From Pseudomonadota bacterium (GTDB taxonomy: Bacteria > Bdellovibrionota > Bacteriovoracia > Bacteriovoracales > Bacteriovoracaceae): a DNA stretch of 64,000 nucleotides. The position numbers were made by a program, and so were the translations under genes. The notes beneath the pieces were generated by a model. That model saw only the letters and a program-made list of their open reading frames with translations, was not told the DNA's origin and made no database searches. Every line of letters begins with the position of its first letter. Within the stretch, counting starts at the first letter, position 1. The stretch lies in assembly GCA_027487685.1 (NCBI GenBank), contig JAIYDC010000046.1:1-64000 (forward strand), in the 5' to 3' direction. Positions 1 to 64,000 of this stretch are shown one piece after another.

Positions 1-354
1 AATCTCATCGTTGCCGGCAAAAGAGATCTTGCTGATGATGGGCTTCTCTTGGAGTTTAAATAAGAGGATGTTCTTGTTTCCGGAGACCTTATGATAGGCC
101 TCGACCTCCTCGAAATACTTCATGTCGTAGATCCGGGAAAGATCTTTGCGGAGGAGGTAATTATCAAGCACCATGTCTTGTCGCGTGCCGAGCTTCTCTA
201 GGATGGCCTCAGACTCGACTTTGCGGTTTCCGGTGAATTCGATGCCATCGACACGGAACATCTCATTAATGGGACCGATCATCTCTTGCGCAAAAACAGA
301 ATATGCCTGAATTAGACCTACTATAAAAAGGACAAGTAGCTGCGCTTTTTTCAT
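1..354 (-). CDS. bamA: BamA/Omp85 outer-membrane assembly factor, N-terminal part (cut by window edge)
   Basis: The first 118 codons are present; the rest lies beyond base 1. A signal peptide (MKKAQLLVLFIVGLIQAYSV, then FA before the mature QEM) leads into a POTRA domain with the typical run VDGIEFTGNRKV, DMVLDNYLLRKDLSRIYD, YFEEVEA and LQEKPIISKISFAGN. BamA is the outer-membrane barrel that inserts other beta-barrel proteins, and its POTRA domains bind substrates in the periplasm. The gene is last in the visible prfB-lysS-lolC-lolD-bamA run, 68 bases after lolD, an order I associate with Bdellovibrio relatives. The family call is firm; only the barrel is unseen. Confidence 0.88.
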   Translation of the reverse strand, partial: MKKAQLLVLFIVGLIQAYSVFAQEMIGPINEMFRVDGIEFTGNRKVESEAILEKLGTRQDMVLDNYLLRKDLSRIYDMKYFEEVEAYHKVSGNKNILLFKLQEKPIISKISFAGNDEI

Positions 355-422
355 TTTATTAATTCCTTAGCCATCCATGACGCAAAAGGCTATGTAATTA
401 ATTTTATTTGCAGTCGAAAATT

Positions 423-1082
423 CTAGCCAATTATCTGACCATCTTCAATGACTATTTTGCGTGGAAAGAAAGAAGCCACTTTGTCGTCATGAGTTACGAC
501 TAGCAAAGTAGCGCCGAAATCGGACGCGAGGCCCTTTAAGAGTGTCGTTACTTTCTCCGAATTCTTCGAATCAAGATTGCCCGTGGGTTCGTCGCAAAGA
601 AGAATCTTAGGCCGCAGCGAAAGGGCGCGGATAATATTGATGCGTTGCTGCTCTCCCCCGGAAATTTCAAATGGGAACTTCTCAAAGCAGTGGGTGACTC
701 CGAGGTACTTAGCAAGTTCGCTCATGTCCTTTTCAACCGGTGTCGTATCCCGTCCCCCGATTCGAGCGGGAAGAAGAATGTTGTCACGGCAAGTCATAGA
801 TGGAAGGAGAAAATGAAACTGAAAAACGAAACCCACATTAGCGTTTCGAAACAGTGCCAGTTCCTCGTCGCCCATCGCAGAAAGGTTTTTGCCGCCGATG
901 ACGACCTTGCCTGAGGTAGGCTGATCAAGACCGCCGAGTAGGTAAAGAAGAGTCGACTTACCTGACCCGGAGGCGCCTCGAATCGCGACTGATTCTCGGT
1001 CATCAATCTTAAAATTAAGTCCCCGGAGGACCATGGTTTTGCCGAAGGATTTCTCGACATTCGAAAGAACTATAAAACTCAT
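423..1082 (-). CDS. lolD: LolD lipoprotein-export ABC ATPase
   Basis: The 219-residue ATPase hydrolyses ATP for the inner-membrane complex that releases lipoproteins to LolA. Walker A is GASGSGKST (about 36-44), the signature is SGGEQQR, Walker B is ILLCDEPTGNLDS, and the H-loop is VVTHDD. The length matches stand-alone LolD/MacB-type ATPases. Its start overlaps the stop of the permease gene by 4 bases, so the two are probably translationally coupled. The neighbouring LolC/E-type permease and bamA make lipoprotein sorting the best reading; a MacB-like exporter is the alternative. Confidence 0.92.
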   Translation of the reverse strand: MSFIVLSNVEKSFGKTMVLRGLNFKIDDRESVAIRGASGSGKSTLLYLLGGLDQPTSGKVVIGGKNLSAMGDEELALFRNANVGFVFQFHFLLPSMTCRDNILLPARIGGRDTTPVEKDMSELAKYLGVTHCFEKFPFEISGGEQQRINIIRALSLRPKILLCDEPTGNLDSKNSEKVTTLLKGLASDFGATLLVVTHDDKVASFFPRKIVIEDGQIIG

Positions 1083-2278
1083 GAACTAAACTCCTGGCGA
1101 AGGCCCTGGATTATCGGTCGCCGCTTCAAGCGCAGGAACCCAATGAAAGCAGCGAAGAGGATCCAGAGTAATGAAACGCCGTAGACCGTTATATAGGCCA
1201 TCCGGTCGAGCTTAAGATCAAGGGATGAGAGCACATAGATCTCCCCAGGGATCTGAAGGAAGGATACATGTTTGAGCGCCCAGTTGAAAGCAAGAGAGAT
1301 GAAGTAAGCTCCGATACATGAGACTGACCACATGGCGATGACGGATACAAACCAGAAACGGTTCAGCGCCGAAAGTGAGAGTCCAACTGCCCGGAGGAAG
1401 AAGAACTCCTGGGATTTTTTTTCCATAATGTAGATAACGAACGCAATAATGTTAAAAATCGCGACGACGACAATCAACTGCAGGATCAGAGAAATTGAAA
1501 ACTTCTCTACCTTTACTGCCTCGAGGAGGAAGTCATACTCGTTCCAAAAAGGCCGCACCAGATAACTCGAATCTAGGTTACGTCGCAAAAGATCCTGGTC
1601 ATCGCGAATGGAGTCGAGACTATCTAGAGGTTTAGATGGGTCCCGGGAAGTGACTATAATAAGATTGACTCGGTCGCCTAGGTCCAGGAGGGCCGCGACG
1701 TCAGTTCTAGGAAGATAAATATAGCGCAGATCTTTCTGGTAAATTCCATGCTTAACTACGCTATGAACGGTCACGGGCTGGATCAGCGGAAGGGAGTCAA
1801 GAGACTCATTACCTTTCCCGAAGGTCAGGGCCATAGGGTCTCCGACTTTTAACCGGAGCTGTCGCGCCAGTTCCTCTCCGATAACAACGCCACCAGGGGG
1901 AATAGCGAGTTCTAGGCCCGTGGCCCGAGCGAAGCTTTCATCATCGATGCCGCGAACCAGGACTCCACGGCTCTCTTCACCGGCCATGGCAAAGGCTTCC
2001 GTCTGAATCACCTGCGCCACGGCCAGCGGCGCGACACCCTGGATATGGTCTCTCAGCTCTTCGGAAAGGGAAAAGAATCCCTTCCGATTTGTGATAAGAA
2101 GGTCACCTGAAGCATTCCTAAGTCCCGACTTTAGGAGGTGATCAAAGCCGTCCATAAGACCAAAGGTACAAAGGATCACGGAGATTGAGAACGTAAAACT
2201 CAAAACAGTGGCCAGCAGAATCTTTCCTGCTGACCGGCCATGGAGAACGATACGAAGGATAGAGCGGTAGGAGTGCAT
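1079..2278 (-). CDS. lolC: LolC/LolE-type ABC permease
   Basis: This 399-residue inner-membrane subunit pairs with LolD. One membrane helix near the N-terminus (about 19-42) is followed by a large periplasmic domain of about 220 residues (MacB-like periplasmic core, including GVVIGEELARQLRLKVGD), then three C-terminal helices of the FtsX fold. Only one permease gene is present, so the transporter is probably a homodimer (LolF-like) rather than the LolC/LolE heterodimer of enterics; this is inference. It starts one base into the lysS stop and overlaps lolD by 4 bases. The gene symbol follows the common annotation. Confidence 0.85.
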   Translation of the reverse strand: MHSYRSILRIVLHGRSAGKILLATVLSFTFSISVILCTFGLMDGFDHLLKSGLRNASGDLLITNRKGFFSLSEELRDHIQGVAPLAVAQVIQTEAFAMAGEESRGVLVRGIDDESFARATGLELAIPPGGVVIGEELARQLRLKVGDPMALTFGKGNESLDSLPLIQPVTVHSVVKHGIYQKDLRYIYLPRTDVAALLDLGDRVNLIIVTSRDPSKPLDSLDSIRDDQDLLRRNLDSSYLVRPFWNEYDFLLEAVKVEKFSISLILQLIVVVAIFNIIAFVIYIMEKKSQEFFFLRAVGLSLSALNRFWFVSVIAMWSVSCIGAYFISLAFNWALKHVSFLQIPGEIYVLSSLDLKLDRMAYITVYGVSLLWILFAAFIGFLRLKRRPIIQGLRQEFSS

Positions 2279-3843
2279 TACTCTTCGTCAGCGAAGAAAT
2301 GTTCTTTCTTAAGCAGCGGAAAGAGGATGACATCGCGGATGGTGTGACTATCGGTCAGGATCATCACCAGTCGGTCGATGCCGATCCCTTGTCCCGCTGT
2401 CGGCGGCATTCCATACTCGAGAGCACGAACGAAGTCGTAGTCCACGTCGTTCGCTTCGTCGTCCCCGGCCTCCTTGGCCATCGCCTGGTCAGCAAATCGA
2501 TCTAGCTGGTCCGTCGGGTTATTAAGCTCAGAGAAGGCATTCGCCACCTCCCAGCCATTCATAAAGAATTCGAAGCGGTCGACGAACTCTGGATTCTCAT
2601 CGTTACGCCGAGAGAGCGGTGAAACTTCTGTCGGGTACTCGGTAATGAACGTTGGCTGGATAAGCTGAGCTTCAACGAGTTCCTCGAAGCAGTGAACGAG
2701 AAGTTTACCCCAACTTGTGGCCGCGAGCTTCTTTTGGTCAAGGGAAGTCGGCTTTAAAAGCCCCAAAAGGTGGTCACGGTCATTCACTTGCTCTAGCTCG
2801 GAGCCAGTAAATTTAGCCACAGCTTCTCTCATCGTCAGGCGAGCGTAAGGCCCACGCAGATTAATGTCATGAGTCCCGAAACGAACAATGTCCGTTTTCA
2901 TAACATCACGAGAAATTCCCGTCAGGAGCGCCTCAGTAAAGTCCATTAAGTCGTGGTAAGTCGCGTAGGCCCAGTAAAACTCGATGGAGGTGAATTCCGG
3001 ATTGTGCTTCAGAGAAAGACCCTCATTCCGAAAGCAGCGGTTCATCTCGAAGACTTTATTATATCCACCGACAATGAGCCGCTTCAGATGGAGCTCAGGT
3101 GCGATCCGCATAAAAAGTTCCATGTTCAGAGCATTATGGTGTGTGCGGAAAGGACGTGCGGCAGCGCCGCCTGCTATTGAGTGCATCATAGGGGTTTCGA
3201 CTTCGAGGAAGTCGGCCTTATAAAAATGCTCGCGGATATAGCGGATGATTTCTGAACGCTTGCGCAGTTTCTCTCGAGTCTCAGGGTTCATGATCATATC
3301 CACGTAGCGCATCCGGTACTTTAGCTCCTGGTCCGTGAGACCGTGGAACTTTTCTGGAAGCGGGCGGATCGATTTCGTCACGATCGTAAGCTCGCGAGCG
3401 TTTAAGGCAAGTTCGCCTTTCATAGTCTTGAATACGTCACCTTCGCAGTAAACGATGTCCCCGTAGTCAAGAAGCTTGTATTCAGCAAATCCCTTCTCGG
3501 AGGTAACCTGCTTATTCACGTAAAGCTGGAAGGGTCCAGTTCCGTCGTCGCACTGAAGGAACGCTGCCTTACCAAAGTCACGAACCATTAGCACACGACC
3601 GGCGACTTGGTAGCGCGGGGTTTCCCCGATTTCTTCCTTCGAATAAGGCCCATAGCGCTTAGTAAGATATTCGAAGGTGGTGTTAGGCTTAACGTTGTTC
3701 TTGTAGGGGTTTGAACCCATCTCCTCGAGCTTCCGGCGCTTCTCTAGCCGTACTGTCATCTGTTCAGAAAACTGTTCGATCCATCGCCGCACGTGCTTGT
3801 CTTTCATGATTTTCCCCGAGGCTGTTAGTTTGTCATCATTCAT
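2278..3843 (-). CDS. lysS: Lysyl-tRNA synthetase, class II
   Basis: This cytoplasmic enzyme charges tRNA-Lys. An N-terminal OB-fold anticodon-binding domain (about 60-165, YQVAGRVLMVRDFGKAAFLQ) precedes the class II core with motif 1 (FLEVETPMMHSIAGGAAARPF), motif 2 (FRNEGLSLKHNPEFTSIEFYW) and motif 3 (GIGIDRLVMILT). I place the start at 3843 (521 residues) because this ATG overlaps the prfB stop as ATGA; an upstream in-frame start at 3891 would add 16 residues lying wholly inside prfB. It belongs to the prfB-lysS-lolC-lolD-bamA run. Confidence 0.95.
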   Translation of the reverse strand: MNDDKLTASGKIMKDKHVRRWIEQFSEQMTVRLEKRRKLEEMGSNPYKNNVKPNTTFEYLTKRYGPYSKEEIGETPRYQVAGRVLMVRDFGKAAFLQCDDGTGPFQLYVNKQVTSEKGFAEYKLLDYGDIVYCEGDVFKTMKGELALNARELTIVTKSIRPLPEKFHGLTDQELKYRMRYVDMIMNPETREKLRKRSEIIRYIREHFYKADFLEVETPMMHSIAGGAAARPFRTHHNALNMELFMRIAPELHLKRLIVGGYNKVFEMNRCFRNEGLSLKHNPEFTSIEFYWAYATYHDLMDFTEALLTGISRDVMKTDIVRFGTHDINLRGPYARLTMREAVAKFTGSELEQVNDRDHLLGLLKPTSLDQKKLAATSWGKLLVHCFEELVEAQLIQPTFITEYPTEVSPLSRRNDENPEFVDRFEFFMNGWEVANAFSELNNPTDQLDRFADQAMAKEAGDDEANDVDYDFVRALEYGMPPTAGQGIGIDRLVMILTDSHTIRDVILFPLLKKEHFFADEE

Positions 3844-4992
3844 AGGTCGTCCGTTCCTGTATCTTTGATCTCTCCCCCCAGGGACTTCCATTGGAGGTAA
3901 GATTTTATAAAATCATCCAGGTCTCCATCGAGCACTGGCTCGGCCTGAGAAGAGGTAAATCCGGTGCGGTGATCCTTCACGAGCTTGTACGGATGGAGCA
4001 CGTAGGAGCGGATCTGCGAGCCCCAGGAGTTCTCTTTTTTCCCGGCTTCGACTTTGTCTTGGGCCTCCCGCCTTCTCTGGAGTTCAAGATCGTAGAGGCG
4101 GGACTTCAGGATTTTCATCCCCATGGCCCGGTTCTGGATCTGGGAGCGCTCATTCTGGCAAGCGACGACAATCCCGGTTGGGATGTGGGTGAGACGAACT
4201 GCTGAGTCGGTGGTGTTAACTGACTGACCTCCGGCCCCACCGGATCGATAAACGTCTATCCTAAGGTCCTTATCCAGCACTTCAATTTCTATCGAGTCGT
4301 CGATCTCAGCTGAGACGAAAATCGAAGAGAATGAAGTGTGCCGACGTGCGTTCGAGTCGAAGGGGGAGATTCGGACAAGGCGATGAACGCCGGACTCGGA
4401 CTTAAGTAGACCGAAAGCGTAACTTCCCTGAACGAGTACCGTGGCGGACTTAATTCCGGCGCTGTCGCCGTACTGGAAGTCCGTCACCTGGGCCTTGAAG
4501 CCTTTAGCATCACACCAGCGCTGAATCATACGAAGAAGCATACCGGCCCAGTCGCAGGATTCAGTCCCGCCGGCACCTGCGTTGATGGTCACGATCGCAT
4601 TATTGGCATCCGTTTCACCTGCGAGAAGAGCTTTTTTTTCTGCTTCGTCCAAAGCCATTTTCAATCTCGGGAAGAGCTCTAGGGCTTCCTTCGCTGAAGC
4701 CACATCACCTTCTTCGGCCATCTCAGTTAGGACCTCGAAGTCATCTGAGAGGGTCTTCAGGGAGTTGAAAAGTTTGAGAACTTCCTCGATAAGGGAGCGC
4801 TCTTTTTGGATCTTCGTAGCATTTGTGGAATCGTTCCAGAAGCCGTCTAGCGCTTCGAGTTCCGAAATTTCTCTGAGTCGATTCTGTTTGCGATCGACGT
4901 CAAAGCGACCTCCGAATCGTCAGGAGGGAATCTTTGATCTCACGATAATGAGATTTGAGGTCAGAGAGCTTGAGAAACAGCGAGTCATCCAT
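3840..4992 (-). CDS. prfB: Peptide chain release factor 2, programmed +1 frameshift
   Basis: RF2 releases peptides at UGA and UAA. Translation starts at the ATG at 4992 (MDDSLFLKLSDLK) and meets an in-frame UGA after 30 codons, at 4902-4900. A +1 shift there continues as DVDRKQNRLREISELEALDGFW and gives a 383-residue protein, the family's usual size. Seen in the protein: the SPF codon-recognition tripeptide (VRISPFDSNARR) and the catalytic GGQ (about 254-256, SGGAGGQSVN). Without the shift the reading frame would lack about 90 N-terminal residues. The stop overlaps the lysS ATG. Confidence 0.95.
4897..4915 (-). promoter_or_regulatory. prfB programmed frameshift site
   Basis: On the minus strand the codons read CGG AGG TCG CTT TGA C. 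The CTT TGA C slippery heptamer matches the classical RF2 frameshift signal, and a Shine-Dalgarno-like GGAGG lies three bases upstream, as in Escherichia coli. This is the autoregulatory switch: low RF2 delays UGA recognition and favours the shift that makes more RF2. The UGA is at 4902-4900. Confidence 0.93.
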
Positions 4993-5075
4993 ACTTGGCC
5001 TTTGGAAGACCACACTGTAACAAACAGCGGGAAGCTTTGAAAAGCCTTCCGAGGATCTGACAGCAGGAAATTCTT

Positions 5076-7697
5076 TTACTCGACATCCGCCAGGATCAGA
5101 GACACTACGAAGGCGACCTTCTCGAGCTCAGAGCCATCGGGGATCGCCACGTTAATACTGGCCAGCTGCTTGGGATCATCTGCGATCCGCTGAAGAAGCC
5201 GGCGGAGGTTACGCTGGCGAACGTCTCGGATGCGTGTAACCGGAGCGCGTTCCATATCCTCTGTGAAAAGGATGAGTTCCTCTCGTAGACCCTGCTTTTG
5301 GGTGGAGGTATACGAGTTGACTAGCTCGACAGTGTCACCAAGACTGGAGAGCAACACCCGGGGATCAGAACGTGGCACCGGTTCTGCTTCTTCCTCCGGC
5401 CCTGAGGCACGAATAATGGCATCAGGATCTCGGAGAAGATTACAATCAAAACCAGGTCCAGTCTGAAGCTTGCCGTTCTGATCTGCAATGGCTCCAAGAA
5501 GTGAGACAATGGTCCTTCGGCTTGCTGGTGCTTTCTTGTCGAAACGAAGGAGGAAACGTACGAACTTCCAGATACTACCGAAATCCTTCTCGTCGGGGAC
5601 CATCTCGAATTTGATCATGTACTGAAAGATCTGTTTTTTGAATCGCTTAATGAGAGGACTCTTGTCCGCCAGGAAACCATCCAGGGCCGGGGAATAGATC
5701 ACGTAGGCCCGTTCGACCTCATCTGGGTCAAGGATGTTGTTCAGGTTTACGTCCCAACGAAGGATCGTTGTCTCGGCGTGAAGGAGCGCAATCAGGATCG
5801 TCATGAAGTCGCCCTTGGCGTAAGGAATCTCTTCCTTGGCCCCATCAGTATAGAACTTGCAAGACCGGGCCGCTTTAATCGCACGGTCAAGAAGCAAAGT
5901 GGCCGGTTGGCTGGTGGCGAGTTCTTCACACTTGAGCGGTGCACCTAATGAATCAAACATAAGAGGGAAATAGCTTCGGTACTCAGAGCAAAGGCCCTTC
6001 CAAAAGGTCGCTCGAAAACAGGAAGGTTCAATTCGGTTAAACTGATCGACGGAACAATCCTGCTTCTCCATATACTCATACAGGTCGTCAGAGATACTAA
6101 GAGAAGAAAATAGACTCACTACAAACTCGGTCGCCTCGTTGATATCCATGACCTTGTTGGTATCCGATTGGTATTGGAAGAGAGTTCCCAGGAGCGATAC
6201 GTTATCTGCGGTGCCAATCGCTCGCCCTGGAAGGAGGAGATCCAGTTCCATGAGTTCTCGCTCGAACTTCAAAATCGCCTTTTGCATCTGTTTTTGATCG
6301 ATCGAATAACCACCGATCGCATCCGCGTTAGGGCTCGGACTGCCAAAAGTCATCAGTGCCAGTTTGATGCCGTACTCGTACAATGCTATCTCAAAGATAC
6401 CGTCAGCGTTTCGTCGAAAGCCACGTGTGTAGTATGACGAAATAAACTCACCCTTCATGAATCGGTAGCGCTTTGCTATTCGCTCAAATTGGTCGAGTTC
6501 CACCTGGTGCTCCGGATAGGTATAGCGATACTCATTGAAATCAATGGTATCCTCTACCGGTCGCGGGCCATCGAGCTGGGCCTTAAACTTGTCGTAGATT
6601 CGGTGAAAAATTGTACCGGTTTTAAGTAATGCCTGAGCATGGGTAAAAAGAGTCTTGAGCTCTATCCCCTTAACCTGGGTCAAGTTCCCGTTCATGACGA
6701 TTTTCTTGATCTCTGCGATCATGTTACGGAACTTTTCGATATCGAATGTATCGACCTCCACGAAAAGTTTTGCTGCAGTGACCGCTTGATCAACAGTGAA
6801 GAGCACTTCAGTGTCACGATTATTAAGAGCTCCCTGGGTGATGATCTGGAATAGGTCATCGACGTCGCGCTTTAAGAGCTGGAGAAGGGACTCCTGCTTC
6901 AGGATGATATGCTTGTAACGGTAGGCATCCAGGCCCACCAGGAGGAGCTGGTCAAAATTTAAGATGAGCTTCTCAAGCTCTGCATGAGTGATGATATCCT
7001 CTTCTCCCCCAAGGATGACTTTCTTGAGGAAAAGGACCTTCCGCGCCTTCTCAATGTAGTCTCGGGTGGTTTCAGTCGTAAAACTTTCGAGGAGAGAGAT
7101 GATGTTAAGCTTATGTACCGCACCACCTCGGTTGGGATTAAAAATCGTGCGTAAAGACTGGATGATTGCTTTATTGGCGCCGGAGACACGATCCCGATGA
7201 TTTTGATGAAGAGCATAGGTGACAGGAGATTCGTTCTTAAAGATTGGCCCAAAATTCAAAGCCGCTTCCTGGTTAAACACCAGAGCGAAGTTGACTACCT
7301 TATTCACGGTGGCCTGAGAAATAAAGTTTGGGTCCTCGCCAGTAATGAGGTGTCCGAGATCGAAGACTGATTTCAATGCCTTTAGCATTTCTGGCTTAAC
7401 GTCGGGGCGAAATTTCGCGATGTACTCCTCGAGCTGTACGCGGGAGAGGTAGCCTCGCTTCCCGGACTTAACGACCCGGATGAAGAGGTTGAGGTTCTCC
7501 CCTAAGCACCGAATCTGGGAGCTGATGTTCTCGTTCATGATCTCGCCGAACTTGTCCACATCGAGTTCACACTCGACGGAGAACTGCGAACCGTCGAGCT
7601 GGCGCTTCACCACTTTAGTGCCGAGAAGATCACCGCATCCTACGGCGGTGAGTGCGAGTGCAAACAAAAACAAGAGCGGATTTAACTTAGAAAACAT
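5076..7697 (-). CDS. Large predicted lipoprotein with one EF-hand-like loop
   Basis: I do not recognise the family. The 873-residue product has a lipoprotein signal (LFALALTAVGC, lipid-anchored Cys at 21) and is otherwise helical and hydrophilic, with no membrane segment after the signal. A loop at about 649-660 (DVNLNNILDPDE) fits the 12-residue EF-hand calcium pattern at positions 1, 3, 5, 9 and 12. Its start overlaps the end of the upstream beta-barrel gene by 11 bases, so the two are co-translated and probably act together at the outer membrane. A stem-like sequence after its stop (GGAAG...CTTCC) lacks a U-tract. Confidence 0.8.
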   Translation of the reverse strand: MFSKLNPLLFLFALALTAVGCGDLLGTKVVKRQLDGSQFSVECELDVDKFGEIMNENISSQIRCLGENLNLFIRVVKSGKRGYLSRVQLEEYIAKFRPDVKPEMLKALKSVFDLGHLITGEDPNFISQATVNKVVNFALVFNQEAALNFGPIFKNESPVTYALHQNHRDRVSGANKAIIQSLRTIFNPNRGGAVHKLNIISLLESFTTETTRDYIEKARKVLFLKKVILGGEEDIITHAELEKLILNFDQLLLVGLDAYRYKHIILKQESLLQLLKRDVDDLFQIITQGALNNRDTEVLFTVDQAVTAAKLFVEVDTFDIEKFRNMIAEIKKIVMNGNLTQVKGIELKTLFTHAQALLKTGTIFHRIYDKFKAQLDGPRPVEDTIDFNEYRYTYPEHQVELDQFERIAKRYRFMKGEFISSYYTRGFRRNADGIFEIALYEYGIKLALMTFGSPSPNADAIGGYSIDQKQMQKAILKFERELMELDLLLPGRAIGTADNVSLLGTLFQYQSDTNKVMDINEATEFVVSLFSSLSISDDLYEYMEKQDCSVDQFNRIEPSCFRATFWKGLCSEYRSYFPLMFDSLGAPLKCEELATSQPATLLLDRAIKAARSCKFYTDGAKEEIPYAKGDFMTILIALLHAETTILRWDVNLNNILDPDEVERAYVIYSPALDGFLADKSPLIKRFKKQIFQYMIKFEMVPDEKDFGSIWKFVRFLLRFDKKAPASRRTIVSLLGAIADQNGKLQTGPGFDCNLLRDPDAIIRASGPEEEAEPVPRSDPRVLLSSLGDTVELVNSYTSTQKQGLREELILFTEDMERAPVTRIRDVRQRNLRRLLQRIADDPKQLASINVAIPDGSELEKVAFVVSLILADVE

Positions 7698-9015
7698 AGC
7701 GTAGCCCGCCGTAGATAGAGTCGTTGTTGGTATATGGTGACCAGTAGGAATTACCGCTAACTGGAGTTCCGATGAGGTTGAGACCGGCGTTCATGATAAA
7801 AGCAGAAGAAACCCGGTAGGTGGCCCGGAGCATGACCAATCGATCCGTGGTCAACATATCGTACTTCGCGTCGGCAGAAACGGTATACCGTCGGCCTATA
7901 TTCCGGACTGCTACCACGTTCAAGGCCTGATTCCATCGTGGGTCCAGGGCCAAGTCTTCCTTATCGCGATCGAATGGAGACAACCGAGCGACGTAATTGA
8001 AGGCGAGAGTATAGAGGTCATTTGAGCGAGAAATCCCGCCTCCGACGTAGTCCTCACGTTGCTTCTTATTTTTAATCTCGGTATAGCGCACGCGCTCATC
8101 GACATCCGGAAACTCGTTGGGACGGACTGCCATCCCCGAGACATACATTTCGATGTCTCTATTTCGATACTTGAGAGTCGAACCCAAAACATCGTGGTAG
8201 TAGAACCTCGGCGCGATCTGCGCGTTGACCACATTCTGAACGAAATCGACGTTGACCTCAACATCAGGGGTGGTGGAGTTCTCAGGCTTGCGGATAAGAA
8301 AATTGTCCATGACCCAATGCTTGGATTCATAGCCAATGTTGGCCCCAGCAGAGTAGCGGTAAATGACTTCAGAGATTTCTGGGTAATCAACGTCGTAGCG
8401 AATGTCCATCATAACACCTTCGACCTCAGCGCTGGTGGCAGGTGTATCGGCCCAGGGATGGCGGGAGGTAATGGACCTATCTTTCTTGTCGATGTCGAGA
8501 GACGGATTCATTTCGGGAACATAGATCCCAGAAACAAAAGCACGGTAGCGCATGCCGTTGGTAGATCTTCGCTCGTAGGAAAGGCCAGTGAGGCCTTCTT
8601 GACCTGGCGTAAAATAGTCAAAGTTCCGCCGGTTATTGAGCTTTCCGAAACCCCAGTTTTCGTCAACTGCGGACCAGGAAAGGACTTGCCGACCAAAACG
8701 AACCCGATCCTTAGAAGTGAGGTTTCCTCCGACGAAAGCTTCTTGCAAGGAGTACATCGCGAGACTCTGGTCATTAACGAGAGAAGAGATATGGAAGCGG
8801 CGCTCGAGTTCACTTTCTCGGAGCGTGCCTACGTTTCGCTTGTAATCGAACTCGAAATCGGCGTTGAAGCGGTTCCCGGGGACGTTACCAACTTGGTTCG
8901 AGGCTTGGTTGCTAAGAGCACCGAAGTGACCCTGGATCACACCTGGTGTCGCGCCAAAGCAGGCTTGTCCTATGACCAGGCCCCCGAAAGCAAAAGTTGT
9001 AAGCGTTGTCCGCAC
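7687..9015 (-). CDS. Predicted outer-membrane beta-barrel protein
   Basis: The 442-residue product has a signal peptide (about 1-22, ending CFGA), many alternating aromatic/polar beta-strand segments, and the C-terminal signature YGGLRYVF, whose final Phe is typical of BAM-inserted barrels. The tone of the sequence (QEAFVGGNLTSKDRVRFGRQVLSWSAVDENWGFG) resembles DUF1302-like or alginate-export-type barrels, but I cannot assign a substrate. It is the first gene of a two-gene operon with the overlapping lipoprotein gene. It is transcribed divergently from the subtilisin gene across a 242-base gap. Confidence 0.8.
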   Translation of the reverse strand: MRTTLTTFAFGGLVIGQACFGATPGVIQGHFGALSNQASNQVGNVPGNRFNADFEFDYKRNVGTLRESELERRFHISSLVNDQSLAMYSLQEAFVGGNLTSKDRVRFGRQVLSWSAVDENWGFGKLNNRRNFDYFTPGQEGLTGLSYERRSTNGMRYRAFVSGIYVPEMNPSLDIDKKDRSITSRHPWADTPATSAEVEGVMMDIRYDVDYPEISEVIYRYSAGANIGYESKHWVMDNFLIRKPENSTTPDVEVNVDFVQNVVNAQIAPRFYYHDVLGSTLKYRNRDIEMYVSGMAVRPNEFPDVDERVRYTEIKNKKQREDYVGGGISRSNDLYTLAFNYVARLSPFDRDKEDLALDPRWNQALNVVAVRNIGRRYTVSADAKYDMLTTDRLVMLRATYRVSSAFIMNAGLNLIGTPVSGNSYWSPYTNNDSIYGGLRYVF

Positions 9016-9257
9016 TAACTGTACCCCGCTGAAAAATGGCTTCTCATTTTATTATGCACAAAATCAAGAGACCCTATTAACGCATCGTATCAAGGCAAGA
9101 GCCTCCCCTCGAATGTAACTGTAAAGGTTACATACATTGAGCAAGATCCAGGCACCTGTAAACTATCCTAATGACAGAAGTTTTCATTTGCCCTCAATAA
9201 ATTCAGGAGATAATATCTCCGCGGACAGTTTCACTCTAGTATAAGGACATAAGCTCA
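9016..9257. promoter_or_regulatory. Divergent control region with two inverted repeats
   Basis: This 242-base gap separates the minus-strand barrel operon from the plus-strand subtilisin gene. It holds TGTAAC-N7-GTTACA at 9114-9132 and the perfect palindrome GGAGATA-A-TATCTCC at 9206-9220. The second lies about 37 bases before the subtilisin ATG, near where a promoter would be. Both look like operator sites for dimeric regulators. No clear -35/-10 pair could be fixed by eye. Confidence 0.4.
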
Positions 9258-10619
9258 ATGAATAAGGTAACTTCTTGTATTTTAATCGGTTTCTTGATAG
9301 CCGTGAGCGCCGCCCATGGTGGGAATAATCGGTACCACCCAAACCACCTCTTCATCAAGATGAAAGACGGTAAGACCCTGATTCGCTCATCTTTAATGGG
9401 TCCTTCCAAAAAACTCTTCGGGAATCTTTATTTTGTTAAAACTGAAAGTGCAGATCGGCTCGCCGCTGCGCTTGCTCGCTCTGAAGACGTCGAGTACGTC
9501 CAGCGTGATTACTTCGCTGACAAACGCAACCTTCCAAAGCACGAGCTCCTGGACGAAGCCGGTACTCTTTTCAAGCAGCTCAAGAACCTCGACTTCTCAG
9601 CGTCTTTCAACGACCCGGAAGTTAGGCGGTTGTGGGCTTTCAACGCTCGCAACGGACTTGACGTCGCCGGAGCTTACGATGTCCTCCCCGCAAGAACACC
9701 AAAAGAAATCGTTGTGGCCGTCGTCGACACAGGTGTTGATCACAACCACGAAGACCTCAAAGATATCATGTGGAGAAACGAGAGAGAGTTGCCGGGGAAT
9801 GGAAAAGACGATGATAACAACGGTTATATCGATGATATCCACGGCATCAACACGCTCATTCGCGACGCTCAAGGCCGCGCAACCATGAACACTATGGCCT
9901 CTCATTGGCACGGAACTCATGTCTCCGGAACCATCGCTGCGACTCAAAACAACGGCATCGGCATCGCCGGGGTTGCCAACAACGTCAAAATCATGGCCCT
10001 GCGGACGGTTCCTGACGACTCCGATGAACTTGACTCAGACATCGTCGAAGCCTTCCTCTATGCCTCTAAAATGGGAGCAAAGATTATCAACTGCTCATTT
10101 GGTAAAAAAACCAACGAAGGCGGATTCGTCGTCCGGGATACGATCAACCAAATCGCTAGAAATGGCGTCCTGGTCGTCATTTCTGCTGGTAACGATTCCG
10201 TAGGCCCTTTTTCATGGCACGATATTGACGTTAACGCGAAGTATCCGGCTTCTTTTGACTCCGCTAATACTTTAGTCATCGCTTCGACAACTTCGGCAGG
10301 AAACCTCTCATCATTCTCCAACATTGGCGCCCGGGGCGTCGACGTGGCCTCGCCGGGCTCTGACATCTATTCAACAATCAATGGCAACCGTTACTCCATG
10401 GCCTCAGGTACATCAATGGCCGCACCGAATGCCTCTGGTGTTGCAGCGATGGTTATGGGCTACTACCCCCAGCTCAACGTGGCCACGGTGAAGAAGGTTC
10501 TCATGGAGAGCGTGACAAAGGTGCCAGACTTTAAAGGCAGGATGGTAGCCGAAGGTCGCTTGAATCTGAAGACAGCCCTCGAAAGAGCGGCCACTACAAA
10601 GCGAAGAAGTAAGAACTAG
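9258..10619 (+). CDS. Secreted subtilisin-like serine protease (S8) with I9-type propeptide
   Basis: The 453-residue secreted endopeptidase has a signal peptide (1-21), an inhibitor-I9-like propeptide (about 24-90, with HLFIKMKDG and EDVEYVQRDYFAD), and then the S8 catalytic domain. The triad is Asp157 (VAVVDTGVDH), His218 (HGTHVSGT) and Ser386 (SGTSMAAP); the oxyanion Asn is in VVISAGND. The propeptide should fold and inhibit the enzyme until export. There is no C-terminal sorting domain or membrane anchor, so release to the periplasm or medium is likely. It stands alone, with its own terminator. Confidence 0.95.
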   Translation: MNKVTSCILIGFLIAVSAAHGGNNRYHPNHLFIKMKDGKTLIRSSLMGPSKKLFGNLYFVKTESADRLAAALARSEDVEYVQRDYFADKRNLPKHELLDEAGTLFKQLKNLDFSASFNDPEVRRLWAFNARNGLDVAGAYDVLPARTPKEIVVAVVDTGVDHNHEDLKDIMWRNERELPGNGKDDDNNGYIDDIHGINTLIRDAQGRATMNTMASHWHGTHVSGTIAATQNNGIGIAGVANNVKIMALRTVPDDSDELDSDIVEAFLYASKMGAKIINCSFGKKTNEGGFVVRDTINQIARNGVLVVISAGNDSVGPFSWHDIDVNAKYPASFDSANTLVIASTTSAGNLSSFSNIGARGVDVASPGSDIYSTINGNRYSMASGTSMAAPNASGVAAMVMGYYPQLNVATVKKVLMESVTKVPDFKGRMVAEGRLNLKTALERAATTKRRSKN

Positions 10620-10631
10620 AACTCTACAGAA

Positions 10632-10660
10632 GGGGTCCGCTTAGCGGGCCCTTTTTTTTT
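10632..10660 (+). terminator. Rho-independent terminator of the subtilisin gene
   Basis: GGGTCCGC and GCGGGCCC form an 8-base-pair stem around TTA, followed by nine Ts. The ybeY stop codon, on the other strand, sits in the loop, so the two convergent genes end on the same element. Confidence 0.88.
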
Positions 10661-11162
10661 GCTCAGAGAATTTTGAAAGTGCACGATCTTCCCATGCCTG
10701 CATGACAACTTCCTCCTTTCTCGAAGCTTCGTGGTCATACCCCAGCAGATGAAGGAAACCGTGGAAGAACAGGTGAATGAACTCGTCGAAGTAGCCGATG
10801 TCGTAGGTCTTCGCCTGACGCCGAGTCTGAGCGTGGCAAATAGCTAAGTCACCAAGAAAAAGAGGGCCCAGGACTCGTGCCCGCCGGAGGTCCTCGTGGG
10901 CCGGAAATGAAAGGACGTCCGTAATCCGATCTTTGCTCCGGTGCTTTCGGTTGAGACTTCGGATGCGGGTCTCACCGCATATAAGAATCGACACGTGCAG
11001 CGGGCCAGGTCGTGCGGTGATAATGTTTTCATCGAAGAGCTCCCGGAGAACTTCCCCGGCCAGCCCTAACCATTTCTTCAGACGGCGCTCTTCCGCCAGA
11101 GTTAGCCTCACGGAAGCGTGGAAATCAACCACCAGGAACGGATGTGTCTTCATAGCGGCCAT
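10641..11162 (-). CDS. ybeY: YbeY endoribonuclease (rRNA maturation)
   Basis: This single-strand-specific endoribonuclease acts in 16S rRNA 3'-end maturation and ribosome quality control. The zinc motif HGFLHLLGYDH (H-x3-H-x5-H) near the C-terminus is diagnostic, supported by RKHRSKDRITDVLSFP and FLGDLAICHAQTRRQA. I place the start at 11162 (173 residues, MAAMKTHPF) or three codons later. An upstream in-frame start at 11198 would overlap the divergent mazG start, and the Shine-Dalgarno there belongs to mazG. The last codons run through the convergent subtilisin terminator. Confidence 0.9.
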   Translation of the reverse strand: MAAMKTHPFLVVDFHASVRLTLAEERRLKKWLGLAGEVLRELFDENIITARPGPLHVSILICGETRIRSLNRKHRSKDRITDVLSFPAHEDLRRARVLGPLFLGDLAICHAQTRRQAKTYDIGYFDEFIHLFFHGFLHLLGYDHEASRKEEVVMQAWEDRALSKFSEQKKRAR

Positions 11163-11188
11163 GGTATCTTTTTCTAAAGGAGTAAGCA

Positions 11189-11974
11189 ATGTCAGCACAC
11201 CACGAACTCGAACGCTGCGCCCAGGTGGTCAAGGCCCTTAGGCATCCCAAGAATGGTTGCCCCTGGGACCTTGAACAAACCCACCGAAGTCTTCTCAAGT
11301 ACCTCATTGAAGAAGCCTACGAATTTGTCGATGCGGTCGAGAGTGGTGATACCGTCGCGATGGAAGAAGAGGTCGGTGACGTCCTCTTTCAAGTTCTCCT
11401 TCACACCACCATCGCCGAGGAAAAAGCTGCATTTACTCTTGAATCCGCTGCCCGAGTGCTCGCTGACAAACTCGTGCGACGCCACCCCCATGTCTTCGGG
11501 ACCCTCAATGAAAAGCTCACCTCCGACGAGGTGGTAAAAAATTGGCAACAGATTAAGCTGCGAGAGAAAGGTGAAAGAAAGTACGCCATCGATGAAAAAT
11601 ACCTCCAGGCGCCGGCACTGGAGTCGGCCCATAGAATTGGCAAGAAATCCACTACCGTGAACTTTGACTGGCCTGACTTCAGTGCCGTTGCCTTGAAGGT
11701 CGAGGAGGAATGGAATGAAGTGAAGGCCGAGCTCGAGGCCCATGAGCTCGATCAAACCAAGGTCCGGGAGGAAATTGGAGACCTCCTATTCAGCGTCGCT
11801 CAGCTCGCCCGGCACCTAGAAATCAATCCGGAAGAGTGCCTACGGGAGGCGAACCGGAAGTTCATCCGAAGGTTCAACCATGTGGAGGACCTCGTACGCG
11901 CCGGCGGCGGGACTCTGACCGAGACGCCTCAGGAGAAGCTAGAAGAACTCTGGATCCAGGTCAAAAAGCGATGA
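11189..11974 (+). CDS. mazG: MazG nucleoside triphosphate pyrophosphohydrolase
   Basis: MazG hydrolyses (d)NTPs to monophosphate and pyrophosphate, cleaning nucleotide pools. The 261-residue protein is full length, with two tandem MazG domains. The N-terminal one has GCPWDLEQTHRSLLKYLIEE, the EEAYE box and EEEVGDVLFQVLLH; the C-terminal one has VEEEWNEVKAELE and REEIGDLLFSVAQLAR. The strong Shine-Dalgarno AAAGGAG is 6 bases upstream. Its TGA overlaps the coaE ATG as ATGA, so the two genes form a coupled pair. Confidence 0.94.
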   Translation: MSAHHELERCAQVVKALRHPKNGCPWDLEQTHRSLLKYLIEEAYEFVDAVESGDTVAMEEEVGDVLFQVLLHTTIAEEKAAFTLESAARVLADKLVRRHPHVFGTLNEKLTSDEVVKNWQQIKLREKGERKYAIDEKYLQAPALESAHRIGKKSTTVNFDWPDFSAVALKVEEEWNEVKAELEAHELDQTKVREEIGDLLFSVAQLARHLEINPEECLREANRKFIRRFNHVEDLVRAGGGTLTETPQEKLEELWIQVKKR

Positions 11975-12612
11975 AAAAACTGCGGGATGATTTTCGAAGA
12001 AAAACCGTGGAAGAGCGGCTCTACCACCTCGATCGACCGATCCTTGCTCTCACTGGAGGAATCGCCACCGGAAAGAGTTCAGTGACCCGGCTTTTAGAGG
12101 CACGGGGACTCGTGGTCATTGACGCGGATAAGCTCGTCAAGAAAATCTACGCCAGCGACGAAGCTAAAGAATTCATCCGAACAACCTTCCCTACCACCTG
12201 GGAGAAAGGCATCGATTTTCGGAAACTCCGAAGCCTCGTCTTTTCGGATACTACGGCGAAAAACCTCATCGAGGGATTCATCTACCAAAGGTTACCGGCC
12301 GTTTTCATCGAGGCCGCAAGCTTTGTGACCGGGCAAGATTTCTACTTCTATGATGTTCCACTCCTTTTTGAGCGAAAGCTCGAGTCGTTGGTCGACGTGA
12401 CCGCCGTGGTTTATACCCCTCGAGAACTCCAGCGCTCTAGGCTCATGCAGCGGGATGCTCTTCATGCAGTAGCAGCGGAGCGCATACTCATGCAGCAACT
12501 CGATATCGAAGACAAGAGACGGAGGGCGGACATTGTCATCGATAACTCAGGTTCTGAGGCCGATCTAGCCTTCAATGTCGACACATGCCTTTCGCGACTT
12601 CTCGAGGCTTAG
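11971..12612 (+). CDS. coaE: Dephospho-CoA kinase
   Basis: CoaE catalyses the last step of coenzyme A synthesis, phosphorylating dephospho-CoA. The 213-residue product has a P-loop (GGIATGKS, 29-36) and the family signatures VVIDADKLVKKIY, DFYFYDVPLLFE and RADIVIDNSGS. I chose the ATG at 11971, which overlaps the mazG stop; a longer in-frame start at 11836 would lie entirely inside mazG. The N-terminus is about 20 residues longer than usual (MKKLRDDFRRKTVEERLYHL). Its 3' end overlaps the convergent gene by 4 bases. Confidence 0.92.
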   Translation: MKKLRDDFRRKTVEERLYHLDRPILALTGGIATGKSSVTRLLEARGLVVIDADKLVKKIYASDEAKEFIRTTFPTTWEKGIDFRKLRSLVFSDTTAKNLIEGFIYQRLPAVFIEAASFVTGQDFYFYDVPLLFERKLESLVDVTAVVYTPRELQRSRLMQRDALHAVAAERILMQQLDIEDKRRRADIVIDNSGSEADLAFNVDTCLSRLLEA

Positions 12613-13796
12613 CGACGACCGCGAGTAATACGTACTCCGGCAAGGACATTTCTCATCATAATGTTGAGCGAGCCAGCAACGTCGACGGTTCCGGAGACCT
12701 GAGCTTTTAGAAAATCCCGATGGCACAACTGCGACAGGTAAGGGAGGTCAACGGATCTGCCGTCGATAGTTTCCGGTAAAATAATCCGGTTGGAATTGAC
12801 ACGCACAGAGTTTGAATATTCCCTCGAGACGGAAGCCGAGCCTCCGACGCCTAAAACCGAAAAACCTCCCGTGCCTGTGTAGTCGGCATTAAAGTCCAAC
12901 GATACTTCACAAGTTATCATGGCCATCCGTTTACCTGGCACAGTTGTGCCGAACCGGTCACGTCGGGTGAGATCAAAGGTTCCGTTAGTATTAATCAAGG
13001 GTGCCAGGCCTTCGGCCATGACTACCGCCTGTGTCTTATAAATTCGATTGAAATGAACGGTCGGCCCTGCCTCGATCGATGCTCCGAGGAAGTCCGCTTT
13101 AATCTGGATGCTCACTCGGCTGTCACTACGAGAGGCCATTTCAGACCGGACGGTTACGGAAGATGCCATGAGAAACGGTGCTAGCTCCTTCTCAGAGACC
13201 AGGGCTTCGAGGACTTGCCGCTTGGTTGTGTTCCGAAGCTGCTCCCGCGTAAGCTGATGAAGCTCGGGCCATTCAAGAAGCTTTAATGCTTGAAGCCTCG
13301 AGGATTTACTACGCTGGTTTAGGAACGAAACTCGCTGTCGAACACCCTGAAGCATTCTCTGTTGCAGTCGTGAGTGGTCTGTGACGGGACGAGAATGACC
13401 ACGAGACACTTCGTCGAGCGCACTTATCGCAAGACTTTCGATCTCACTCTTTAGTTCTGGATCAATCTGAGCGAGGTCGTTATCGATCTCCTGTCGAACG
13501 ACTCCCAGGGCCTCGGTTGGACCCAACTCCTCGCTGAGTTCTTGGTATCTTTGCCGAACCTGGGCCGTGAGCTGGTCGCTCAGAAGGCGGGCCTCGCGTT
13601 GGGCCCGGAGGTCTAGAGGGATGTCTTCTCGCTCATACTCGAGCTCTCGTCGATAGGCCTCTACCGCCACCGCATTCTCGACGGAAGCGAGATTCTCGAT
13701 AAAACGAACTCTCTCGATTTTCTCCTCGAACTCAACCTCGGCCAGGACGGCGAAACTGCAAAGAGCAAGAATAGAAAGGAAAGGAATTTTCAGCAT
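12609..13796 (-). CDS. Exported protein of unknown function, coiled-coil N-half
   Basis: I do not recognise this 395-residue protein. It has a signal peptide (1-19, LALCSFAVLA), then about 180 charged residues rich in Glu, Arg and Gln that look helical or coiled-coil. The C-terminal half is beta-rich (VSIQIKADFLGASIEAGPTVHFNRIY, SVLGVGGSASVSREYSNS). The end is basic (RITRGRR). Periplasmic or surface location is likely. It may form a unit with the small exported protein gene 26 bases upstream, which has its own Shine-Dalgarno. Confidence 0.72.
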   Translation of the reverse strand: MLKIPFLSILALCSFAVLAEVEFEEKIERVRFIENLASVENAVAVEAYRRELEYEREDIPLDLRAQREARLLSDQLTAQVRQRYQELSEELGPTEALGVVRQEIDNDLAQIDPELKSEIESLAISALDEVSRGHSRPVTDHSRLQQRMLQGVRQRVSFLNQRSKSSRLQALKLLEWPELHQLTREQLRNTTKRQVLEALVSEKELAPFLMASSVTVRSEMASRSDSRVSIQIKADFLGASIEAGPTVHFNRIYKTQAVVMAEGLAPLINTNGTFDLTRRDRFGTTVPGKRMAMITCEVSLDFNADYTGTGGFSVLGVGGSASVSREYSNSVRVNSNRIILPETIDGRSVDLPYLSQLCHRDFLKAQVSGTVDVAGSLNIMMRNVLAGVRITRGRR

Positions 13797-13822
13797 ACGA
13801 TTTCCTTAATGAAACTCGCGAC

Positions 13823-14206
13823 CTAGCGAGAATATGTCCCTTCTCTTCTCATGTATGTCCCAATCTCACCCGTCGTAAATCGAATCGAGACTTTATCGGT
13901 CGTCGAATTCACTCCAATGACAGTGCCAGAAAAACTGGAAACAAACGCATTGTCTCCGACGCAAACACGTCTTACGCAGCCCTTAGCAATTTGGACACGG
14001 GTCACGGGGTAGGTGCCGACCTGTTCATTCGAAAAACGAATGGTGACTCTTGCCCTGTGCTCGTTGACGCTGATGATGGTCCCGTCAAAACTCCCGACGA
14101 CGGCAGTATCCCCTGGACAAAAATAGTCTCGACCTTCCCGGAGGCAAGCCGAAGCCGTGGATGAAGCGAAAAGTACTAGGGCCGGGAGAATGATTGAGAG
14201 TTTCAT
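13823..14206 (-). CDS. Small exported protein with two tandem SH3-like repeats
   Basis: The product is 127 residues. After a signal peptide (1-21) come two copies of a 38-39-residue unit. The first runs from CPGDTAVVGSFDGTIISVN to VTIRFSNEQVGTYPV, the second from CVGDNAFVSSFSGTVIGVN to VSIRFTTGEIGTYMR. Each begins with Cys-x-Gly-Asp and looks like a small beta-barrel. I chose the ATG at 14206 because GGAG lies 5 bases before it; a GTG two codons earlier has no room for a ribosome site. The function is unknown; the repeats suggest binding, not catalysis. Confidence 0.75.
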   Translation of the reverse strand: MKLSIILPALVLFASSTASACLREGRDYFCPGDTAVVGSFDGTIISVNEHRARVTIRFSNEQVGTYPVTRVQIAKGCVRRVCVGDNAFVSSFSGTVIGVNSTTDKVSIRFTTGEIGTYMRREGTYSR

Positions 14207-14396
14207 AGGCACTCCAGTGATTCATTTTCACCGGATTTTACAATATTTCAGGGGAGAGCTACCTAATCATGAAACAATTTTTGCACCTGTAAAGAAATCA
14301 GACAGATTGGAGATGTCTTAGGAGGATCCAAGAGTTCTGAGGCGTTAATTAAACAAAATAGATGTCTTCTGTTTGACCTTCGGCCTAAGAGCTCCG

Positions 14397-15227
14397 CTAA
14401 ACCAGTTTTAGCCGATCCGGAAGTTCGAAGCGCCGAAGTTCTTTACTCCACGGATCCGTGAACGCCAGGAGGGAAGCGACTAGCTGGAGACCTTGCCGGT
14501 TTTTATTTCCATTACCATATTTCGGGTCCCCAATAACGGGATGTCCGAGGAAATCAAGGTGTCGGCGGATCTGATGGAGTCGCCCGGTTTCGATGCTGAC
14601 TTTAAGAAGACTCTTTCCTCTCCGGGCCTCAAGGACTTGAACGTGCGTAACCGCCTCTTTATCATCAAGGGAAGCCGAAATGGTCTTTTCTTCTCCGACC
14701 GGTAGTTCTCCGAGAACAATCGCTTCGTATTCTTTGTGAATCTTGTGCTTCTGGAAGAGGTCACTCAGTGCTGCTGCGGCATTGGAGGTATAGGCAACAA
14801 GCATGAGGCCCTGGGTCTCGCGATCTAGTCGGTGCACCAGATAGACTTCCGCTCCACGAAGCTTTTCCACATAGCGAAGAACGGAAGCGTGATCACTGGA
14901 TTGTGACCCCTGGGGAACCGCACCGGCAGGTTTAATCCAGACACCATAGTTAGCGTCCTCGTAGAGTGCGGTGAGATCCGCGAGGTCCGGAAGAGCGAGG
15001 ACCTTAGGATCGTAGTAGACGTGGATGACATCTTCAGGTGCCACCGCTTCCCGGAGCATCCGGATGCGAAGGATTCGGCCTTTACCACGCCGCTGGATCC
15101 AGACTCCACCCTTCTCGGCCACTTCACCAAGTTGGGTCGGAGTGAGGGATGTAAGCTTCCGTAGAAAGTCTCCCAGCGTCGTTCGCTCAGGGAAGTGAGT
15201 CTTAACTGCGGCCTTGTAGGTTCTCAT
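14397..15227 (-). CDS. RluA/RluD-family pseudouridine synthase
   Basis: This enzyme isomerises uridines in rRNA or tRNA. The catalytic motif is VHRLDRETQGL with Asp135, followed by IHKEYEAIVLG and the C-terminal LHQIRRHLDFLGHPVIGDPKYG. The N-terminal 75 residues look like a shortened S4-type RNA-binding region (GVWIQRRGKGRILR). At 276 residues it is a little short for RluD and closer to RluA/RluC-sized members, so the target site is not assigned. Its ATG overlaps the upstream stop as TGATG, so it is coupled to the membrane sensor-like gene. Confidence 0.88.
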   Translation of the reverse strand: MRTYKAAVKTHFPERTTLGDFLRKLTSLTPTQLGEVAEKGGVWIQRRGKGRILRIRMLREAVAPEDVIHVYYDPKVLALPDLADLTALYEDANYGVWIKPAGAVPQGSQSSDHASVLRYVEKLRGAEVYLVHRLDRETQGLMLVAYTSNAAAALSDLFQKHKIHKEYEAIVLGELPVGEEKTISASLDDKEAVTHVQVLEARRGKSLLKVSIETGRLHQIRRHLDFLGHPVIGDPKYGNGNKNRQGLQLVASLLAFTDPWSKELRRFELPDRLKLV

Positions 15228-17521
15228 CAGGAGAGGAAAGAATCGAGAGTTTCACGGGAGAGTTCCCGTGACTCGTGAACTTTGGCCATATCTTTTTTCA
15301 TCAGCTGGTGGAGGCACTTAAAACTTTCGACGATCTTTGCCTCTTCGCTCGACTGGGTCTTCTGAAGTGAAAGGAGCGTCTCTTTGAGTTCGTGATCCTT
15401 CTGGCCAGTGACGAAACTAAACGACGCCTGCTCAACGGGAGTTTTCTCGTACATCATGTGGAGTTTTGCTAGGAGGACATCAAGCTGAGAGAGCTTCTTA
15501 TCCAGTGTGGTCACATTGAAGTCAAGCCGTGCGAGTTCATCCTTATAGCGGTTGGCGAGTTTCTGTTGGGCCTCATCGAAAGGGGGCAACTGGGCGAAGA
15601 GCGTGTTCGTAATGGAGATGAGCTTTGCCTTGACCTCAAGGAGTTCGAACTTGAGTTTTTTATAGTCGGTCTTAACACCCTCAAGGTGTACCAGGATGTC
15701 AAATGTCTCTCGCCCCTTCTTCGTTAGTCCATGGGAAACTTGCTGGAGCTTCTGGCCGTCAGTGCGTAGCTCGTCATTCTGCTGGAGAATAGAGCGATTG
15801 ATGTTGAGAAGGGTGTCGGCCCTCTCAAGGGCGGCAAGGAAGTTATCGCGCAGATCATTAGCGAGGACGACTTCCTGCCGGATGATTTCTCTTTTCTCGT
15901 CCTGGATGGTCTTCATCGAAATGACCGTTTCTCGAAGAGCGGCAGCATTTTTCTCAAGATCGTTGATGGTCATAAGGCATTCGCGCTTCTCGCCATTGAC
16001 CCGTTCAAACAGATGCACAAGTCCTTCGTAAAGATCGATCACGTCATTATTTTTGAAGTCTTTTTCGAGGAGTCGGATCTGGTCATCATCGAGGGTTTCA
16101 GCGTTCCAGTGAGTGACAAACTTACTCAGTGTAGCGCGAGTGAGATTGACCTGCTCATTGATCGCCTCACGAACGGAGACAAGGGGATAGAAGAAAACCA
16201 TCACTCGGTCTTCGCGGTTGATAGTAATCGGTGTGACGTACATCTCAAAAGGCTGGGCCGGAGCGTATTCGTCCTGCTTGACTTTCACGGGATAAATCCC
16301 GGCCTGCTTATTCACCAGGGCCTGATAAACTGGATCCTCTTCAAGATTAAGGTAATCCCGGAGATAGTCCCAATTGAAACCTTCGGAGAGAACCTCTTCA
16401 TCTGACAGGTAGAATTGCTCAAGGAATAGGTGATTATGCCAGGTCAGCTTAAAGCCAGTATCAATGAGGCAGCCTGCAAAAGGAAGTCCAGTATGCAGCA
16501 TGGTCCCAAGGTTGAGCTTGAGTTTAAGCTCATCGAGAAGGCGGATGATATCCGTACGGGCCAGATCTGAGTAGTGATCCATCATAAAGCGCTGATCGCC
16601 TATGATTCCTTTCTCGATCACATTTTTAACTTCCATCTCGACCTGTTCTCCCATCCGGAGTTTCTGCCATCGGAAGAGGTAAAGGGTGCTGAGCCAGGCG
16701 AGACCCAGAAAAGCTGCCATGCCGGCCAGCATAAGGACCAACTGGTTTTGCTTTCTAAACCGGAACCCTTGAAGCTCGGAGCCACGCTTCTCGACGTCAA
16801 CCACCCACTGGGAGAGCGCCAGGCTTGCCTGGGTGACATGGGCCTTGAGGTCCCGTGCCTGGGAACTGACACTACCCAGGAGCTCAAGTTCATTGCCCAT
16901 GGAGGTGAAGCGAGTTACTAGCGCCTCCTTCTCCTTTGAGTCAAGCCCTGAGCTAGCGACCAGCTGTTCCAGGCGGCGGAGGTCAGAACGCAGGTTCGCG
17001 ACCTGGGGGGAACCTCCCACAGTCTTCGGCGTAAGTTGGCCGATCCGATCCTGCATCCGCTCCGCGATCAGCTCAACATTCCGATAGCGTTGCTCCCGAG
17101 AAAAGGCGACGAGACTATTAATCTTCGTCGTTAGAACTTTAAGTGCGTCCGAGGGATCGGACATTCCGGAAGTGTTATTGATCAGTCGAATAAAGGTTCT
17201 GACACCGAGGGAGAGATCCTCGGAGGCCTTAACCTCGAGGAGTTCCTCGGTCTCGGCGATCTTCTCCGAGAGTTCACGCATTTTATCATTGGCCTTATCC
17301 GACTCTGCCCAGGAGAGGAGCTTCCCCAACTTCTCGAAGCTCATATCTTTTTTCAGATGGTCTACCAGGGAATTGAACCGAATGACCCGGTCCTCTTCAG
17401 TGCTTTGAAGATGATTGAGCCGAAGTGCGAAGATGGTTGAGCCGATGGCAAGACCGACACCGATGAGAAAGATTCCGTGAATCACCCACTGGCCACGATT
17501 AAAGGTTTTTTTCCAATCCAT
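15227..17521 (-). CDS. Two-helix membrane protein, sensor-like, long coiled coils
   Basis: The 764-residue product has the outline of a chemoreceptor: TM1 (about 12-33), a helical periplasmic domain of about 225 residues, and TM2 (about 258-281). A cytoplasmic region then contains a probable PAS-like fold (about 340-460, GCLIDTGFKLTWHNHLFLEQF) and about 250 residues of coiled coil. The conserved methyl-accepting hairpin motif is absent, so I do not call it an MCP. The start is the ATG at 17521 with AAAAGGG upstream; the GTG three codons earlier abuts that site. A structural or signalling role is possible. Confidence 0.72.
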   Translation of the reverse strand: MDWKKTFNRGQWVIHGIFLIGVGLAIGSTIFALRLNHLQSTEEDRVIRFNSLVDHLKKDMSFEKLGKLLSWAESDKANDKMRELSEKIAETEELLEVKASEDLSLGVRTFIRLINNTSGMSDPSDALKVLTTKINSLVAFSREQRYRNVELIAERMQDRIGQLTPKTVGGSPQVANLRSDLRRLEQLVASSGLDSKEKEALVTRFTSMGNELELLGSVSSQARDLKAHVTQASLALSQWVVDVEKRGSELQGFRFRKQNQLVLMLAGMAAFLGLAWLSTLYLFRWQKLRMGEQVEMEVKNVIEKGIIGDQRFMMDHYSDLARTDIIRLLDELKLKLNLGTMLHTGLPFAGCLIDTGFKLTWHNHLFLEQFYLSDEEVLSEGFNWDYLRDYLNLEEDPVYQALVNKQAGIYPVKVKQDEYAPAQPFEMYVTPITINREDRVMVFFYPLVSVREAINEQVNLTRATLSKFVTHWNAETLDDDQIRLLEKDFKNNDVIDLYEGLVHLFERVNGEKRECLMTINDLEKNAAALRETVISMKTIQDEKREIIRQEVVLANDLRDNFLAALERADTLLNINRSILQQNDELRTDGQKLQQVSHGLTKKGRETFDILVHLEGVKTDYKKLKFELLEVKAKLISITNTLFAQLPPFDEAQQKLANRYKDELARLDFNVTTLDKKLSQLDVLLAKLHMMYEKTPVEQASFSFVTGQKDHELKETLLSLQKTQSSEEAKIVESFKCLHQLMKKDMAKVHESRELSRETLDSFLS

Positions 17522-17809
17522 TGAAGTCACCCTTTTGAGTCTTTTCGAATAGTTAATTGTCCGACAGATCGAATGGGATTGGATAGCCCTCAGAGCGAAC
17601 TTTTTAAATCAAATCAAAACGATCAGGTTATTGTGTCTGAGCGCTAATTTGGTTCAATTCGTCGCAGAGCTGTAAAAAATCTATACATACGAACAGTTGA
17701 AGTGACGAAAAAATGGAAAGTCACCGAGGTAGGTACCATCGAATGTGTTTTACACCTTGGCATGGAGATTGAACAGTCTCAGGGCAAGTCGATACACAAA
17801 GGAGTTTCT

Positions 17810-18262
17810 GTGAAATTGATATCAACGTTGTTTTTGTCCCTGATCACCATGAGCGCTGTAGCTGAGCCAATACAGTCACCGACAACGGTAACTCTCAAAA
17901 CAACCAGCGACCAGGTCGTTGAAGTAAGTCTAGCTGAAGTGAGGGAAGGCTTTCGTGCTGAACTCATGAAGAAAAATATCCATGCGGAAATAGACATTCG
18001 CTCAGATGGAAGCGTGGTTTATTCTAAACCTTATATCGCTTGGAATGATGAAAGGATCTATTTCGATTTTGAGATTGAGAATTTTAATCCCTTTTGCCTC
18101 CTGATGGGACACCCCCGAATGTCTGCAGGACATAGAGTGAAGCGTGGACGATGGTCAGGCAAAAAAATTAAAGTTTATCGGCTGGATAATAGTTCGCTTA
18201 ACCTTGGTTTATTTGAAACTGAGGGGTCCCATTACATCAAGCAGATTCGTTGCTATAAATAG
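17810..18262 (+). CDS. Small exported protein of unknown function
   Basis: I do not recognise this 150-residue protein. The start is the GTG at 17810, five bases after a strong AAAGGAG. This gives a clean signal peptide (MKLISTLFLSLITMSAVA) that an upstream in-frame ATG at 17702 would bury. The mature part has two Cys (FNPFCLLMGH and the C-terminal QIRCYK), which could form a disulfide. Base use is more AT-rich than its neighbours, which may hint at transfer or relaxed selection. It is a single gene ending at a strong inverted repeat. Confidence 0.65.
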   Translation: MKLISTLFLSLITMSAVAEPIQSPTTVTLKTTSDQVVEVSLAEVREGFRAELMKKNIHAEIDIRSDGSVVYSKPYIAWNDERIYFDFEIENFNPFCLLMGHPRMSAGHRVKRGRWSGKKIKVYRLDNSSLNLGLFETEGSHYIKQIRCYK

Positions 18263-18270
18263 CCTTAAGC

Positions 18271-18302
18271 GTCATCCTCCGTCTGCCAGGACGGGGGATG
18301 AC
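18271..18302. terminator. Inverted repeat between convergent genes, probable terminator
   Basis: GTCATCCTCCGTC and GACGGGGGATGAC form a 13-base-pair stem with one G-U pair around TGCCAG. No T-run follows on either strand, so termination is inferred from its place between two convergent stops (18262 and 18338). Confidence 0.5.
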
Positions 18303-18337
18303 TCAATGCTTGCATAAGCGGAATAATTTGATACGAC

Positions 18338-19123
18338 CTAGCCAGCGAGGTCTTCGTAAGACTCGAACTGGTTCCGGAGCTTCGCCTTTAGCTTCAGGAT
18401 CGCCTGCGTATGGAGCTGAGACACTCGGGACTCAGTCACGTCGAGGACCTGTCCGATTTCCTTTAAGTTCAAATCTTCAAAATAGTAAAGCGAGAGAACC
18501 AGTCGCTGCTTTTCAGGAAGGGTCTTAATGCCGTCCTTGATGATTTCCTGTGAGCGCTTGTAGCCCACGGCCGTCTGAGGATTTGCTCCCCGAGAAGTCT
18601 CCATCAGGGAGATCATGAGCTTCTTGTCGCCCTTGCTCATCGCTGCCGCATCCTCGATGTTCATGAGGGAGACGGACTTGGACTTATTGATAAGCTCGTG
18701 GAACTCATCCATCGAGCACTTCAGGTGCTCGCACATTTCTTCGTCGGAGGCGGACCGACCGAGGTCTTTCTCGAGCTGAGCATAAGCCTTTTCGACGACC
18801 TTGGCCTTCTCTCTGACGGAGCGTGGAACCCAGTCCTGTGAACGGAGTTCATCCAGGATGGCGCCACGGATTCGGAACTCAGCATAGGTCTTAAACTTGT
18901 TATCACGAGTGGGGTCAAACTTTTCAATGGCGTCCATCAAACCAATCACTCCGCAGGAGATCATGTCGTCGAGTTCGATATTAGGAGGAAGCCGTGAGGA
19001 GATCTTCTGAGCAATGTAGCGAACCAAAGGTGCGTACTCGAGAATGATCTCATCCTTAACCTTAGGGTCAACGGTCGAGCGGTAGTCTTTGAGGTTCTTA
19101 AGTTTCGTCGTGAGTGATGACAT
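18338..19123 (-). CDS. fliA: RNA polymerase sigma-28 factor for flagellar/motility genes
   Basis: FliA directs RNA polymerase to late flagellar promoters. Region 2 reads EYAPLVRYIAQKISSRLPP...DMISCGVIGLMDAIEKFDP and FKTYAEFRIRGAILDELRSQDWVPRSVR, typical of the FliA/WhiG/SigD group. Region 4 ends LPEKQRLVLSLYYFEDLNLKEIGQVLDVTESRVSQLH. I set the start at 19123 (261 residues) because CAGGAG lies just upstream; an in-frame ATG at 19165 would overlap flhG. It is the last flagellar gene of the run, 22 bases after flhG. A promoter resembling its target lies at 40395-40422. Confidence 0.94.
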   Translation of the reverse strand: MSSLTTKLKNLKDYRSTVDPKVKDEIILEYAPLVRYIAQKISSRLPPNIELDDMISCGVIGLMDAIEKFDPTRDNKFKTYAEFRIRGAILDELRSQDWVPRSVREKAKVVEKAYAQLEKDLGRSASDEEMCEHLKCSMDEFHELINKSKSVSLMNIEDAAAMSKGDKKLMISLMETSRGANPQTAVGYKRSQEIIKDGIKTLPEKQRLVLSLYYFEDLNLKEIGQVLDVTESRVSQLHTQAILKLKAKLRNQFESYEDLAG

Positions 19124-19145
19124 GGGTGCTCTCCTGCGTTTCCGG

Positions 19146-20003
19146 TTAATGGGCCTCGTGCTCATAGGTCCGGGGACGTACGCCAGTTGATGGCGAAGTC
19201 CGGGGACCTCCGGCTTTTTCGGTGAACCCCGTTAAAAGTTTAACAAAGTTTTGGTTGAACTCATTGGGTGTCTCAGAGAGGAAAAAAGTATCAAAACTTT
19301 CGGCGGAGACGTTAAAACGCTGGACTCCCCCGAGGATGTGAGTCCGGACACGGAGGAAGTTCTCGATCGTTTCACTCAGAGTCATGACCACTTTTTGGAA
19401 CTGCTTCTCAGTCTGGTACATGTTCACCAGAAGATGGTTCTCAGTGATCCCGAAGCGCGTCGCGAGGAGTTTCACTAGGGAGTAAGAATCAGTGATAGAC
19501 GACTTATCAGGAGTGACCACAATCCAGCGGTGATCGCAGTAGGCATTGAGAGTCAATGCCTCCCGGGCCACACCAGCAGGACAGTCAAGGAGAATAAAAT
19601 CATACTCATTCTCATGGGAGGAAATAATGTCAACGATGATCTCATCGAAGTTGAGCTGTGACTCAAAGACGGCAACCGAGCCATTGCAGGCCGGAAGGAG
19701 GTGAAAATTTCCTCGCTTCTGCAGGCACTCGTCGAAGGTCGCTTCACCGGAGAGGATCTTTTCAAACTTATTTTCCAGCGGCAGACCAAGTTTGATCGCG
19801 GTATTGGAAAGATTCGAATCACAGTCGATGAGAAGTGTTCGATGGCCAGCGGCGGCCAGTTCCTGAGCGGCCTTAAGAGCAATCGAAGTCTTTCCAACAC
19901 CACCCTTACCACCGGTAACGGAAATCTTGGTGCAGACTCGAGCATCATCTACCAGGGGGCCGGTAGAACTGAATGATTGAAGCCATTCACTTGTCTTGTG
20001 CAT
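19146..20003 (-). CDS. flhG: FlhG (FleN/YlxH) MinD-like ATPase controlling flagellar number
   Basis: FlhG is a membrane-associated ParA/MinD-type ATPase that restricts flagellar number and antagonises FlhF. The deviant Walker A GGKGGVGKTS is at 31-40, the second motif is LLIDCDSNLSNTA, and DFILLDCPAGVAREALTLN follows. The 285-residue length is normal. The short N-terminal leader (MHKTSEWLQSF) may include the DQAxxLR-like FlhF-activating region, though that motif is not obvious. It has a strong Shine-Dalgarno (AGGAGG) preceded by a 50-base hairpin in the gap after flhF. This ATPase is intact while its partner FlhF is degenerate. Confidence 0.92.
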   Translation of the reverse strand: MHKTSEWLQSFSSTGPLVDDARVCTKISVTGGKGGVGKTSIALKAAQELAAAGHRTLLIDCDSNLSNTAIKLGLPLENKFEKILSGEATFDECLQKRGNFHLLPACNGSVAVFESQLNFDEIIVDIISSHENEYDFILLDCPAGVAREALTLNAYCDHRWIVVTPDKSSITDSYSLVKLLATRFGITENHLLVNMYQTEKQFQKVVMTLSETIENFLRVRTHILGGVQRFNVSAESFDTFFLSETPNEFNQNFVKLLTGFTEKAGGPRTSPSTGVRPRTYEHEAH

Positions 20004-20027
20004 AAACCTCCTGTTAGGTGCACGAAG

Positions 20028-20077
20028 AACCTCTAGCGCTGTCCTGACATCCTGTCGGGGACGGTAGCCTAGAGGTT
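20028..20077 (-). promoter_or_regulatory. Long RNA hairpin between flhF and flhG, GGA in the loop
   Basis: On the mRNA strand AACCTCTAG pairs with CTAGAGGTT (9 bp), then GCT/AGC and GTCC/GGAC, then GACA-GGA-TGTC at the tip. There is no U-tract, so it is not a terminator. It ends about 24 bases before the flhG ATG. The tip resembles CsrA-type sites. Confidence 0.6.
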
Positions 20078-20084
20078 AGCTAAC

Positions 20085-21644
20085 TTAGAACTGAAAGAGC
20101 CCGGCCATGAGCCTCTCAGCGGTCGCACCTTCGATGTCATCGGGGACCACTGGTCCGGTTCCGAAAAACTTCAACGGGAGCTTATTGTGGGCCCTGTGAA
20201 CATTGAAGAGGGCCCCAAAGTTCATGCAGAGATCCACATGAGAAATGATAACACCGTCTACGACGTCTTTGTAACGGGCAATGATTTTCCGGTTATAAAG
20301 TTCAGAGTGAATCGCAGAAAGTGTGCACAGGATTTCGACGTGCCCGAGGCCACGCTTGAGAGTCTCGATAAATTTCTTTGTTTCGTCGGTGTTCCGGGTA
20401 TTTAGCCTGACATCGACCAGAACGGATCGACCGGCCTCAGTTGCCTTACGGCAAAGGCCGACAACTTCTGCAAAATTCTGAACCTTCTCGACCTTAATCC
20501 CAAAAACCTGGGCAGCGAAATCCGTCGACCCATAGGTTTGAGCATCCTGGGAGAAGTGAATCAGAACGACATCCTTTTTCAGCACAGCGATCTTCGTTCC
20601 CATGGTCGACTGACCCGATGCTGCTTCCGAGATCAGAACGGTCACGACAGGGTCACCGGACTCCACCTTCGCAAAGAGTGGGATGGCCGTGTTGATAGAA
20701 CTCGCCATTTCCTGAAGAGCAAACTCAAAGATGACGTCCGGATTCTCCAGGTCGTCTTTCGAGAGCTGGTAGTTGGCCTTCTTGATGAGCTCAAGGATAT
20801 GGACCTCGTCGACATCAAGAGTCTTGAGCGTCGTCCGGAGTTGATAGATCCCTTTCGCCTCGTTCAGATGCTTCTGATTAAACTGGTAGTTCTGCGACAT
20901 CTCAAGAAGCTTCTGTTCAAGAAGCTCGAGCTTATGCTGAGTCGTACGGAGCTCCTGCCGAAGTTCACTGTAGGCCTCCCGGCCCACAGACGCCGAAGAT
21001 TCTCTTGGCGGCTCTCGAAGGGACGGCTCCCTTAGCAAAGGTTCACGAACCGGAGAGCGGGACGTTTCAACCCCCTCTTCCTCAACCTCTCGTCGGGGGA
21101 CCCGACCGCGGCGAGGGGTAACTTCCTCCCGCGCCGGAGGCTCGGCGTACTTTCCCCTTGAGGCAACAGACCTCTTAGGCAAGTCTTCAGCAGAGTCAAC
21201 GTCAAGGCCCCCTTCTTCACCATCAGTGAGGAAATCGTCGAGGCTATTTTTAATGAGAGATGAGGTTTTGTTCGTTATATCGGAGAGACCTGCGGACCCC
21301 TTCGCAAGGGTATTTACGACTCGGTTCAGACCGATGGTACCATAGCCCGCGCCAGCGTTGGCCTCGTTACCGTTGTATTTGGTAATGGTATCTTTGATCA
21401 CACTCGCAGGCTTTTGATAGAATGCTTCTTTCTGTTCGTTGTTCAAGACTTTATCCACCTTTGCCTTCTTCTCGTAGCTTTTCTCCGAGATGGCCGCTGT
21501 GATCTCGATGCGCTTCTTTTTGAAGGCGCCCTTTAAACCATTGTTCGTGACCGTCTTAAGGATGATCGCGTCAGGACCCAGCTCAACTTTGACCGCCTTG
21601 AGGGCCTCTTCCAGAGTGTCAGCTTCGAACTTCTTGACGAACAT
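20085..21644 (-). CDS. flhF: FlhF-like protein with degenerate GTPase domain
   Basis: FlhF is the SRP-type GTPase that sets where polar flagella form. This 519-residue protein keeps the FlhF N-terminus (MFVKKFEADTLEEALKAVKVELGPDAIILKT), a long charged linker (about 130-220, Arg/Glu/Pro-rich), a helical N-domain, and the C-terminal VPDDI of the G-domain. The nucleotide motifs are gone. P-loop GxTGxGKT is SEAASGQSTM (339-348), DTAGR is DVRLNTRN, and TKLDE is SHVDL. It probably cannot bind GTP in the usual way and may act as a scaffold. Position between flhA and flhG supports orthology. Confidence 0.85.
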   Translation of the reverse strand: MFVKKFEADTLEEALKAVKVELGPDAIILKTVTNNGLKGAFKKKRIEITAAISEKSYEKKAKVDKVLNNEQKEAFYQKPASVIKDTITKYNGNEANAGAGYGTIGLNRVVNTLAKGSAGLSDITNKTSSLIKNSLDDFLTDGEEGGLDVDSAEDLPKRSVASRGKYAEPPAREEVTPRRGRVPRREVEEEGVETSRSPVREPLLREPSLREPPRESSASVGREAYSELRQELRTTQHKLELLEQKLLEMSQNYQFNQKHLNEAKGIYQLRTTLKTLDVDEVHILELIKKANYQLSKDDLENPDVIFEFALQEMASSINTAIPLFAKVESGDPVVTVLISEAASGQSTMGTKIAVLKKDVVLIHFSQDAQTYGSTDFAAQVFGIKVEKVQNFAEVVGLCRKATEAGRSVLVDVRLNTRNTDETKKFIETLKRGLGHVEILCTLSAIHSELYNRKIIARYKDVVDGVIISHVDLCMNFGALFNVHRAHNKLPLKFFGTGPVVPDDIEGATAERLMAGLFQF

Positions 21645-21648
21645 CTAC

Positions 21649-23724
<2,076 letters not shown>

Positions 23725-23738
23725 GGTTCCCCTACTTC

Positions 23739-23757
23739 CGGACCCATCCTGGGTCCG
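23739..23757 (-). promoter_or_regulatory. Perfect hairpin CGGACCCA-GGA-TGGGTCCG before flhA
   Basis: This 8-base-pair stem has a three-base GGA loop on the mRNA strand and lies 15 bases before the flhA ATG, clear of its AGGGGA ribosome site. The stem core GACCCA/TGGGTC is nearly the same as that of the element before fliL at 29842-29858. Confidence 0.6.
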
Positions 23758-23768
23758 TTGCTAAAACT

Positions 23769-24845
23769 CTACTTCAATGCCTTCTGTCTGCGCCGTAGCT
23801 TGTAGACGAAAGCGAGGATTTCGGCGACTGCTTTGTAAAGCGTTCGCGGTACTCCGTGCCCAACTTTAACCGTCTTATAGAGCGTCCGCGCAAGCATGAT
23901 GTTCTCAACGATTGGTATATCATTTTCCTTCGCTATCTCCCTGATCCGAAGTGCTAAATGGTCGGCACCTTTTGCCGTCACTGACGGCGCCACCATAGTC
24001 GCCCCGTCATACTTTAAGGCTACACTAATATGCGTCGGATTTGTAACAATAACGTCGGCCTTCTTGACGTCATCCATCATCCGTTTCTGCGCCATCTGCC
24101 GCTGAATCTGACGGATCCGATTTTTGATCTCTGGGTTACCATCACGCTCTTTGGCCTCTTCCTTCGCCTCTTGCTTGGTCATCTTCATTTTCTGAAGGTA
24201 GGACCACTTCTCCCAAGCAAAGTCGGCCAGGGCAATTACACCCAGACCCAGAAGAATGGAGAAGCCGAGTTTCACCATCAAATACTTCCCAAAGGCGAGA
24301 GAGGCGCCGGCCTCGGCATAGAGAAAGCCCAAAAAGGAACCGATATTGTCGCGCATGACAGAATAGGTTATGAGGCACACGACGAGGATCTTGAAGCAGC
24401 CCTTAATCGCCTCAACAATGGCCTTCTTTGAAATGAGGCGACTGAAACCTTTAATCGGATTAATCCTGTCGATATCAATAGTCAAAATATCCGGGGAGTA
24501 AAGAAAACCGATCTGGACGAACTGAGCGAAGAAGCCCAGACAGATAGACGCTCCGAATGAAGGACCGACACATTTAACAAGGGTCCAGGTGGTATGAGTA
24601 ATAACCTCTTGGATTTTCTCCTTAGAGTAGGCTTCACGAAAGTTCTGCAGGTAGATCCAATCAATGTATTCGACAAAAGTCTCGTAGATGAAGACACCGC
24701 AAAGGATAAACGTTAAAAGAGATCCCGAAAGGAGAAGAACTGAGGCAAGCTCCTTGGAACTTGCCACGTCACCTTTCTTCCGGGCCTCGTCGATCCTGTG
24801 CTGGGAAGCCTCTTCGGTTTTTTCGTCGTCATTCTCTTCGGCCAT
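23769..24845 (-). CDS. flhB: FlhB, export apparatus substrate-specificity switch
   Basis: FlhB has four N-terminal membrane helices and a cytoplasmic domain that self-cleaves at NPTH to switch export from rod/hook to filament subunits. The motif is present in DVIVTNPTHISVALKYD at 269-272. The N-terminal EENDDEKTEEASQHRIDEARKKGDVASSKEL is typical, and 358 residues is the usual size. The ribosome site ACAGGACGTCC is itself part of a small GAC-AGGAC-GTC stem. It sits between fliR and flhA, as in most flagellar operons. Confidence 0.97.
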   Translation of the reverse strand: MAEENDDEKTEEASQHRIDEARKKGDVASSKELASVLLLSGSLLTFILCGVFIYETFVEYIDWIYLQNFREAYSKEKIQEVITHTTWTLVKCVGPSFGASICLGFFAQFVQIGFLYSPDILTIDIDRINPIKGFSRLISKKAIVEAIKGCFKILVVCLITYSVMRDNIGSFLGFLYAEAGASLAFGKYLMVKLGFSILLGLGVIALADFAWEKWSYLQKMKMTKQEAKEEAKERDGNPEIKNRIRQIQRQMAQKRMMDDVKKADVIVTNPTHISVALKYDGATMVAPSVTAKGADHLALRIREIAKENDIPIVENIMLARTLYKTVKVGHGVPRTLYKAVAEILAFVYKLRRRQKALK

Positions 24846-24869
24846 GGACGTCCTGTCTGCGGCTTTTCG

Positions 24870-25649
24870 TTAAGGTGCTAGGTACTGGAACCAAGCGCCA
24901 AGGTTTTCTACATAAAGATCGAAGCTCACCTGAAAAAACTCTTCCGCTATTCCAAGAAATAGGAGGAGCCCGAAGCCGATGTTAACTACGAAGCTAACCA
25001 TCAGCACGTTCATCTGGGGTACGGTCCTGGCAACAATTCCCATGACTAAATTCATCAGAAGATTCGCAAAAACAAGGGGGCCTGCCAGGAGAACCGCTCC
25101 ACTGAACGCCGACTTAAAGAATAGCACGAAAAACTCCGGCGATTTGAGCATTTTGTCAGCGTTTAAAAAGTTTACCGACGTGAAAGATTGGAAGACTCCT
25201 TTAAACATCGGAACCAATGCACCTGACGAGAGAATCATCATCAAGATGGTCCACTCGACGATACGCTCGAAGGGACCAACCTGCTGGCCCTGACCTGGAT
25301 CGAAGTAACTTACGGAGTTAAATCCGATCTGCTGGGTCAAAATGCTACCAGTCGCCACGAAAAGACTCATGATGCTCTTAACCAGAAAGCCAATGACCAG
25401 CCCCGCAGAAACGTGGAACATGGTAAGAATCCATATATTCTCTACTCCTACCAGACGAATCTCTGCGACAAGAATTTCTGTCAGGGGTGGGAAGAAAGCG
25501 TAGGTCACAAGGAAGGACGCAAGAATCTTAACAACGTTGGGAACTGCAATACTGTCGAAAAGAGGCAGTTGGGTCATGACTGCGGACCAGCGGGCAAAAC
25601 AGAGCCAGAAGGCCAGGAAGACAGTCTGATCGGCGATGGTTAAATTCAT
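24870..25649 (-). CDS. fliR: FliR, flagellar export apparatus membrane protein
   Basis: FliR forms the FliP5-Q4-R1 export gate core in the basal body. The 259-residue protein has six hydrophobic segments, and PLFDSIAVPNVVKILASFLVTYAFFP matches the family N-terminus. GLVIGFLVKSIMSLFVATGSILTQQIG corresponds to the conserved middle segment. It follows fliQ with no gap (fliQ stop 25650, fliR start 25649), so translation is coupled. Confidence 0.94.
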   Translation of the reverse strand: MNLTIADQTVFLAFWLCFARWSAVMTQLPLFDSIAVPNVVKILASFLVTYAFFPPLTEILVAEIRLVGVENIWILTMFHVSAGLVIGFLVKSIMSLFVATGSILTQQIGFNSVSYFDPGQGQQVGPFERIVEWTILMMILSSGALVPMFKGVFQSFTSVNFLNADKMLKSPEFFVLFFKSAFSGAVLLAGPLVFANLLMNLVMGIVARTVPQMNVLMVSFVVNIGFGLLLFLGIAEEFFQVSFDLYVENLGAWFQYLAP

Positions 25650-25922
25650 CTAGCGCCTGATCAGCTCCGGAATGCTGGTGATGAGGTCTTGAGTGTATGT
25701 CACCATGGTTTCCATCATCCATGGGCTAAAGATGACGAGGGCGGCAACGATCACGAGGATCTTTGGAATAAAAGAGAGTGTCTGCTCGTTGATCTGAGTC
25801 ACGGCCTGAAAAATCGACACCAGAACACCGACCACGAGGGCCCCGATGAGCATAGGCGCCGACAGCATGAGCGCCACCTTGATGGCCTGGTTCACCACTT
25901 CTACCGCAAACTCGTTTTCCAT
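25650..25922 (-). CDS. fliQ: FliQ, flagellar export apparatus membrane protein
   Basis: This 90-residue protein has two membrane helices (about 15-38 and 50-72) joined by a short loop, as expected for FliQ, which wraps around the FliP/FliR core. The family pattern VNQAIKVALMLSAPMLIGALVVG and VSIFQAVTQINEQTLSFIPKIL is clear. The ribosome site AAGGAG sits inside a short inverted repeat, GTAA-GGAG-TTAC (25923-25934), directly before the ATG, which could make initiation sensitive to an RNA-binding protein. Confidence 0.95.
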   Translation of the reverse strand: MENEFAVEVVNQAIKVALMLSAPMLIGALVVGVLVSIFQAVTQINEQTLSFIPKILVIVAALVIFSPWMMETMVTYTQDLITSIPELIRR

Positions 25923-25934
25923 GGTAACTCCTTA

Positions 25935-26669
25935 CTACGTATTGAAAGACCGGAGAATGGCGCCAGTTACTAACTGCCATCCATCGACGAGAACAAACAG
26001 CAGAAGCTTAAACGGCATCGAAACAAGCATCGGCGGGAGCATCATCATCCCCATGGCCATCAAGACAGACGCTACAACCATATCCAGGACAATAAAGGGG
26101 ATATAAAGGAGAAAGCCGATTTGAAATGCCGTTTTTAGCTCAGAAATAATGAAAGCAGGGATCAAGTAATGGGTCGGAACCGCCTTGATATCGGCCGGAG
26201 CTGAAGCGTTGGTAACATCGTAAAAGAGACCAATGTCAGCTTTCCGGACATGCTTTTCCATAAATCCACGAAGATCTTTCTCGAGACCGGCGAGCGCTTG
26301 TGTGCCGTCGATCTTCTTGGCCTGGTACGGTTTAAGAGAATTTTCATAGATCGAGGTACCCGTTGGCATCATGACAAACACCGAGAGGAAAAGAGCAAAT
26401 CCGATAAGAAGCTGGTTCGGAGGCATATTCTGCGTCCCCAGTGCTTGCCGCATAAAGGATAAGACAACCACAATCCGGGTAAACGAAGTACAGAGGATAA
26501 TAATCGCTGGAGCAAGAGTGAGAATAGTGAAGAGGAGCAGGACTTCGAGCGTATCTACAAGGTTTGTGCCAGACCCGAAGTTAACCGAAACCCCAGGGAG
26601 ATTCGTCTGCTGGGCCACTGCGGGGAGAGCAGAGAGAAGGAAAATAGCAGTGACAAAGAGCTTCTTCAT
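25935..26669 (-). CDS. fliP: FliP, flagellar export apparatus pore protein
   Basis: FliP is the main pore subunit of the export gate. The 244-residue protein has a cleavable signal peptide (MKKLFVTAIFLLSALPAVAQ), then four membrane segments. Family signatures are FTRIVVVLSFMRQALGTQNMPPNQLLIGFALFLSVFVM, FIISELKTAFQIGFLLYIPF and MGMMMLPPMLVSMPFKLLLFVLVDGW. Its start abuts the fliO stop. Confidence 0.97.
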   Translation of the reverse strand: MKKLFVTAIFLLSALPAVAQQTNLPGVSVNFGSGTNLVDTLEVLLLFTILTLAPAIIILCTSFTRIVVVLSFMRQALGTQNMPPNQLLIGFALFLSVFVMMPTGTSIYENSLKPYQAKKIDGTQALAGLEKDLRGFMEKHVRKADIGLFYDVTNASAPADIKAVPTHYLIPAFIISELKTAFQIGFLLYIPFIVLDMVVASVLMAMGMMMLPPMLVSMPFKLLLFVLVDGWQLVTGAILRSFNT

Positions 26670-27823
26670 CAGTTGAACTCGATGGGCTTGAGCTTCTTCG
26701 CTTTCTTCTTTAATTCGTCAGAAAATTTTACAATATCTTTGGCAGTCAGTGCCTGGATCCCGCGCTCCTCAGGGAGTGGTGATGAATCGGTAATGTTCTC
26801 CTTGAGTTTCAGCGACGGGGCCTCAGTGTCAGCTTCCGCCACTCCCAGGTTGAGGTCAAAATTCGTCCCTGTGACGAGCTTTTCACCCTCCTTAATGAGG
26901 CCCGATGTATCCGTCATCTCAGAGAGAAACTGAAGCCCAGTCTCGGAGTTGGAGATAAGAAAGATCTGCTTGTGGGCCTTAACTACAAGGAGCGCCCGCT
27001 TCGGGGCGACATAGGTCGTGGAAAGGACCTGGATGAGTTGGGTGTTATTTAAAAACCCGAGTTTTCCCTTGTTAAAGACTCCGCGTTTAAGGAGCTGAAC
27101 CACGCCGTAAAACAGGCCAAGCACAAGAGCGAGAAAGATGCCAAACTTAGCAGCATAGCCAGCAAACGAGAACGAGTCCGCTCCAGTCCGTGGATGAGTT
27201 GTAGTCGTCGACGGGGTCGTGGCGGGAGCGGCTGCTCGAGTTCTGACAACATCCCGCTGCTCTTCAGCGGCGGTTTTTAGCTTTCTTTTCGGCTCGATCT
27301 TTAACGCCGTCTTCGCAGAGTCATCTTGAATGAGCTTATTGAGATAGTCTTCGTTGAGTGCTTCTTTCCGGACCGTCGCCTCAACTTTGGCGAGGACCTT
27401 ATTCTCAGACTTGGTCGCAGGAGATGCCATAGGTGCGGATGCCTGCTCTACACTCTTCATTCCGCGGGGAAAGATAACCTCGATGTTGCGGCCTTTCCAC
27501 CCAAGGTCGACACCGGACTGATTGACTTCATACGGAAGTATCGCCCTAACGATCGCCTTGCCGTTTAGGACATTGGCCGAAAGCCTGGCGCCATTGACGG
27601 TTTTTGTAATCGCCTCAAAGGGCTCAGCACCCGAGAGCGTGATCTCGATTGAGTTTCCGAAGACCCGAATGTCAGGCTGCTCGCCGGAGCGTCCTTCGAG
27701 TGCCACATTGACATAGCCGTGGGGGCCATTAACGGCGAGGTCGACAGCAGTCACTTTGACACCGGCAGTGGCGCTTAATGATGCCAGCGCGATGAGGCCT
27801 AAGGTTGTGAGTTTTGAGATCAT
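26669..27823 (-). CDS. fliO: FliO-like flagellar assembly protein with extended periplasmic domain
   Basis: FliO helps FliP assemble. This version is long (384 residues; many FliO proteins are 100-150). A signal peptide (MISKLTTLGLIALASLSATAG) is followed by a periplasmic AMIN-like beta domain (about 20-115, VKVTAVDLAVNGPHGYVNVAL). A low-complexity linker, one membrane helix (about 225-247) and the FliO cytoplasmic core (LIQVLSTTYVAPKRALLVVKAHKQIFLISN) follow. I chose the ATG at 27823, with AGGAAGGA upstream. The AMIN-like extension may tether the apparatus to peptidoglycan or the outer membrane; that is inference. Confidence 0.85.
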   Translation of the reverse strand: MISKLTTLGLIALASLSATAGVKVTAVDLAVNGPHGYVNVALEGRSGEQPDIRVFGNSIEITLSGAEPFEAITKTVNGARLSANVLNGKAIVRAILPYEVNQSGVDLGWKGRNIEVIFPRGMKSVEQASAPMASPATKSENKVLAKVEATVRKEALNEDYLNKLIQDDSAKTALKIEPKRKLKTAAEEQRDVVRTRAAAPATTPSTTTTHPRTGADSFSFAGYAAKFGIFLALVLGLFYGVVQLLKRGVFNKGKLGFLNNTQLIQVLSTTYVAPKRALLVVKAHKQIFLISNSETGLQFLSEMTDTSGLIKEGEKLVTGTNFDLNLGVAEADTEAPSLKLKENITDSSPLPEERGIQALTAKDIVKFSDELKKKAKKLKPIEFN

Positions 27824-27862
27824 AGCGATTATCCTTCCTGGTCTATGCGGAAATCCCACAGT

Positions 27863-28216
27863 TTACTTAAGCGTCTCGATCCGTTCGAGAGGGCTAATGA
27901 TATCGGTGAGACGGATCCCGAACTTCTCGTTCACCACCACCACCTCACCTCTTGCAACCAGCTTGCCATTGACAAGAACCTCAAGTGGCTCTCCTGCGAG
28001 TTTATCTAGTTCCAGAACAGATCCCTGGCCTAGCTGAAGCAGGTCCTTAATGATGACCTTGGCCCGCCCCAATTCGACACTTACTTTCAGCGGAATATCG
28101 AGGATAAAGTCGAGGTTCTGGACTTTGAGTTTATTGAGACTATCGTCCCCTGACTTTATCTGATCCGCGAGTTCGCGAATCGCATCTCTATTGTTTTCCA
28201 TTTCTGCGCTGGCCAT
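27863..28216 (-). CDS. fliN: FliN, flagellar motor switch/C-ring protein
   Basis: FliN forms the base of the C-ring with FliM and helps receive export cargo. The 117-residue protein has a short N-terminal helix region, then one SpoA domain (about 35-112) with [57 protein letters not shown]. The length and domain are as expected. It sits 15 bases after fliM, with AAGGAAAC as ribosome site. Confidence 0.95.
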
Positions 28217-28231
28217 AGGTGATGTTTCCTT

Positions 28232-29227
28232 TTATGTGATACGACGGGTGACTTGCACCGCGCGATTTCCCTTATATACCCCAATAAGACACTTGAGTTT
28301 TTTCGCGTCCTCAATTTCTAGATCAAGTTCGCCAGAGACTTCTTGCGACAAAGGGATAATATCACCTGGCTGTAGACCGATAAGATCCCCGATGGTCATC
28401 TCAGTTTCCCCAAGCTTAACGATCGCCGTCGCTTCAGCGTGATGGACGTGCTCCTGCATGGAACGCGTCCAGAGAGTATCGACCACATCATTGTCAGTCT
28501 GAAAACTGGATGAGAGCTTTTGCTTGATTGGCTCGATTGTGGAGTAGGGAATAACAACCATGATCGTGCCCGAGGCCGACTCGAACTCGACTTCGAAAGT
28601 CGTTGTGATAATAACATCCGAAGGGGGGACAACACCGACGAACTGAGGATTAATCTCCGTTCGGACATATTGAGCATCGATCTTGTGAACAGGCGACCAG
28701 GCCTCTTCGAGATCGCTGATGGCCATATCCATCACCCGGCGCATGAACGAGAGTTCAATCGAGGTGAATTCCTTACCTTCAATTTTCGTAAATGGACGGT
28801 CGGTTCCGCCGAAATAGGAATCGATGATCGCGTAAGCAAGTTTGGACTCGAACACAATAAGGGCCGGGCCTCTGAGCTCGTTAAAGCGCATAATACACAT
28901 ACACGAGGGAATAGGCAGCGTATTGACGAACTCTCCGAACTTCAGGAGATCTGTAGAAATCATGGAGATGGTCGAAATCTTCCGGAGACTATTCGATAGG
29001 GAGACTCGGAACTGCCGGATAAACCGCTCGTAGATGATTTCGAGGATGGGCATTCGCCCGCGGATGACTCGATCCTGATTGGTAAGATCATAGGGCTGGA
29101 TGTTCGCATCACTCTCTTCGACGTCACCGAACCCGTCGCTGGCACCGTCTTCTGCACCGCTATCACCGTCATCGTTGACAGCATTAAGGAGTGCGTCTAC
29201 TTCGTCTTGGCTCAAAACCTGGGCCAT
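28232..29227 (-). CDS. fliM: FliM, flagellar motor switch protein
   Basis: FliM is the C-ring subunit that binds phosphorylated CheY and reverses rotation. The N-terminal CheY-binding motif (VLSQDEVDALLNAV) is intact, followed by the CheC-like middle domain (about 50-240, with GGTDRPF) and the C-terminal SpoA domain ending CLIGVYKGNRAVQVTRRI. At 331 residues it is normal length. An 11-base-pair hairpin with an AGGAC loop lies between fliL and fliM, and a separate AGGAGGGGAG site precedes the ATG. Confidence 0.97.
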   Translation of the reverse strand: MAQVLSQDEVDALLNAVNDDGDSGAEDGASDGFGDVEESDANIQPYDLTNQDRVIRGRMPILEIIYERFIRQFRVSLSNSLRKISTISMISTDLLKFGEFVNTLPIPSCMCIMRFNELRGPALIVFESKLAYAIIDSYFGGTDRPFTKIEGKEFTSIELSFMRRVMDMAISDLEEAWSPVHKIDAQYVRTEINPQFVGVVPPSDVIITTTFEVEFESASGTIMVVIPYSTIEPIKQKLSSSFQTDNDVVDTLWTRSMQEHVHHAEATAIVKLGETEMTIGDLIGLQPGDIIPLSQEVSGELDLEIEDAKKLKCLIGVYKGNRAVQVTRRIT

Positions 29228-29249
29228 GTGTCTCCCCTCCTGGGATCGG

Positions 29250-29276
29250 AACTAGCGAGCGTCCTGCTCGTTAGTT
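29250..29276 (-). promoter_or_regulatory. Hairpin between fliL and fliM with AGGAC loop
   Basis: On the mRNA strand AACTAACGAGC and GCTCGCTAGTT pair over 11 positions with one mismatch, leaving loop AGGAC. The stem overlaps the fliL stop codon and ends 22 bases before the fliM ATG. It has no U-tract. Confidence 0.6.
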
Positions 29277-29822
29277 TATCTGAAAACTAATGTAGTAAAT
29301 ATCCTCTACCCGGCCATCGACTAAAAATGAGTTGATAGCGTTCTTGATCTCTTCCTTTAAAAAGCTCTTGCCCTCCTTCTTCAGGAGGTCGTCAGCACGT
29401 TTGGTATTCAGAACACTGATGATGGTATCTCGAATCTGTGGCTTGCGGGCCTCAAACTCAGGTGCCTTTGCATCATCACTCATCTTAAGAACGGCGTCGA
29501 GACGAACGTAGCGCCTAGGCCCCTCACCTTGGGCGAGATTGACGGTGAAGCTGTCGAGTGAGAGCAGATTCTCCTTCTTCACGACTTCAGCAGTCTTTTG
29601 TTCCCCCTTAGCATCAGCAGAGGCTTCAGATGGTGAGTCTTTCTCTTTCAGGAGCTGCGTCAGGTCTGGGCGATTCGCCTCAAGCTCCATGAACCTCCAC
29701 TGGAAGAATGCAACGGTCCCCATCGCTAAGATGTTGACGATCATAAGCAGCATGAGCAGTGGGTTTTTACCGGAGCTCGCTGGCGACTCTTGTACCGGTC
29801 CTGGTTTATTTTCTTCGGCCAT
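29271..29822 (-). CDS. fliL: FliL, flagellar basal-body-associated protein
   Basis: FliL is a single-pass protein around the stator that supports torque and swarming. The 183-residue product has a cytoplasmic N-terminus, one helix (about 21-41), a charged linker and the periplasmic FliL domain ending LKEEIKNAINSFLVDGRVEDIYYISFQIN. I chose the ATG at 29822 because AAAGG lies just upstream and the extra 9 residues of the longer frame look non-native. It is the first gene of the flagellar operon, behind a good sigma-70 promoter. Confidence 0.92.
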   Translation of the reverse strand: MAEENKPGPVQESPASSGKNPLLMLLMIVNILAMGTVAFFQWRFMELEANRPDLTQLLKEKDSPSEASADAKGEQKTAEVVKKENLLSLDSFTVNLAQGEGPRRYVRLDAVLKMSDDAKAPEFEARKPQIRDTIISVLNTKRADDLLKKEGKSFLKEEIKNAINSFLVDGRVEDIYYISFQIN

Positions 29823-29841
29823 GATTACCTTTCTCGAAAAG

Positions 29842-29858
29842 GGACCCAATCCTTGGGT
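29842..29858 (-). promoter_or_regulatory. Palindrome GACCCAA-GGA-TTGGGTC in the fliL leader
   Basis: This 7-3-7 inverted repeat lies just downstream of the -10 box, near the expected transcript start, 20 bases before the fliL ATG. As DNA it could be an operator; as RNA it shows AAGGA in a loop. Its stem matches that before flhA. Confidence 0.55.
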
Positions 29859-29867
29859 CTTGTCAAA

Positions 29868-29896
29868 ATTATAACTTCCCTCGGGATACGAAGCAA
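29868..29896 (-). promoter_or_regulatory. Sigma-70-type promoter of the flagellar operon
   Basis: On the minus strand TTGCTT, a 17-base spacer and TATAAT are in perfect register. The -10 is at 29873-29868, about 46 bases before the fliL ATG. It is the only strong promoter seen for the 11-kb fliL-fliA run and suggests housekeeping-sigma control of the early class. Confidence 0.8.
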
Positions 29897-29992
29897 GGAT
29901 CGACCATTGGGCGAGGTAGTTTTTGCCGTTACTACCTAGAAGCCGTCAGGGCCTTGACCTTCCGGCAATTTTTGCCGCATGTTCTGGCGCCC

Positions 29993-30023
29993 AAAAAATA
30001 AAAAACCCCGGACTTCGCCGGGG
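29993..30023 (-). terminator. Rho-independent terminator after the DsbA-like gene
   Basis: On the minus strand CCCCGG and CCGGGG form a 6-base-pair stem around CGAAGT, followed by TTTTTTATTTTTT. It separates the DsbA-like transcript from the flagellar promoter. Confidence 0.85.
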
Positions 30024-30051
30024 CTTTAGATCTAAGTCATTCAATTTGAAA

Positions 30052-30834
30052 CTAGAGTGAGAGTTTTCCGCGCTTCTTAAGCTCCTCAATAAGACCTTCG
30101 AAGTGAGCTGTAGGATAGGCCCCTTTCACAGGGATTCCGTTAAGAAGGAAGCCAGGAGTCCCCTGGAAGCCGTACTTTGCCGCCTCGGCCATGTCTTCAT
30201 CAATTCGCTTTTGTACGACTTCAGACTTTACGTCCTTGGCAAGACGAGTCATGTCGACTTTGAGGTCTTTCGCGATGGCCTTAAGGAAAGCTTCACCGTT
30301 TTGAAGTTTACGCTGGTCCTTGTAGACCTGATCATGAAATTCCCATGCCTTCTCTGGACTTTGGAGACGGATGGCCTCGTAGTACTGAGATGCTGGCATG
30401 GCCTGAGGATGAAAGCTCAAAGGAAGGTGCTTATAAACGAAGCGGATCTTTCCGTCGTATTTCTGCATCAGCTCCATCACAGTGGCAAAACCACGGGAAC
30501 AGAAAGGGCATTCAAAGTCCGAGTACTCGACAAGTGTAATCGGCGCGTTTTTATTACCCCGGTAAGACTCGTCGGCACGAAGCTGTGGCTCAAGCGGCTT
30601 GTTAAACGACTCTTCAAGAGCTTTCTTTTCATCTTCTTCACGGCGCTTTCCTTCACCCTCCTGGGCGATCTTAACGGCGTTATTGAGAGCATCGATGAAC
30701 TTCGAAGGGTTCGCCTCGATCGCTTCCGTGATGATGTCCGGATTTTCCTTAAGCATTTTTTTGAGGTCATCTTTCGACGTGGTACATGCAGTTGCCATAA
30801 CGAGCGTACCTGCAAGAACGAGCATTCTTTTCAT
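30052..30834 (-). CDS. DsbA-family thiol oxidoreductase, predicted lipoprotein
   Basis: This envelope protein probably oxidises or isomerises disulfides in exported proteins. A probable lipobox (VMATAC, Cys17) is followed by a helical segment (about 20-80) and a thioredoxin-fold domain. The active site CPFC is at 109-112 (EYSDFECPFCSRG), and the cis-proline is in GFQGTPGFLLNGIPVKGAYP. The arrangement resembles Com1/DSBA proteins of Bdellovibrio and Coxiella. Many exported proteins here carry paired Cys and are plausible clients. The gene has its own terminator; Shine-Dalgarno AAAGGAT precedes the ATG. Confidence 0.88.
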   Translation of the reverse strand: MKRMLVLAGTLVMATACTTSKDDLKKMLKENPDIITEAIEANPSKFIDALNNAVKIAQEGEGKRREEDEKKALEESFNKPLEPQLRADESYRGNKNAPITLVEYSDFECPFCSRGFATVMELMQKYDGKIRFVYKHLPLSFHPQAMPASQYYEAIRLQSPEKAWEFHDQVYKDQRKLQNGEAFLKAIAKDLKVDMTRLAKDVKSEVVQKRIDEDMAEAAKYGFQGTPGFLLNGIPVKGAYPTAHFEGLIEELKKRGKLSL

Positions 30835-30885
30835 GTCTATCCTTTTATAGGTGAACGGTTTCCATTAATAAACTATCACAAACTT

Positions 30886-31830
30886 CTAATTCTTGGACTG
30901 CTCTTTGCCAAAAATATTTTGAATGTGGTCAAGGTACTTATTGAGCTTTCGCGTGTAATCACGAAGGTAGGTATGGCCGACCAGGTGTACCCGACTTGTA
31001 TAGTTGCCTTTCATAAAGGACCGCATCGTCGAGAATATCCCGAATGCCGCTCCAGAGACTTTTGCATAGAGATGGAGCCCCAGGAGCGTGTAAGAAAATG
31101 CTATCAGCACCACTGTGAGTATGACGATGTCATCGAGGATGAAGAACTGTTCGCTAAAGTAGCGGGTGACCGATGCCTGATTCTTCAGTGTCTTGGTAGC
31201 AAGCTCAACCATAGACTCGTAAACCGCAGACGTATTTTCGATAATAAATACAGAACTCGAAATTGATATGATGATGAGAAGGATTCCAAAGTGAAGCATA
31301 AAGATCCGGTCAAAAACCGGCTTATGAATCTTTAAATACTGAGGCGGGATGCTGTTCGAAGCAATTTCTCCCTTTCTCCGGGACTCCCGAAGATACTCGA
31401 AGAAAAACTCCGAGAATCTTGTGAGGAGGTTGTAAGTACTAAACTCTTCAACTTTATAGATGGCGTTCGGATTATCCAGAACTGCTTCAGAGTATTCACC
31501 GATAACCCGGAATGGCCTCAAGATAAGCCAGCCGACGTAGAAGCCGATGAAAAAAAGAAAAACATGGAAAGCAAAGAGTAAAGGGACGTTATCCAATGCT
31601 TCACCAATGATGAGATCGAGAAATTGACCCTCTGCCATCGCCGGGAAGCCATGAGCGCGGAAAAACGTGTGGTTAAGTCTCATCACTTGAAGTAGAAACC
31701 AATAGATAAAAACAGTGACCAGGAATGAGATCCCGGAAACCTTGAGGCCGGTCGCGAGGAGAAACCGACTGTCCTCGGTTTTAAACACGCGCTTAAGTTC
31801 TGAGATTGGAGACTTTATAAAATTTTTCAT
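30886..31830 (-). CDS. Four-helix membrane protein with HAMP-like segments, unknown
   Basis: I do not recognise this 314-residue protein. Helices lie at about 30-50, 82-104, 175-197 and 233-254. After TM2 and again after TM4 come short amphipathic stretches that resemble HAMP linkers (RPFRVIGEYSEAVLDNPNAIYKVEEF and GIFSTMRSFMKGNYTSRVHLVGHTYLRDYTRKLNKYLDHI). It may therefore be a duplicated TM-HAMP signal-relay unit lacking an output domain, or a partner of a kinase. The spacing to the DsbA-like gene (51 bases) leaves co-transcription open. Confidence 0.65.
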   Translation of the reverse strand: MKNFIKSPISELKRVFKTEDSRFLLATGLKVSGISFLVTVFIYWFLLQVMRLNHTFFRAHGFPAMAEGQFLDLIIGEALDNVPLLFAFHVFLFFIGFYVGWLILRPFRVIGEYSEAVLDNPNAIYKVEEFSTYNLLTRFSEFFFEYLRESRRKGEIASNSIPPQYLKIHKPVFDRIFMLHFGILLIIISISSSVFIIENTSAVYESMVELATKTLKNQASVTRYFSEQFFILDDIVILTVVLIAFSYTLLGLHLYAKVSGAAFGIFSTMRSFMKGNYTSRVHLVGHTYLRDYTRKLNKYLDHIQNIFGKEQSKN

Positions 31831-31983
31831 AGTCTTATTCTATTTTATTTCTAAGCCTTTAGAACTAGGCAGTTTAAGCCACTAGATCCAAGAACTTCGA
31901 TCAACTACCAAAAAAAACACTAAAGTCAAAAGTGCCATCGAACCGATAGGACCACAGAATCGTCTGAGACGAAGGAGTCTTAA

Positions 31984-32550
31984 ATGAAATCCCTGGGCCA
32001 TGCCCTCTTACATCTCACTCTCCTCACAGTGCTTTTCGCCTGCGGGAAAGACAACGAATCTGGAAAGAAGAGTAACCAATACAACTCATCCAACCCACTC
32101 AGTGTTAATTCGCCCTACAGCTATGGCGGAATGAGTGTTAACCAGGTTATGCAGCAGAATCCGTGCCGAAGCGGCTTTGCCGGGAACCCGGGGTTTGCGA
32201 ATCAAAACTACAATGGTCAGCGGATTCCATACTCGGTACCTTTAACTAACTTTCAAACCGTAGTTCCTCCTAATGACATCTATGTGGGAGTTTCGAGTTA
32301 CGGGGATGTAGGAGTTATAGTGGGCCAAAATGTAGGTCAGCCTCCTCTCTTCGTTGGCTATATGTGTCCTCGCTCGTTTGCTCAGCAAGGTCTTATCGGT
32401 CCCTTCGACGTGTCCATCGGCGCCTACTCAAACTGCCTGTTTAAGCCCATCGTTCGAGCTACGGTGACCTTCCCTGGTGGCGGATCCGCTGGCTTCCGGA
32501 TGATGGACTACGGAAGTTCAGCGAACGCGAAGTTCAGCTTCTGCCGCTAG
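31984..32550 (+). CDS. Small predicted lipoprotein, unknown function
   Basis: The 188-residue product has a lipoprotein signal with Cys20 (LLTVLFACGKDNES; Phe at -2 is unusual). An Asn/Ser/Tyr-rich low-complexity linker follows (about 25-60), then a beta-rich domain (about 90-188) with Gly-rich turns and Cys residues at PCRSG, YMCPRS, SNCLF and the C-terminal FCR. I do not recognise the domain. The ribosome site is GAAGGAG. It is a single gene ending at a clear terminator. Confidence 0.7.
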   Translation: MKSLGHALLHLTLLTVLFACGKDNESGKKSNQYNSSNPLSVNSPYSYGGMSVNQVMQQNPCRSGFAGNPGFANQNYNGQRIPYSVPLTNFQTVVPPNDIYVGVSSYGDVGVIVGQNVGQPPLFVGYMCPRSFAQQGLIGPFDVSIGAYSNCLFKPIVRATVTFPGGGSAGFRMMDYGSSANAKFSFCR

Positions 32551-32576
32551 TTCCAGCATCATGAATTGAACCGAAT

Positions 32577-32600
32577 AGGGACCTTTACGGGTCCCTTTTT
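32577..32600 (+). terminator. Rho-independent terminator of the small lipoprotein gene
   Basis: AGGGACC and GGTCCCT form a 7-base-pair stem around TTTACG, followed by TTTTT. The end overlaps the last bases of the convergent amidase gene. Confidence 0.8.
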
Positions 32601-33324
32601 ATTTCTGGGTCTTGATAAACTGGAGTACACCAGCTGAGATCGAGCGGGCGAGATCGTCAAGGTAGCGCTCCTGATTCATCTTTTGAAGCTCATTCCGGTT
32701 GGAGACGAAGCCGGCCTCAATCAGTAACCCAGGACGCTTCGATAGTGCGAGAACATAGAAGAGACCAGACTTCACACCTCGGTCAGTGACCTTATGTGAG
32801 GCGATTGTTGGACGGACACTATCGTGAACCGCACGGGCCAACTGCTTTGAATGGGTCACCGTTTGTTGCACCACCAGATCAACGAGAATCTGGTTCACAA
32901 TAAGTTCCTCCCCCTTGAGGTTGAGGTTCTCAGCACGCTCGACCTTATTCGCTGCAACGTTTGAACTGTTGTCGAGGTAATAAATCTCAAATCCATGGCT
33001 AGCAGGATTAGTCGACGAGTTAAAGTGAATCGAAAGGAAAAGATCCGCTTTCACAATGTCGGCCAGGTCCGCACGCTCCTGAAGGCTAACAGCGCGGTCA
33101 AGACTCCGGGTCAGGTACGCCGTTGTGCTCTTCCCTAGGTAGTCCTTGACCTTGGTAGCAAGTCGAAGGGAGAGGTCCTTCTCGAATACAGGCCCCTTCT
33201 TCTTAGGTTCGAGATGCCCGACGGCTCCACACTCTTCACCACCGTGACCAGGGTCTATGAGCACGACTTTTGCAGCGGCGCCAAGGGACATAAGAAGCAG
33301 AAGAATCGCACTTAAGACATGCAT
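32599..33324 (-). CDS. N-acetylmuramoyl-L-alanine amidase (Amidase_3)
   Basis: This zinc enzyme cleaves the bond between MurNAc and the stem peptide in the periplasm. A signal peptide (1-18) precedes a single catalytic domain. Zinc and catalytic residues are visible in IDPGHGG (His27), VFEKDLSL, DLFLSIHFNSS and LLIEAGFVSN. At 241 residues it is the bare domain, without AMIN or LysM targeting modules. It starts two bases after the stop of the SpoIID/LytB-like gene, so the two are coupled and probably act together. Confidence 0.92.
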   Translation of the reverse strand: MHVLSAILLLLMSLGAAAKVVLIDPGHGGEECGAVGHLEPKKKGPVFEKDLSLRLATKVKDYLGKSTTAYLTRSLDRAVSLQERADLADIVKADLFLSIHFNSSTNPASHGFEIYYLDNSSNVAANKVERAENLNLKGEELIVNQILVDLVVQQTVTHSKQLARAVHDSVRPTIASHKVTDRGVKSGLFYVLALSKRPGLLIEAGFVSNRNELQKMNQERYLDDLARSISAGVLQFIKTQK

Positions 33325-33326
33325 GG

Positions 33327-34472
33327 CTAGTAGGCTTTTTTCAGCTTGTGACGGGGGAAGTAGTAGGACAGGATCTGACGGTAATCATAACCACGCTTGG
33401 CAAGTTCCAACGCACCTAACTGGCAGAGGCCCACTCCGTGCCCATTGCCAGCACCATGGATGAAAAACTCGTTATTCTTCGCCGTCATGATGAAGTTGTT
33501 AGACGGAAGGGTCTCTCGGCCGGCGAAGCTTCGGAGGTAAGACTTTTTAATGATGTGCAACCGATCACCAACGTACATCCGGAGTTCGGAGTTATGGAGC
33601 GAATCAGGCATGAGCCTGACATCAGTACCAGAGGTCTCGTCGGCGTAGTAGCGACGAAGCACCTGATCGACCATCGACGTGAGCTTCTGACCTTTTAGCC
33701 GGTGGCGCCAATCTTTCATTCCGGTCTTGCCACAGAAGGTGCAGTTGACTGATCGGTAGCCTTCCTCGACACCACCCCAGACCTGATCAGGCCTTAAAGT
33801 CTTTCCTCCACACTTGGCATGAAAGAAGGCCGGGGCGACACGGCCTGAGGGCCCCATCAGGATCTCTCCTTCAGTTTCTCGCGCGGCCTGGAGCGTATTC
33901 GGAGTCACGTCACGAACCGTTCCCGAAACCTGATCCTTCTCAGAGGACTCGAGGTGATAAAGTCTGTCATCGCTGTCGATCCCCATCCCTTTTTTAATCC
34001 GGTCAAAGGCGTAGGTCCTCGCGGCCACGGCCTGGGCCTTTAGCGCTTCGACGGGCCAGGTACCATTCATTTCCTTTGCAAGGAGCGTCGTAAGGTACGC
34101 TTCCATAGGCACTAGATTCACAAGATCACAGCTTTCCTTGCCAGGGTTGGTTAGGAGCTGCAGCTCACCTTTGTACTTTTGATCTCCCCAGGAAATTAAG
34201 CCTGTCGGCGAGCTGAGTGAGGCCACAAGGAGTGGGCCCCGAGGGAAAGTCTGTCGCCTCGCCCCGCGGGAAGGAGCGCAGTTAAAGGAAATTCGCTTTT
34301 TGCCCTGGTATTGTTCGGACCGGTTCTGGGTGTGGATCCTCTTTTGGAGGTCGATTCCCTCAACGATGATGTTCTTAAGAGACTTAGCGATGAGGACCTT
34401 AACATCAGGGACTGCAGCGGACGCCGTTGCTGAAACAAGCAATGAGAAGAGTAAACATCCTGTTTTCGACAT
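33327..34472 (-). CDS. SpoIID/LytB-domain peptidoglycan protein
   Basis: The family includes SpoIID, a lytic transglycosylase acting on stem-less glycan, and LytB, an amidase enhancer. A signal peptide (1-19) precedes the SpoIID domain (about 115-370). Signatures are YLTTLLAKEMNGTWPVEALKAQAVAARTYAFDR with the catalytic-type Glu, FHAKCGGKTLRPDQVWGG, GTDVRLMPDS and GAGNGHGVGLCQLGALELAKRGYDY. Adjacency to a soluble amidase mirrors the SpoIID-SpoIIP partnership (amidase denudes glycan, SpoIID cuts it). This organism shows no sporulation genes here, so the role is wall remodelling. Confidence 0.9.
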   Translation of the reverse strand: MSKTGCLLFSLLVSATASAAVPDVKVLIAKSLKNIIVEGIDLQKRIHTQNRSEQYQGKKRISFNCAPSRGARRQTFPRGPLLVASLSSPTGLISWGDQKYKGELQLLTNPGKESCDLVNLVPMEAYLTTLLAKEMNGTWPVEALKAQAVAARTYAFDRIKKGMGIDSDDRLYHLESSEKDQVSGTVRDVTPNTLQAARETEGEILMGPSGRVAPAFFHAKCGGKTLRPDQVWGGVEEGYRSVNCTFCGKTGMKDWRHRLKGQKLTSMVDQVLRRYYADETSGTDVRLMPDSLHNSELRMYVGDRLHIIKKSYLRSFAGRETLPSNNFIMTAKNNEFFIHGAGNGHGVGLCQLGALELAKRGYDYRQILSYYFPRHKLKKAY

Positions 34473-34533
34473 TAATTCCCTTTCCGTGGAAATTAAAAAA
34501 TACCCAACCTTATTTAACCACAGATCGGAAAAT

Positions 34534-35376
34534 CTAAGGAATTTTTTTCAGGTGCTTCATGACTTTCTGCATGTCCGCCCAGGCGGTTTTCTTCATGTTC
34601 TGGTTGGTCTCGATAATGCTGGGGTGAAAGAGTGGAACAACCTGAACCATGTAGGAGTCTGCAAGTTGCCGAGGGAAGAACTGGCCATGAACCAGAGATA
34701 ACCGATCAGTCGACTTCAGTATCCGAGCGGTGGCCTTTGCCCCAAGAGTCACAATGATTTCGGGCCTGTAAAAGGTCGCGAGTGCTAGGACGTCAGGAGC
34801 GAAATCTAGTTCATCTGAATCCTCTACTGGATACAAGAGAACCTCTTCCTGGGAGAGCTTCATAGCGGCGATCATGCGGCCAAAAAGCTCTGCTGTGCGC
34901 GGGGGAAAGCCGGCACGGAGTTCACTCTCAAGACCGGACTTTAATTCCAGGGCCACTTCGTTCCAAGGGCGAAACCTCTCAGATACAAATAGGACCTGAA
35001 CTTTGCCTGGGGTTTTATTGCATAAGACCAGATCGGTAAGTCGGGGGTCTAATCCCAGGCCCGCGCGGAGATCAGCGGCGTTACCGTAAAAATTAGGGAT
35101 CTCCAGGGGCGCTTCACTGTGCACATGGAGCTCACCACCAGGTATTTTGAGAACTAGAGTTTTTTCTTCACGAGTTTTATCAACAGCAAATCGCTCGAGA
35201 GATTCGAGAACAAGGGCCCGCTCTGAAACCTCTCCCGGAACATGACTCAAGAGGGAGGGAGCGGTTTCGGAAAGTGGGCCCCACCAAGAAGTATCGCCAA
35301 GCAGGGCAGCTCCGAAAGTCCGAGGCGCTTGCGGATGACGCAGGCCCAATAATTTTTGCTTAAATATTGCGTCCAT
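34534..35376 (-). CDS. Uracil-DNA-glycosylase-superfamily-like protein, degenerate
   Basis: The C-terminal part (about 175-280) has the core of family-4 UDG proteins: PEIIVTLGAKATARIL, LSLVHGQFF and VVPLFHPSIIETNQNMKKTAWADMQKVM. The N-terminal catalytic GEAPG motif and the four iron-sulfur cysteines of family 4 are missing; the equivalent place reads VLFVSERFRPWNEVAL. It is therefore probably not a normal uracil glycosylase, and could be a structural relic or bind nucleic acid. The N-terminal about 120 residues are unrecognised. It lies divergent from the zinc-ribbon gene. Confidence 0.65.
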   Translation of the reverse strand: MDAIFKQKLLGLRHPQAPRTFGAALLGDTSWWGPLSETAPSLLSHVPGEVSERALVLESLERFAVDKTREEKTLVLKIPGGELHVHSEAPLEIPNFYGNAADLRAGLGLDPRLTDLVLCNKTPGKVQVLFVSERFRPWNEVALELKSGLESELRAGFPPRTAELFGRMIAAMKLSQEEVLLYPVEDSDELDFAPDVLALATFYRPEIIVTLGAKATARILKSTDRLSLVHGQFFPRQLADSYMVQVVPLFHPSIIETNQNMKKTAWADMQKVMKHLKKIP

Positions 35377-35477
35377 CGATCTTTTCTAGCACAGACTGGC
35401 GCTTATTTCCTAGTTCTAAAATCTGTTAAACTCCCCGGCCGAAGCGCCGAAGAATCATGTGACCAGAGGAGAACAAC

Positions 35478-35687
35478 ATGTCGGACACGGACTTTAAATT
35501 CGAGAGTTTTGAAGAATATTTCGGCGACGCTAACCAGGTTAAAAAGACCATGGACGAATGCAAAGTCTGCGGCTCGAAGTTGCTTCTATCGCACATGCCA
35601 GACTACAAGAACCTTTTGGTTCAAGAGACTGCTCGTTGCATGGACTGTGGCTGCGGAAATCGCCGCGTGATTCATATCCTAAACTAG
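35478..35687 (+). CDS. Small zinc-ribbon protein
   Basis: This 69-residue acidic protein has two Cys pairs (CKVCGSK and CMDCGCGNR) that should bind one zinc ion. The ribosome site GAGGAG is well placed. The function is unknown; such proteins often bind nucleic acid or a larger partner. It ends 6 bases before the convergent uvrC stop. Confidence 0.7.
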   Translation: MSDTDFKFESFEEYFGDANQVKKTMDECKVCGSKLLLSHMPDYKNLLVQETARCMDCGCGNRRVIHILN

Positions 35688-35693
35688 ATCTTC

Positions 35694-37562
35694 TTATTGA
35701 GCCTCTTCCTCATGCAAATGCATCCATAACGCCTTTGCCTGAGGAGCTTTAATCCCAAAATAATTCATGAGATCATTGACAGTGTACACCTTGAGTTCAT
35801 CCCTCGTCATAGAGAGCTGCGTGAGGATTTTTCGCTTTGTGTCCTCTCCGAGGCCTTTGATCTCGTCAAGCCAGGTCGAGAGGACGCGCTTCGACTCGGC
35901 CTTATGATGGAGCTTCCGTGAGAAACGGTGGGCCTCGTCGCGCATGGAGACAATAATTTTAAACAGCGGCGGGCACTTTGTGAGGATGTACGGATTAGTC
36001 CGACCCGGGATGACGAGTCGCTCTTCGGTGCGATCAATCTCACGGGACTGAAAGGAGCCAGAGATTTCTCGACTTTTTGCGATTCCAACGACCGGAAGGT
36101 CGATCTTAAGTTCCGCTAGCACAGCTGTCACGGTGTTCACCTGGGCCACCCCACCGTCGATCACTAGCACGTCCGGTAGGTCACCATTATCAAGTCTGCG
36201 GGTAATCACCTCACGCATCATGGCAAAATCGTTATTCCCCTCGGGTCTGGTTTCCAGGTGATAGTAGCGGTACTTTTTTTTGCTGGCCTTACCTTCTTCG
36301 TAGACGACCTGGGAAGCCGTGGGGGAGAGGCCCTGCCAGATAGCGATGTCGTAGCACTCGAGAATGCGGGGTCGTTCGCGCAGATTAAGGAGCTCTTTGA
36401 GCTTATTAAGGCCCAGGTAGACGCTGTCGGCATTAGCTATCCGAATACGCTGGGACTCCTCAGCGTGCTTTCGGCACATCTCAATCAAAGGGTAGTACGT
36501 CTTTGAATGTCCAGAGACCGCCCGTGCGTCGCCGACCAGCTTCAGCGCTTCGGCGACGTCCTTGATCTCCTCTTCTTGGAAATCCAGGACCACGAGGTCA
36601 GGAGTGAGATCTTCTTGATCCGCATAGTAGGCCAACACCTTCTGGAGGATCTCGTCAGATAGCTCTTCGATCAACTCACCTTTCACAAAGTGAAAGTTCT
36701 TCTGACCCAAGAGAAGACCTCCGCGGATCAGGTAGAGCGAGAGGTCTACCTCTTCGTTGCCATTCCAGTAGGACCAGACGTCAACGTTTTTATCGCTCTG
36801 GATACTCTCGACTTTTTGGTCGTAGCTTTTATGCAGGAACTCGTCCAGAAGAAGGATATGATCGCGGATGACCCCCGCCATTTCGAATTCTTCGGCTTCA
36901 GCGTAGGCCTGCATCTTTTCCTGAAGCCGCTGAAGGGTGCGTCTGGCACGCCCGGATCCCTGGAAGAAACCCATCGCCGCATCCAGCTCATCACTGTAGG
37001 CCTCCGGTGTTATCAGCTGGACGCAGGGGGCACTACACTGTTTCATCTGATGCAAGAGGCAGGGCGTTTTCCGAGACCGGAACTCGGTAAGGGAGCAATC
37101 TCGAAGGCCGAAGGATTTCGTGAGAATCCGGAGGATCATAGATATGTTCGACCCTGGAGGGTAGGGCCCGAAGAGCTTGACGCCTTTAGCCTTCTTAGGC
37201 CGTCGAACGTACTCAAGCCTAGGGAAGGGCTCAGTGGTGTTGACCTGTAGGTAGGGATAGCTCTTATCGTCCCGGAGTCGAATGTTGTATTTCGGAGCGT
37301 GCTCTTTAATGAGGTTATTCTCAAGAATGAAGGACTCGGCGTCGGAACGGGTTATAAAAAAGTCAAAGTCAACTACATGACTAACCATGTAATCCGTCTT
37401 GTAGCCTTTGACCGAGTTATTAAAATAAGTTGCAACCCGTGCTTTAAGCCTTTTCGCCTTCCCAACATAAATAACCCGACCATTCTTGTCCTTCATGAGG
37501 TAGCAGCCCGGACCTTGCGGCAGACTATTGGCTTTTTCCAGGAGTTCGTCGGTCTTCTTCAT
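35694..37562 (-). CDS. uvrC: UvrC, excision nuclease subunit C
   Basis: UvrC makes both incisions around a lesion in nucleotide excision repair, with UvrB. The 622-residue protein is complete. It has an N-terminal GIY-YIG nuclease (about 14-92, GPGCYLMKDKNGRVIYVGKAKRLKARVATYF), Cys-rich region (FGLRDCSLTEFRSRKTPCLLHQMKQCSAPC), UVR domain (MQAYAEAEEFEMAGVIRDHI), an RNase H-like nuclease (CYDIAIWQG and VLVIDGGVAQV) and helix-hairpin-helix end (IKGLGEDTKRKILTQL). It is divergent from a zinc-ribbon gene across 89 bases. Confidence 0.97.
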   Translation of the reverse strand: MKKTDELLEKANSLPQGPGCYLMKDKNGRVIYVGKAKRLKARVATYFNNSVKGYKTDYMVSHVVDFDFFITRSDAESFILENNLIKEHAPKYNIRLRDDKSYPYLQVNTTEPFPRLEYVRRPKKAKGVKLFGPYPPGSNISMILRILTKSFGLRDCSLTEFRSRKTPCLLHQMKQCSAPCVQLITPEAYSDELDAAMGFFQGSGRARRTLQRLQEKMQAYAEAEEFEMAGVIRDHILLLDEFLHKSYDQKVESIQSDKNVDVWSYWNGNEEVDLSLYLIRGGLLLGQKNFHFVKGELIEELSDEILQKVLAYYADQEDLTPDLVVLDFQEEEIKDVAEALKLVGDARAVSGHSKTYYPLIEMCRKHAEESQRIRIANADSVYLGLNKLKELLNLRERPRILECYDIAIWQGLSPTASQVVYEEGKASKKKYRYYHLETRPEGNNDFAMMREVITRRLDNGDLPDVLVIDGGVAQVNTVTAVLAELKIDLPVVGIAKSREISGSFQSREIDRTEERLVIPGRTNPYILTKCPPLFKIIVSMRDEAHRFSRKLHHKAESKRVLSTWLDEIKGLGEDTKRKILTQLSMTRDELKVYTVNDLMNYFGIKAPQAKALWMHLHEEEAQ

Positions 37563-37574
37563 AGGCGAGATTAC

Positions 37575-37603
37575 TTTACGTTAGGAGACGCAGTCGGTAT
37601 AAT
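37575..37603 (+). promoter_or_regulatory. Sigma-70-type promoter for the 37652 gene
   Basis: TTTACG, a 17-base spacer and a perfect TATAAT (37598-37603) lie 48 bases before the ATG. The ribosome site AAAAGGAAA follows. Confidence 0.7.
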
Positions 37604-37651
37604 AGATCAGATTGGCTGCTCTCTCGCTGATTCTAAATCAAAAGGAAAAAT

Positions 37652-38068
37652 ATGTCCCAGTTAACGGTAGGCAAGGATGTGCTCTCATACTGCACAAAAT
37701 GTAAACTCAACCTTGGTCATACCATTGTCGCGATGAAAGATGATAAGCACATCGCTAAAGTTAAGTGCAATACCTGTAACACGATTCACGCCTATAAAGA
37801 TCCATCGACTTCGTCGAAGCAAGGCAAGACCCGGACTAAGAAGACCGAGGGCGTGCCTTCAAAGGTCATCTCCGTTTCTGACCTGTGGATGGAGAAAATG
37901 GCGAAAACCAAAAACAAATCGACTCCCTACGCCATGGATGGTCGGTTCCATCAAGGTGATGTTATTGACCACTCGAAGTTCGGCCCAGGTATTGTTGAGA
38001 AAGTTGTCGATGACAAGATCGAGGTCATCTTCCGTCACGAGATTAAGACCCTAGTTCACAATAAGTAA
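37652..38068 (+). CDS. Zinc-ribbon plus SH3-like barrel protein
   Basis: The 138-residue cytoplasmic protein has an N-terminal zinc ribbon (YCTKCKL ... VKCNTCNTIH), a basic linker (SSKQGKTRTKKTEG) and a C-terminal small beta-barrel (about 100-138, FHQGDVIDHSKFGPGIVEKVVDDKIEVIFRHEIKTLVH). That barrel resembles the CarD-N/DUF3553-like fold, some members of which bind RNA polymerase. A role in nucleic-acid or RNA-polymerase binding is likely but unproven. It has its own promoter and terminator. Confidence 0.75.
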   Translation: MSQLTVGKDVLSYCTKCKLNLGHTIVAMKDDKHIAKVKCNTCNTIHAYKDPSTSSKQGKTRTKKTEGVPSKVISVSDLWMEKMAKTKNKSTPYAMDGRFHQGDVIDHSKFGPGIVEKVVDDKIEVIFRHEIKTLVHNK

Positions 38069-38086
38069 TTTCGATATCTACTTAAT

Positions 38087-38119
38087 AAAAAAGGCCTGGA
38101 ATTTTTCCAGGCCTTTTTT
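38087..38119. terminator. Bidirectional rho-independent terminator
   Basis: AAAAAAGGCCTGGAA and its exact complement flank a TTT loop, giving a 15-base-pair stem with A- and T-runs on both sides. It serves the convergent genes ending at 38068 and 38140. Confidence 0.92.
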
Positions 38120-38139
38120 ATTATTGTTTTTAAAAAGTC

Positions 38140-40257
38140 CTACCAGCCCGTGCCGAAGCCCGCACCAAAACTTGCATTGATGCCGAAGCCCGCATTAGCT
38201 GGGTGATAACCAGCTCCGCCGACGTTCCAGCCACCGCCACCGTTCCAGCCACCGCCGCTGTAACCTGCCTGGAAGGCCGAGCCTTGCTGCTGCCTCATGA
38301 AATCTATGTTAGAGGCCTGCTGACTGGCACCGAAGTCGTAACCTACTCCTCCACCGCCGTTCCAACCGCCGCCACCGCCGTTCCAACCGCCGCCACCGCC
38401 GTTCCAGCCGCCGCCACCGCCATTCCAGCCGCCGCCACCGCCGTTCCAGCCGCCGCCACCGCCGTTCCAGCCGCCGCCACCGCCATTCCAGCCGCCGCCA
38501 CCGCCATTCCAGCCGCCGCCACCGCCATTCCAGCCGCCATTCCAGCCGCCATTTCCGCCACCAGCAATAGAGATTCCGTTTGCGAGTCCGATACCCCCGC
38601 CGTTTAAGCAGCCCCCGAAACCGCAGCCACCACCGTTCCAGCCGCCATTTCCGCCACCGTTCCAGCCCCCGTTCCAGCCGCCGGCCGAACCGCCAGCAAT
38701 AGAGATTCCGTTAGCAAATCCACCACCGCCGTTCCAGCCCCCGCCGCCGTTCCAGCCACCACCGCCGTTCCAGCCCCCGCCGCCGTTCCAGCCCCCGTAA
38801 GGACCCATAGCGCCTGCAACAAAGCCCGGAGTAAAACCAGCCCCATAAAAGCCATTGAGGCCACCATTCTGAAGTCCCGCATGGCCACCAAGGTTAAAGC
38901 CATTACATCTCATCTGCCGTTGCTGCTCGGGTGTTAGGCCTGGAAGCTCATTTGCGGATAAGTATTGAAGATAATCTCCCTGGGAGAGCCGGCACTGCTC
39001 GAAGCCTGCTACCGCTGCACCTGCCCAAGCCTCATTCGAGCGCTCAATCGCCCGAGATTGGACGTAAGCAGATCCAAACATCGCTAGTGGCGGAGCAATT
39101 GCTCCCACAATCTCTGCAATCCCTGAAAGAGTACTTTGTCTGGCCCGACCACCGACCTGACAATTTACGCAATTGCTTGTGTCGTAGCGGCCAGAAATTT
39201 CTATATCTGCCCCACCCATACAAACGGATGGATTTGCACTTGAAGAGCAGAGGAAGCGACGGTTCGTCGTCATCCACTCCTGACAGCGCTCAATATCTCT
39301 TTGTCTAGTTGAATTACAGTAAGCTGGAAGCTGTGCCCCTGCGCCGCCGCCAGCGCCGGCCGCGACACTAACTCCTCCGCCGATCGTCACGCCGCCACCA
39401 ACACCGACACCTCCACCGCCGCCAGCAGAGACACCAACGCCTCCGCCAACGCTGACACCACCGACCGCGCCACCAGCAGATCCTGATGAAGCGCCCGATG
39501 TCGTATGTACTGTCATGCCACTTGGACAATTAGTCCCCGTAACAGAAACAATTCTTCCATTCGCGTCCTTACAGACGATTGTTCCAGTTCGAACAGTGAC
39601 GCCTCGTCCAAGGTCAACGCTACGGTCACCAATAATCCGACCATCACGGTCACGCGGCAGATGTTCGCGCCTAACACGATAGACACCAGGGTGCCTTAAA
39701 AGACATGATACGCAAGAAGAGCGCTCAAAGCCCTGACGGCGACCTTCCCAGAAACGCCAACCGAGTCTAGGCCTACACTCACTGTAGCAAAGGCCTCCCG
39801 GCTCGATCCTGCCCTCGCCTTCGAGCTCCTCACAGATAATTGCACCTCCGTCTCCCGAGCCTGAAGTAGAACCAGAGCTAGAACCTGAACTCGATCCAGA
39901 GTTAGAACCTGAACTTGATCCAGAGTTAGAACCTGAACTCGATCCAGAGCTAGAACCTGTAGAAGGCGTGAAATTTCCATCGATCACTGATTTCGCGATA
40001 CAGACTCGCCGAGTGGCCTCTACGTTGGCCTCAGGCCCTGTGGCACCGTCCGGAATCTGGAGCCTGCCACCCTCTCCATTCGTTCGGCGGCATGTGATCT
40101 GCCGGCAATACTGACTGCCTTCTTCCACCATGTTGCCCATGCTGTACTGACCGCCTCGCGAGCGGCAGAACTCAATGGCCTGGGCGGTAAAGTCGTCGGC
40201 AAATGCTCCCGTAAGAGGGAACAGCAGACCTAGTGCAAGAGGGATAAACTTCATCAT
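38140..40257 (-). CDS. Exported glycine-rich repeat protein
   Basis: This 705-residue surface or secreted protein has a signal peptide (1-20), a Cys-containing N-terminal domain, and a Ser-Gly tract (about 100-133). A second Cys-rich domain (about 140-250), a Gly/Val/Ala tract, a third domain with one hydrophobic stretch (IVGAIAPPLAMFGSAY) and a long Trp-Asn-Gly region follow. That region has four WNGGGG units and nine WNGGGGG units (7 residues each), plus a duplicated block (NGISIAGG followed by GGWNGGWNGG). The end is aromatic-Gly (GFGTGW). I do not recognise the family; a structural or adhesive role is plausible. A sigma-28-like promoter lies upstream. Confidence 0.75.
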   Translation of the reverse strand: MMKFIPLALGLLFPLTGAFADDFTAQAIEFCRSRGGQYSMGNMVEEGSQYCRQITCRRTNGEGGRLQIPDGATGPEANVEATRRVCIAKSVIDGNFTPSTGSSSGSSSGSNSGSSSGSNSGSSSGSSSGSTSGSGDGGAIICEELEGEGRIEPGGLCYSECRPRLGWRFWEGRRQGFERSSCVSCLLRHPGVYRVRREHLPRDRDGRIIGDRSVDLGRGVTVRTGTIVCKDANGRIVSVTGTNCPSGMTVHTTSGASSGSAGGAVGGVSVGGGVGVSAGGGGGVGVGGGVTIGGGVSVAAGAGGGAGAQLPAYCNSTRQRDIERCQEWMTTNRRFLCSSSANPSVCMGGADIEISGRYDTSNCVNCQVGGRARQSTLSGIAEIVGAIAPPLAMFGSAYVQSRAIERSNEAWAGAAVAGFEQCRLSQGDYLQYLSANELPGLTPEQQRQMRCNGFNLGGHAGLQNGGLNGFYGAGFTPGFVAGAMGPYGGWNGGGGWNGGGGWNGGGGWNGGGGFANGISIAGGSAGGWNGGWNGGGNGGWNGGGCGFGGCLNGGGIGLANGISIAGGGNGGWNGGWNGGGGGWNGGGGGWNGGGGGWNGGGGGWNGGGGGWNGGGGGWNGGGGGWNGGGGGWNGGGGVGYDFGASQQASNIDFMRQQQGSAFQAGYSGGGWNGGGGWNVGGAGYHPANAGFGINASFGAGFGTGW
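38351..38539 (-). repeat. Nine tandem 21-bp repeats coding WNGGGGG
   Basis: Nine uninterrupted 21-base units lie inside the glycine-rich gene, differing only at a few third positions (AAC/AAT Asn codons, TGG-flanking Gly codons). The period is a multiple of three, so copy-number change would alter protein length without breaking the frame. Confidence 0.9.
38721..38797 (-). repeat. Four imperfect 18-bp repeats coding WNGGGG
   Basis: A shorter array of the same theme lies 180 bases from the 21-bp array. Both are followed in the protein by nearly the same NGISIAGG-containing block, which suggests an internal duplication. Confidence 0.75.
39862..39957 (-). repeat. Ser-Gly repeat tract (about 24-bp units)
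   Basis: Near-identical units alternate Ser, Gly and Asn codons and encode GSSSGSNSGSSSG-type sequence. The tract links the N-terminal Cys domain to the rest of the protein, as a flexible spacer would. Confidence 0.75.
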
Positions 40258-40394
40258 ATTGTCCTACCCGATAGTAATTCTCCCACCCAAGGGAGAACGA
40301 TTCCTAATCACAATGATAGCACCTGATCAGAAGCAGACTACGTTAGGCAAAATTCTCCCGATCAAGGGCAGGTCTGTGACCCACATTCGTCTAA

Positions 40395-40422
40395 GTATCG
40401 GAAAGAGATCGATAAAACTTTA
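40395..40422 (-). promoter_or_regulatory. Sigma-28-type promoter upstream of the glycine-rich gene
   Basis: On the minus strand TAAAGTTT is followed after 12 bases by TCCGATAC. The -35 is identical to the FliA consensus and the -10 shares CCGATA. TAAA-N16-CCGATA is within the spacing used by FliA/SigD enzymes. It would give a leader of about 130 bases. It lies in a 216-base gap that otherwise shows nothing else clear. Confidence 0.55.
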
Positions 40423-40473
40423 GCCTTCGTAGCTCTAGCGCCTTCTTCAAGAATCATGTAATCTCCGGTCGTT

Positions 40474-41076
40474 ATGGACATATTCACGAATAACCTCTTT
40501 GACTGGATCATTCTCATCTCCCTTCTGGTCGGTGCGGCCTACGCCATGAAAATCATTGGGCAAGAAAAGGTAACTTTCCGACAGGACTCGTACGAACTCC
40601 GATTCGGGGGCCTCTCTTTCATGATCGCCAATTGGTGGACCATCGTGTCTCAGACTGAATCATGCATGCGCTTTGAACGCACCGACACCCATTACGACTG
40701 GGTTGCGACCTTTACCTATTTCCCCGACCATGGTGGTAAGACTCTCCCCCAGTTGCTAGAGGACAAACTCAACCTTGAGGGAATCGAGTTTGACGAAGAT
40801 GTGGTTTTCGAAACAGACTCCCGGGTTTTGTTTCGGGACACGGCCATCCAGGAATACTTCCAGGAGGTCATTCGCGTGGAAGGCAAGGGCACACAGAACG
40901 TGATCAATCGAATTTACTACGACATCTACTTCGCCCGTCCTCTCGAAGATAAAGGCTATTTCATTTTTGAGAGCTGGAGTTCGGTTCTAAGTGGATCTCT
41001 GGAGGGGCCGTTTTTTGAAGAAACTATGGCAGAATTGAGTTTTTTGGTCGAAGAGAATGACACACCCCACCCGTGA
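40474..41076 (+). CDS. Membrane-anchored protein of unknown function
   Basis: The 200-residue product has one N-terminal hydrophobic segment (about 7-27, FDWIILISLLVGAAYAMKIIG) with no clear cleavage site, then a soluble mixed alpha/beta domain rich in Trp, Phe and acidic residues. The domain is probably cytoplasmic or periplasmic and tethered to the inner membrane. I do not recognise it. No good Shine-Dalgarno precedes the ATG (CTCCGGTCGTT). It is convergent with the gene at 41097. Confidence 0.65.
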   Translation: MDIFTNNLFDWIILISLLVGAAYAMKIIGQEKVTFRQDSYELRFGGLSFMIANWWTIVSQTESCMRFERTDTHYDWVATFTYFPDHGGKTLPQLLEDKLNLEGIEFDEDVVFETDSRVLFRDTAIQEYFQEVIRVEGKGTQNVINRIYYDIYFARPLEDKGYFIFESWSSVLSGSLEGPFFEETMAELSFLVEENDTPHP

Positions 41077-41096
41077 AGAGCGGGGCAAGGTCAAAC

Positions 41097-41540
41097 CTAA
41101 TTTCTTTTTGGAGCAAAAGAACGGATCCGATCGATGACGAAATCGATGAGCTCTTCGTCAGTAGCGAAAACGTCTTCGATAAGATCGTTTGTGAGAAGAA
41201 AATTCTTAACCCGAATTGAAATATTATGCAGCGATTCCATCAGGTAGAGCCCGCCGATATTCTCGCCATTGAAGGACTTAATAATTTCCTTCCGAGCATG
41301 GTTGAACATCTCTGTCTCTGTGATGTCACCTGGAATATCGTCTCCGAACTTTTCTTCAACTTCTTCTATGGCCTGTTCTTTGATGTTTTCATCAGTGGCA
41401 AAGCTCACACCGTATTCCGTGGCCAGAGCTTCGATCAAGTCAGCGCGTGCGTCAGCCGCGAATTCGATCATCTCGGCTTGCTTCAGGTGATTGATTGTGT
41501 ATGTTGAGAGCCCCTTGAGCGTTTCAAAATCAGTTTTCAT
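41097..41540 (-). CDS. DUF507-like cytoplasmic protein
   Basis: This 147-residue acidic helical protein has a C-terminal half (LYLMESLHNISIRVKNFLLTNDLIEDVFATDEELIDFVIDRIRSF) resembling the DUF507 family, which is common in deltaproteobacteria-like lineages and has no assigned function. The DUF507 link is from memory of the pattern and is tentative. It is a single gene upstream of, and in the same direction as, nothing obvious; murJ follows on the same strand 75 bases further upstream. Confidence 0.6.
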   Translation of the reverse strand: MKTDFETLKGLSTYTINHLKQAEMIEFAADARADLIEALATEYGVSFATDENIKEQAIEEVEEKFGDDIPGDITETEMFNHARKEIIKSFNGENIGGLYLMESLHNISIRVKNFLLTNDLIEDVFATDEELIDFVIDRIRSFAPKRN

Positions 41541-41614
41541 AAAAAACGTCCTTAATTAGGTATGTCTCTGACAGGATAACTAAAAAGGTTGCCCGATACA
41601 AGTTAAAGCGTTGA

Positions 41615-43177
41615 TTATTTTGAGCGCCGAAGCTTTTTTGTGACTTTATCAAGGAGCGCGGTGACAGCGCTTCGCTCCCCGAGAAGCATAAGAAAAGTTA
41701 GGTAGAGCGCACCGACAGACATGATCTGCGCACCTAAATAAAAGCATTTATTGAAAAATGGTTGAGCGTAGAATTCAACCTTCAGAAGTGCCTCCACAAC
41801 AATAGCCGACCCGAACGTTGCCCCTACAACCTTTGCCATACGCGAAGAGAAAAAGAATCCCCAGGATAGGCTTAAGTCACGCTTAAGAAACCAGCTTTGG
41901 ATGACAGCGTTCACAAAGACTGAAAGTGTTGTCCCAAGGGCCAGCACCTTGAAGCCAAAGACCGGGGTCAAGAGAAGACAAAACATGATATTGAATGCAA
42001 TGGACACCAATGAGGCCATCACCGGAATCTTCTGACGGTCCAGCGCGTAGAACGTCGGGACCAGGATTTTGTAGAGACCATAAAATGGGAGCCCGAGAGC
42101 ATACATCCGAAGCGCCTGCCCTGTCATAAGCGTGCTCTCTCGGTCAAACCGTCCCCGCTCAAAGATGAGGTTAACGATCTCATCAGAGAGACAAAACAAG
42201 ATCACGAGGGCCGGCATGACTGTGAGGAATGAAAGGTAGTAGCTTTGCTGAAGCTGGGCCTTGGCGCCTGCTTGATCTCCCTTCTTCCATGCTTCTGAGA
42301 AATGCACTAGGTTAGAATTACCGATACTGACCGAAAGAATTCCAACCGGAAGCTGGAAAAGGCGGAAACTGTAGTTCAACCAAGAGGTCGCTCCTACGAT
42401 GGGTGTCGCAAGGACCGTGGTGATGAGAAGGTTGACCTGAGTTGCTGCAAAGCCAACGAGACCAGGACCAATGAGCCTGACGATCTTCCGGGACCGATCA
42501 GTCCAAAAACGTTTAGGCCAGATAGGCCTGAAGCCACGGCGCCAGATGAGAGGAACCTGGACGGCCGCTTGCATGAAGCCTCCGAGCATGGCCCCGATCC
42601 CTAGAGAATAGATGGGATGGTATCCTAGCCGATGGATCACTCCTGAGAGTCCACCCATACACAGGATGCTCATCACGTTGTAAGAAGCGGGAGCTAATGC
42701 AGGAACGAAGAATACTTTGAGAGAATTAAGAGCACCCATAAAGAGTGCAGCAAGTGACACGAAAGTCAGGAACGGTGCCATGATCCGCGTAAGGTTCACG
42801 GTGATGGTAAACTTTTCTGGATCCTTGGTGAAGGCCGGTGCGAAAAGAGCGATGAGTTCGGGCGCAAAAATCATGATCCCGATGGAAATCGCACCGGTGA
42901 TAAAAGTCAGAAGCCAAAAGAGCGACCACATGAGTTCACGAGACTCTTGCTGAGAAGATTGGTTTGCCTCGACGAAGGTGGGAACAAAAGCTGAAGAGAA
43001 GGCCCCTTCGGCGAAGAGGTCCCGAAGCAGATTGGGGATCCGATAAGCTACGAGGAAAGCGTCGGTAACACCCGAGGCCCCGAAGTACGCGGCCATCACC
43101 TGCTCCCGGACGAGACCCAGGATCCGCGAAAAAAAAGTCGCGACCGCCATCTTGATCGTAGAACGAAGAACCGACAT
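41615..43177 (-). CDS. murJ: MurJ lipid II flippase
   Basis: MurJ flips lipid II across the inner membrane for peptidoglycan synthesis. The 520-residue protein has about 14 membrane helices and the MviN signatures MAVATFFSRILGLVREQVMAAYFGASGVTDAFLVAYRIPNLLRDLFAEGAFSSAFVP and the later ALDRQKIPVMASLVSIAFN. I chose the ATG at 43177, with AGGGGA 5 bases upstream; a longer in-frame start at 43237 adds 20 residues without hydrophobic character. The next gene upstream points away. Confidence 0.94.
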   Translation of the reverse strand: MSVLRSTIKMAVATFFSRILGLVREQVMAAYFGASGVTDAFLVAYRIPNLLRDLFAEGAFSSAFVPTFVEANQSSQQESRELMWSLFWLLTFITGAISIGIMIFAPELIALFAPAFTKDPEKFTITVNLTRIMAPFLTFVSLAALFMGALNSLKVFFVPALAPASYNVMSILCMGGLSGVIHRLGYHPIYSLGIGAMLGGFMQAAVQVPLIWRRGFRPIWPKRFWTDRSRKIVRLIGPGLVGFAATQVNLLITTVLATPIVGATSWLNYSFRLFQLPVGILSVSIGNSNLVHFSEAWKKGDQAGAKAQLQQSYYLSFLTVMPALVILFCLSDEIVNLIFERGRFDRESTLMTGQALRMYALGLPFYGLYKILVPTFYALDRQKIPVMASLVSIAFNIMFCLLLTPVFGFKVLALGTTLSVFVNAVIQSWFLKRDLSLSWGFFFSSRMAKVVGATFGSAIVVEALLKVEFYAQPFFNKCFYLGAQIMSVGALYLTFLMLLGERSAVTALLDKVTKKLRRSK

Positions 43178-43246
43178 AAAAATCCCCTGCCCGCCATTGT
43201 GACCTGAGAAGAAATTTTTGCAAAGAGAAGTTTCCAAGTCGTTTGC

Positions 43247-43399
43247 TCAAACATCGGTCCCACATCGGCCCTGTGGAGCATCGGGGCAAGACTGCATAAC
43301 TCCTTTCGCGGTTGCCTGATGGCACCAGTGCTCCTGACTTTCACTCTCAAGCAGGGAAGCCGATGTTAGGAGAAACGTCGTTACAATCGATAGGGGCAT
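43247..43399 (-). CDS. Possible small exported peptide (weak)
   Basis: A 50-residue frame upstream of murJ starts with a signal-like stretch (MPLSIVTTFLLTSASLLES) and ends in a Cys-containing tail (HWCHQAT, SCPDAPQGRCG). No Shine-Dalgarno precedes the ATG, so it may be chance. It is the only protein-like content in the 354-base gap 43178-43531, which also holds the hairpin at 43431-43472. Confidence 0.22.
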   Translation of the reverse strand: MPLSIVTTFLLTSASLLESESQEHWCHQATAKGVMQSCPDAPQGRCGTDV

Positions 43400-43430
43400 G
43401 CGCAAAGATGGAGGAAGGCCGGAGGCCACA

Positions 43431-43472
43431 AGGTCGCCCGGGCCCCAGGAAGGGGCGCACACCGGGCGACCT
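43431..43472 (+). promoter_or_regulatory. Very stable GC hairpin before the 43532 gene
   Basis: AGGTCGCCCGG and CCGGGCGACCT form an 11-base-pair outer stem, continued by GCCCC/GGGGC around AGGAA, with a five-base bulge (GCACA) on the 3' side. No T-run follows. It lies 59 bases before the ATG and again exposes GGA in its loop. Confidence 0.55.
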
Positions 43473-43531
43473 CACACACATCCCAAGGCTCCAGGATGGA
43501 AGCTGAAGGGAAAGACAAGCTGGAGGTCTTT

Positions 43532-43876
43532 ATGTACCTGGCCATTGCCGTAGAAACCAAGCAGCACCCCCGCAGTCAGACCGATTACCGGGTCTGGTAC
43601 CTCGAGGTTGACACTAGCGGAACAGTCGTGAGTGTCGGGGCCAAGACGAAGCAAGAGGTCGTGGAAAGCCTCTTTGAGTGTTACCGCCGCTCAGGTCAAT
43701 CCAACTGGCGCTCTTTCCCAAAAGGGGCAGAGCGCTCACGCCCCATCGAGCTTCTGGACTTCGTCAGCATGAATCTTTACCAGAACACTCATTTTGGTGA
43801 TCTTCCAACGCTTTCGGAGTTTCAAGGTGTTCTTGATGCACTTAAGCATCGTCTTGAGTTGAGGTCCATTGCCTAA
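43532..43876 (+). CDS. Small cytoplasmic protein of unknown function
   Basis: I do not recognise this 114-residue protein. The ATG at 43532 has GGAGG five bases upstream, so I prefer it to the in-frame ATG at 43496, which has no ribosome site. The sequence has no signal peptide or membrane segment. A beta-alpha pattern (MYLAIAVETKQ, YRVWYLEVDTSGTVVSVGAKTKQEVVESLFECYRR) resembles small HicB- or DUF1902-like folds, but I would not assign one. Confidence 0.6.
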   Translation: MYLAIAVETKQHPRSQTDYRVWYLEVDTSGTVVSVGAKTKQEVVESLFECYRRSGQSNWRSFPKGAERSRPIELLDFVSMNLYQNTHFGDLPTLSEFQGVLDALKHRLELRSIA

Positions 43877-43913
43877 GTTCTAATCGCCTAAGAAAATCAG
43901 GATCTTTGAGACC

Positions 43914-43947
43914 AGAGAGGGGGCGAAGTCCCCCCTCTCTCTTATTT
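43914..43947 (+). terminator. Probable terminator after the 43532 gene
   Basis: AGAGAGGGGG and CCCCCTCTCT form a 10-base-pair stem around CGAAGTC, followed by CTTATTT. The T-run is broken, but the stem is strong and well placed. Confidence 0.65.
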
Positions 43948-43989
43948 ATATGCAGACAGTCACCAGCTTTAGAAATCCCGGATTTGAAG

Positions 43990-44020
43990 TTCAAAAACCT
44001 CACCGCTAGATGTATATAAT
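43990..44020 (+). promoter_or_regulatory. Likely purA promoter
   Basis: A perfect TATAAT at 44015-44020 lies 53 bases before the purA ATG. The best -35 (TTCAAA, 43990) is 19 bases away, longer than ideal, so only the -10 is confident. Confidence 0.5.
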
Positions 44021-44073
44021 CTTACTCCGTCCATTCACTTTGATATTATCTTCGACAGAAGAAAGGAATTCAT

Positions 44074-45342
44074 ATGCAGACTATGGCGATCATCGGTGCT
44101 CAGTGGGGAGATGAAGGTAAGGGTAAAATCACCGACCTTCTCGCAGAAAATTGTGACCTCGTAGTCCGCTACCAGGGAGGCCACAACGCTGGTCATACCA
44201 TTTGGGTCAACGGCCAGAAAACGGTCCTTCATGTAATTCCATCTGGTGTTCTCCACCCGCACTGCCTTTCTGTGATCGGCCATGGTGTTGTTCTTGAGCC
44301 TGAGAACTTTCTAGCGGAGCTCGCGAAGATCAAGTGCATTACTCCAGTGACGCCAGAGAACTTAAAAGTATCGGCCACTGCAACAGTCATCACGAACTAC
44401 CATAAGCTTCTCGACGCCGCCCGTGAGGCCCAGGGCCCAGAGAAAATCGGCACGACCGGTAAGGGCATTGGCCCTGCCTATGAAGACAAGGTGTCTCGGC
44501 GCGGGATTAAAGTGAAAGACCTCCTCGATAAGGACACTCTCGTTCGCCGGCTCTCCAACGGCTACGCCGAAAAAGCTGTCCTATTTAAGCATCTCTATCA
44601 AATAGACATCCCTTCTATCGAAGAAGAGGTCGAGCGCCTGTTCCGCTTGGGCGAATCAATGAAGGATTACGTGACTGATACGTTTAGTCTGATCGATGAC
44701 AAGCTGGCCCAAGGGAAACGCGTTCTTTATGAGGGGGCCCAGGGAATTCTCCTCGACATCGACTACGGCACCTACCCGTTCGTGACGTCTTCCTCTACTG
44801 CTGGTGCCGGGATTTACACCGGCGCGGGAATTCCTGGAAAGAAGCTCGATGAAGTTATCGGCGTTGCCAAGGCCTACACTACTCGCGTGGGTGAGGGTCC
44901 GTTCCCAACGGAACTCACGGACGAACTCGGCGAAGAGATTCAAACTAAAGGCCATGAATTCGGCGCCACTACTGGGCGCAAGCGCCGCTGCGGCTGGCTT
45001 GATCTTCCTCTGCTCCGCTATGCCGTCAAATGTTCACACCTCACCAGCATTGCCCTGACTAAGCTCGACATCCTAAGTAACCTGCGTGAACTCAAAGTCT
45101 GCTATGGCTATGAGGTTAATGGACGAGTGGTTGAATGCGCATATCCAGGAATCAATCTCTATGGCGCTAAGCCCCTCTATAAATCATTCACGCCATTCTC
45201 GGATGATTTCGGAGGGGGAAAACCATCGAAGGAGTTCGAGGCTTACGTTTCCTTCATTCAGGAGTCTCTCGGCATTCCAGTGGGGATCTATGCTTATGGG
45301 CCAGATCGAAATCAAGTTGTCTTTCGGCAGAAGTACTCTTAA
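44074..45342 (+). CDS. purA: Adenylosuccinate synthetase
   Basis: PurA makes adenylosuccinate from IMP, aspartate and GTP, the first committed step to AMP. The 422-residue protein is full length. The GTP loop is WGDEGKGK (11-18), with the catalytic Asp in it; VVRYQGGHNAGHTI (IMP contact), GTTGKGIGPAYEDK, STAGAGIYTGAGIP and TTGRKRRCGWLD follow. The ribosome site AAAGGAA is present. It is a single gene; a relic of the papain-like family begins only 7 bases after its stop. Confidence 0.97.
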   Translation: MQTMAIIGAQWGDEGKGKITDLLAENCDLVVRYQGGHNAGHTIWVNGQKTVLHVIPSGVLHPHCLSVIGHGVVLEPENFLAELAKIKCITPVTPENLKVSATATVITNYHKLLDAAREAQGPEKIGTTGKGIGPAYEDKVSRRGIKVKDLLDKDTLVRRLSNGYAEKAVLFKHLYQIDIPSIEEEVERLFRLGESMKDYVTDTFSLIDDKLAQGKRVLYEGAQGILLDIDYGTYPFVTSSSTAGAGIYTGAGIPGKKLDEVIGVAKAYTTRVGEGPFPTELTDELGEEIQTKGHEFGATTGRKRRCGWLDLPLLRYAVKCSHLTSIALTKLDILSNLRELKVCYGYEVNGRVVECAYPGINLYGAKPLYKSFTPFSDDFGGGKPSKEFEAYVSFIQESLGIPVGIYAYGPDRNQVVFRQKYS

Positions 45343-45349
45343 ATCTGCT

Positions 45350-45397
45350 GGCATCTTGACCGCCGCTCAGAAAATGAACTACCAACTCCTCATGTGA
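45350..45397 (+). pseudogene. Remnant of a papain-like peptidase gene
   Basis: Fifteen codons (GILTAAQKMNYQLLM, then TGA) match the active-site helix of the neighbouring peptidases; the third copy reads AYTAAQLMNYQLVKA. The catalytic Cys part and all the rest are missing. It lies directly after purA, as a trace of an earlier copy. Confidence 0.6.
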
Positions 45398-45420
45398 GGC
45401 CGCAGATCCCGTGAGCGGCC
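45398..45420 (+). terminator. Possible weak terminator after purA
   Basis: GGCCGC and GCGGCC form a 6-base-pair stem around an 11-base loop, followed by ACTCTTCTC rather than a clean T-run. This is the only stem near the purA end. Confidence 0.35.
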
Positions 45421-45491
45421 ACTCTTCTCAGAACTCTCGGCGATTGAAGGACCTCCGGGGATAGATCCGGAGATAGGACGTGCCAACTGAG

Positions 45492-45539
45492 TTAGCAAAG
45501 CTTACCTAGATTGACCGATCCGAAGTTTCCCAAGATAAT
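45492..45539 (+). promoter_or_regulatory. Promoter of papain-like gene 1 with shared upstream box
   Basis: TTGACC (45511), a 17-base spacer and GATAAT (45534-45539) make a good promoter 22 bases before the ATG. The box TTAGCAAAGCTTACC starts 42 bases upstream of GATAAT. Related boxes stand 41 bases before GATAAT at the next three genes. Confidence 0.7.
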
Positions 45540-45560
45540 CCAGTGAGGTAAAGGATCTAC

Positions 45561-46688
45561 ATGCACTCACTGTCGTCGTGCCCACTGGTCATTATGGTGG
45601 TCTTGCTCCTCACCCTTCCTGTCACGGCTCGCGCTAGATCATGCGCGCCCCTAAACCTAATCACAGCTCCAAACTCCCCTTTCAACCGGATTCCCGTGGC
45701 CGACCAGGACGGCATCGGACTTTGCTACGCGTACGTGGGGGCTCAGCTCATAAACTACCAGCTTGTCCGCCAAGGTCGCGCGCCGAGCGTGCACCAGCTT
45801 TTCCTTGGCGTCGAGTACACACTCTTCACCCCCGCGGAAAACCGTGCAGGTAGCATTCAGGGCGGCAACACTGCCGAAGCCATCAGGCAACTCCAAAGCC
45901 GCGGGAACTGCCCGGCCGCGCGTGTGCGTGAGGCCCTCGCCTCTCTTGCCCAGAAGGCCAACTCCCGAGAGGTAGACATCTTTGCATTCATCATCAAAGT
46001 CTCCGAGAGGCTCGTCGAACTGCAGGGACAGAGGACTCGGGTAGGAGGGGGAAGCCTCACCGACGCTGACGTATCGAAGGCCTACGCCGATACCAGAGCC
46101 GCCCTCGAGCCCTACTGCCAGCCGGGGACGCGCCTCGAGCAGATCTTTCCCGAACTCCAGGCGCTGGCCATTGCGGCACCGGAGATCATGCTCCAAGGGA
46201 TCCTCGCGCCGTTTTGCCGGGAGCGAGAGCCGCTCTCGCTCCCGGCCCCGAATGTCCGCCGCTTCCAGAACACTATGGAGGCTACCGCGGCGATCTCAGA
46301 GAAGATAACAACGAATCAGTCACCGGTCTCTATTACCTATTGCGCGCAAGTTCTCTTCGACGGGGCTCACGTAGGACTAGTGCGTACGCCCAGCACCGCC
46401 GAGACAACTGTCACCCTCGCGGCGGACTGCGGACTCCACGAGTCGCTCATCGTCGGGCAGCGGCCCGTGGCCGATGGCGGCTGCGAGTTCCTCCTCAGGA
46501 ATACCTGGGGCACAAACTTCGGTAGAGACACAGCGAACCATAGGTGCCTCTGCCGGCACCGGCGCACAGGAGCCTTCGTTGACAACTGCACCAACGCCAC
46601 CCACAACAACGGCCAGTACGCTGTTGAAGCGTGCTGGATTGGAACTGAGGCCTTAGGTGCCAACGCGGCGAAGATGACATGGATGTAA
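45561..46688 (+). CDS. Exported papain-like cysteine peptidase, copy 1
   Basis: The 375-residue product has a signal peptide (1-25) and a papain (C1) fold. The active-site stretch is PVADQDGIGLCYAYVGAQL, with oxyanion Gln49 and nucleophile Cys55. His293 lies in CGLHESLIVG and Asn314 in LLRNTWGTNFG, the equivalent of NSWG. A long helical insert (about 95-230) separates the halves, unlike plant papain, and no inhibitory propeptide precedes the Cys. The Cys-rich C-terminus (CLCRHRRTGAFVDNCTNATHNNGQYAVEACW) is shared with the next copies. It is the most GC-rich of the three. Likely role: proteolysis outside the cytoplasm, perhaps of prey protein. Confidence 0.85.
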   Translation: MHSLSSCPLVIMVVLLLTLPVTARARSCAPLNLITAPNSPFNRIPVADQDGIGLCYAYVGAQLINYQLVRQGRAPSVHQLFLGVEYTLFTPAENRAGSIQGGNTAEAIRQLQSRGNCPAARVREALASLAQKANSREVDIFAFIIKVSERLVELQGQRTRVGGGSLTDADVSKAYADTRAALEPYCQPGTRLEQIFPELQALAIAAPEIMLQGILAPFCREREPLSLPAPNVRRFQNTMEATAAISEKITTNQSPVSITYCAQVLFDGAHVGLVRTPSTAETTVTLAADCGLHESLIVGQRPVADGGCEFLLRNTWGTNFGRDTANHRCLCRHRRTGAFVDNCTNATHNNGQYAVEACWIGTEALGANAAKMTWM

Positions 46689-46719
46689 CCCTTCAGGTCG
46701 CTGAAATGCCTGAAGTCCC

Positions 46720-46734
46720 AGAGCAAAGCTTTTT
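46720..46734 (+). promoter_or_regulatory. Decayed copy of the shared upstream box
   Basis: AGAGCAAAGCTT matches the box of gene 1, but the region 41-42 bases downstream reads ATCTATA instead of GATAAT. It stands in front of the decayed copy at 46806, as expected for a dead gene unit. Confidence 0.4.
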
Positions 46735-46805
46735 AATAATTGGGAAAGAGGAATTGCGTGATCTATACGCTCCCTAGGAGCTATTAGCTTCACTTCTCCT
46801 CCAGA

Positions 46806-46940
46806 TCGCCGTTCAGACGAATCCCGGTAAAGGATCAGTATGCTGCCCCACTTTGTTCGGCTTACTCTGCGGCACAGCTCCTAAACTACCATCTGATCAA
46901 AAACGGTAGGGACGCTGGCATCGTTGGTGGGAGAATCTAA
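46806..46940 (+). pseudogene. Decayed papain-like peptidase copy (N-terminal fragment)
   Basis: The frame reads SPFRRIPVKDQYAAPLCSAY then SAAQLLNYHLIKNGRDAG and stops at TAA. It aligns without gaps to the active-site region of the intact copies (SPFNRIPVADQDGIGLCYAY). The signal peptide is lost to a stop codon upstream and the C-terminal 300 residues are absent. It occupies most of the 357-base gap between copies 1 and 2. The Cys is still there, so decay is probably recent. Confidence 0.8.
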
Positions 46941-46978
46941 CACCAGTGAGGACAGGCCCAGGGCCTCACACCGCCCCT

Positions 46979-47025
46979 CCAGAAAATCTTGCCTCTTAGA
47001 CTCAATCAAAATTTTGCCCGATAAT
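46979..47025 (+). promoter_or_regulatory. Promoter of papain-like gene 2 with shared box
   Basis: CCAGAAAATCTTGCC at 46979 and GATAAT at 47020 are 41 bases apart, as at the sister genes. The -35 position (TAGACT) is poor. The start codon is 21 bases after GATAAT. Confidence 0.6.
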
Positions 47026-47045
47026 TACAATGAAAAAGGCTGTGC

Positions 47046-48149
47046 GTGCACTACCTGGGCTCTTCGACTTACCTTAATTTTATTCTCTTCCTTATCGCCT
47101 TCTCAGGCCCAATTTCTGCGACAACATGCGGTCCGATAAATCTAGTCACCCAATCCAATTCCCCATTCAATCGAGTTCCAGTCACAGACCAGGATGGAAT
47201 TGGGATGTGCTACGCTTACGCCGGGGCCCAGCTCATGAATTATCATCTCGTCAAGAATGGGCGGGAACCGAGTGTGCATCAACTTTTTCTGGGGGTTGAA
47301 TTTACGCGGTATACAGAGGCAAATTTGGAGAATGCCTCAAATTCCCAGGCCATGGCACACTTGATACGCCGAGGGAACTGTCCGGCGGCCCGGGTGCGTG
47401 AAGCCCTCTCGACCTTGGTCCGTAAAGCAAACTCCAGAGAAGAAGATGTCTACGGTTTCATCATCAAAGTTGCGGAGCGCCTCTTTAAGCTCCAGCGCGA
47501 AAGGACAATGGCGGCCCGCGCTTTCAGACCCGTAGCCCTGACAGAGCAGGAAGTGACGAAAGTCCTGACGGATCTGAACACAGAATTTGCTCCTTATTGC
47601 CAGCCGGGCACTCGCCTCACAGAGATATTCCCCGAATTGCGCGCTCTCGCGATCATGACCCCCGAGAACGTTATGCATGGAATTCTCTCCCCCTTCTGTC
47701 AAACCCGGGAAAGGCTCTCAATTCCAACTCCGAAGTATCGACCGCTCCGAAGTTCGGAAGATGCCCTCTCGGCAATCTCAGAGACTCTGGCAAATGGCCA
47801 GTCCCCGGTTTCCGTTACCTATTGTTCAAGGGTTCTCTACCAATCCGGTTACTTCGGTATCAGGCGCGGGAACAATCCCCCCGCGAGTGATTGTGGACTC
47901 CATGAGTCTTTAGTGGTTGGCCGAAGACCCGTTGGACCGAGTTGCGAGTTTCTCGTGAGAAACTCTTGGGGGACTGGTTTCGGACGCCACACCGCAAACT
48001 CCAAGTGCCTCTGCAAGCACCGCCAGACAGGTGCCTTCGTCGAAGATTGCACCAACGCCACTCATAACAACGGCGACTACACTGTTGAAGCTTGCTGGAT
48101 AGATTCCAGGGCATTTGCTGGGAACTCGGTTGAGATGACTTGGCTCTGA
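47046..48149 (+). CDS. Exported papain-like cysteine peptidase, copy 2
   Basis: The 367-residue product is closely related to copy 1. The signal peptide is at about 1-25 (NFILFLIAFSGPISA). Catalytic residues are Gln49 and Cys55 (DQDGIGMCYAYAGAQL), His286 (CGLHESLVVG) and Asn306 in a classical NSWGTGFG. The start is the GTG at 47046, six bases after AAAAAGG; the nearby ATG at 47030 is in another frame and stops after 15 codons. All active-site elements are intact. The C-terminal KCLCKHRQTGAFVEDCTNATHNNG block is shared with copy 1. Confidence 0.85.
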   Translation: MHYLGSSTYLNFILFLIAFSGPISATTCGPINLVTQSNSPFNRVPVTDQDGIGMCYAYAGAQLMNYHLVKNGREPSVHQLFLGVEFTRYTEANLENASNSQAMAHLIRRGNCPAARVREALSTLVRKANSREEDVYGFIIKVAERLFKLQRERTMAARAFRPVALTEQEVTKVLTDLNTEFAPYCQPGTRLTEIFPELRALAIMTPENVMHGILSPFCQTRERLSIPTPKYRPLRSSEDALSAISETLANGQSPVSVTYCSRVLYQSGYFGIRRGNNPPASDCGLHESLVVGRRPVGPSCEFLVRNSWGTGFGRHTANSKCLCKHRQTGAFVEDCTNATHNNGDYTVEACWIDSRAFAGNSVEMTWL

Positions 48150-48156
48150 CGACTCG

Positions 48157-48203
48157 CTTGCAAATCTTGCCCGCTTCGATCCAGAGCGAGTGTGACGGAT
48201 AAT
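48157..48203 (+). promoter_or_regulatory. Promoter of papain-like gene 3 with shared box
   Basis: CTTGCAAATCTTGCC at 48157 and GATAAT at 48198 are 41 bases apart. The ATG is only 7 bases after GATAAT ends, so transcripts from here would be nearly leaderless. Confidence 0.55.
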
Positions 48204-48210
48204 CATCGAC

Positions 48211-49320
48211 ATGAAGATTGTTTTCTTTGGAGCCATGGGCCTGCTGCTGTCCCAGATTAGCGTCGCTTCAACTCCCGGTTGCGTGCCGACGAATCTCATT
48301 ACTGCCCAGAACTCTCCTTTCAATCGAATACCGGTGATGGATCAGAACGGGGTTGGCCTATGCCACGCCTACACGGCAGCACAGCTCATGAACTACCAGC
48401 TGGTCAAAGCGGGAGGCGAACCATCTGTTCATCCGTTATGGGGAGGAATTAAGCTCGCCGAGGCGAACCGAACATCATCTCTCCAAGAGGGAGACGTTCC
48501 CTCCACTGTTCGGCATCTCCTAGAACGTGGAAACTGCCCGGTTGAGCGCATTCGCGTTGCTCTCGAGAGATGGGTCCGTCTTGGAAATGCCAGAGAAATA
48601 GATATCGTTGGCATTATTGATCGATTTGCCCACCAGGTCTATACCCGTCAGACCCAGGAGTTTCGCCGTAACCAGTCTTATGATATCCCGGAACAGGAAA
48701 TTCAGCGGCTTCTTAGGCGTGCGGTCGCCGAGCAGGAGGAATTCTGTGACAACGGCTCCCTCCAGGAACTTATTCCGGAGCTTCAAAATCTCGCTGTACT
48801 GCGATCTCCCCAGATGCTCTCAAGACTTCTCCTCCCTGAATGCCGGGGAAATCTTGAGTCTCTGACTCTCCCTCGCTTCCAAAGTGATCACCGGGTACCT
48901 ACACAGGACTGGTCAAAAAAGATTAGTGAAACCCTTCAGCGAGCGGGATCACCCGTTGGCATAAGCTACTGCTCAAAATTTCTTATCCGGCCTGGCGACG
49001 TGGGTGTTATTGACCGCAGAGATCCGGCGCGGCCTCAACTCACCGAAGAATGCGGAGCCCATGCCTCCATCGTGGTAGGTCAAAAACCTGTCGGCAATAA
49101 GTGCCAATTTCTGATCCGGAATTCCCATGGAAATGGATTCGGTCCGGAAACTGAGAACTGGAAGTGCCTTTGTCGTCATCGGCGCAGCGGCGCCGTAGTT
49201 GACGACTGCCAGAAGAGTACCCACGATGACGGTCAATACTCGGTGGAAGGCTGCTGGGTCGACGCTGAACAACTTGGCCGCAATATGCTCCAAATCAACT
49301 GGTTCGAGTCAACACCCTAA
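48211..49320 (+). CDS. Exported papain-like cysteine peptidase, copy 3 (divergent)
   Basis: The 369-residue product has a signal peptide (1-19), the active-site stretch PVMDQNGVGLCHAYTAAQL with Cys51, His284 in CGAHASIVVG and Asn304 in IRNSHGNGFG. The Trp of the NSWG motif is replaced by His, and the residue after Cys is His, so specificity or activity may differ from copies 1 and 2. The middle insert also diverges strongly. The Cys-rich C-terminus (CLCRHRRSGAVVDDCQKSTHDDGQYSVEGCW) is conserved. No good Shine-Dalgarno is seen, fitting a nearly leaderless start. Confidence 0.82.
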   Translation: MKIVFFGAMGLLLSQISVASTPGCVPTNLITAQNSPFNRIPVMDQNGVGLCHAYTAAQLMNYQLVKAGGEPSVHPLWGGIKLAEANRTSSLQEGDVPSTVRHLLERGNCPVERIRVALERWVRLGNAREIDIVGIIDRFAHQVYTRQTQEFRRNQSYDIPEQEIQRLLRRAVAEQEEFCDNGSLQELIPELQNLAVLRSPQMLSRLLLPECRGNLESLTLPRFQSDHRVPTQDWSKKISETLQRAGSPVGISYCSKFLIRPGDVGVIDRRDPARPQLTEECGAHASIVVGQKPVGNKCQFLIRNSHGNGFGPETENWKCLCRHRRSGAVVDDCQKSTHDDGQYSVEGCWVDAEQLGRNMLQINWFESTP

Positions 49321-49367
49321 TTAGCAAAACTTACCGCCTACGGACTAGAAGGGATTCCATGGATAAT
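49321..49367 (+). promoter_or_regulatory. Promoter of the DUF333-like gene with shared box
   Basis: TTAGCAAAACTTACC at 49321 matches the gene 1 box at 14 of 15 bases, and GATAAT follows 41 bases on (49362). The -35 position (TACGGA) is weak. This ties the small gene to the peptidase group. Confidence 0.6.
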
Positions 49368-49389
49368 AGAAAGAAGAGGATTCCAACCC

Positions 49390-49764
49390 ATGAGCATATC
49401 CAAGATCTGCACACTCATTCTGTTTTACTTTCTCTCACGCCTGGCGGTGGCCGGGACATGCGAAACGTTTAGCGGCTACACGGTCAAAGAGAAGCTTTGC
49501 TGGGACGATAAAATCAAGGGGTGGCTCTCAGAATCTTGTCAGAAGAAAAAATGCGAGGCGCGTGCTTTCTTGGAGGGTGCAGCGCCAAAAGTAAAAACTG
49601 AAGCTCCTGTAGGGGGCCAGAACCCGGCCACTCTTTACTGCCACAGTCTCAAGCTACCGGTCGTTATCCTGCGGGACGCCAAGGGCAATGAACAGTCATT
49701 CTGCAGTTTCAAAGACGGCACTCTCGCCGACCCCAATGCTATCGAGCGGCATATTCGTACATAA
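49390..49764 (+). CDS. Small exported Cys-rich protein, DUF333-like
   Basis: The 124-residue product has a signal peptide (1-21) and seven Cys in the mature part. The C-terminal NPATLYCHSLKLPVVILRDAKGNEQSFCSFKDGT matches the DUF333 pattern (NPAxxYC ... CxFxDG), seen in small exported or lipoprotein domains of unknown function. The N-terminal Cys-rich stretch (CETFSGYTVKEKLCWDDKIKGWLSESCQKKKC) is unrecognised. Sharing the peptidase promoter box suggests joint expression; it could be an inhibitor, a chaperone or a co-secreted factor. Confidence 0.72.
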   Translation: MSISKICTLILFYFLSRLAVAGTCETFSGYTVKEKLCWDDKIKGWLSESCQKKKCEARAFLEGAAPKVKTEAPVGGQNPATLYCHSLKLPVVILRDAKGNEQSFCSFKDGTLADPNAIERHIRT

Positions 49765-49768
49765 TCTC

Positions 49769-51073
49769 TTAGGCAAGAGAACCCGAAAGCCAGGTCGACC
49801 GCATGGCCTGATGGTGACCCTCGATCCTGATTCTCCGAATTTCATTTTTAAGTAATTCGCCGCTTCGAACTCTGACTCGTAAGAAGTTGGAGCTGTAACC
49901 TTCCCAGAATCCATCGACCTCGTTTTCAAAAAGAACTTCCGTCGTTTGCCCTACCCTGTTGGCCGCAAAATCCGCGAGCTTGGCATCTCCGAGCATAACG
50001 AGAGTTCGAACACGGTCTTTTTTCACCGAGCTTTGAATTTGATTCTCAAGCTTTGCGGCCGTGGTCCCCTTCCTCTTTGAGTAAGGAAAGACATGGAAGT
50101 GAGTCAACGGCTGAGTCCGTAAGAGGTTAAAAGTTTCAAGAAATTGCTCCTCCGTTTCCCCTGGGTAGCCAACGATGACATCCGCCCCAAACGCCGCCTC
50201 TGGAAAGAAAGACTGAACTTCCGCTAAGAGGTCCTTATAATGGGCAGTCGTGTACTTGCGGCGCATCGAGGTAAGAATTTGATCACTGCCACTCTGAAGC
50301 GGAATATGGAAATGGTCCTGGTACTTACCCGTGGCCTTGAGAGTTTCTAGCAATTCACGGGTCACTGTATTAGGTTCAACGGAACCAAGACGAAGGCGCA
50401 TGACCTCTGGGATGTCAGCGATACGTTTCACGAGGTCCGTCAGACGCTCCCCGCTAATTGATTCATACTCACCGATATTAACACCAGTCAGGACGATCTC
50501 TTTGAAGCCCTTCGCCGCCAGCGCCTTTGCCTCGACGAGAGCATCGGCGACAGTGATCGTCCGAGAGCGGCCGCGGGCAAACGGGATGATGCAGAATGAA
50601 CATACGTAGTTACAGCCATCTTGTATTTTTAAGAAAGCACGGGTGCGGGAATCTGCCAGGGTCGTAGCCGCTCCCCAAAACTCAGAGGACTTATCGATAT
50701 GAACCTCGTGCTCTTTCTCAGAGTCGAGGTAATCAAAAACTTTATACTTTTCAGATGTCCCCAGGATGAGGTCCACCCCTTGCATGGTCTTAAGCTTTTC
50801 CGCTTCCATCTGCGCATAACAACCCGCTACGACGATCTTCGCCTCAGGTGAGGACACCTGGGCCTTGCGGATCAGGTTACGACAAGCCGAATCTGCGCCG
50901 TCAGTAACGGTACAGGTATTCAGGAAGACAACATCCGCAGAAGTACCAAACTCTACCACCTCATAGCCACGATCAACAAAACCTTGCGCGATTGCTCCGG
51001 ATTCAGAAAAATTCAGCCGGCAGCCGAGAGTATGAAAGGAAACTTTTTTTGAGGAGAGTGAAGATATTTCCAT
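49769..51073 (-). CDS. mtaB: MtaB-type tRNA methylthiotransferase (radical SAM)
   Basis: MtaB converts t6A37 of certain tRNAs to ms2t6A. The 434-residue protein has the N-terminal UPF0004 domain with TLGCRLN, NTCTVT and VVAGCYAQ cysteines for one iron-sulfur cluster, the radical SAM domain with GCNYVCSFCIIPFARGRSRT for the second, and a C-terminal TRAM-like part (about 370-425). TLGC-x-N is typical of MtaB rather than MiaB or RimO. It is transcribed away from two tRNA genes, one of them tRNA-Lys(UUU), a known type of MtaB substrate. Confidence 0.9.
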   Translation of the reverse strand: MEISSLSSKKVSFHTLGCRLNFSESGAIAQGFVDRGYEVVEFGTSADVVFLNTCTVTDGADSACRNLIRKAQVSSPEAKIVVAGCYAQMEAEKLKTMQGVDLILGTSEKYKVFDYLDSEKEHEVHIDKSSEFWGAATTLADSRTRAFLKIQDGCNYVCSFCIIPFARGRSRTITVADALVEAKALAAKGFKEIVLTGVNIGEYESISGERLTDLVKRIADIPEVMRLRLGSVEPNTVTRELLETLKATGKYQDHFHIPLQSGSDQILTSMRRKYTTAHYKDLLAEVQSFFPEAAFGADVIVGYPGETEEQFLETFNLLRTQPLTHFHVFPYSKRKGTTAAKLENQIQSSVKKDRVRTLVMLGDAKLADFAANRVGQTTEVLFENEVDGFWEGYSSNFLRVRVRSGELLKNEIRRIRIEGHHQAMRSTWLSGSLA

Positions 51074-51172
51074 GAGCGTGGAATCTAGTGGATCACCAAG
51101 TAATTGTCTAATAACAGGATAAAAAAATCTTACTTACTGTCTAAAAAAAGCGGGCATTATCCTTTTTTGTAT

Positions 51173-51201
51173 TTGACAGAATTCTTCTGAAACATTACTT
51201 T
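51173..51201 (+). promoter_or_regulatory. tRNA promoter
   Basis: TTGACA, a 17-base spacer and TACTTT lie so that transcription would begin about 16 bases before tRNA-Lys. The -35 is consensus and the -10 weak. Confidence 0.6.
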
Positions 51202-51223
51202 GGAGACCTTCGAATGGCTTAGT

Positions 51224-51300
51224 GGTCTCGTAGCTCAGTTGGTTAGAGCACCTCACTTTTAATGAGGGGGTCCTGCGTTCAAGTCGCAGCGAGATCACCA
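51224..51300 (+). tRNA. tRNA-Lys (anticodon TTT)
   Basis: The 77-base gene has acceptor stem GGTCTCG/CGAGATC, D-loop TAGCTCAGTTGGTTAGAGCA, anticodon loop CTTTTAA between CCTCA and TGAGG, T-loop GTTCAAGTC and encoded CCA. Confidence 0.97.
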
Positions 51301-51334
51301 CTTTTCGAAATTAATAAAGAGCAATTCCGGTTAT

Positions 51335-51412
51335 GCTCCCATCGTCTAGCCCGGTCTAGGACATCGCCTTTTCACGGCGGTAACAGGGGTTCGAATCCCC
51401 TTGGGAGTACCA
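51335..51412 (+). tRNA. tRNA-Glu (anticodon TTC)
   Basis: The gene has acceptor GCTCCCA/TGGGAGT (first pair G-U), anticodon loop TTTTCAC between TCGCC and GGCGG, T-arm AGGGG-TTCGAAT-CCCCT and encoded CCA. It follows tRNA-Lys by 34 bases, so both share the upstream promoter. Confidence 0.97.
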
Positions 51413-51457
51413 ATAAAATGAAAAAGCCCGCCGCAAGGTGGGCTTTTTCATTTTATT
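51412..51457 (+). terminator. Very strong tRNA-operon terminator
   Basis: A 21-base-pair stem (AATAAAATGAAAAAGCCC plus GCC, one G-U pair) closes a GCAA loop and ends in T-rich sequence. The stem begins at the last A of the tRNA CCA. Confidence 0.9.
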
Positions 51458-51597
51458 CGATAGTTCTAAGTTGATGAGAAGACCTTTGGGTTCGAGGACG
51501 AGCCCAAGGATGGGCGAGGCCGTCTGCGGAGCAGCCCGAAGGGTTTCGTAGCCGGAGGCGAAGAAAACAATCCCCTTGGGAGTACCATCTTATAAAG
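51458..51597 (+). repeat. tRNA-linked element with duplicated tRNA-Glu 3' end
   Basis: The segment ends with an exact copy (51569-51587) of the last 19 bases of tRNA-Glu, AATCCCCTTGGGAGTACCA (original 51394-51412). Between them are a T-arm-like hairpin GGGTTCG-AGGA-CGAGCCC (51488-51505) and other GC-rich short repeats. No integrase or other protein frame is present. Confidence 0.75.
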
Positions 51598-51621
51598 AAG
51601 CCACCTTCGGGTGGCTTTTTT
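51598..51621 (+). terminator. Second terminator after the tRNA-linked element
   Basis: AAGCCACC and GGTGGCTT form an 8-base-pair stem with a TTCG loop and a T-run. It lies 26 bases before the next ATG. Confidence 0.88.
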
Positions 51622-51647
51622 ATTTTCACTCCGATAAAACCCACGAC

Positions 51648-52850
51648 ATGAATAAGTCAGTCATCTTCCTCATCTTTTATCTAGGGTCAGCATTTTCTCC
51701 CGCTCAAGGTAAGAGCACCTACCGATTGAGTTTTCAGGGGAATAAGGTTCAAGTCCAAGTTAACGCTTCAAAGCGGATTGAGATTGGGGTTCCGGAGATC
51801 ACGAAAGGCCTTTACCTTTTGACCGCCCAGTCCATCGCGGAGAAAATCGGTGATAAAGCGAAGTCCCTGAAACATCCCTTCGATTTCACCGACCCCGAGG
51901 AAACTCAAATTGATGTTTCCTCACCCTCGACGCATTTCATCTTTTCCTCTTTCAAGAAACTAGGTCCCACGATTTTGCCGAAGAGAGTGTCGCAGTTCGT
52001 GATTGGCATCGCGGATAAAAGAATCTGGAATCTGCACGAGTTCAGCTTCGAAGGCACGACCTTTCAACTCGTGGGTCCCAAGCTCTCACCCCAGATCACA
52101 CCTTCGGCCTGGGAAGCTAGCATGAGAAAAGTATGGCCCAAGTTTTTCGAGAGATTTGGTTCAGCGACAGATCATCTAGTCTTCGTCGACCTCAAGGGCC
52201 CGATCTCTGGAGGTCCCCTCGGTGAAAACGTTCTCGCCTTCTTCGCCGATGAGAACTTACCGCAAGGAGTTTCCGAGGAAATGGAAGCGAACCTCGGCTG
52301 GGGGCCGCAACGGTCAACCCGCGCCTACGTCAAGGCCCAGTACCCAAAATCCCAGGACCAGTGGGGGGAGTACCTCCTTGGGACATTCTCTCACGAGATA
52401 AGTCACCTCTACTTCGGGTTTGGGATCACACGGGAAAGAGTTTCGACCGCGGATGAACTCTGGTTTTCCCTCGGGCTGGGGATGCTCTATGACATGGAAA
52501 TTACCCGAGAGTTAACGGGCCATGAACCACAGCTGCTCTTGGACGTGATGAAGCACTGGGAAGAGAAGATCTCCCGCTTGAAGGATGTGGACCAGAGGCT
52601 GATCGGCCCAGACCGAGCTGCGGACCAGAACCATAAATTTGACCGGAAGAAAGTTTTTGGTCACGGAAAAGCAGCTTACTACTTGAAAGAACTTAGAAGC
52701 CTCATCGGTCGCGAGAAGTTCGATGCTGCCGTCATTCAGTACCTTCGATCCTGTGGAAACTGTGATCGAGGCTATGAGGATTTTAAAAAATTTCTAGGAC
52801 CGGAAACAGCAGCACTTAAGAAGCTTGAGACGAAGCTTCAGATCAGGTGA
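51648..52850 (+). CDS. Exported zinc metallopeptidase, M1/gluzincin-like
   Basis: The 400-residue product has a signal peptide (MNKSVIFLIFYLGSAFSPAQG). The zinc motif HEISH is at 249-253 (LLGTFSHEISHLYFG), with a third ligand probably the Glu of DELWFSLGLGMLYDMEI about 20 residues later. The layout resembles M1/M61-type gluzincins without the exopeptidase GAMEN motif. I chose the ATG at 51648; a longer frame would start inside the tRNA-linked element and lose the signal peptide. It is probably periplasmic or secreted. Conserved Cys pair CGNC near the C-terminus. Confidence 0.8.
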   Translation: MNKSVIFLIFYLGSAFSPAQGKSTYRLSFQGNKVQVQVNASKRIEIGVPEITKGLYLLTAQSIAEKIGDKAKSLKHPFDFTDPEETQIDVSSPSTHFIFSSFKKLGPTILPKRVSQFVIGIADKRIWNLHEFSFEGTTFQLVGPKLSPQITPSAWEASMRKVWPKFFERFGSATDHLVFVDLKGPISGGPLGENVLAFFADENLPQGVSEEMEANLGWGPQRSTRAYVKAQYPKSQDQWGEYLLGTFSHEISHLYFGFGITRERVSTADELWFSLGLGMLYDMEITRELTGHEPQLLLDVMKHWEEKISRLKDVDQRLIGPDRAADQNHKFDRKKVFGHGKAAYYLKELRSLIGREKFDAAVIQYLRSCGNCDRGYEDFKKFLGPETAALKKLETKLQIR

Positions 52851-53081
52851 TGACAATCAACTGAAACAGGGATGTCACCCCTGGCCGGCGGGAAAAGCAG
52901 CTTTGCTTCGTGGGAGAGAGGAGGTCCGATTGAACGGCCTACGATGAGCTAGAGATCTTCGGGGAACCATCGGATCGAAGAAATGACAGATGTCGTAATT
53001 GTAAATATTACTCAACAGTCGATCTTAACAAGACTCAGAGAGAATCCGAAATGTATCTCTTCGCCAACCCAAGGAGTCCCC
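52851..53081. other. 231-base gap with short inverted repeats
   Basis: CAGGG-N7-CCCTG (52865-52881), AAGCA-GCTT-TGCTT (52897-52910 region) and GTAAT-N7-ATTAC (52993-53009 region) are present. The last overlaps a TAAATATTA stretch that could be a -10. No reliable promoter or gene is seen. Confidence 0.35.
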
Positions 53082-53597
53082 ATGAACTTAAAATTAATTG
53101 CCTCTTTCGCTTTAGTTGTATCGTCGTCCCTGGCCTTTGCCGTAGATACTTCTCAATGCCCGAGCGGCCTTACCGTCGAAGCGGTGGTCACGAGAGTCTA
53201 CGCCACATCGATCTACAGCAAAGTCCCTGGCTGGAAAGAGGCCCAGAGCACGCTGTCGCGGAATCCGGGGTTCCAGTCGGCATTTCGATTAACCAGGAAA
53301 ACCCAAAAGTCGTGTATCTACAGCGACCGGAGAAACAACACCGCAACGTTAACTACAGCGACCTTGTTTGACCCAGAAGAGTCCGGGGGCACCGTTAGCA
53401 ATGAAGTCATCATCATAAACTATAATGCCGAAGCCTCCACCTTTGTGAGCTACGTATCGGTCAAGAGCTATGGCCTCTCGGGTGTGGCCCTCTGGACGGA
53501 TCCCTCGGCCCAGAAGATCAAGGTCAAACTCCTTTCTCCAGAGCGGAACCGGCCCGCAGACTACGACCTTGGCATGGTCACTGTTCGGATGAAGTAG
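53082..53597 (+). CDS. Small exported protein of unknown function
   Basis: I do not recognise this 171-residue protein. The signal peptide is MNLKLIASFALVVSSSLAFA; the ATG at 53082 has AAGGAG at the right distance, which rules out an in-frame start 33 codons upstream. The mature part is beta-rich, with two Cys (SQCPSG and KSCIYSD) that could form a disulfide. The gene has its own terminator. Confidence 0.7.
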   Translation: MNLKLIASFALVVSSSLAFAVDTSQCPSGLTVEAVVTRVYATSIYSKVPGWKEAQSTLSRNPGFQSAFRLTRKTQKSCIYSDRRNNTATLTTATLFDPEESGGTVSNEVIIINYNAEASTFVSYVSVKSYGLSGVALWTDPSAQKIKVKLLSPERNRPADYDLGMVTVRMK

Positions 53598-53635
53598 AAA
53601 TATCCGTCTAACTCGAATTCATCCTTCCCAACAAA

Positions 53636-53665
53636 GGGTCTCGCGGATGCGAGGCCCTTTTTTTT
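53636..53665 (+). terminator. Rho-independent terminator
   Basis: GGGTCTCGC and GCGAGGCCC form a 9-base-pair stem (one T-G) around GGAT, followed by eight Ts. Confidence 0.9.
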
Positions 53666-53768
53666 CACCGCGCCCCGAGAATACTTCTTCGAATCATCGT
53701 CTATTGCAGTGCTGTCCGGAGTCTCTGATGAATCAAAACCCGCTCCGTTCATCGTCCACAAGAGTGAT

Positions 53769-54479
53769 TCACAACACGAGTGCGTCGAGCGCCAGTTCGA
53801 TGGCCCTCGCCTCCAGTTCTGCACTCCTTCCGTTGTCATCGTACTCTCTTGAGTGATTGTGCTTTGGGTAGCTCAAGAGCAAGGTGGCATACTCCACACC
53901 GTAGATTTCTCCCAGAAGGTACAGGGCCCCGGACTCCATGTCTGATGAAGTGTGCTGGGGAGGGCCTTGATCTTTGTTCTGGAAATTGACTGCGTAGTAA
54001 CCGTCGATGTGACGATTCAAGGTTCTGGTTAAAGGTAGGTTGGACGCCAGCGCAGCGAGGACAATTCTCGCGGCGAGCCCGCGATGAAACTGGATGGTCT
54101 GTGCGGGAGGAACTCCGTAGTCCAGGCAAAGCCCCAAGGGGAGTGTTGTTCGCTCGATGATCGAGATGCCGTACAGCTTGAAGTGAGCATCATTTGAGCC
54201 GAGGCGGATGATCCTCCTGGCACCAAACGAGATCAGCTCTTCTAAGAGAAACGCTGCCGCGGGGGCGCCGATCCCCGTGTTCGCTACGAAGATCGCCTGT
54301 CCTTTGTGAAGGCCAGAGTAAACTTGATAGCCCCGGTAATCGGTATGGAGCTCTGGGGCGCTTAAGAATTCTTGAGCAATGCGCCGGACTCGGCCCGGAT
54401 GCGCGCAGATGATTCCCTTCTCCGGAAGAGGGGATTCTTTATTAAGGACGATGGTATTTTCTGGTTGTAACGCTAGCAT
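53769..54479 (-). CDS. Nucleoside phosphorylase-family protein (PNP/UDP type)
   Basis: Members cleave nucleosides with phosphate to base and ribose-1-phosphate. The 236-residue protein has the phosphate-site pattern GIICAHPGRVRRIAQEFL, YSGLHKGQAIFVANTGIGAPAAAFLLEELISFGARRIIRLGS and the ribose-site pattern SSDMESGALYLLGEIYGVEYATLLL. This is closest to uridine phosphorylase/DeoD-like enzymes. The usual catalytic Asp region near the C-terminus (here YPKHNHSREYDDNG) is atypical, so substrate is open. The ribosome site AAAGAGGAG precedes the ATG. Confidence 0.8.
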   Translation of the reverse strand: MLALQPENTIVLNKESPLPEKGIICAHPGRVRRIAQEFLSAPELHTDYRGYQVYSGLHKGQAIFVANTGIGAPAAAFLLEELISFGARRIIRLGSNDAHFKLYGISIIERTTLPLGLCLDYGVPPAQTIQFHRGLAARIVLAALASNLPLTRTLNRHIDGYYAVNFQNKDQGPPQHTSSDMESGALYLLGEIYGVEYATLLLSYPKHNHSREYDDNGRSAELEARAIELALDALVL

Positions 54480-54829
54480 ACAACTCCTCTTTGAAAGGAT
54501 TGAAGAACAAAGAAACTCAGTGTTTAGACAATTTGGCTAGCGCCACCAGAGGGGATGTGAATGACGAGAGGAAGAGTGGGATGAGAAGCGTTCCATGAGA
54601 GAACTATTAACGGCCCCCACCTAAGGTTTCAAGGGCCGTAAGAAAATTTCAGAGTTATGTCCCGGCCCCTCCTCGGCCACAGCTCTTCGATGGATCGATG
54701 AAGCCTACCCTACCGCCTAAGTCCGTTTAGACCTCCTGACCAATGCTCAAGCTGAGAAGTCTTGATACTCTTCAAGTTGCAGAATAAGTCTTTTGCAGAT
54801 GATCCCAACTTCGAAGCGAGGAGATCCAA
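54480..54829. other. 350-base gap with one hairpin
   Basis: The gap separates the divergent phosphorylase-like and ATPase genes. ACGGCCC (54610) and GGGCCGT (54633) form a 7-base-pair stem with an inner ACC/GGT pairing. No T-run follows on either strand, and no gene or convincing promoter is seen. Confidence 0.4.
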
Positions 54830-57214
54830 ATGCATCTGGACGAGGCCGGCGTATCTTTCACGGGGCTCTCCTCAGAGGAGGCCAGGAGAAGGCTCTCGAC
54901 GTACGGGAAGAATGAGCTTCTTTCAGAAGAGAAGGAGTCCCGCTTTCTCATGATCCTCCGGTTAATCAAAGATCCCATGGGTCTCATGCTGCTGGGTTTA
55001 GCGGTGATCTACGTTTTCCTCGGTGAGCGCACAGATGCGATCATCTTACTCATTGCCTATGTTCCGATCACCGCCATCGACGTTATCCTTGGCGCCCATG
55101 CCGAGCGCGCCATTGGAAAGCTGAAATCAACCTTTCGCCCTACCGCCCAAGTCTTCCGCGATGGTGCACTGACCGATGTGTCGATCCTGGAGTTGGTTCC
55201 GGGAGATGTGATGGCACTCGAAGAGGGCCAGACCATCCCCGCCGATGGAACCTTGAGCACAACGACGGAACTACGAATCAATGAAGCCTCCTTGACCGGT
55301 GAGTCTGAACCCTTGAGAAAACAGGATCGGGACGATCTGAGCGCTGGAACGAGCGTTCTCTCCGGGCGCGGAGTCCTGGAAGTAACGGCAACGGGCCCTC
55401 ACACCAAATTCGGAAAAATCCTGGTGCTCTTGCGAGCGTCAAAAGAGGAGCTGAGCCCACTCCAGCGAAAGATTCATCACTTGATTAAACTCATCATCCG
55501 GATCGCGAGTGTGCTCGTCGTCATCCTCTTTGGCCTAGAGATCTTTCGTGGGAAACCATTCCTCCAGGCCCTCCTGAGCGCACTCACATTTGGGATGGCC
55601 GCCGTTCCAGAGGAGTTCCCGCTCGTCTTCACGCTTTACCTCAGCCTCGGCGCCTGGCGGTTGGCCAGAGGCGGGGTTCTGGTAAAATCTCTTCCCGCCG
55701 TCGAGACACTGGGTGGGGTGGACGTCATCTGCACGGATAAAACTGGCACCCTCACCGAGGGAAAGTTTCGACTCACGGAGCTCATCCCCTACACTTCGAT
55801 GGAAACGAACGAGCTCTGGGAGTTTGCGATCCTTGCGTGTGAGCCGATCATTACGGACTCCATGGAAAAGGCGATCTTCGAGAAGGCTCCGGCGAGGCCC
55901 GATGTAACACAGTGGACTCTCGTCCATGATTATCCGTTTGAAACCGACGGCAAGCACATGTCCCACGGGTGGAGAGGGGCCTCCCAGCAAACTCTTCTCA
56001 CGATGAAGGGAGCGGTCGAAGGGGTCCTCGCGCACTGTCGCCTCACCGCGGAGGAGAAACAAACGATCCTTAACCGAACGATCGAGCTCGCGTCTCAGGG
56101 GTATCGGTTGCTGGGGTTAGCGGGGAAACATGCACCACTCACGGGACTTCGGCCCCGAGATGAAGAGGGTCTTACTTTCCTAGGGATCATGGCCTTCAGT
56201 GATCCCATCCGGAGCTCGGCTAAGGCGGCGATTCAAACCTGCCAGCGGGAGGGGATCGTCGTTAAAATGATCACCGGAGACCATCCTCTCACGGCCCACG
56301 CCGTTGCCGATCAGTTGGAGCTAGCGCACTCACATGCTGCGCTCTACAGCGGTGCCGACCTTCTCGGACTTAGTCACGAGGCACGGCAGGAAGCCTTTCG
56401 AACGGGGGCCATCTTCTCGAGAGTGACACCCGAGCAGAAGTACGAGCTGGTGCAGGCCCTCAAAGACCAAGGAAAAATCATCGCCATGACCGGCGACGGA
56501 GTTAACGATACGCCGGCGTTAAAGATTGCTGATGTCGGCATCAGCATGGGAGATACTGCGACCGATGCCGCGAGAGCGACTTCGAAACTTGTGCTCCTTC
56601 AAAACGACTTCGATGGGATCGTCCAGGCCGTTCTAGAAGGCCGGAGAATCTTCTCCAGCCTCCGGAAGAGCTTCTCGTATCTCGTGTCGTTTCACGTTCC
56701 GATCGTCCTCCTCGCCTTCCTCCCACCAGCGCTGGGGATGGGCGACGTATTTCTGCCGATTCACATTATTCTTCTTCACCTCGTTGTCCATCCCGTTTCC
56801 GCATTTACTTTCGAGAATCACCCCGTAGTGAAACAGAACAAAAGCCGCGAGGTTCTCGACAAGACCACCTTTTTGACCGCCATCCTCTCAGGTTCCCTGG
56901 TCACGTTAACCGCGCTCGCTCCCTTCTTCTTCTATCCAGACTGGCAGATCGAACAGAAGAGATCCTTTTCCATAAATGTTTTTCTTATCGGAAATCTTGG
57001 CTTTGTGCTTCTTGAGACGATTCCCATCTTTACGACCCGTCTCTTCTTCACGGTTTTCCTACTCCTGTCGTCCACCCTGATTTTCTATCTCAACTTCATG
57101 TCAAAGGCCTTGCACGTACAAGCGATTCTGCCGATCGGCTACCTCGTCTCCTCACTTCTAGGACTCGGATCATCTCTTCCAAGCCTTATCATTCGAAAGT
57201 CCAGGAACGCCTAG
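54830..57214 (+). CDS. P-type cation-transporting ATPase
   Basis: This 794-residue inner-membrane pump has an N-terminal cation-ATPase domain (FTGLSSEEARRRLSTYGKNEL), the actuator motif TGES, the phosphorylation motif CTDKTGT with Asp303, the hinge TGDGVNDTPALKIADVGISMG and C-terminal helices. M4 reads VPEEFPLVFTLY, where calcium pumps of subfamily P2A have PEGLP; the ion is therefore uncertain (calcium, magnesium or proton-like). It lacks heavy-metal CPC motifs and N-terminal metal-binding domains. Ribosome site GAGGAG. It stands alone and converges on the exported RSH-like gene. Confidence 0.88.
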   Translation: MHLDEAGVSFTGLSSEEARRRLSTYGKNELLSEEKESRFLMILRLIKDPMGLMLLGLAVIYVFLGERTDAIILLIAYVPITAIDVILGAHAERAIGKLKSTFRPTAQVFRDGALTDVSILELVPGDVMALEEGQTIPADGTLSTTTELRINEASLTGESEPLRKQDRDDLSAGTSVLSGRGVLEVTATGPHTKFGKILVLLRASKEELSPLQRKIHHLIKLIIRIASVLVVILFGLEIFRGKPFLQALLSALTFGMAAVPEEFPLVFTLYLSLGAWRLARGGVLVKSLPAVETLGGVDVICTDKTGTLTEGKFRLTELIPYTSMETNELWEFAILACEPIITDSMEKAIFEKAPARPDVTQWTLVHDYPFETDGKHMSHGWRGASQQTLLTMKGAVEGVLAHCRLTAEEKQTILNRTIELASQGYRLLGLAGKHAPLTGLRPRDEEGLTFLGIMAFSDPIRSSAKAAIQTCQREGIVVKMITGDHPLTAHAVADQLELAHSHAALYSGADLLGLSHEARQEAFRTGAIFSRVTPEQKYELVQALKDQGKIIAMTGDGVNDTPALKIADVGISMGDTATDAARATSKLVLLQNDFDGIVQAVLEGRRIFSSLRKSFSYLVSFHVPIVLLAFLPPALGMGDVFLPIHIILLHLVVHPVSAFTFENHPVVKQNKSREVLDKTTFLTAILSGSLVTLTALAPFFFYPDWQIEQKRSFSINVFLIGNLGFVLLETIPIFTTRLFFTVFLLLSSTLIFYLNFMSKALHVQAILPIGYLVSSLLGLGSSLPSLIIRKSRNA

Positions 57215-57222
57215 GAGTTTGC

Positions 57223-58980
57223 TTAGTGAGAGACGTGGGGAGCAAGGAGATCAAAGGAAATGCTCTCAGGAAGGCCCGGAGGTAGCCGCGGAGTCGGCGT
57301 CGTTGCAGGGATGGCCCCAGCCTCTACTCGGCGAGCGTGAATCATTCTCTGTTCGATGTAGGCCGTGACTAGGTTCCGCTGAGACTCCGGAAGCCGACGG
57401 TAATCTTCGGCCGCACGAGCGAGCGCCGGATTGGCAAGGTAACGATCAGCGAGAGGCTTTCCTGCATCGATGTCGTAGAAGAGATGCTTTATCTCTGCGT
57501 TTTGACTTACCGCCGGTCCTCGGATCTGAAACTCGGCTTGGACACCGCTTCGGTACCGAATGTTCATGTGAAAGGCTGTGTAACCGTCAGCAAAGCTATC
57601 GGTGGGAGCATTGCGGACAGCAACGGGTGGAGGGATTTCATGAGCAGGAGTTCCGGCCTGTCTTAGGTTCGAGAGATACTCAGTGTCTGCTCTCACGATT
57701 TGTTCGATCTGCGCATCGGTCAGGTATGGAGGAGCTGCTCCATTCCGAGGCCGATAGTTTAAGATCTCGGTCACTCGGTTGCCGTTTCTAATATCGATCA
57801 CAACCTGATCAACAAAATCCTGAACAAGCCGCGGCTCAATTACACCTCTCGCATTAGGCCGAAGGGTTAGACGAGCACCAATGCCGTCACCAATCGCCTC
57901 AAGTGAGCGATTCAATCGATTGATCCCCGGCTGACCGTTCGTAAAAGCGTTGAAGTCTTTCCGTAAGAGTTTAGTTAAGACAGAATTGTAGGTTTTCCCG
58001 CGGCCTGCGAAATCACCGAATCGCGCATAGGATAGACTTAGATTCCGTACCTCCCGTTCTTCAATGGTGCCGTAGGCGCGGGAGATCTCTCGGGCGTATT
58101 CTTTGATCCGCTCGATGTGCTGCGGTCCACGAGCTTCAAGCCAGGCGGCCCTCCTATCGGCCGGGAGATTCGTCAAAATTCCTTCGATAAGATTCGACGC
58201 CGGAGTCGAGTTCAAGCCCCGGCGAGGTAATGAGCCTTGGATCTCGGGGGTGACCGGAGGTATGGTTTCATCACCAACAACCACCGCGAGAGGTGGGGAT
58301 CCAGGAGTCTCCTCGGTGATGAAGATTGAGCGCCCTTCGCTTTCGGAGCTAAACTTGAAACTCTGGGATCGAACTACATCTTCCGAAACAAATTCCACAG
58401 GAACATCGTCGACTCGACCGGAGAGCCTCATGGCCGCTAGACGACGGGGATCAAGGGTCCAAATGCGGCCCTGGGTATCACGCCAAACTCGGATTGGCGG
58501 CAGAGAACGTAGGGTTAAGGTGCCCTGTCGAATCGCCTGAGCGTTTCCGAGGACAGTGTTTTCACCACTTCGATTCGCAGCATCGACCTGAGAGAAGCGG
58601 ATGTCACGAATGTTGAGCGTCGCAGGGCCCAGCTGCTGTCCGCGGTCAAAGATGGGCATGGCCGGCCCTTGCCTTTCAGCGCCGTGGAATCGAACGAGAT
58701 TCCGATTGAGTTCATTGACCTCATTTGGGGTCCAAGGAATCACACCCAGGTGGTTCAGTCCTTGGAGCCGAGTGTCCAGTATCCTAGAGGTTTGCCTAAA
58801 CTCATCCGAAAACTGACCAAACTGACCCGTCTGAAGACTGCGCAAGAGGGGGGTGAGACAGGAGCGTACCTGAACCGACGTAACCACGGCAAAGCTCGGG
58901 GCCAACGATACGAAGAAACCACTTACCAGTAGAGCTGCAAAGATGTGCTTCCGTAGAACTGTGCTTGAGTTTTTGACCAT
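57223..58980 (-). CDS. Exported ParB-like / RelA-SpoT-like synthetase protein (candidate effector)
   Basis: The 585-residue product has a signal peptide (about 1-31, FFVSLAPSFA), a ParB/Srx-like region (about 110-235, LPPIRVWRDTQGRIWTLDPRRLAAMRLSG...VPVEFV) and a RelA/SpoT-type alarmone-synthetase domain (about 290-510). Key synthetase residues are in place: R327 and K329 in GRGKTYNSVLTKL, D365 in IGDGIGARL, Y467 and H471 in DGYTAFHMN, and E483 in EFQIRG. There is no HD hydrolase, TGS or ACT domain. Export of such an enzyme is odd for a housekeeping alarmone synthetase and suggests a toxin aimed at another cell. No immunity gene is adjacent. Confidence 0.75.
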   Translation of the reverse strand: MVKNSSTVLRKHIFAALLVSGFFVSLAPSFAVVTSVQVRSCLTPLLRSLQTGQFGQFSDEFRQTSRILDTRLQGLNHLGVIPWTPNEVNELNRNLVRFHGAERQGPAMPIFDRGQQLGPATLNIRDIRFSQVDAANRSGENTVLGNAQAIRQGTLTLRSLPPIRVWRDTQGRIWTLDPRRLAAMRLSGRVDDVPVEFVSEDVVRSQSFKFSSESEGRSIFITEETPGSPPLAVVVGDETIPPVTPEIQGSLPRRGLNSTPASNLIEGILTNLPADRRAAWLEARGPQHIERIKEYAREISRAYGTIEEREVRNLSLSYARFGDFAGRGKTYNSVLTKLLRKDFNAFTNGQPGINRLNRSLEAIGDGIGARLTLRPNARGVIEPRLVQDFVDQVVIDIRNGNRVTEILNYRPRNGAAPPYLTDAQIEQIVRADTEYLSNLRQAGTPAHEIPPPVAVRNAPTDSFADGYTAFHMNIRYRSGVQAEFQIRGPAVSQNAEIKHLFYDIDAGKPLADRYLANPALARAAEDYRRLPESQRNLVTAYIEQRMIHARRVEAGAIPATTPTPRLPPGLPESISFDLLAPHVSH

Positions 58981-59356
58981 ATCTCTTGAAAACTATCGTC
59001 AATGACCCTTCATAAATTTAGAGAAAAACCATAGGCGACCCCCTAAGCCCAGAAACGTTGGGATCGTTGACAGGAGTAGTAGAAATTTCGGCCCCGACGG
59101 ATCAGGTCCGAGTTATCGTATGTGCTTAGTCTACAAACAGTTGGCCAATTTCTTCGGTAGCGGAGTGTTTTATCACAAGAAAGCGAAGCCATCGGGAGTC
59201 TTAAGCCCCATTTAAAAGGCATTTCTTGCCGGCACACGTCTTTCGCCCCAAATAAATTGCGATTCAAACCCTAGAGAGCTGATTAAATAAAGATTCTAGT
59301 ATAAAATGCTTGTATGATTTTTAGAGGGTTCCCATCATTCGTATCTAAAGGGTGGT
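58981..59356. other. 376-base gap between divergent genes, nothing clear
   Basis: The gap is AT-rich near 59270-59340, where TATAAA at about 59301 could be a -10 for the kinase gene, but no matching -35 is found. A 74-codon minus-strand frame inside it has no ribosome site and looks like chance. Confidence 0.35.
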
Positions 59357-61204
59357 ATGAGCGATAGCGATGATTTGAAGCGGAGTGAGTACATCTTATC
59401 CGGGGCAGGCCTTGGGTCCTGGGACTGGTGGATGGAAACAGATGAAGTGAAATTTGATCGACGATGGTGTGAGATGCTCGGCCTCAAGTTCGAAGAGACA
59501 CCCCACCTCCTCTCCACCTGGCAAAGCCGCGTGCACCCGGATGATCTCGCCAAAACCTTTGAAGACATCAAGAGCCACCTCGACGGAAAGACCTCCGTCT
59601 ATGAGAACATTCACCGGATGCGGCACACGGATGGCCACTGGGTCTGGATCCTCGACCGAGGCCGCATCAGTGAGTATGACCCCAAGGGCAAACCCCTGCG
59701 GTTCACCGGAATCCACCTTGAGATCTCGGACCACATGGAGCAGAAGATGCTCTGGGAAGAGTCGCAGCGCATGGCCCACATCGGTGGCTGGGAGCTCAAT
59801 GCGCTCACGGGAAAAACTGTGTGGACCCCGGAGACGTACCGGATCCACGGAGTTCCGGAGAACACGCCCACCGATCGAATCATGGGCGTAGAATTCTACC
59901 CCCCGCACGAGCGTGTGCGGATCTCTGAATGTATCGAAGATTGTCTCAACGGGAAGCCATTCCATGACGTCTTCGAGTTCTACGACACGAGCTTAAATCA
60001 CAAATGGGTCGAAGTGCTAGGGAAACCGATCTGCGATGCGGAGGGGAAGGTCTACAAGATCCTCGGGACGTTCCAAGACATCACAGAAAAGGTCGAGATA
60101 AAAAACAACCTCGAGAAGGCCGAACTCGCCGGTGGCATCGGAAGCTTCACTCTCAACGTTCAGACGAAACACGCGATCTGGTCAAAAGGTCACAACCACC
60201 TCTTCGGGTTCCCGCAGGACGTGACTCCGACGTTCGAACAGTTCCTCTCGAAGCTTCATCCCGAGGACCGGGACCTCCCCGTGGCCCTGATCGAACAGGC
60301 CTGTGCGCAGAACGCGAAAGAGTTCGAGATCAAGTACCGGGTCAACTTAGACCACGGCGAAGTTCGGTACGTCGAAGGGGTGGGGAGCATCACGTACGAT
60401 ACGTCCGGGACTCCAGAGCTCATCCGAGGATTCGTGCAAGACATCACCGAAACGACTCTCCTGAACGCGAAACTAGAAAAAGAACGGCTCCTGTCGCTGC
60501 ACTCGGCGAAGCTTGCGAGCCTCGGAGAGATGGCCGCAGGGATGGCCCACGAAATTAACAATCCCCTTGCGATCATCGCGGGGAATCTCTCCTTCCTGAA
60601 GGAATTCAAAGATAACGAATCCATGTTCTCCGCCAAAGTAGAGACCATTTCCAAGTCGATCATGCGGATCGAAAAAATCGTCCGAGGCCTCGGAATGTTC
60701 TCGAAGACATCCGCGCACAGTGAGCTCAAGCTCGAGTCCCTCGAGGGGATTGCATCGGAAGCTCTCCTCCTAACGGAACCGAAGGCAAAGCAGTCATCAA
60801 CGCGTGTGACTCTGGAAATCGAACGGGACCTCTCCATTGTCTGCGATGCTGCCGACATCCGGCAGGTCATTGTGCATCTTCTTGCCAATGCCATTGATGC
60901 GGTAAAGGGCAAGGCCGACCGGTGGGTCAAGGTCCGAGCGTATTCGGAAGACTCCCAGGTCGTGCTTCAGGTCATTGACTCCGGTTCTGGCATTCTACCG
61001 GAACTCAAAGATAAGATTTTTCATCCTTTCTTCACGACAAAAGACGTGGGCGAAGGAACCGGACTCGGGCTCTCCGTTGCCAAGGGCATCCTGAACTATC
61101 ACAGGGCCGAACTCAAGATCAACGACACGTTCGGGAACACCTGCATCGAAGCCCGATTTACCAAGCCCGATCACAAGCGCCCCGAAAATCGACTGCCACT
61201 GTAG
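59357..61204 (+). CDS. Soluble multi-PAS sensor histidine kinase
   Basis: The 615-residue cytoplasmic kinase has no membrane segment. Three PAS/PAC units come first (about 10-125, ending TGIHLEISDH; about 130-250, ending GTFQDITEK; about 255-375, ending GFVQDITET). The HisKA domain follows with His398 in EMAAGMAHEINNPLAI, then HATPase_c with the N box (LLANAIDAVKGK), G1 (VIDSGSGI) and G2 (GEGTGLGLSVAKG). No receiver domain or partner regulator gene is nearby, so it is an orphan. Ribosome site AAAGGGTGG. Confidence 0.93.
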   Translation: MSDSDDLKRSEYILSGAGLGSWDWWMETDEVKFDRRWCEMLGLKFEETPHLLSTWQSRVHPDDLAKTFEDIKSHLDGKTSVYENIHRMRHTDGHWVWILDRGRISEYDPKGKPLRFTGIHLEISDHMEQKMLWEESQRMAHIGGWELNALTGKTVWTPETYRIHGVPENTPTDRIMGVEFYPPHERVRISECIEDCLNGKPFHDVFEFYDTSLNHKWVEVLGKPICDAEGKVYKILGTFQDITEKVEIKNNLEKAELAGGIGSFTLNVQTKHAIWSKGHNHLFGFPQDVTPTFEQFLSKLHPEDRDLPVALIEQACAQNAKEFEIKYRVNLDHGEVRYVEGVGSITYDTSGTPELIRGFVQDITETTLLNAKLEKERLLSLHSAKLASLGEMAAGMAHEINNPLAIIAGNLSFLKEFKDNESMFSAKVETISKSIMRIEKIVRGLGMFSKTSAHSELKLESLEGIASEALLLTEPKAKQSSTRVTLEIERDLSIVCDAADIRQVIVHLLANAIDAVKGKADRWVKVRAYSEDSQVVLQVIDSGSGILPELKDKIFHPFFTTKDVGEGTGLGLSVAKGILNYHRAELKINDTFGNTCIEARFTKPDHKRPENRLPL

Positions 61205-61214
61205 TGCGCCCAGA

Positions 61215-63242
61215 TCAGCGTAGAGGTTTTAGCTCCTGGACTCCAAACTGCCGAGCGATGAAGGCCGCTTCTTCGACGAACTCTGCGCGCCCGTTGTGCC
61301 CAATCTTCTCCGTCTCTATCATGTAGACCGGGGCTTCGGGACCAAACCGCTTCGTCAGCGCTTCATGAAACCTCGTCGTTTGATCCGGAAGAACTCGGAT
61401 GTCGTATTCTCCGGAGAAGGCCAGGATGGGCTTTGCGCTCTTGAGCTTCGGAACTCCTCTCAAAGGATTCCAGGTGGCCATCTTCCGTCGAGCGCCGGCC
61501 TCGTCGAAGATCTGGCCTCGGCGGTTCCGGCGGAAGCCGTGGTCATCGTAGGCCCACCAGCCATTTTCTGCGAGGGCCGCTTCGGGGTCAGAGACCGAGG
61601 CCACGGGGGTGAAGACGTCAAAATCGTCTTGCAAATAGACGTAGCAGGCCATGGTGTTCATGCCACCAAAGGAGCGACCAGAAAGTGCCACCCGACTGCC
61701 GATGCTTGGGAACTCCTTCCGAAGCCATTGCGAAGCTGCGGCGATGTCGTTGAGGCTCTTCCACTTCGTAAATGTTCCGGCCTTCTGCCAGGGCAGGCCA
61801 AACTCACCGCCCCCGCGAATGTTGGCCACGGCAACCACCCCTCCGAGTTCGAGCATCAACTGGAACTTCCGGTTGAACTGGGACGCAGAGGCAATGCCGA
61901 TGTTCCCGTACATGAAGAGGTAGGCAAACTTCGGGGAGGAGGGCGCATCGGTTCGCGTGAAGACCTGAATGGGGACACGCACTCCATCGTGACTGCGGTA
62001 GTAGTGGACGGTCGACTTCACTTTTTTTCCGTCAAACGGCACGGGCTTCCCGGGAAGAAGCGTGATCGCATCCGTCGCGCCATCGAAGCGGAGTGTTTGG
62101 GTCGGAAGGTCCACCGCATGGTAGGTAAAATCTCCGGTGCGAGATTCGCGGTCACCGCTCAAGAGCCCAAGCGTCCCTCGGTCTGGGAGCTGGAGGTCGG
62201 AGGGCCGCCAGCGGAGGAGTCTCTTCCCCGTGAGATCAGTTACCACGATGGTGTTCGTGAGATCTTTCTCGAGGTACTGGAGGACGAAGCGATTCCCTAA
62301 CTGCTGGGCCTGGAGGAGCACAGAATCGTTGGCCGCGGAGATGACCGTGCGTTCTTTGCGGCGCTCGAGGTCGATCGACAGGATGCCGTAGGTTCCGCCG
62401 AGCTTCGAGGTTCGCACGAAGACCTGTCGGTCATCGAACCCAACAACTCGGCCCCAGTGGCGGCCCTGATCGATGAGAGGAATGGGTGCAGAAAATCCGT
62501 CAGGAGTTCGTTTCACGAGCCAAAGGAAGAGTGGTACCTCCGCGGCTCCTTGGATGCGGAAAACGAGGACACGGTTTTTATCGATCGCCTTCGCCTTGTA
62601 GAGTTCGATGGGGTTCTTCTCGGGATTCTGGTAGACAACCATGTCTTTTGCCATCTCCGTTCCCAAGCGGTGATACTTTATCCGAGCGACTCTCTGGGCC
62701 TTCAGATCTTCGGCAGCGGTGAGGCCCGCGATGTAGTAAAAGCCCGACGAGTCGAGGTCCCAGCTGATCTCACTGATGCCGGAGCTTTTGATAGCGAAGG
62801 TCTCGGTCAGCGGCTCGAGGTCAGAGAGGCGAATCACTTTCCAGGTCGTCCAGTCGTTGCCGTAGACCGCGACCCCAAACGCAAGCTTCTCTCGATCCGG
62901 ACTCAGACGGTACTCGGTGACCACAGACCCCGGGGCAAGCTTGGTGGCATCGACGAGGATGCGCTCCCCTGTTGGAGCAAGGTGGACGAGGGAGCCTCTC
63001 CTTACGACAAAATCCTGATCATGGAGCCGAGTCACCGGGGCGGGGTTGGTCGCTGCAAGTTCGTCTCCGCGCTTCTGGAGAGCGGCCAGGAGGCCAGGAT
63101 TTTCCGCGAGTAACTTTCTCGACCGTTCCGTTTCACGGCGAGACCACTCCATGGATTGAGGATCGCGAGGAGTGGCCGTTGGGTCGGAGGGTGAAGCAGC
63201 GGTCAATGCAGAGGTCAGCAACAGCAAACACAGAGGAAACAT
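61215..63242 (-). CDS. Exported prolyl oligopeptidase (S9A)
   Basis: This 675-residue peptidase cleaves short peptides after proline. A signal peptide (MFPLCLLLLTSALTAAS) precedes an N-terminal seven-bladed propeller and the C-terminal alpha/beta hydrolase. Ser524 is in ALSGRSFGGMN, the Asp in FSGEYDIRVLPDQT and the His in EKIGHNGRAEF. The motif around Ser is GRSFGG, where GGSNGG is usual. I set the start at 63242 because AAGGAG lies 8 bases upstream; a longer frame from 63293 would spoil the signal peptide. The envelope is the likely site, degrading peptides from proteolysis. Confidence 0.92.
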   Translation of the reverse strand: MFPLCLLLLTSALTAASPSDPTATPRDPQSMEWSRRETERSRKLLAENPGLLAALQKRGDELAATNPAPVTRLHDQDFVVRRGSLVHLAPTGERILVDATKLAPGSVVTEYRLSPDREKLAFGVAVYGNDWTTWKVIRLSDLEPLTETFAIKSSGISEISWDLDSSGFYYIAGLTAAEDLKAQRVARIKYHRLGTEMAKDMVVYQNPEKNPIELYKAKAIDKNRVLVFRIQGAAEVPLFLWLVKRTPDGFSAPIPLIDQGRHWGRVVGFDDRQVFVRTSKLGGTYGILSIDLERRKERTVISAANDSVLLQAQQLGNRFVLQYLEKDLTNTIVVTDLTGKRLLRWRPSDLQLPDRGTLGLLSGDRESRTGDFTYHAVDLPTQTLRFDGATDAITLLPGKPVPFDGKKVKSTVHYYRSHDGVRVPIQVFTRTDAPSSPKFAYLFMYGNIGIASASQFNRKFQLMLELGGVVAVANIRGGGEFGLPWQKAGTFTKWKSLNDIAAASQWLRKEFPSIGSRVALSGRSFGGMNTMACYVYLQDDFDVFTPVASVSDPEAALAENGWWAYDDHGFRRNRRGQIFDEAGARRKMATWNPLRGVPKLKSAKPILAFSGEYDIRVLPDQTTRFHEALTKRFGPEAPVYMIETEKIGHNGRAEFVEEAAFIARQFGVQELKPLR

Positions 63243-63301
63243 CGTTAGCTCCTTAAAGGAATAAGCGTAACGTGGTCGGGAAAAAAGGGACAATTAAAAT
63301 T

Positions 63302-64000
63302 TCATGTCTTTTCTACCCAGAAGGGGCCTATCGCTAGGCCTTCGAGACCAGAATTGAGATAGCAGTCGATCGCATGCTGAGGCTTACAGACAACCGGCTC
63401 CCCATTTCTATTAAAGGAAGTATTCAATAACACAGGGATGCCGGAGCGCGTCTCAAAGGCCTGAATCAGTTTGCGAAGAAGAGGGTGCTCCCTTTGACCG
63501 ATCGTCTGCACCCGAGCGGTCCCATCGGCGTGGGTGATTCCGGGCAGGCGATCCCTCATCTCTGCCCGAACTTTCGGGGCAAGGAGCATGTAGGGAGATC
63601 TTATCTTGAGGTGAAAATAGCGCTCGGCCGATTCCTCAAGAACCATGGGGGCGAAGGGCCTGAAGGACTCCCGCTTCTTCACTTTGTGATTTAGGATATC
63701 CTTGATTCTTGGGGAGCACGGATTCGCCAGAATTGAGCGTCCACCCAGGGCCCGGGGCCCGAACTCCATCCTTCCCTGAAACCAGCCGAGAGTCTTGTCT
63801 TGGAAGAGAAAGTCCGCGCAGCGTGCGACGAGGTCGTCCTCCGGGAGCTTGAGGAAGTTCGTGATTCCGGAATTCTTCAGGGCCTTCTCGATCTCGTACT
63901 CCGAAAACTCAGGCCCCAGAAAACTATGCTCCAGGACGTGCCTTGGCTCCCGATGGATGGTGTTCGAGAGGTACAGCGCCGCCCCGAGGGCCCCGCCCGC
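63302..64000 (-). CDS. NodU-family carbamoyltransferase, C-terminal part (cut by window edge)
   Basis: The frame runs in from beyond base 64000; 232 codons are visible. The start shown by the first in-window ATG (63769) is internal, since AGGALGAALYLSN and QDKTLGWFQGR lie upstream in frame. The core motif GRMEFGPRALGGRSILANP and the Carbam_trans_C end (GIPVLLNTSFNRNGEPVVCKPQHAI, FWVEKT) are diagnostic. The family O-carbamoylates sugars or natural products using carbamoyl phosphate, for example in surface polysaccharide or antibiotic synthesis. The substrate is unknown. Confidence 0.9.
   Translation of the reverse strand, partial: AGGALGAALYLSNTIHREPRHVLEHSFLGPEFSEYEIEKALKNSGITNFLKLPEDDLVARCADFLFQDKTLGWFQGRMEFGPRALGGRSILANPCSPRIKDILNHKVKKRESFRPFAPMVLEESAERYFHLKIRSPYMLLAPKVRAEMRDRLPGITHADGTARVQTIGQREHPLLRKLIQAFETRSGIPVLLNTSFNRNGEPVVCKPQHAIDCYLNSGLEGLAIGPFWVEKT

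Follow-up and report, generated by a model that had tools for sequence, protein, structure and literature searches.

The window (the 64,000 nucleotides of contig JAIYDC010000046.1 that were analyzed) contains three genes for papain-like proteins in a row, followed by a small gene of a different type. Which enzymes are encoded by this row, how did it arise, and what does the small gene contribute?

The locus

Papain-like proteins 1 (45561-46688, 375 aa), 2 (47046-48149, 367 aa, with a GTG start) and 3 (48211-49320, 369 aa) are encoded on the forward strand and share 40-56% sequence identity. All three genes are intact, as originally predicted. In that prediction, the complete interval 45345-49764 was considered a papain array. 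This is correct for the three genes but not for the final ORF (49390-49764, forward strand, 124 aa), which is not papain-like. It codes for an exported partner protein of the DUF333 type, a conserved component that the earlier reading had omitted. The left border of the locus is purA (44074-45342, forward strand; adenylosuccinate synthetase by sequence), which is 97% identical to its counterpart in a sister species (genome G006) and is located at this border in other members of the genus as well. The right border is a gene for a MiaB/MtaB-like methylthiotransferase (49769-51073, reverse strand; also assigned by sequence). Its position matches that in G006, G009 and G015, and it is found on the far side of the locus from purA in several relatives. 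A tblastn search of the entire genome (3.79 Mb in 149 contigs) revealed no further close paralog of the array. A phage or plasmid origin was considered and rejected, as the array had no tblastn match in either collection.

Fold and family assignment of the proteases

An AlphaFold2 model of papain-like protein 2 (pLDDT 88.8, pTM 0.86) shows the predicted papain fold, on the presence of which the original prediction had staked its case. The best PDB matches of this model, as found by Foldseek, are papain-family enzymes (cathepsin- and papain-type endopeptidases), led by procerain B (E 2.7e-6, TM-score 0.67 normalized on the target). When a profile of 23 family members from related genomes was compared to the PDB, cathepsins and ficins were retrieved at E values of about 1e-5. 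Pfam and NCBIfam returned nothing above cut-off for the array proteases. For the Pfam C1 profile (PF00112), papain-like protein 2 (P0002) scores 13.4 bits, below the cut-off of 20.7, while proteins 1 and 3 (P0001, P0003) are not matched; among the 23 family members, eight are matched, with E values up to 0.1.

The original prediction could not name a family for these proteins. Fold and motifs now place them, on the basis of sequence and model, into clan CA close to family C1A, as a divergent branch that is spread across the phylum. They share with C1A enzymes (papain, cathepsins L, S and K, procerain B) the predicted papain fold, the Gln-Cys-His-Asn register and a mature N-terminus that is located ca. 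25-30 residues ahead of the Cys. They differ from C1A enzymes by a sequence identity of only 11-14% in structure alignments, a helical insert of ca. 100 residues between Cys and His, an extra Cys-rich C-terminal block, the lack of an I29 propeptide and a score under the Pfam C1 cut-off. In the model of protein 2, the helices of the insert fall within residues 114-217 (coding region 47385-47696, forward strand, according to the secondary structure). The insert is present in the array proteins, as had been described, but it is not universal. Short family members (299-316 aa) are devoid of most of it, so that we regard it as an elaboration rather than as part of the core.

Active site, export signal and predicted mature N-terminus

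The predicted catalytic residues Cys-His-Asn (55/293/314, 55/286/306 and 51/284/304 in proteins 1-3, respectively) are located in aligned invariant columns. The alignment also reveals the oxyanion-hole Gln, six residues ahead of the Cys (Q49, Q49 and Q45). The four residues have the order and spacing expected for family C1A and clan CA, and all of them, together with several further Cys, are invariant in the alignment of the 23 family members. At the catalytic Asn, where RNSWG is usual, papain-like protein 3 and its ortholog L040:9512-10621 read RNSHG.

Each of the three proteins begins with a hydrophobic segment that resembles a signal peptide, and its catalytic Cys is at residue 51-55. A threshold for N-terminal hydrophobicity is a poor discriminator, being passed by 52% of the control ORFs, and the assignment of a signal peptide is therefore based on reading the aligned N-termini. 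Upon removal of the predicted signal peptide, only ca. 25-30 residues are left ahead of the Cys, too few to accommodate an N-terminal propeptide of the classical type. Mature papain has a similar N-terminal distance to its catalytic Cys. As Pfam also found no I29-type propeptide in the array proteins or in the 23-member family, the lack of a recognizable propeptide, reported already in the original prediction, is borne out. The papain-like proteins are thus predicted to be catalytically competent, exported cysteine proteases, which is one element of the explanation proposed below.

Decayed copies and history of the array

Two decayed copies had been predicted in addition to the intact genes. 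The fragment at 46797-46940 (forward strand; SPFRRIPVKDQYAAPLCSAYSAAQLLNYHLIKNG...), which retains the active-site Cys, is a real relic. It was found by tblastn with an E value of 2.9e-10, and its raw score was 134, whereas the best of 400 dinucleotide shuffles reached 53. The sister genome G006 has three papain-like copies in a row, and the relic matches copy 1 of these with 71% identity over 34 aa, the APLCSAY motif being common to both. It is assigned as the decayed ortholog of this copy; judged by sequence, a copy that is still alive in one sister species has decayed in the other. The fragment at 45350-45397 (forward strand, possibly extending to about 45450; AAQKMNYQLLM*GRR...) has a score of 55, which was reached by none of the 400 shuffles and by one of 600 random stretches from the window. 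This match is, however, short (14-22 residues), has an internal stop and was obtained by tblastn at about 3e-4 on a search space of 218 bp. It is suggestive of a papain-like copy, and its assignment as a remnant is probable at best.

In a phylogenetic tree, all six copies from the window's genome and G006 group together. Papain-like protein 3 pairs with G006 copy 3 (78% identity) and protein 2 with G006 copy 2, while protein 1 branches just outside the protein 2 pair. This grouping and the match of the relic to G006 copy 1 indicate that the array arose within the genus, before the species split. As judged from dN/dS values of about 0.07-0.08 between orthologs (with dS near saturation), the array copies are under purifying selection. 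Gene 1 (45561-46688) has a GC3 of 0.73 (z 2.85), the highest among the listed genes of the window and close to the values in G006. This outlying GC3 might reflect exchange with a relative. The notion of birth and death by repeated duplication thus holds with respect to the orthologs and the relic, but the duplications date far back, and exchange may account for some of the turnover.

A DUF333-type partner protein

The partner (49390-49764) is a small, Cys-rich protein with a signal peptide, the latter being read from the aligned N-termini. DUF333 (Pfam PF03891) is a domain exemplified by E. coli YoaF. It is matched by the C-terminal half of the partner with an E value of 1.8e-4 and 22.2 bits, below the cut-off of 25. 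In the partner family, 9 of 15 members match this profile (best 5.3e-10), and a paired homolog from another family of the phylum reaches 56.8 bits (cut-off 25) and is an unambiguous DUF333 protein. DUF333 is the sole recurrent Pfam match in the partner family. The partner differs from other DUF333 proteins in having an additional N-terminal region and in being linked to a protease. No other DUF333-like gene was found in the window's genome.

We know of no function attributed to DUF333. A literature search retrieved neither binding or inhibition data for any DUF333 protein nor a functional report for DUF333 or for the papain-like proteases of this group; PMC10318531 was matched via DUF3335 only. 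A known inhibitor fold was considered for the partner and rejected. The best Foldseek match of its model had an E value of 0.3, and comparison of the sequence profile to the PDB gave nothing meaningful. No solved structure is similar to the model, which therefore does not resemble any known inhibitor fold. By Pfam, neither the proteases nor the partner family have a known propeptide or inhibitor domain.

Pairing of partner and protease genes

When 98 related genomes were searched for the partner, 79 matches were obtained outside the window's own genome. According to match coordinates, at least 45 of these have a papain match on the same strand within 2.5 kb, with 0.18 expected by chance. These adjacency statistics rule out that the partner is a chance neighbor. 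Inspection of the ORFs surrounding the remaining 34 loci revealed 22 and then four additional papain neighbors. In total, 71 of the 79 partner genes adjoin a papain-like gene (three on the opposite strand), and eight homologs are devoid of such a neighbor. The ORF set contains 44 same-strand pairs, with the protease being first in 32 and the partner in 12. The reading frames overlap in 37 of these pairs, by exactly 4 bp in 23; starts were those of the longest ORF, and larger overlaps may be overcalled. Adjacency and 4-bp overlaps point to an arrangement for joint expression. In the window, the partner gene starts 69 bp downstream of papain-like gene 3, without frame overlap, and this one partner gene accompanies three proteases.

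In the 43 full-length pairs, Gln, Cys and His are always present in the protease, Asn is present in 39, and each of the 43 partners has two Cys. Four paired proteins (L091:3765-5900, L079:3624-5645, L096:4033-6078 and L077:6338-7834) have Glu or Asp in place of the catalytic Asn (IRES/IRDS), pointing to a variant of the active site. Among the partner-linked papain-like proteins, many are long (580-711 aa) and have kept the catalytic Gln, Cys and His. The four of these that were scanned (L065:4072-5895, L083:5886-7817, L096:4033-6078 and L079:3624-5645) have no Pfam match at E 0.01. In G022 (L045:1477-3831), one partner gene is flanked by two papain-like genes, one short and the other long, a natural layout of two proteases with one partner.

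In a sample covering the phylum, the partner occurs in 86 of 241 genomes. Twenty loci, mostly from other families, were examined, and 16 have a papain-like neighbor (divergent in one case and broken into two ORFs in another). Of the remaining four, two have a papain-like gene on the opposite strand, at a distance of about 2 kb, and the others have none. The papain-like gene in two ORFs (L133:5652-6715) is adjacent to an intact partner gene and is probably another decayed copy.

The patristic distances of proteases and partners correlate (r 0.59). When partners were shuffled only within the same genome, so that the species signal was kept, this value was reached in 5 of 5000 trials. Proteases and partners thus tend to be matched.

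Proposed role of the partner

As DUF333-type genes are found beside such proteases across the phylum, their products are probably dedicated inhibitors or folding helpers. We propose that these exported cysteine proteases, which lack a classical propeptide, are accompanied by a cognate DUF333-type regulator (inhibitor and/or folding helper), an explanation that we hold, as a whole, with moderate confidence. The partner would bind to the protease in the envelope and would keep it silent until it is released, while translational coupling would ensure that the partner is made in step with the protease. Upon release, the proteases would degrade extracellular protein, which in predatory representatives of the group may be that of the prey. 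The original prediction had suggested a digestion of prey or host proteins, and prey digestion is a plausible candidate role in this group. In the lineage represented by the window, the protease half of the system would have multiplied to a tandem array, with a single partner gene serving all copies. It is tempting to speculate that DUF333 proteins constitute a novel class of exported factors that inhibit papain-fold enzymes or help them to fold throughout the phylum, which comprises predators and related bacteria, but this generalization is tentative.

Protease-inhibitor pairs have been described in other bacteria. The C10 proteases of Bacteroides (Bfp/Btp) are co-transcribed with exported staphostatin-like inhibitors (Bfi/Bti), with one inhibitor gene located between two protease genes (PMC3462683). 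Both systems combine exported papain-fold proteases with a small exported protein encoded by a neighboring gene, and in both, clusters contain several proteases and fewer inhibitor or partner genes. They differ in that our proteases belong to another family, the partner is of the DUF333 type rather than staphostatin-like, and its inhibitory function is a proposal. The staphopain-staphostatin and SpeB-Spi pairs also have a small protein encoded beside a papain-fold protease, but the staphostatin and Spi inhibitors are thought to be cytoplasmic (PMC3462683), whereas the partner in the window carries a signal peptide.

Four more conventional C1 peptidases are encoded elsewhere in the same genome (G000:C39:625-1335, G000:C89:34986-37359, G000:C115:17643-18257). 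Some of them have lipoprotein-like N-termini, and two of the genes are in tandem. These four have neither a DUF333 partner nor an I29 propeptide domain. A missing propeptide does not in itself require a partner, and the idea that the partner replaces the propeptide as a strict rule is thereby weakened. Other observations that speak against the proposed role are the 69-bp gap without frame overlap in the window, the eight partner homologs that have no papain neighbor, and the partner model, to which no solved structure is similar.

Alternatively, the partner might belong to the active enzyme as an accessory subunit, mediating anchoring, outer-membrane passage or substrate recruitment without any inhibition. 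Pairing, coupling and co-diversification also fit to such a subunit, as does a small, exported, Cys-rich protein in which no inhibitor fold is recognized. However, those co-encoded small partners of bacterial papain-like proteases that have a known function are inhibitors (PMC3462683), and in the window one partner gene serves three proteases, so that we consider an accessory subunit unlikely. It is quite improbable that the pair consists of an ordinary periplasmic quality-control protease and a structural or redox-related small neighbor, with the array reflecting neutral turnover. The occurrence of the genes in related genomes of unknown lifestyle and the dispensability of single copies, as evident from the decayed ones, would agree with this, but the low dN/dS between orthologs and the phylum-wide conservation of the pair do not. 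Least probable is that the papain-fold proteins act on a non-protein substrate (as transglutaminase, ligase or cell-wall amidase) with an immunity-like or accessory partner: the sequences are distant from known C1 enzymes, a few paired members have Glu or Asp for the catalytic Asn and one has just a weak Peptidase_C39_2 match, but most pairs keep Gln-Cys-His-Asn and the structure matches are to endopeptidases.

Significance

On its own, the array would be of modest interest: its enzymes form a divergent branch of a family that is already known, and its genes turn over. It is the pairing with DUF333 that is valuable, because it turns an uncharacterized domain into a testable candidate for an inhibitor or chaperone. 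It is poorly understood how predatory bacteria avoid self-digestion although they export numerous proteases. A simple candidate answer to this problem is a protease that is conserved across the phylum together with an exported partner encoded beside it. If DUF333 proteins indeed act as such inhibitors or folding helpers, this widespread domain would gain its first function.

What the first reader, a model, noticed from the sequence alone, without database searches (positions are those of the whole stretch)
57223..58980. Exported fusion of a ParB-like region and an intact RelA/SpoT-type synthetase domain
The sequence shows a signal peptide followed by a ParB/Srx-like region and a domain with every key synthetase position of RSH proteins: R327/K329, D365, Y467/H471 and E483. 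Alarmone synthetases normally work in the cytoplasm. The known exported example type is Tas1, a type VI effector with this fold that makes (p)ppApp and drains ATP; toxSAS enzymes are intracellular relatives. In a probable predator, an exported synthetase could be delivered to prey, where prey ATP would be substrate. The ParB-like part may bind or hydrolyse nucleotides or direct processing. No immunity gene is adjacent, which fits a protein that never folds in its own cytoplasm. I know of no described system with this architecture.
Basis: partly seen in the sequence, partly recalled or inferred. Interest (0 to 1): 0.9.

Follow-up and report, generated by a model that had tools for sequence, protein, structure and literature searches.

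The report
Exported alarmone synthetase with ParB-like domain
A bacterium related to the predator Bdellovibrio encodes an apparently exported enzyme with an intact machinery for making bacterial stress-signal nucleotides; such exported enzymes were described in other bacteria in 2025, and this one is a variant with an added ParB-like part.

Summary
The 585-aa minus-strand ORF 57223-58980 has a signal-peptide-like start, a ParB/Srx-like region (residues about 122-221) and an intact RelA/SpoT synthetase (SYNTH) domain (288-574). The SYNTH model is confident (pLDDT 90.3). Its best match by VIA-align is SaEAS (8vx3, Z 13.0), the Streptomyces exported alarmone synthetase; Tas1 scores 9.2. R327, K329, D365, Y467, E483 and Q485 are unchanged in 42 of 42 distinct relatives aligned. 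The ParB assignment rests on motifs and a marginal profile match; its fold was not confirmed, and the G020 relative has lost the arginines.

Exported alarmone synthetases (EAS) are a published kind (PMC12691689, 2025): Sec signal, SYNTH domain, no immunity gene. So this is a new variant, not a new kind. Not found in that paper's text: Bdellovibrionota members (7 of 368 genomes), ParB-like+SYNTH and Ppx/GppA+SYNTH fusions, and the relatives in a Gastranaerophilales-containing phylum (98 of 292 genomes). H471 makes a guanosine acceptor at least as likely as ATP. Activity, acceptor and delivery into prey are inferred.

The parts
57223..58980 (-). CDS, 585 aa: signal peptide + ParB/Srx-like region + SYNTH domain
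   Evidence: purifying selection against the C34 copy
58888..58980 (-). Sec-type signal peptide, residues 1-31 (predicted)
   Evidence: charge, hydropathy, A-x-A-like site at 31 (heuristic)
58318..58617 (-). ParB/Srx-like (Tox-ParBL1-like) region, residues 122-221
   Evidence: alignment A8 of 9 sequences; its profile hits 9 of 368 phylum genomes; match to ParB_N marginal
58441..58452 (-). D177-P-R-R180, at the place of the [NT][RT][RT] / DGHHR motif
57259..58119 (-). RelA/SpoT-type synthetase (SYNTH) domain, residues 288-574
   Evidence: model pLDDT 90.3, pTM 0.83; Foldseek and VIA-align matches to SAS/EAS enzymes
57970..58002 (-). R327-x-K329-xxx-S333-xxx-K337, ATP-binding motif
   Evidence: R327, K329, K337 in 42 of 42 distinct relatives, S333 in 39 of 42; role by analogy with RSH enzymes
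57871..57888 (-). D365-G-I-G-A-R370, metal-binding aspartate motif
   Evidence: D and R in 42 of 42; role by analogy
57568..57585 (-). G466-Y467-T-A-F-H471, acceptor (syn3) motif
   Evidence: Y in 42 of 42; position 471 is Q 35, H 5, N 2 of 42
57520..57534 (-). E483-F-Q485-I-R487, catalytic E-x-Q motif
   Evidence: E and Q in 42 of 42, R in 40 of 42
57484..57498 (-). A-E496-I-K-H499, motif after E-x-Q shared with SAS enzymes
   Evidence: H in 40 of 42, E in 31 of 42; aligned with YwaC

Best explanation
The gene encodes an exported alarmone synthetase (EAS). It is made with a Sec signal peptide, so the SYNTH domain folds only after leaving the cytoplasm and the producer needs no immunity gene. 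Outside, in the envelope, a prey cell or lysed-prey material, the SYNTH domain transfers pyrophosphate from ATP to the 3'-OH of a purine nucleotide, most likely a guanine nucleotide with ATP as possible alternative, making (p)ppGpp and/or (p)ppApp and using up nucleotide. The ParB-like region is an accessory module of Tox-ParBL1 type, probably for binding or positioning. Shown here by sequence and model: SYNTH fold, intact catalytic residues, signal-like start, no conserved partner gene, modular recombination in relatives. Inferred: activity, acceptor, site of action, role of the ParB-like part.
For: SYNTH model pLDDT 90.3; best VIA-align match is the exported synthetase SaEAS 8vx3 (Z 13.0, rmsd 2.6, 181 aligned), then RelP and RelQ type enzymes, CapRel and Tas1. 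Catalytic residues unchanged in 42 of 42 distinct relatives. dN/dS low, lowest in SYNTH. Hydrophobic signal-like starts in the other Bdellovibrionota SYNTH proteins, which have three other architectures, while Rel and two Gastranaerophilales members scored 0.17-0.45 on the same scale (exceptions are told in the full report). Own Rel is present separately, in two copies. A relative (G038) is a 2404-aa protein with a signal-like start in which SYNTH follows a Ppx/GppA domain; GppA converts pppGpp to ppGpp (stated in PMC12691689). Published Sec-type EAS share signal peptide, isolated locus and no immunity gene; VpEAS is toxic only without its signal.
Against: No enzyme data. Pfam does not recognise the window SYNTH domain at its cut-off, and a genome search with PF04607 did not list it. 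Foldseek TM-scores are modest (TMq 0.29-0.47 in the first 33 rows). Position 471 is Q in most relatives, so acceptor preference cannot be read off. The periplasm is presumably ATP-poor, so substrate supply is a problem unless the enzyme meets a cytoplasm or lysate. Only 7 of 368 phylum genomes have the domain, so it is no general predation factor. No cleavage-site-like motif was found in the G038 signal-like start.
Confidence: 0.66

Rival explanations
1. Prey-directed effector: delivered into the cytoplasm of prey, where it turns ATP into (p)ppApp and drains ATP, like Tas1.
For: Fold match to Tas1 Z 9.2; Bdellovibrionales lineage (record titles of relatives); no immunity gene needed if exported at once.
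Against: No translocation domain found by Pfam; H471 resembles the guanosine-type syn3; 7 of 368 phylum genomes only; predation by this organism not tested.
Confidence: 0.17
2. The ParB-like region is the working part (nuclease or phosphotransferase, Tox-ParBL1 type) and SYNTH is a second, independent warhead.
For: Relatives carry the ParB-like domain without SYNTH behind a signal-like start (G015, G158, G333, G113, G115); Tox-ParBL1 is a described toxin domain (PMC3482391).
Against: Arginine motif lost in the G020 fusion; relation to ParB statistically marginal; stronger constraint on SYNTH.
Confidence: 0.1
3. A catalytically dead or binding-only envelope protein that kept the SYNTH fold.
For: Exported SYNTH in a presumably ATP-poor compartment; syn3 residue variable.
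Against: All eight donor-side, metal and E-x-Q residues named in the full report unchanged in 42 of 42 distinct relatives.
Confidence: 0.07

Closest known systems
SaEAS and the exported alarmone synthetases (PMC12691689, mBio 2025; structure 8vx3)
   Same: Sec signal peptide, SYNTH fold, E-x-Q and related catalytic residues, isolated gene without immunity gene; best VIA-align match
   Different: SaEAS is a single SYNTH domain from Streptomyces; here a ParB-like region precedes it. The paper's main text has no occurrence of Bdellovibrio, Bdellovibrionota, Gastranaerophil- or ParB
Tas1/Apk1 (6ox6) and Apk2 MuF toxins
   Same: SYNTH toxin domain acting outside the producer
   Different: T6SS or MuF carriers with immunity genes; Apk2 has GxN at syn3 against A-x-H471 here; lower structural score for Tas1
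RelA/SpoT-like domains of polymorphic toxins (T7SS, T3SS XopAD, MuF; PMC3482391, passages)
   Same: SYNTH domain as a predicted secreted toxin, proposed already in 2012
   Different: Other carriers; no Sec signal or ParB-like fusion in the passages seen
toxSAS of toxin-antitoxin modules (FaRel2, CapRel)
   Same: SYNTH fold
   Different: Cytoplasmic, with an antitoxin gene or domain; none found here
Tox-ParBL1 (PMC3482391, section 25 and table passages)
   Same: Ser/Thr before, and an RR pair at the place of DGHHR; toxin context
   Different: There a C-terminal toxin domain; here N-terminal, motif degraded in G020, fold unconfirmed
Phage polyvalent proteins with DdrB-like ParB and RelA/SpoT domains (PMC5512222, passages)
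   Same: ParB-superfamily and RelA/SpoT domains in one polypeptide context (Helicobacter prophages)
   Different: Phage multi-domain proteins of another ParB family; no viral relative of either domain found here

Membership tests
RelA/SpoT (RSH) SYNTH domain | SYNTH fold | tested here: met
   model pLDDT 90.3; the 29 best VIA-align rows are all SAS, EAS, CapRel, Tas1, FaRel2, SpoT or Rel/RelA chains
RelA/SpoT (RSH) SYNTH domain | donor, metal and E-x-Q residues | tested here: met
RelA/SpoT (RSH) SYNTH domain | recognition by the family HMM PF04607 | tested here: inconclusive
   window protein 15.1 bits against a cut-off of 27; 2 of 8 family proteins scanned pass
Exported alarmone synthetase (EAS) | Sec signal peptide or secretion domain | tested here: met
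   heuristic only, no SignalP
Exported alarmone synthetase (EAS) | no adjacent immunity gene (Sec-type EAS) | tested here: met
   convergent ATPase and divergent kinase as neighbours; the only small ORF in the gap has no match at C34 or G020
Exported alarmone synthetase (EAS) | (p)ppGpp or (p)ppApp synthesis; toxicity only without the signal | not testable with these tools
   needs enzyme and growth assays
Exported alarmone synthetase (EAS) | sequence relation to the Apk1-seeded jackhmmer set of PMC12691689 | not tested
   its sequence files were not open to me; only the structures 8vx3 and 6ox6 were compared
toxSAS toxin-antitoxin module | cognate antitoxin gene or domain | tested here: not met
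   no conserved partner gene; no PADLOC match
T6SS effector Tas1/Apk1 | PAAR/Rhs or other T6SS domain | tested here: not met
   no such Pfam match listed for the protein at E up to 10 (the filters drop most weak matches)
Tox-ParBL1 / ParB-Srx superfamily | ParB fold | tested here: inconclusive
   hhalign E 0.013, 2 of 200 shuffles as good; model of this part mostly under pLDDT 50
Tox-ParBL1 / ParB-Srx superfamily | [ST] and [NT][RT][RT] motifs | tested here: inconclusive
   S130 and P-R-R in the window, so Pro where the published motif has [NT]; the S/T position is S or T in 5 of 9 aligned rows and M in 4; RR lost in G020

The most novel reading that the evidence does not exclude
Bdellovibrionota and Gastranaerophilales carry a toolkit of exported or carrier-borne nucleotide enzymes (ParB-like+SYNTH, Ppx/GppA+SYNTH, bare SYNTH, and, beside a lone ParB-like domain, an exported NadD-like adenylyltransferase) with which a predator or epibiont takes over the nucleotide-signal state of another cell, forcing it into a stringent-like arrest while its nucleotides are harvested. 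No description of it turned up in the searches.
Probability: 0.2. Interest if true: 0.85.

Novelty: new variant of a known kind. Interest (0 to 1): 0.55.

Why it matters
It extends exported alarmone synthetases, published for Streptomyces, Vibrio and T7SS bacteria, to the Bdellovibrio lineage, where another cell's contents are the food source in known members and the open question of the EAS field (where do the substrates come from?) has a natural candidate answer. It also points to a SYNTH subfamily that Pfam mostly scores below its cut-off (2 of 8 proteins pass), frequent in a Gastranaerophilales-containing phylum, and to an exported-looking protein with both a synthetase and a Ppx/GppA domain, which makes a direct test of extracellular alarmone turnover possible.

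Tried and rejected
Novel-kind claim: rejected after the literature search found exported alarmone synthetases as a published class. Phage, plasmid or viral origin: no viral-contig relative by profiles of either domain; no plasmid match with the window SYNTH domain; one weak phage hit with the relative L015, not the window (E 0.05); PHROGs nothing for the window protein. ParB fold by structure: the full-length model left most of residues 40-231 of the mature chain (71-262 of the protein) under pLDDT 50, and both prediction jobs were then used. Solved relatives of the N-terminal region: none convincing (the Fur-type hit at E 0.15 and the 4csd lectin hit at E 0.13 I take as chance). PF08857 (ParBc_2), another ParB-like family frequent in the phylum (52 of 191 genomes, none in G000), does not match the window protein. 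C34 copy as a clean paralogue: not accepted, because it is colinear with the window in five aligned pieces (two of about 4 kb at 72% DNA identity, 1.2 kb at 75%, 0.6 kb at 72%, 0.14 kb at 90%) and the Rel region too is present twice (96% aa; 80% DNA), while PurA and MurJ have one copy each; the C34 piece has 44.9% GC against 51.7% in the window. Co-binned relative or segmental duplication cannot be told apart. Acceptor prediction from syn3: not relied on, since motif swaps failed to change specificity in Apk2.

Searches for prior reports, by listings unless said otherwise: 'exported alarmone synthetase' gave 1 paper; 'rela spot' with 'polymorphic toxin' gave 0, probably because papers print a slash; Bdellovibrio with ppGpp 39 papers, 20 listed; Bdellovibrio with ParB-like, signal peptide or secreted nuclease 201, 12 listed; Bdellovibrio with alarmone 17, 12 listed; Gastranaerophilales, RelA and toxin 88, 8 listed, the term 'rela' also matching 'related'; ParB-like, Srx, toxin domain and polymorphic toxin 222, 10 listed. 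None of the listed titles describes an exported synthetase in Bdellovibrio; most papers were not opened. In PMC12546842 (Bdellovibrio predation proteome) a passage search found no ppGpp, nucleotidyl- or effector, and ParB only as the partitioning protein.

Full report
WHAT IS THERE. The minus-strand ORF 57223-58980 codes for 585 residues from an ATG. Residues 1-31 look like a Sec signal peptide: charge +3, hydrophobic stretch at 13-23 (mean Kyte-Doolittle 2.46), A-x-A-like sites ending at 27 and 31; Rel of the same genome scores 0.17. This is a heuristic, not SignalP. A P-type ATPase gene converges on the gene with 8 bp between the two stops, and a PAS histidine-kinase gene diverges from it 376 bp away. 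The gap holds one small ORF on the same strand (59043-59267, 74 aa, TTG start) and another overlaps the gene's start (58802-59002); neither has a convincing match in the C34 or G020 loci, so I see no conserved partner that could be an immunity gene.

SYNTHETASE DOMAIN. Pfam gives only RelA_SpoT at E 0.028, below cut-off, and a genome search with that family lists only Rel, twice, in this genome; NCBIfam, PADLOC and PHROGs give nothing for the window protein at E up to 1. Relatives bridge the gap: L015 passes Pfam's cut-off with E 1.9e-9 and L016 with 9.3e-7; the other six SYNTH proteins scanned do not. A profile of five relatives finds B. subtilis YwaC among PDB sequences at E 1.1e-5, one of nine at 1.6e-8, with R-x-K, D, GY and E-x-Q in register. 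Against canonical Rel proteins hhalign aligns 43 columns around Y467 to H499 (probability 62%, E 7e-5); 0 of 200 column shuffles reach that score, and the cross-comparisons SYNTH to ParB_N and N-domain to Rel give E 0.5-0.6. The AlphaFold2 model of residues 288-574 has mean pLDDT 90.3 and pTM 0.83. Foldseek's 17 matches at E 0.001 or better are all small alarmone synthetases or GTP-pyrophosphokinase family proteins, with modest TM-scores; SaEAS is rank 24 at E 2.4e-3. VIA-align 2 ranks first 8vx3, the exported synthetase SaEAS of Streptomyces albidoflavus (Z 13.0, rmsd 2.6, 181 residues), then RelP/RelQ-type enzymes (11.8 to 9.8), CapRel (10.1), Tas1 (9.2) and SpoT/Rel (8.3 and below).

CONSERVATION. 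I gave a script 53 SYNTH loci; all had a domain match, 50 gave a usable row (L062, L069 and L071 were left out because their match spanned more than 700 residues), and 42 rows were distinct. R327, K329, K337, D365, R370, Y467, E483 and Q485 are the same in 42 of 42, N408 too; S333 in 39. The residue at 471 varies: Q 35, H 5, N 2. Among eight Bdellovibrionota proteins including the window it is H in four, Q in two and N in two. In RSH enzymes this syn3 site reads SxH and has been tied to guanosine; in the ATP-specific Apk2 it reads GxN, yet swapping motifs did not switch specificity (PMC12226406, outline and section 16). The window reads AxH. I lean to a guanosine acceptor without being able to exclude ATP. 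Between the window gene and a copy on contig C34 (73% aa identity) the dN/dS estimate is 0.08, and 0.03 in SYNTH; dS is saturated.

N-TERMINAL REGION. Residues 122-221 form a recurrent domain: its profile finds 9 of 368 phylum genomes, one of them (G179) only weakly in a 46-aa frame. Outside the window genome and G020 it mostly stands without SYNTH behind a signal-like start (G015; G158, with a second degenerate repeat; G333; G113, twice in one protein and once in another; G115), and in G247 it lies in a longer frame with a DUF7790 match. Its consensus has the landmarks of ParB/Srx domains, and hhalign aligns it to ParB_N in that register, but weakly: E 0.013, reached by 2 of 200 shuffles. Its serine/threonine and RR pair resemble Tox-ParBL1 (PMC3482391, section 25 and passages); the S/T position is kept in 5 of 9 rows. 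In the G020 protein, of the same architecture as the window, the motif has become DDALL, so a catalytic role is doubtful. The full-length model is mostly under pLDDT 50 here; its alignment held one full-length homologue only.

RELATIVES AND ARCHITECTURES. The SYNTH profile hits 7 of 368 phylum genomes: the window genome twice, G020 (same architecture; it lies among genes for proteins with signal-like starts, one with a DGHHR motif seen by eye that Pfam does not match to ParB), G280, G279 and G054 (signal-like start plus SYNTH), G135 (1243-aa open frame) and G038 (2404-aa protein with a Ppx/GppA domain at 1818-1982, Pfam E 2.2e-23, NCBIfam matches below their cut-offs, and SYNTH at the end). 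Signal-like starts: clear in the window, C34, G020, G280 and G279; G038 is hydrophobic (2.75) without an A-x-A-like site; G054 scores only 0.82 from the start codon used, with a hydrophobic stretch further in; in G135 a hydrophobic stretch follows the frame's beginning and the start codon is uncertain. The genome-contig scan (10 relatives among 71 pattern matches) added Candidatus Gastranaerophilales records in which SYNTH lies near the end of proteins of 1144-1737 aa, and one 320-aa protein; no signal-like start in the two tested, L016 and L018. In a sample of that phylum 98 of 292 genomes hit, with sizes of 1.5-2.5 Mb. In G015 the lone ParB-like gene is followed 2 bp later by one for a signal-like NadD-type adenylyltransferase (Pfam CTP_transf_like E 5.3e-10; weak kinase-like tail) and, overlapping by one base, one for a DUF2252 protein.

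HOW IT PROBABLY WORKS. Export before folding would keep the synthetase from acting on the producer, which fits the missing immunity gene. For VpEAS and V. cholerae RelV the published work shows toxicity without and none with the signal peptide, and SaEAS is secreted without harm to its producer (PMC12691689: abstract, sections 3, 5 and 9, the start of 6 and the first of two parts of 11 read). Outside, the enzyme would make (p)ppGpp or (p)ppApp wherever ATP and an acceptor meet it: in lysing prey, in an invaded prey compartment, or in a prey cytoplasm if it gets there. The last step has no support here beyond lineage. Shown: fold (model), residues, signal-like start, no conserved partner gene, modular family. 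Inferred: activity, acceptor, place of action, function of the ParB-like part.

KNOWN OR NEW. Exported alarmone synthetases are a published kind, and RelA/SpoT-like toxin domains were predicted in polymorphic toxins in 2012 (PMC3482391 passages). The EAS paper's main text contains neither Bdellovibrio, Bdellovibrionota, Gastranaerophil- nor ParB; its sequence files were not open to me, so some relatives may be among its 1,369 candidates. A ParB-superfamily domain in the same context as RelA/SpoT is reported for Helicobacter phage polyvalent proteins (PMC5512222, passages and section 22), with another ParB family. So this is a new variant of a known kind.

LIMITS. The source is a MAG (3.7% contamination). 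The C34 copy may come from a co-binned relative or a segmental duplication. Whether the organism preys on others was not tested.

Noticed in passing
L007:8367-15581 (-), G038: 2404-aa protein with a signal-like start and a Ppx/GppA domain followed by a SYNTH domain: a synthetase and an alarmone/polyphosphate phosphatase domain in one chain. Ppx/GppA catalytic residues were not checked in detail.
   Followed up: partly
L009:6421-9703 (-), G015: Operon-like run of three proteins with signal-like starts: lone ParB-like domain, NadD-like adenylyltransferase with weak kinase-like tail, DUF2252 protein.
   Followed up: partly
L018-L022 and L055-L084: SYNTH matches in open frames from 309 to 4366 aa in 98 of 292 genomes of a Gastranaerophilales-containing phylum. 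Of 14 pattern matches in L056-L084, 7 end 93-117 residues before the stop and 7 end 566-568 residues before it. L020 also has an HELGH metallopeptidase-like stretch, seen by eye.
   Followed up: partly
G000 contigs C34 and C61 against the window contig C80: Colinear second copies of window genes at about 72% DNA and of the Rel region at 80% DNA, while PurA and MurJ are single: co-binned relative or segmental duplication.
   Followed up: partly
L099:1465-2778 (+), L100:1188-2477 (-): A protein of about 430 aa with a weak partial RelA_SpoT match lies near a RecA-like gene (by eye) in two genus members; matches of this kind in frames of 321-458 aa occur in 23 of 23 other genus members searched, none listed in G000.
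   Followed up: no
L101:16-1065 (-), G001: A 349-aa SAS-like protein with a RelA_SpoT match of E 2.4e-18 besides Rel.
   Followed up: no
L104-L119: PF08857 (ParBc_2) proteins occur in 52 of 191 Bdellovibrionota genomes sampled, one match within a 2665-aa frame; 4 of 6 loci read have signal-like starts by eye.
   Followed up: no
L148:4525-6621 (+), G135: An open frame with ankyrin-like repeats (by eye) lies divergently beside the large SYNTH protein; an ankyrin protein is reported for self-protection in Bdellovibrio (PMC4686830, title and abstract start in the listing).
   Followed up: no
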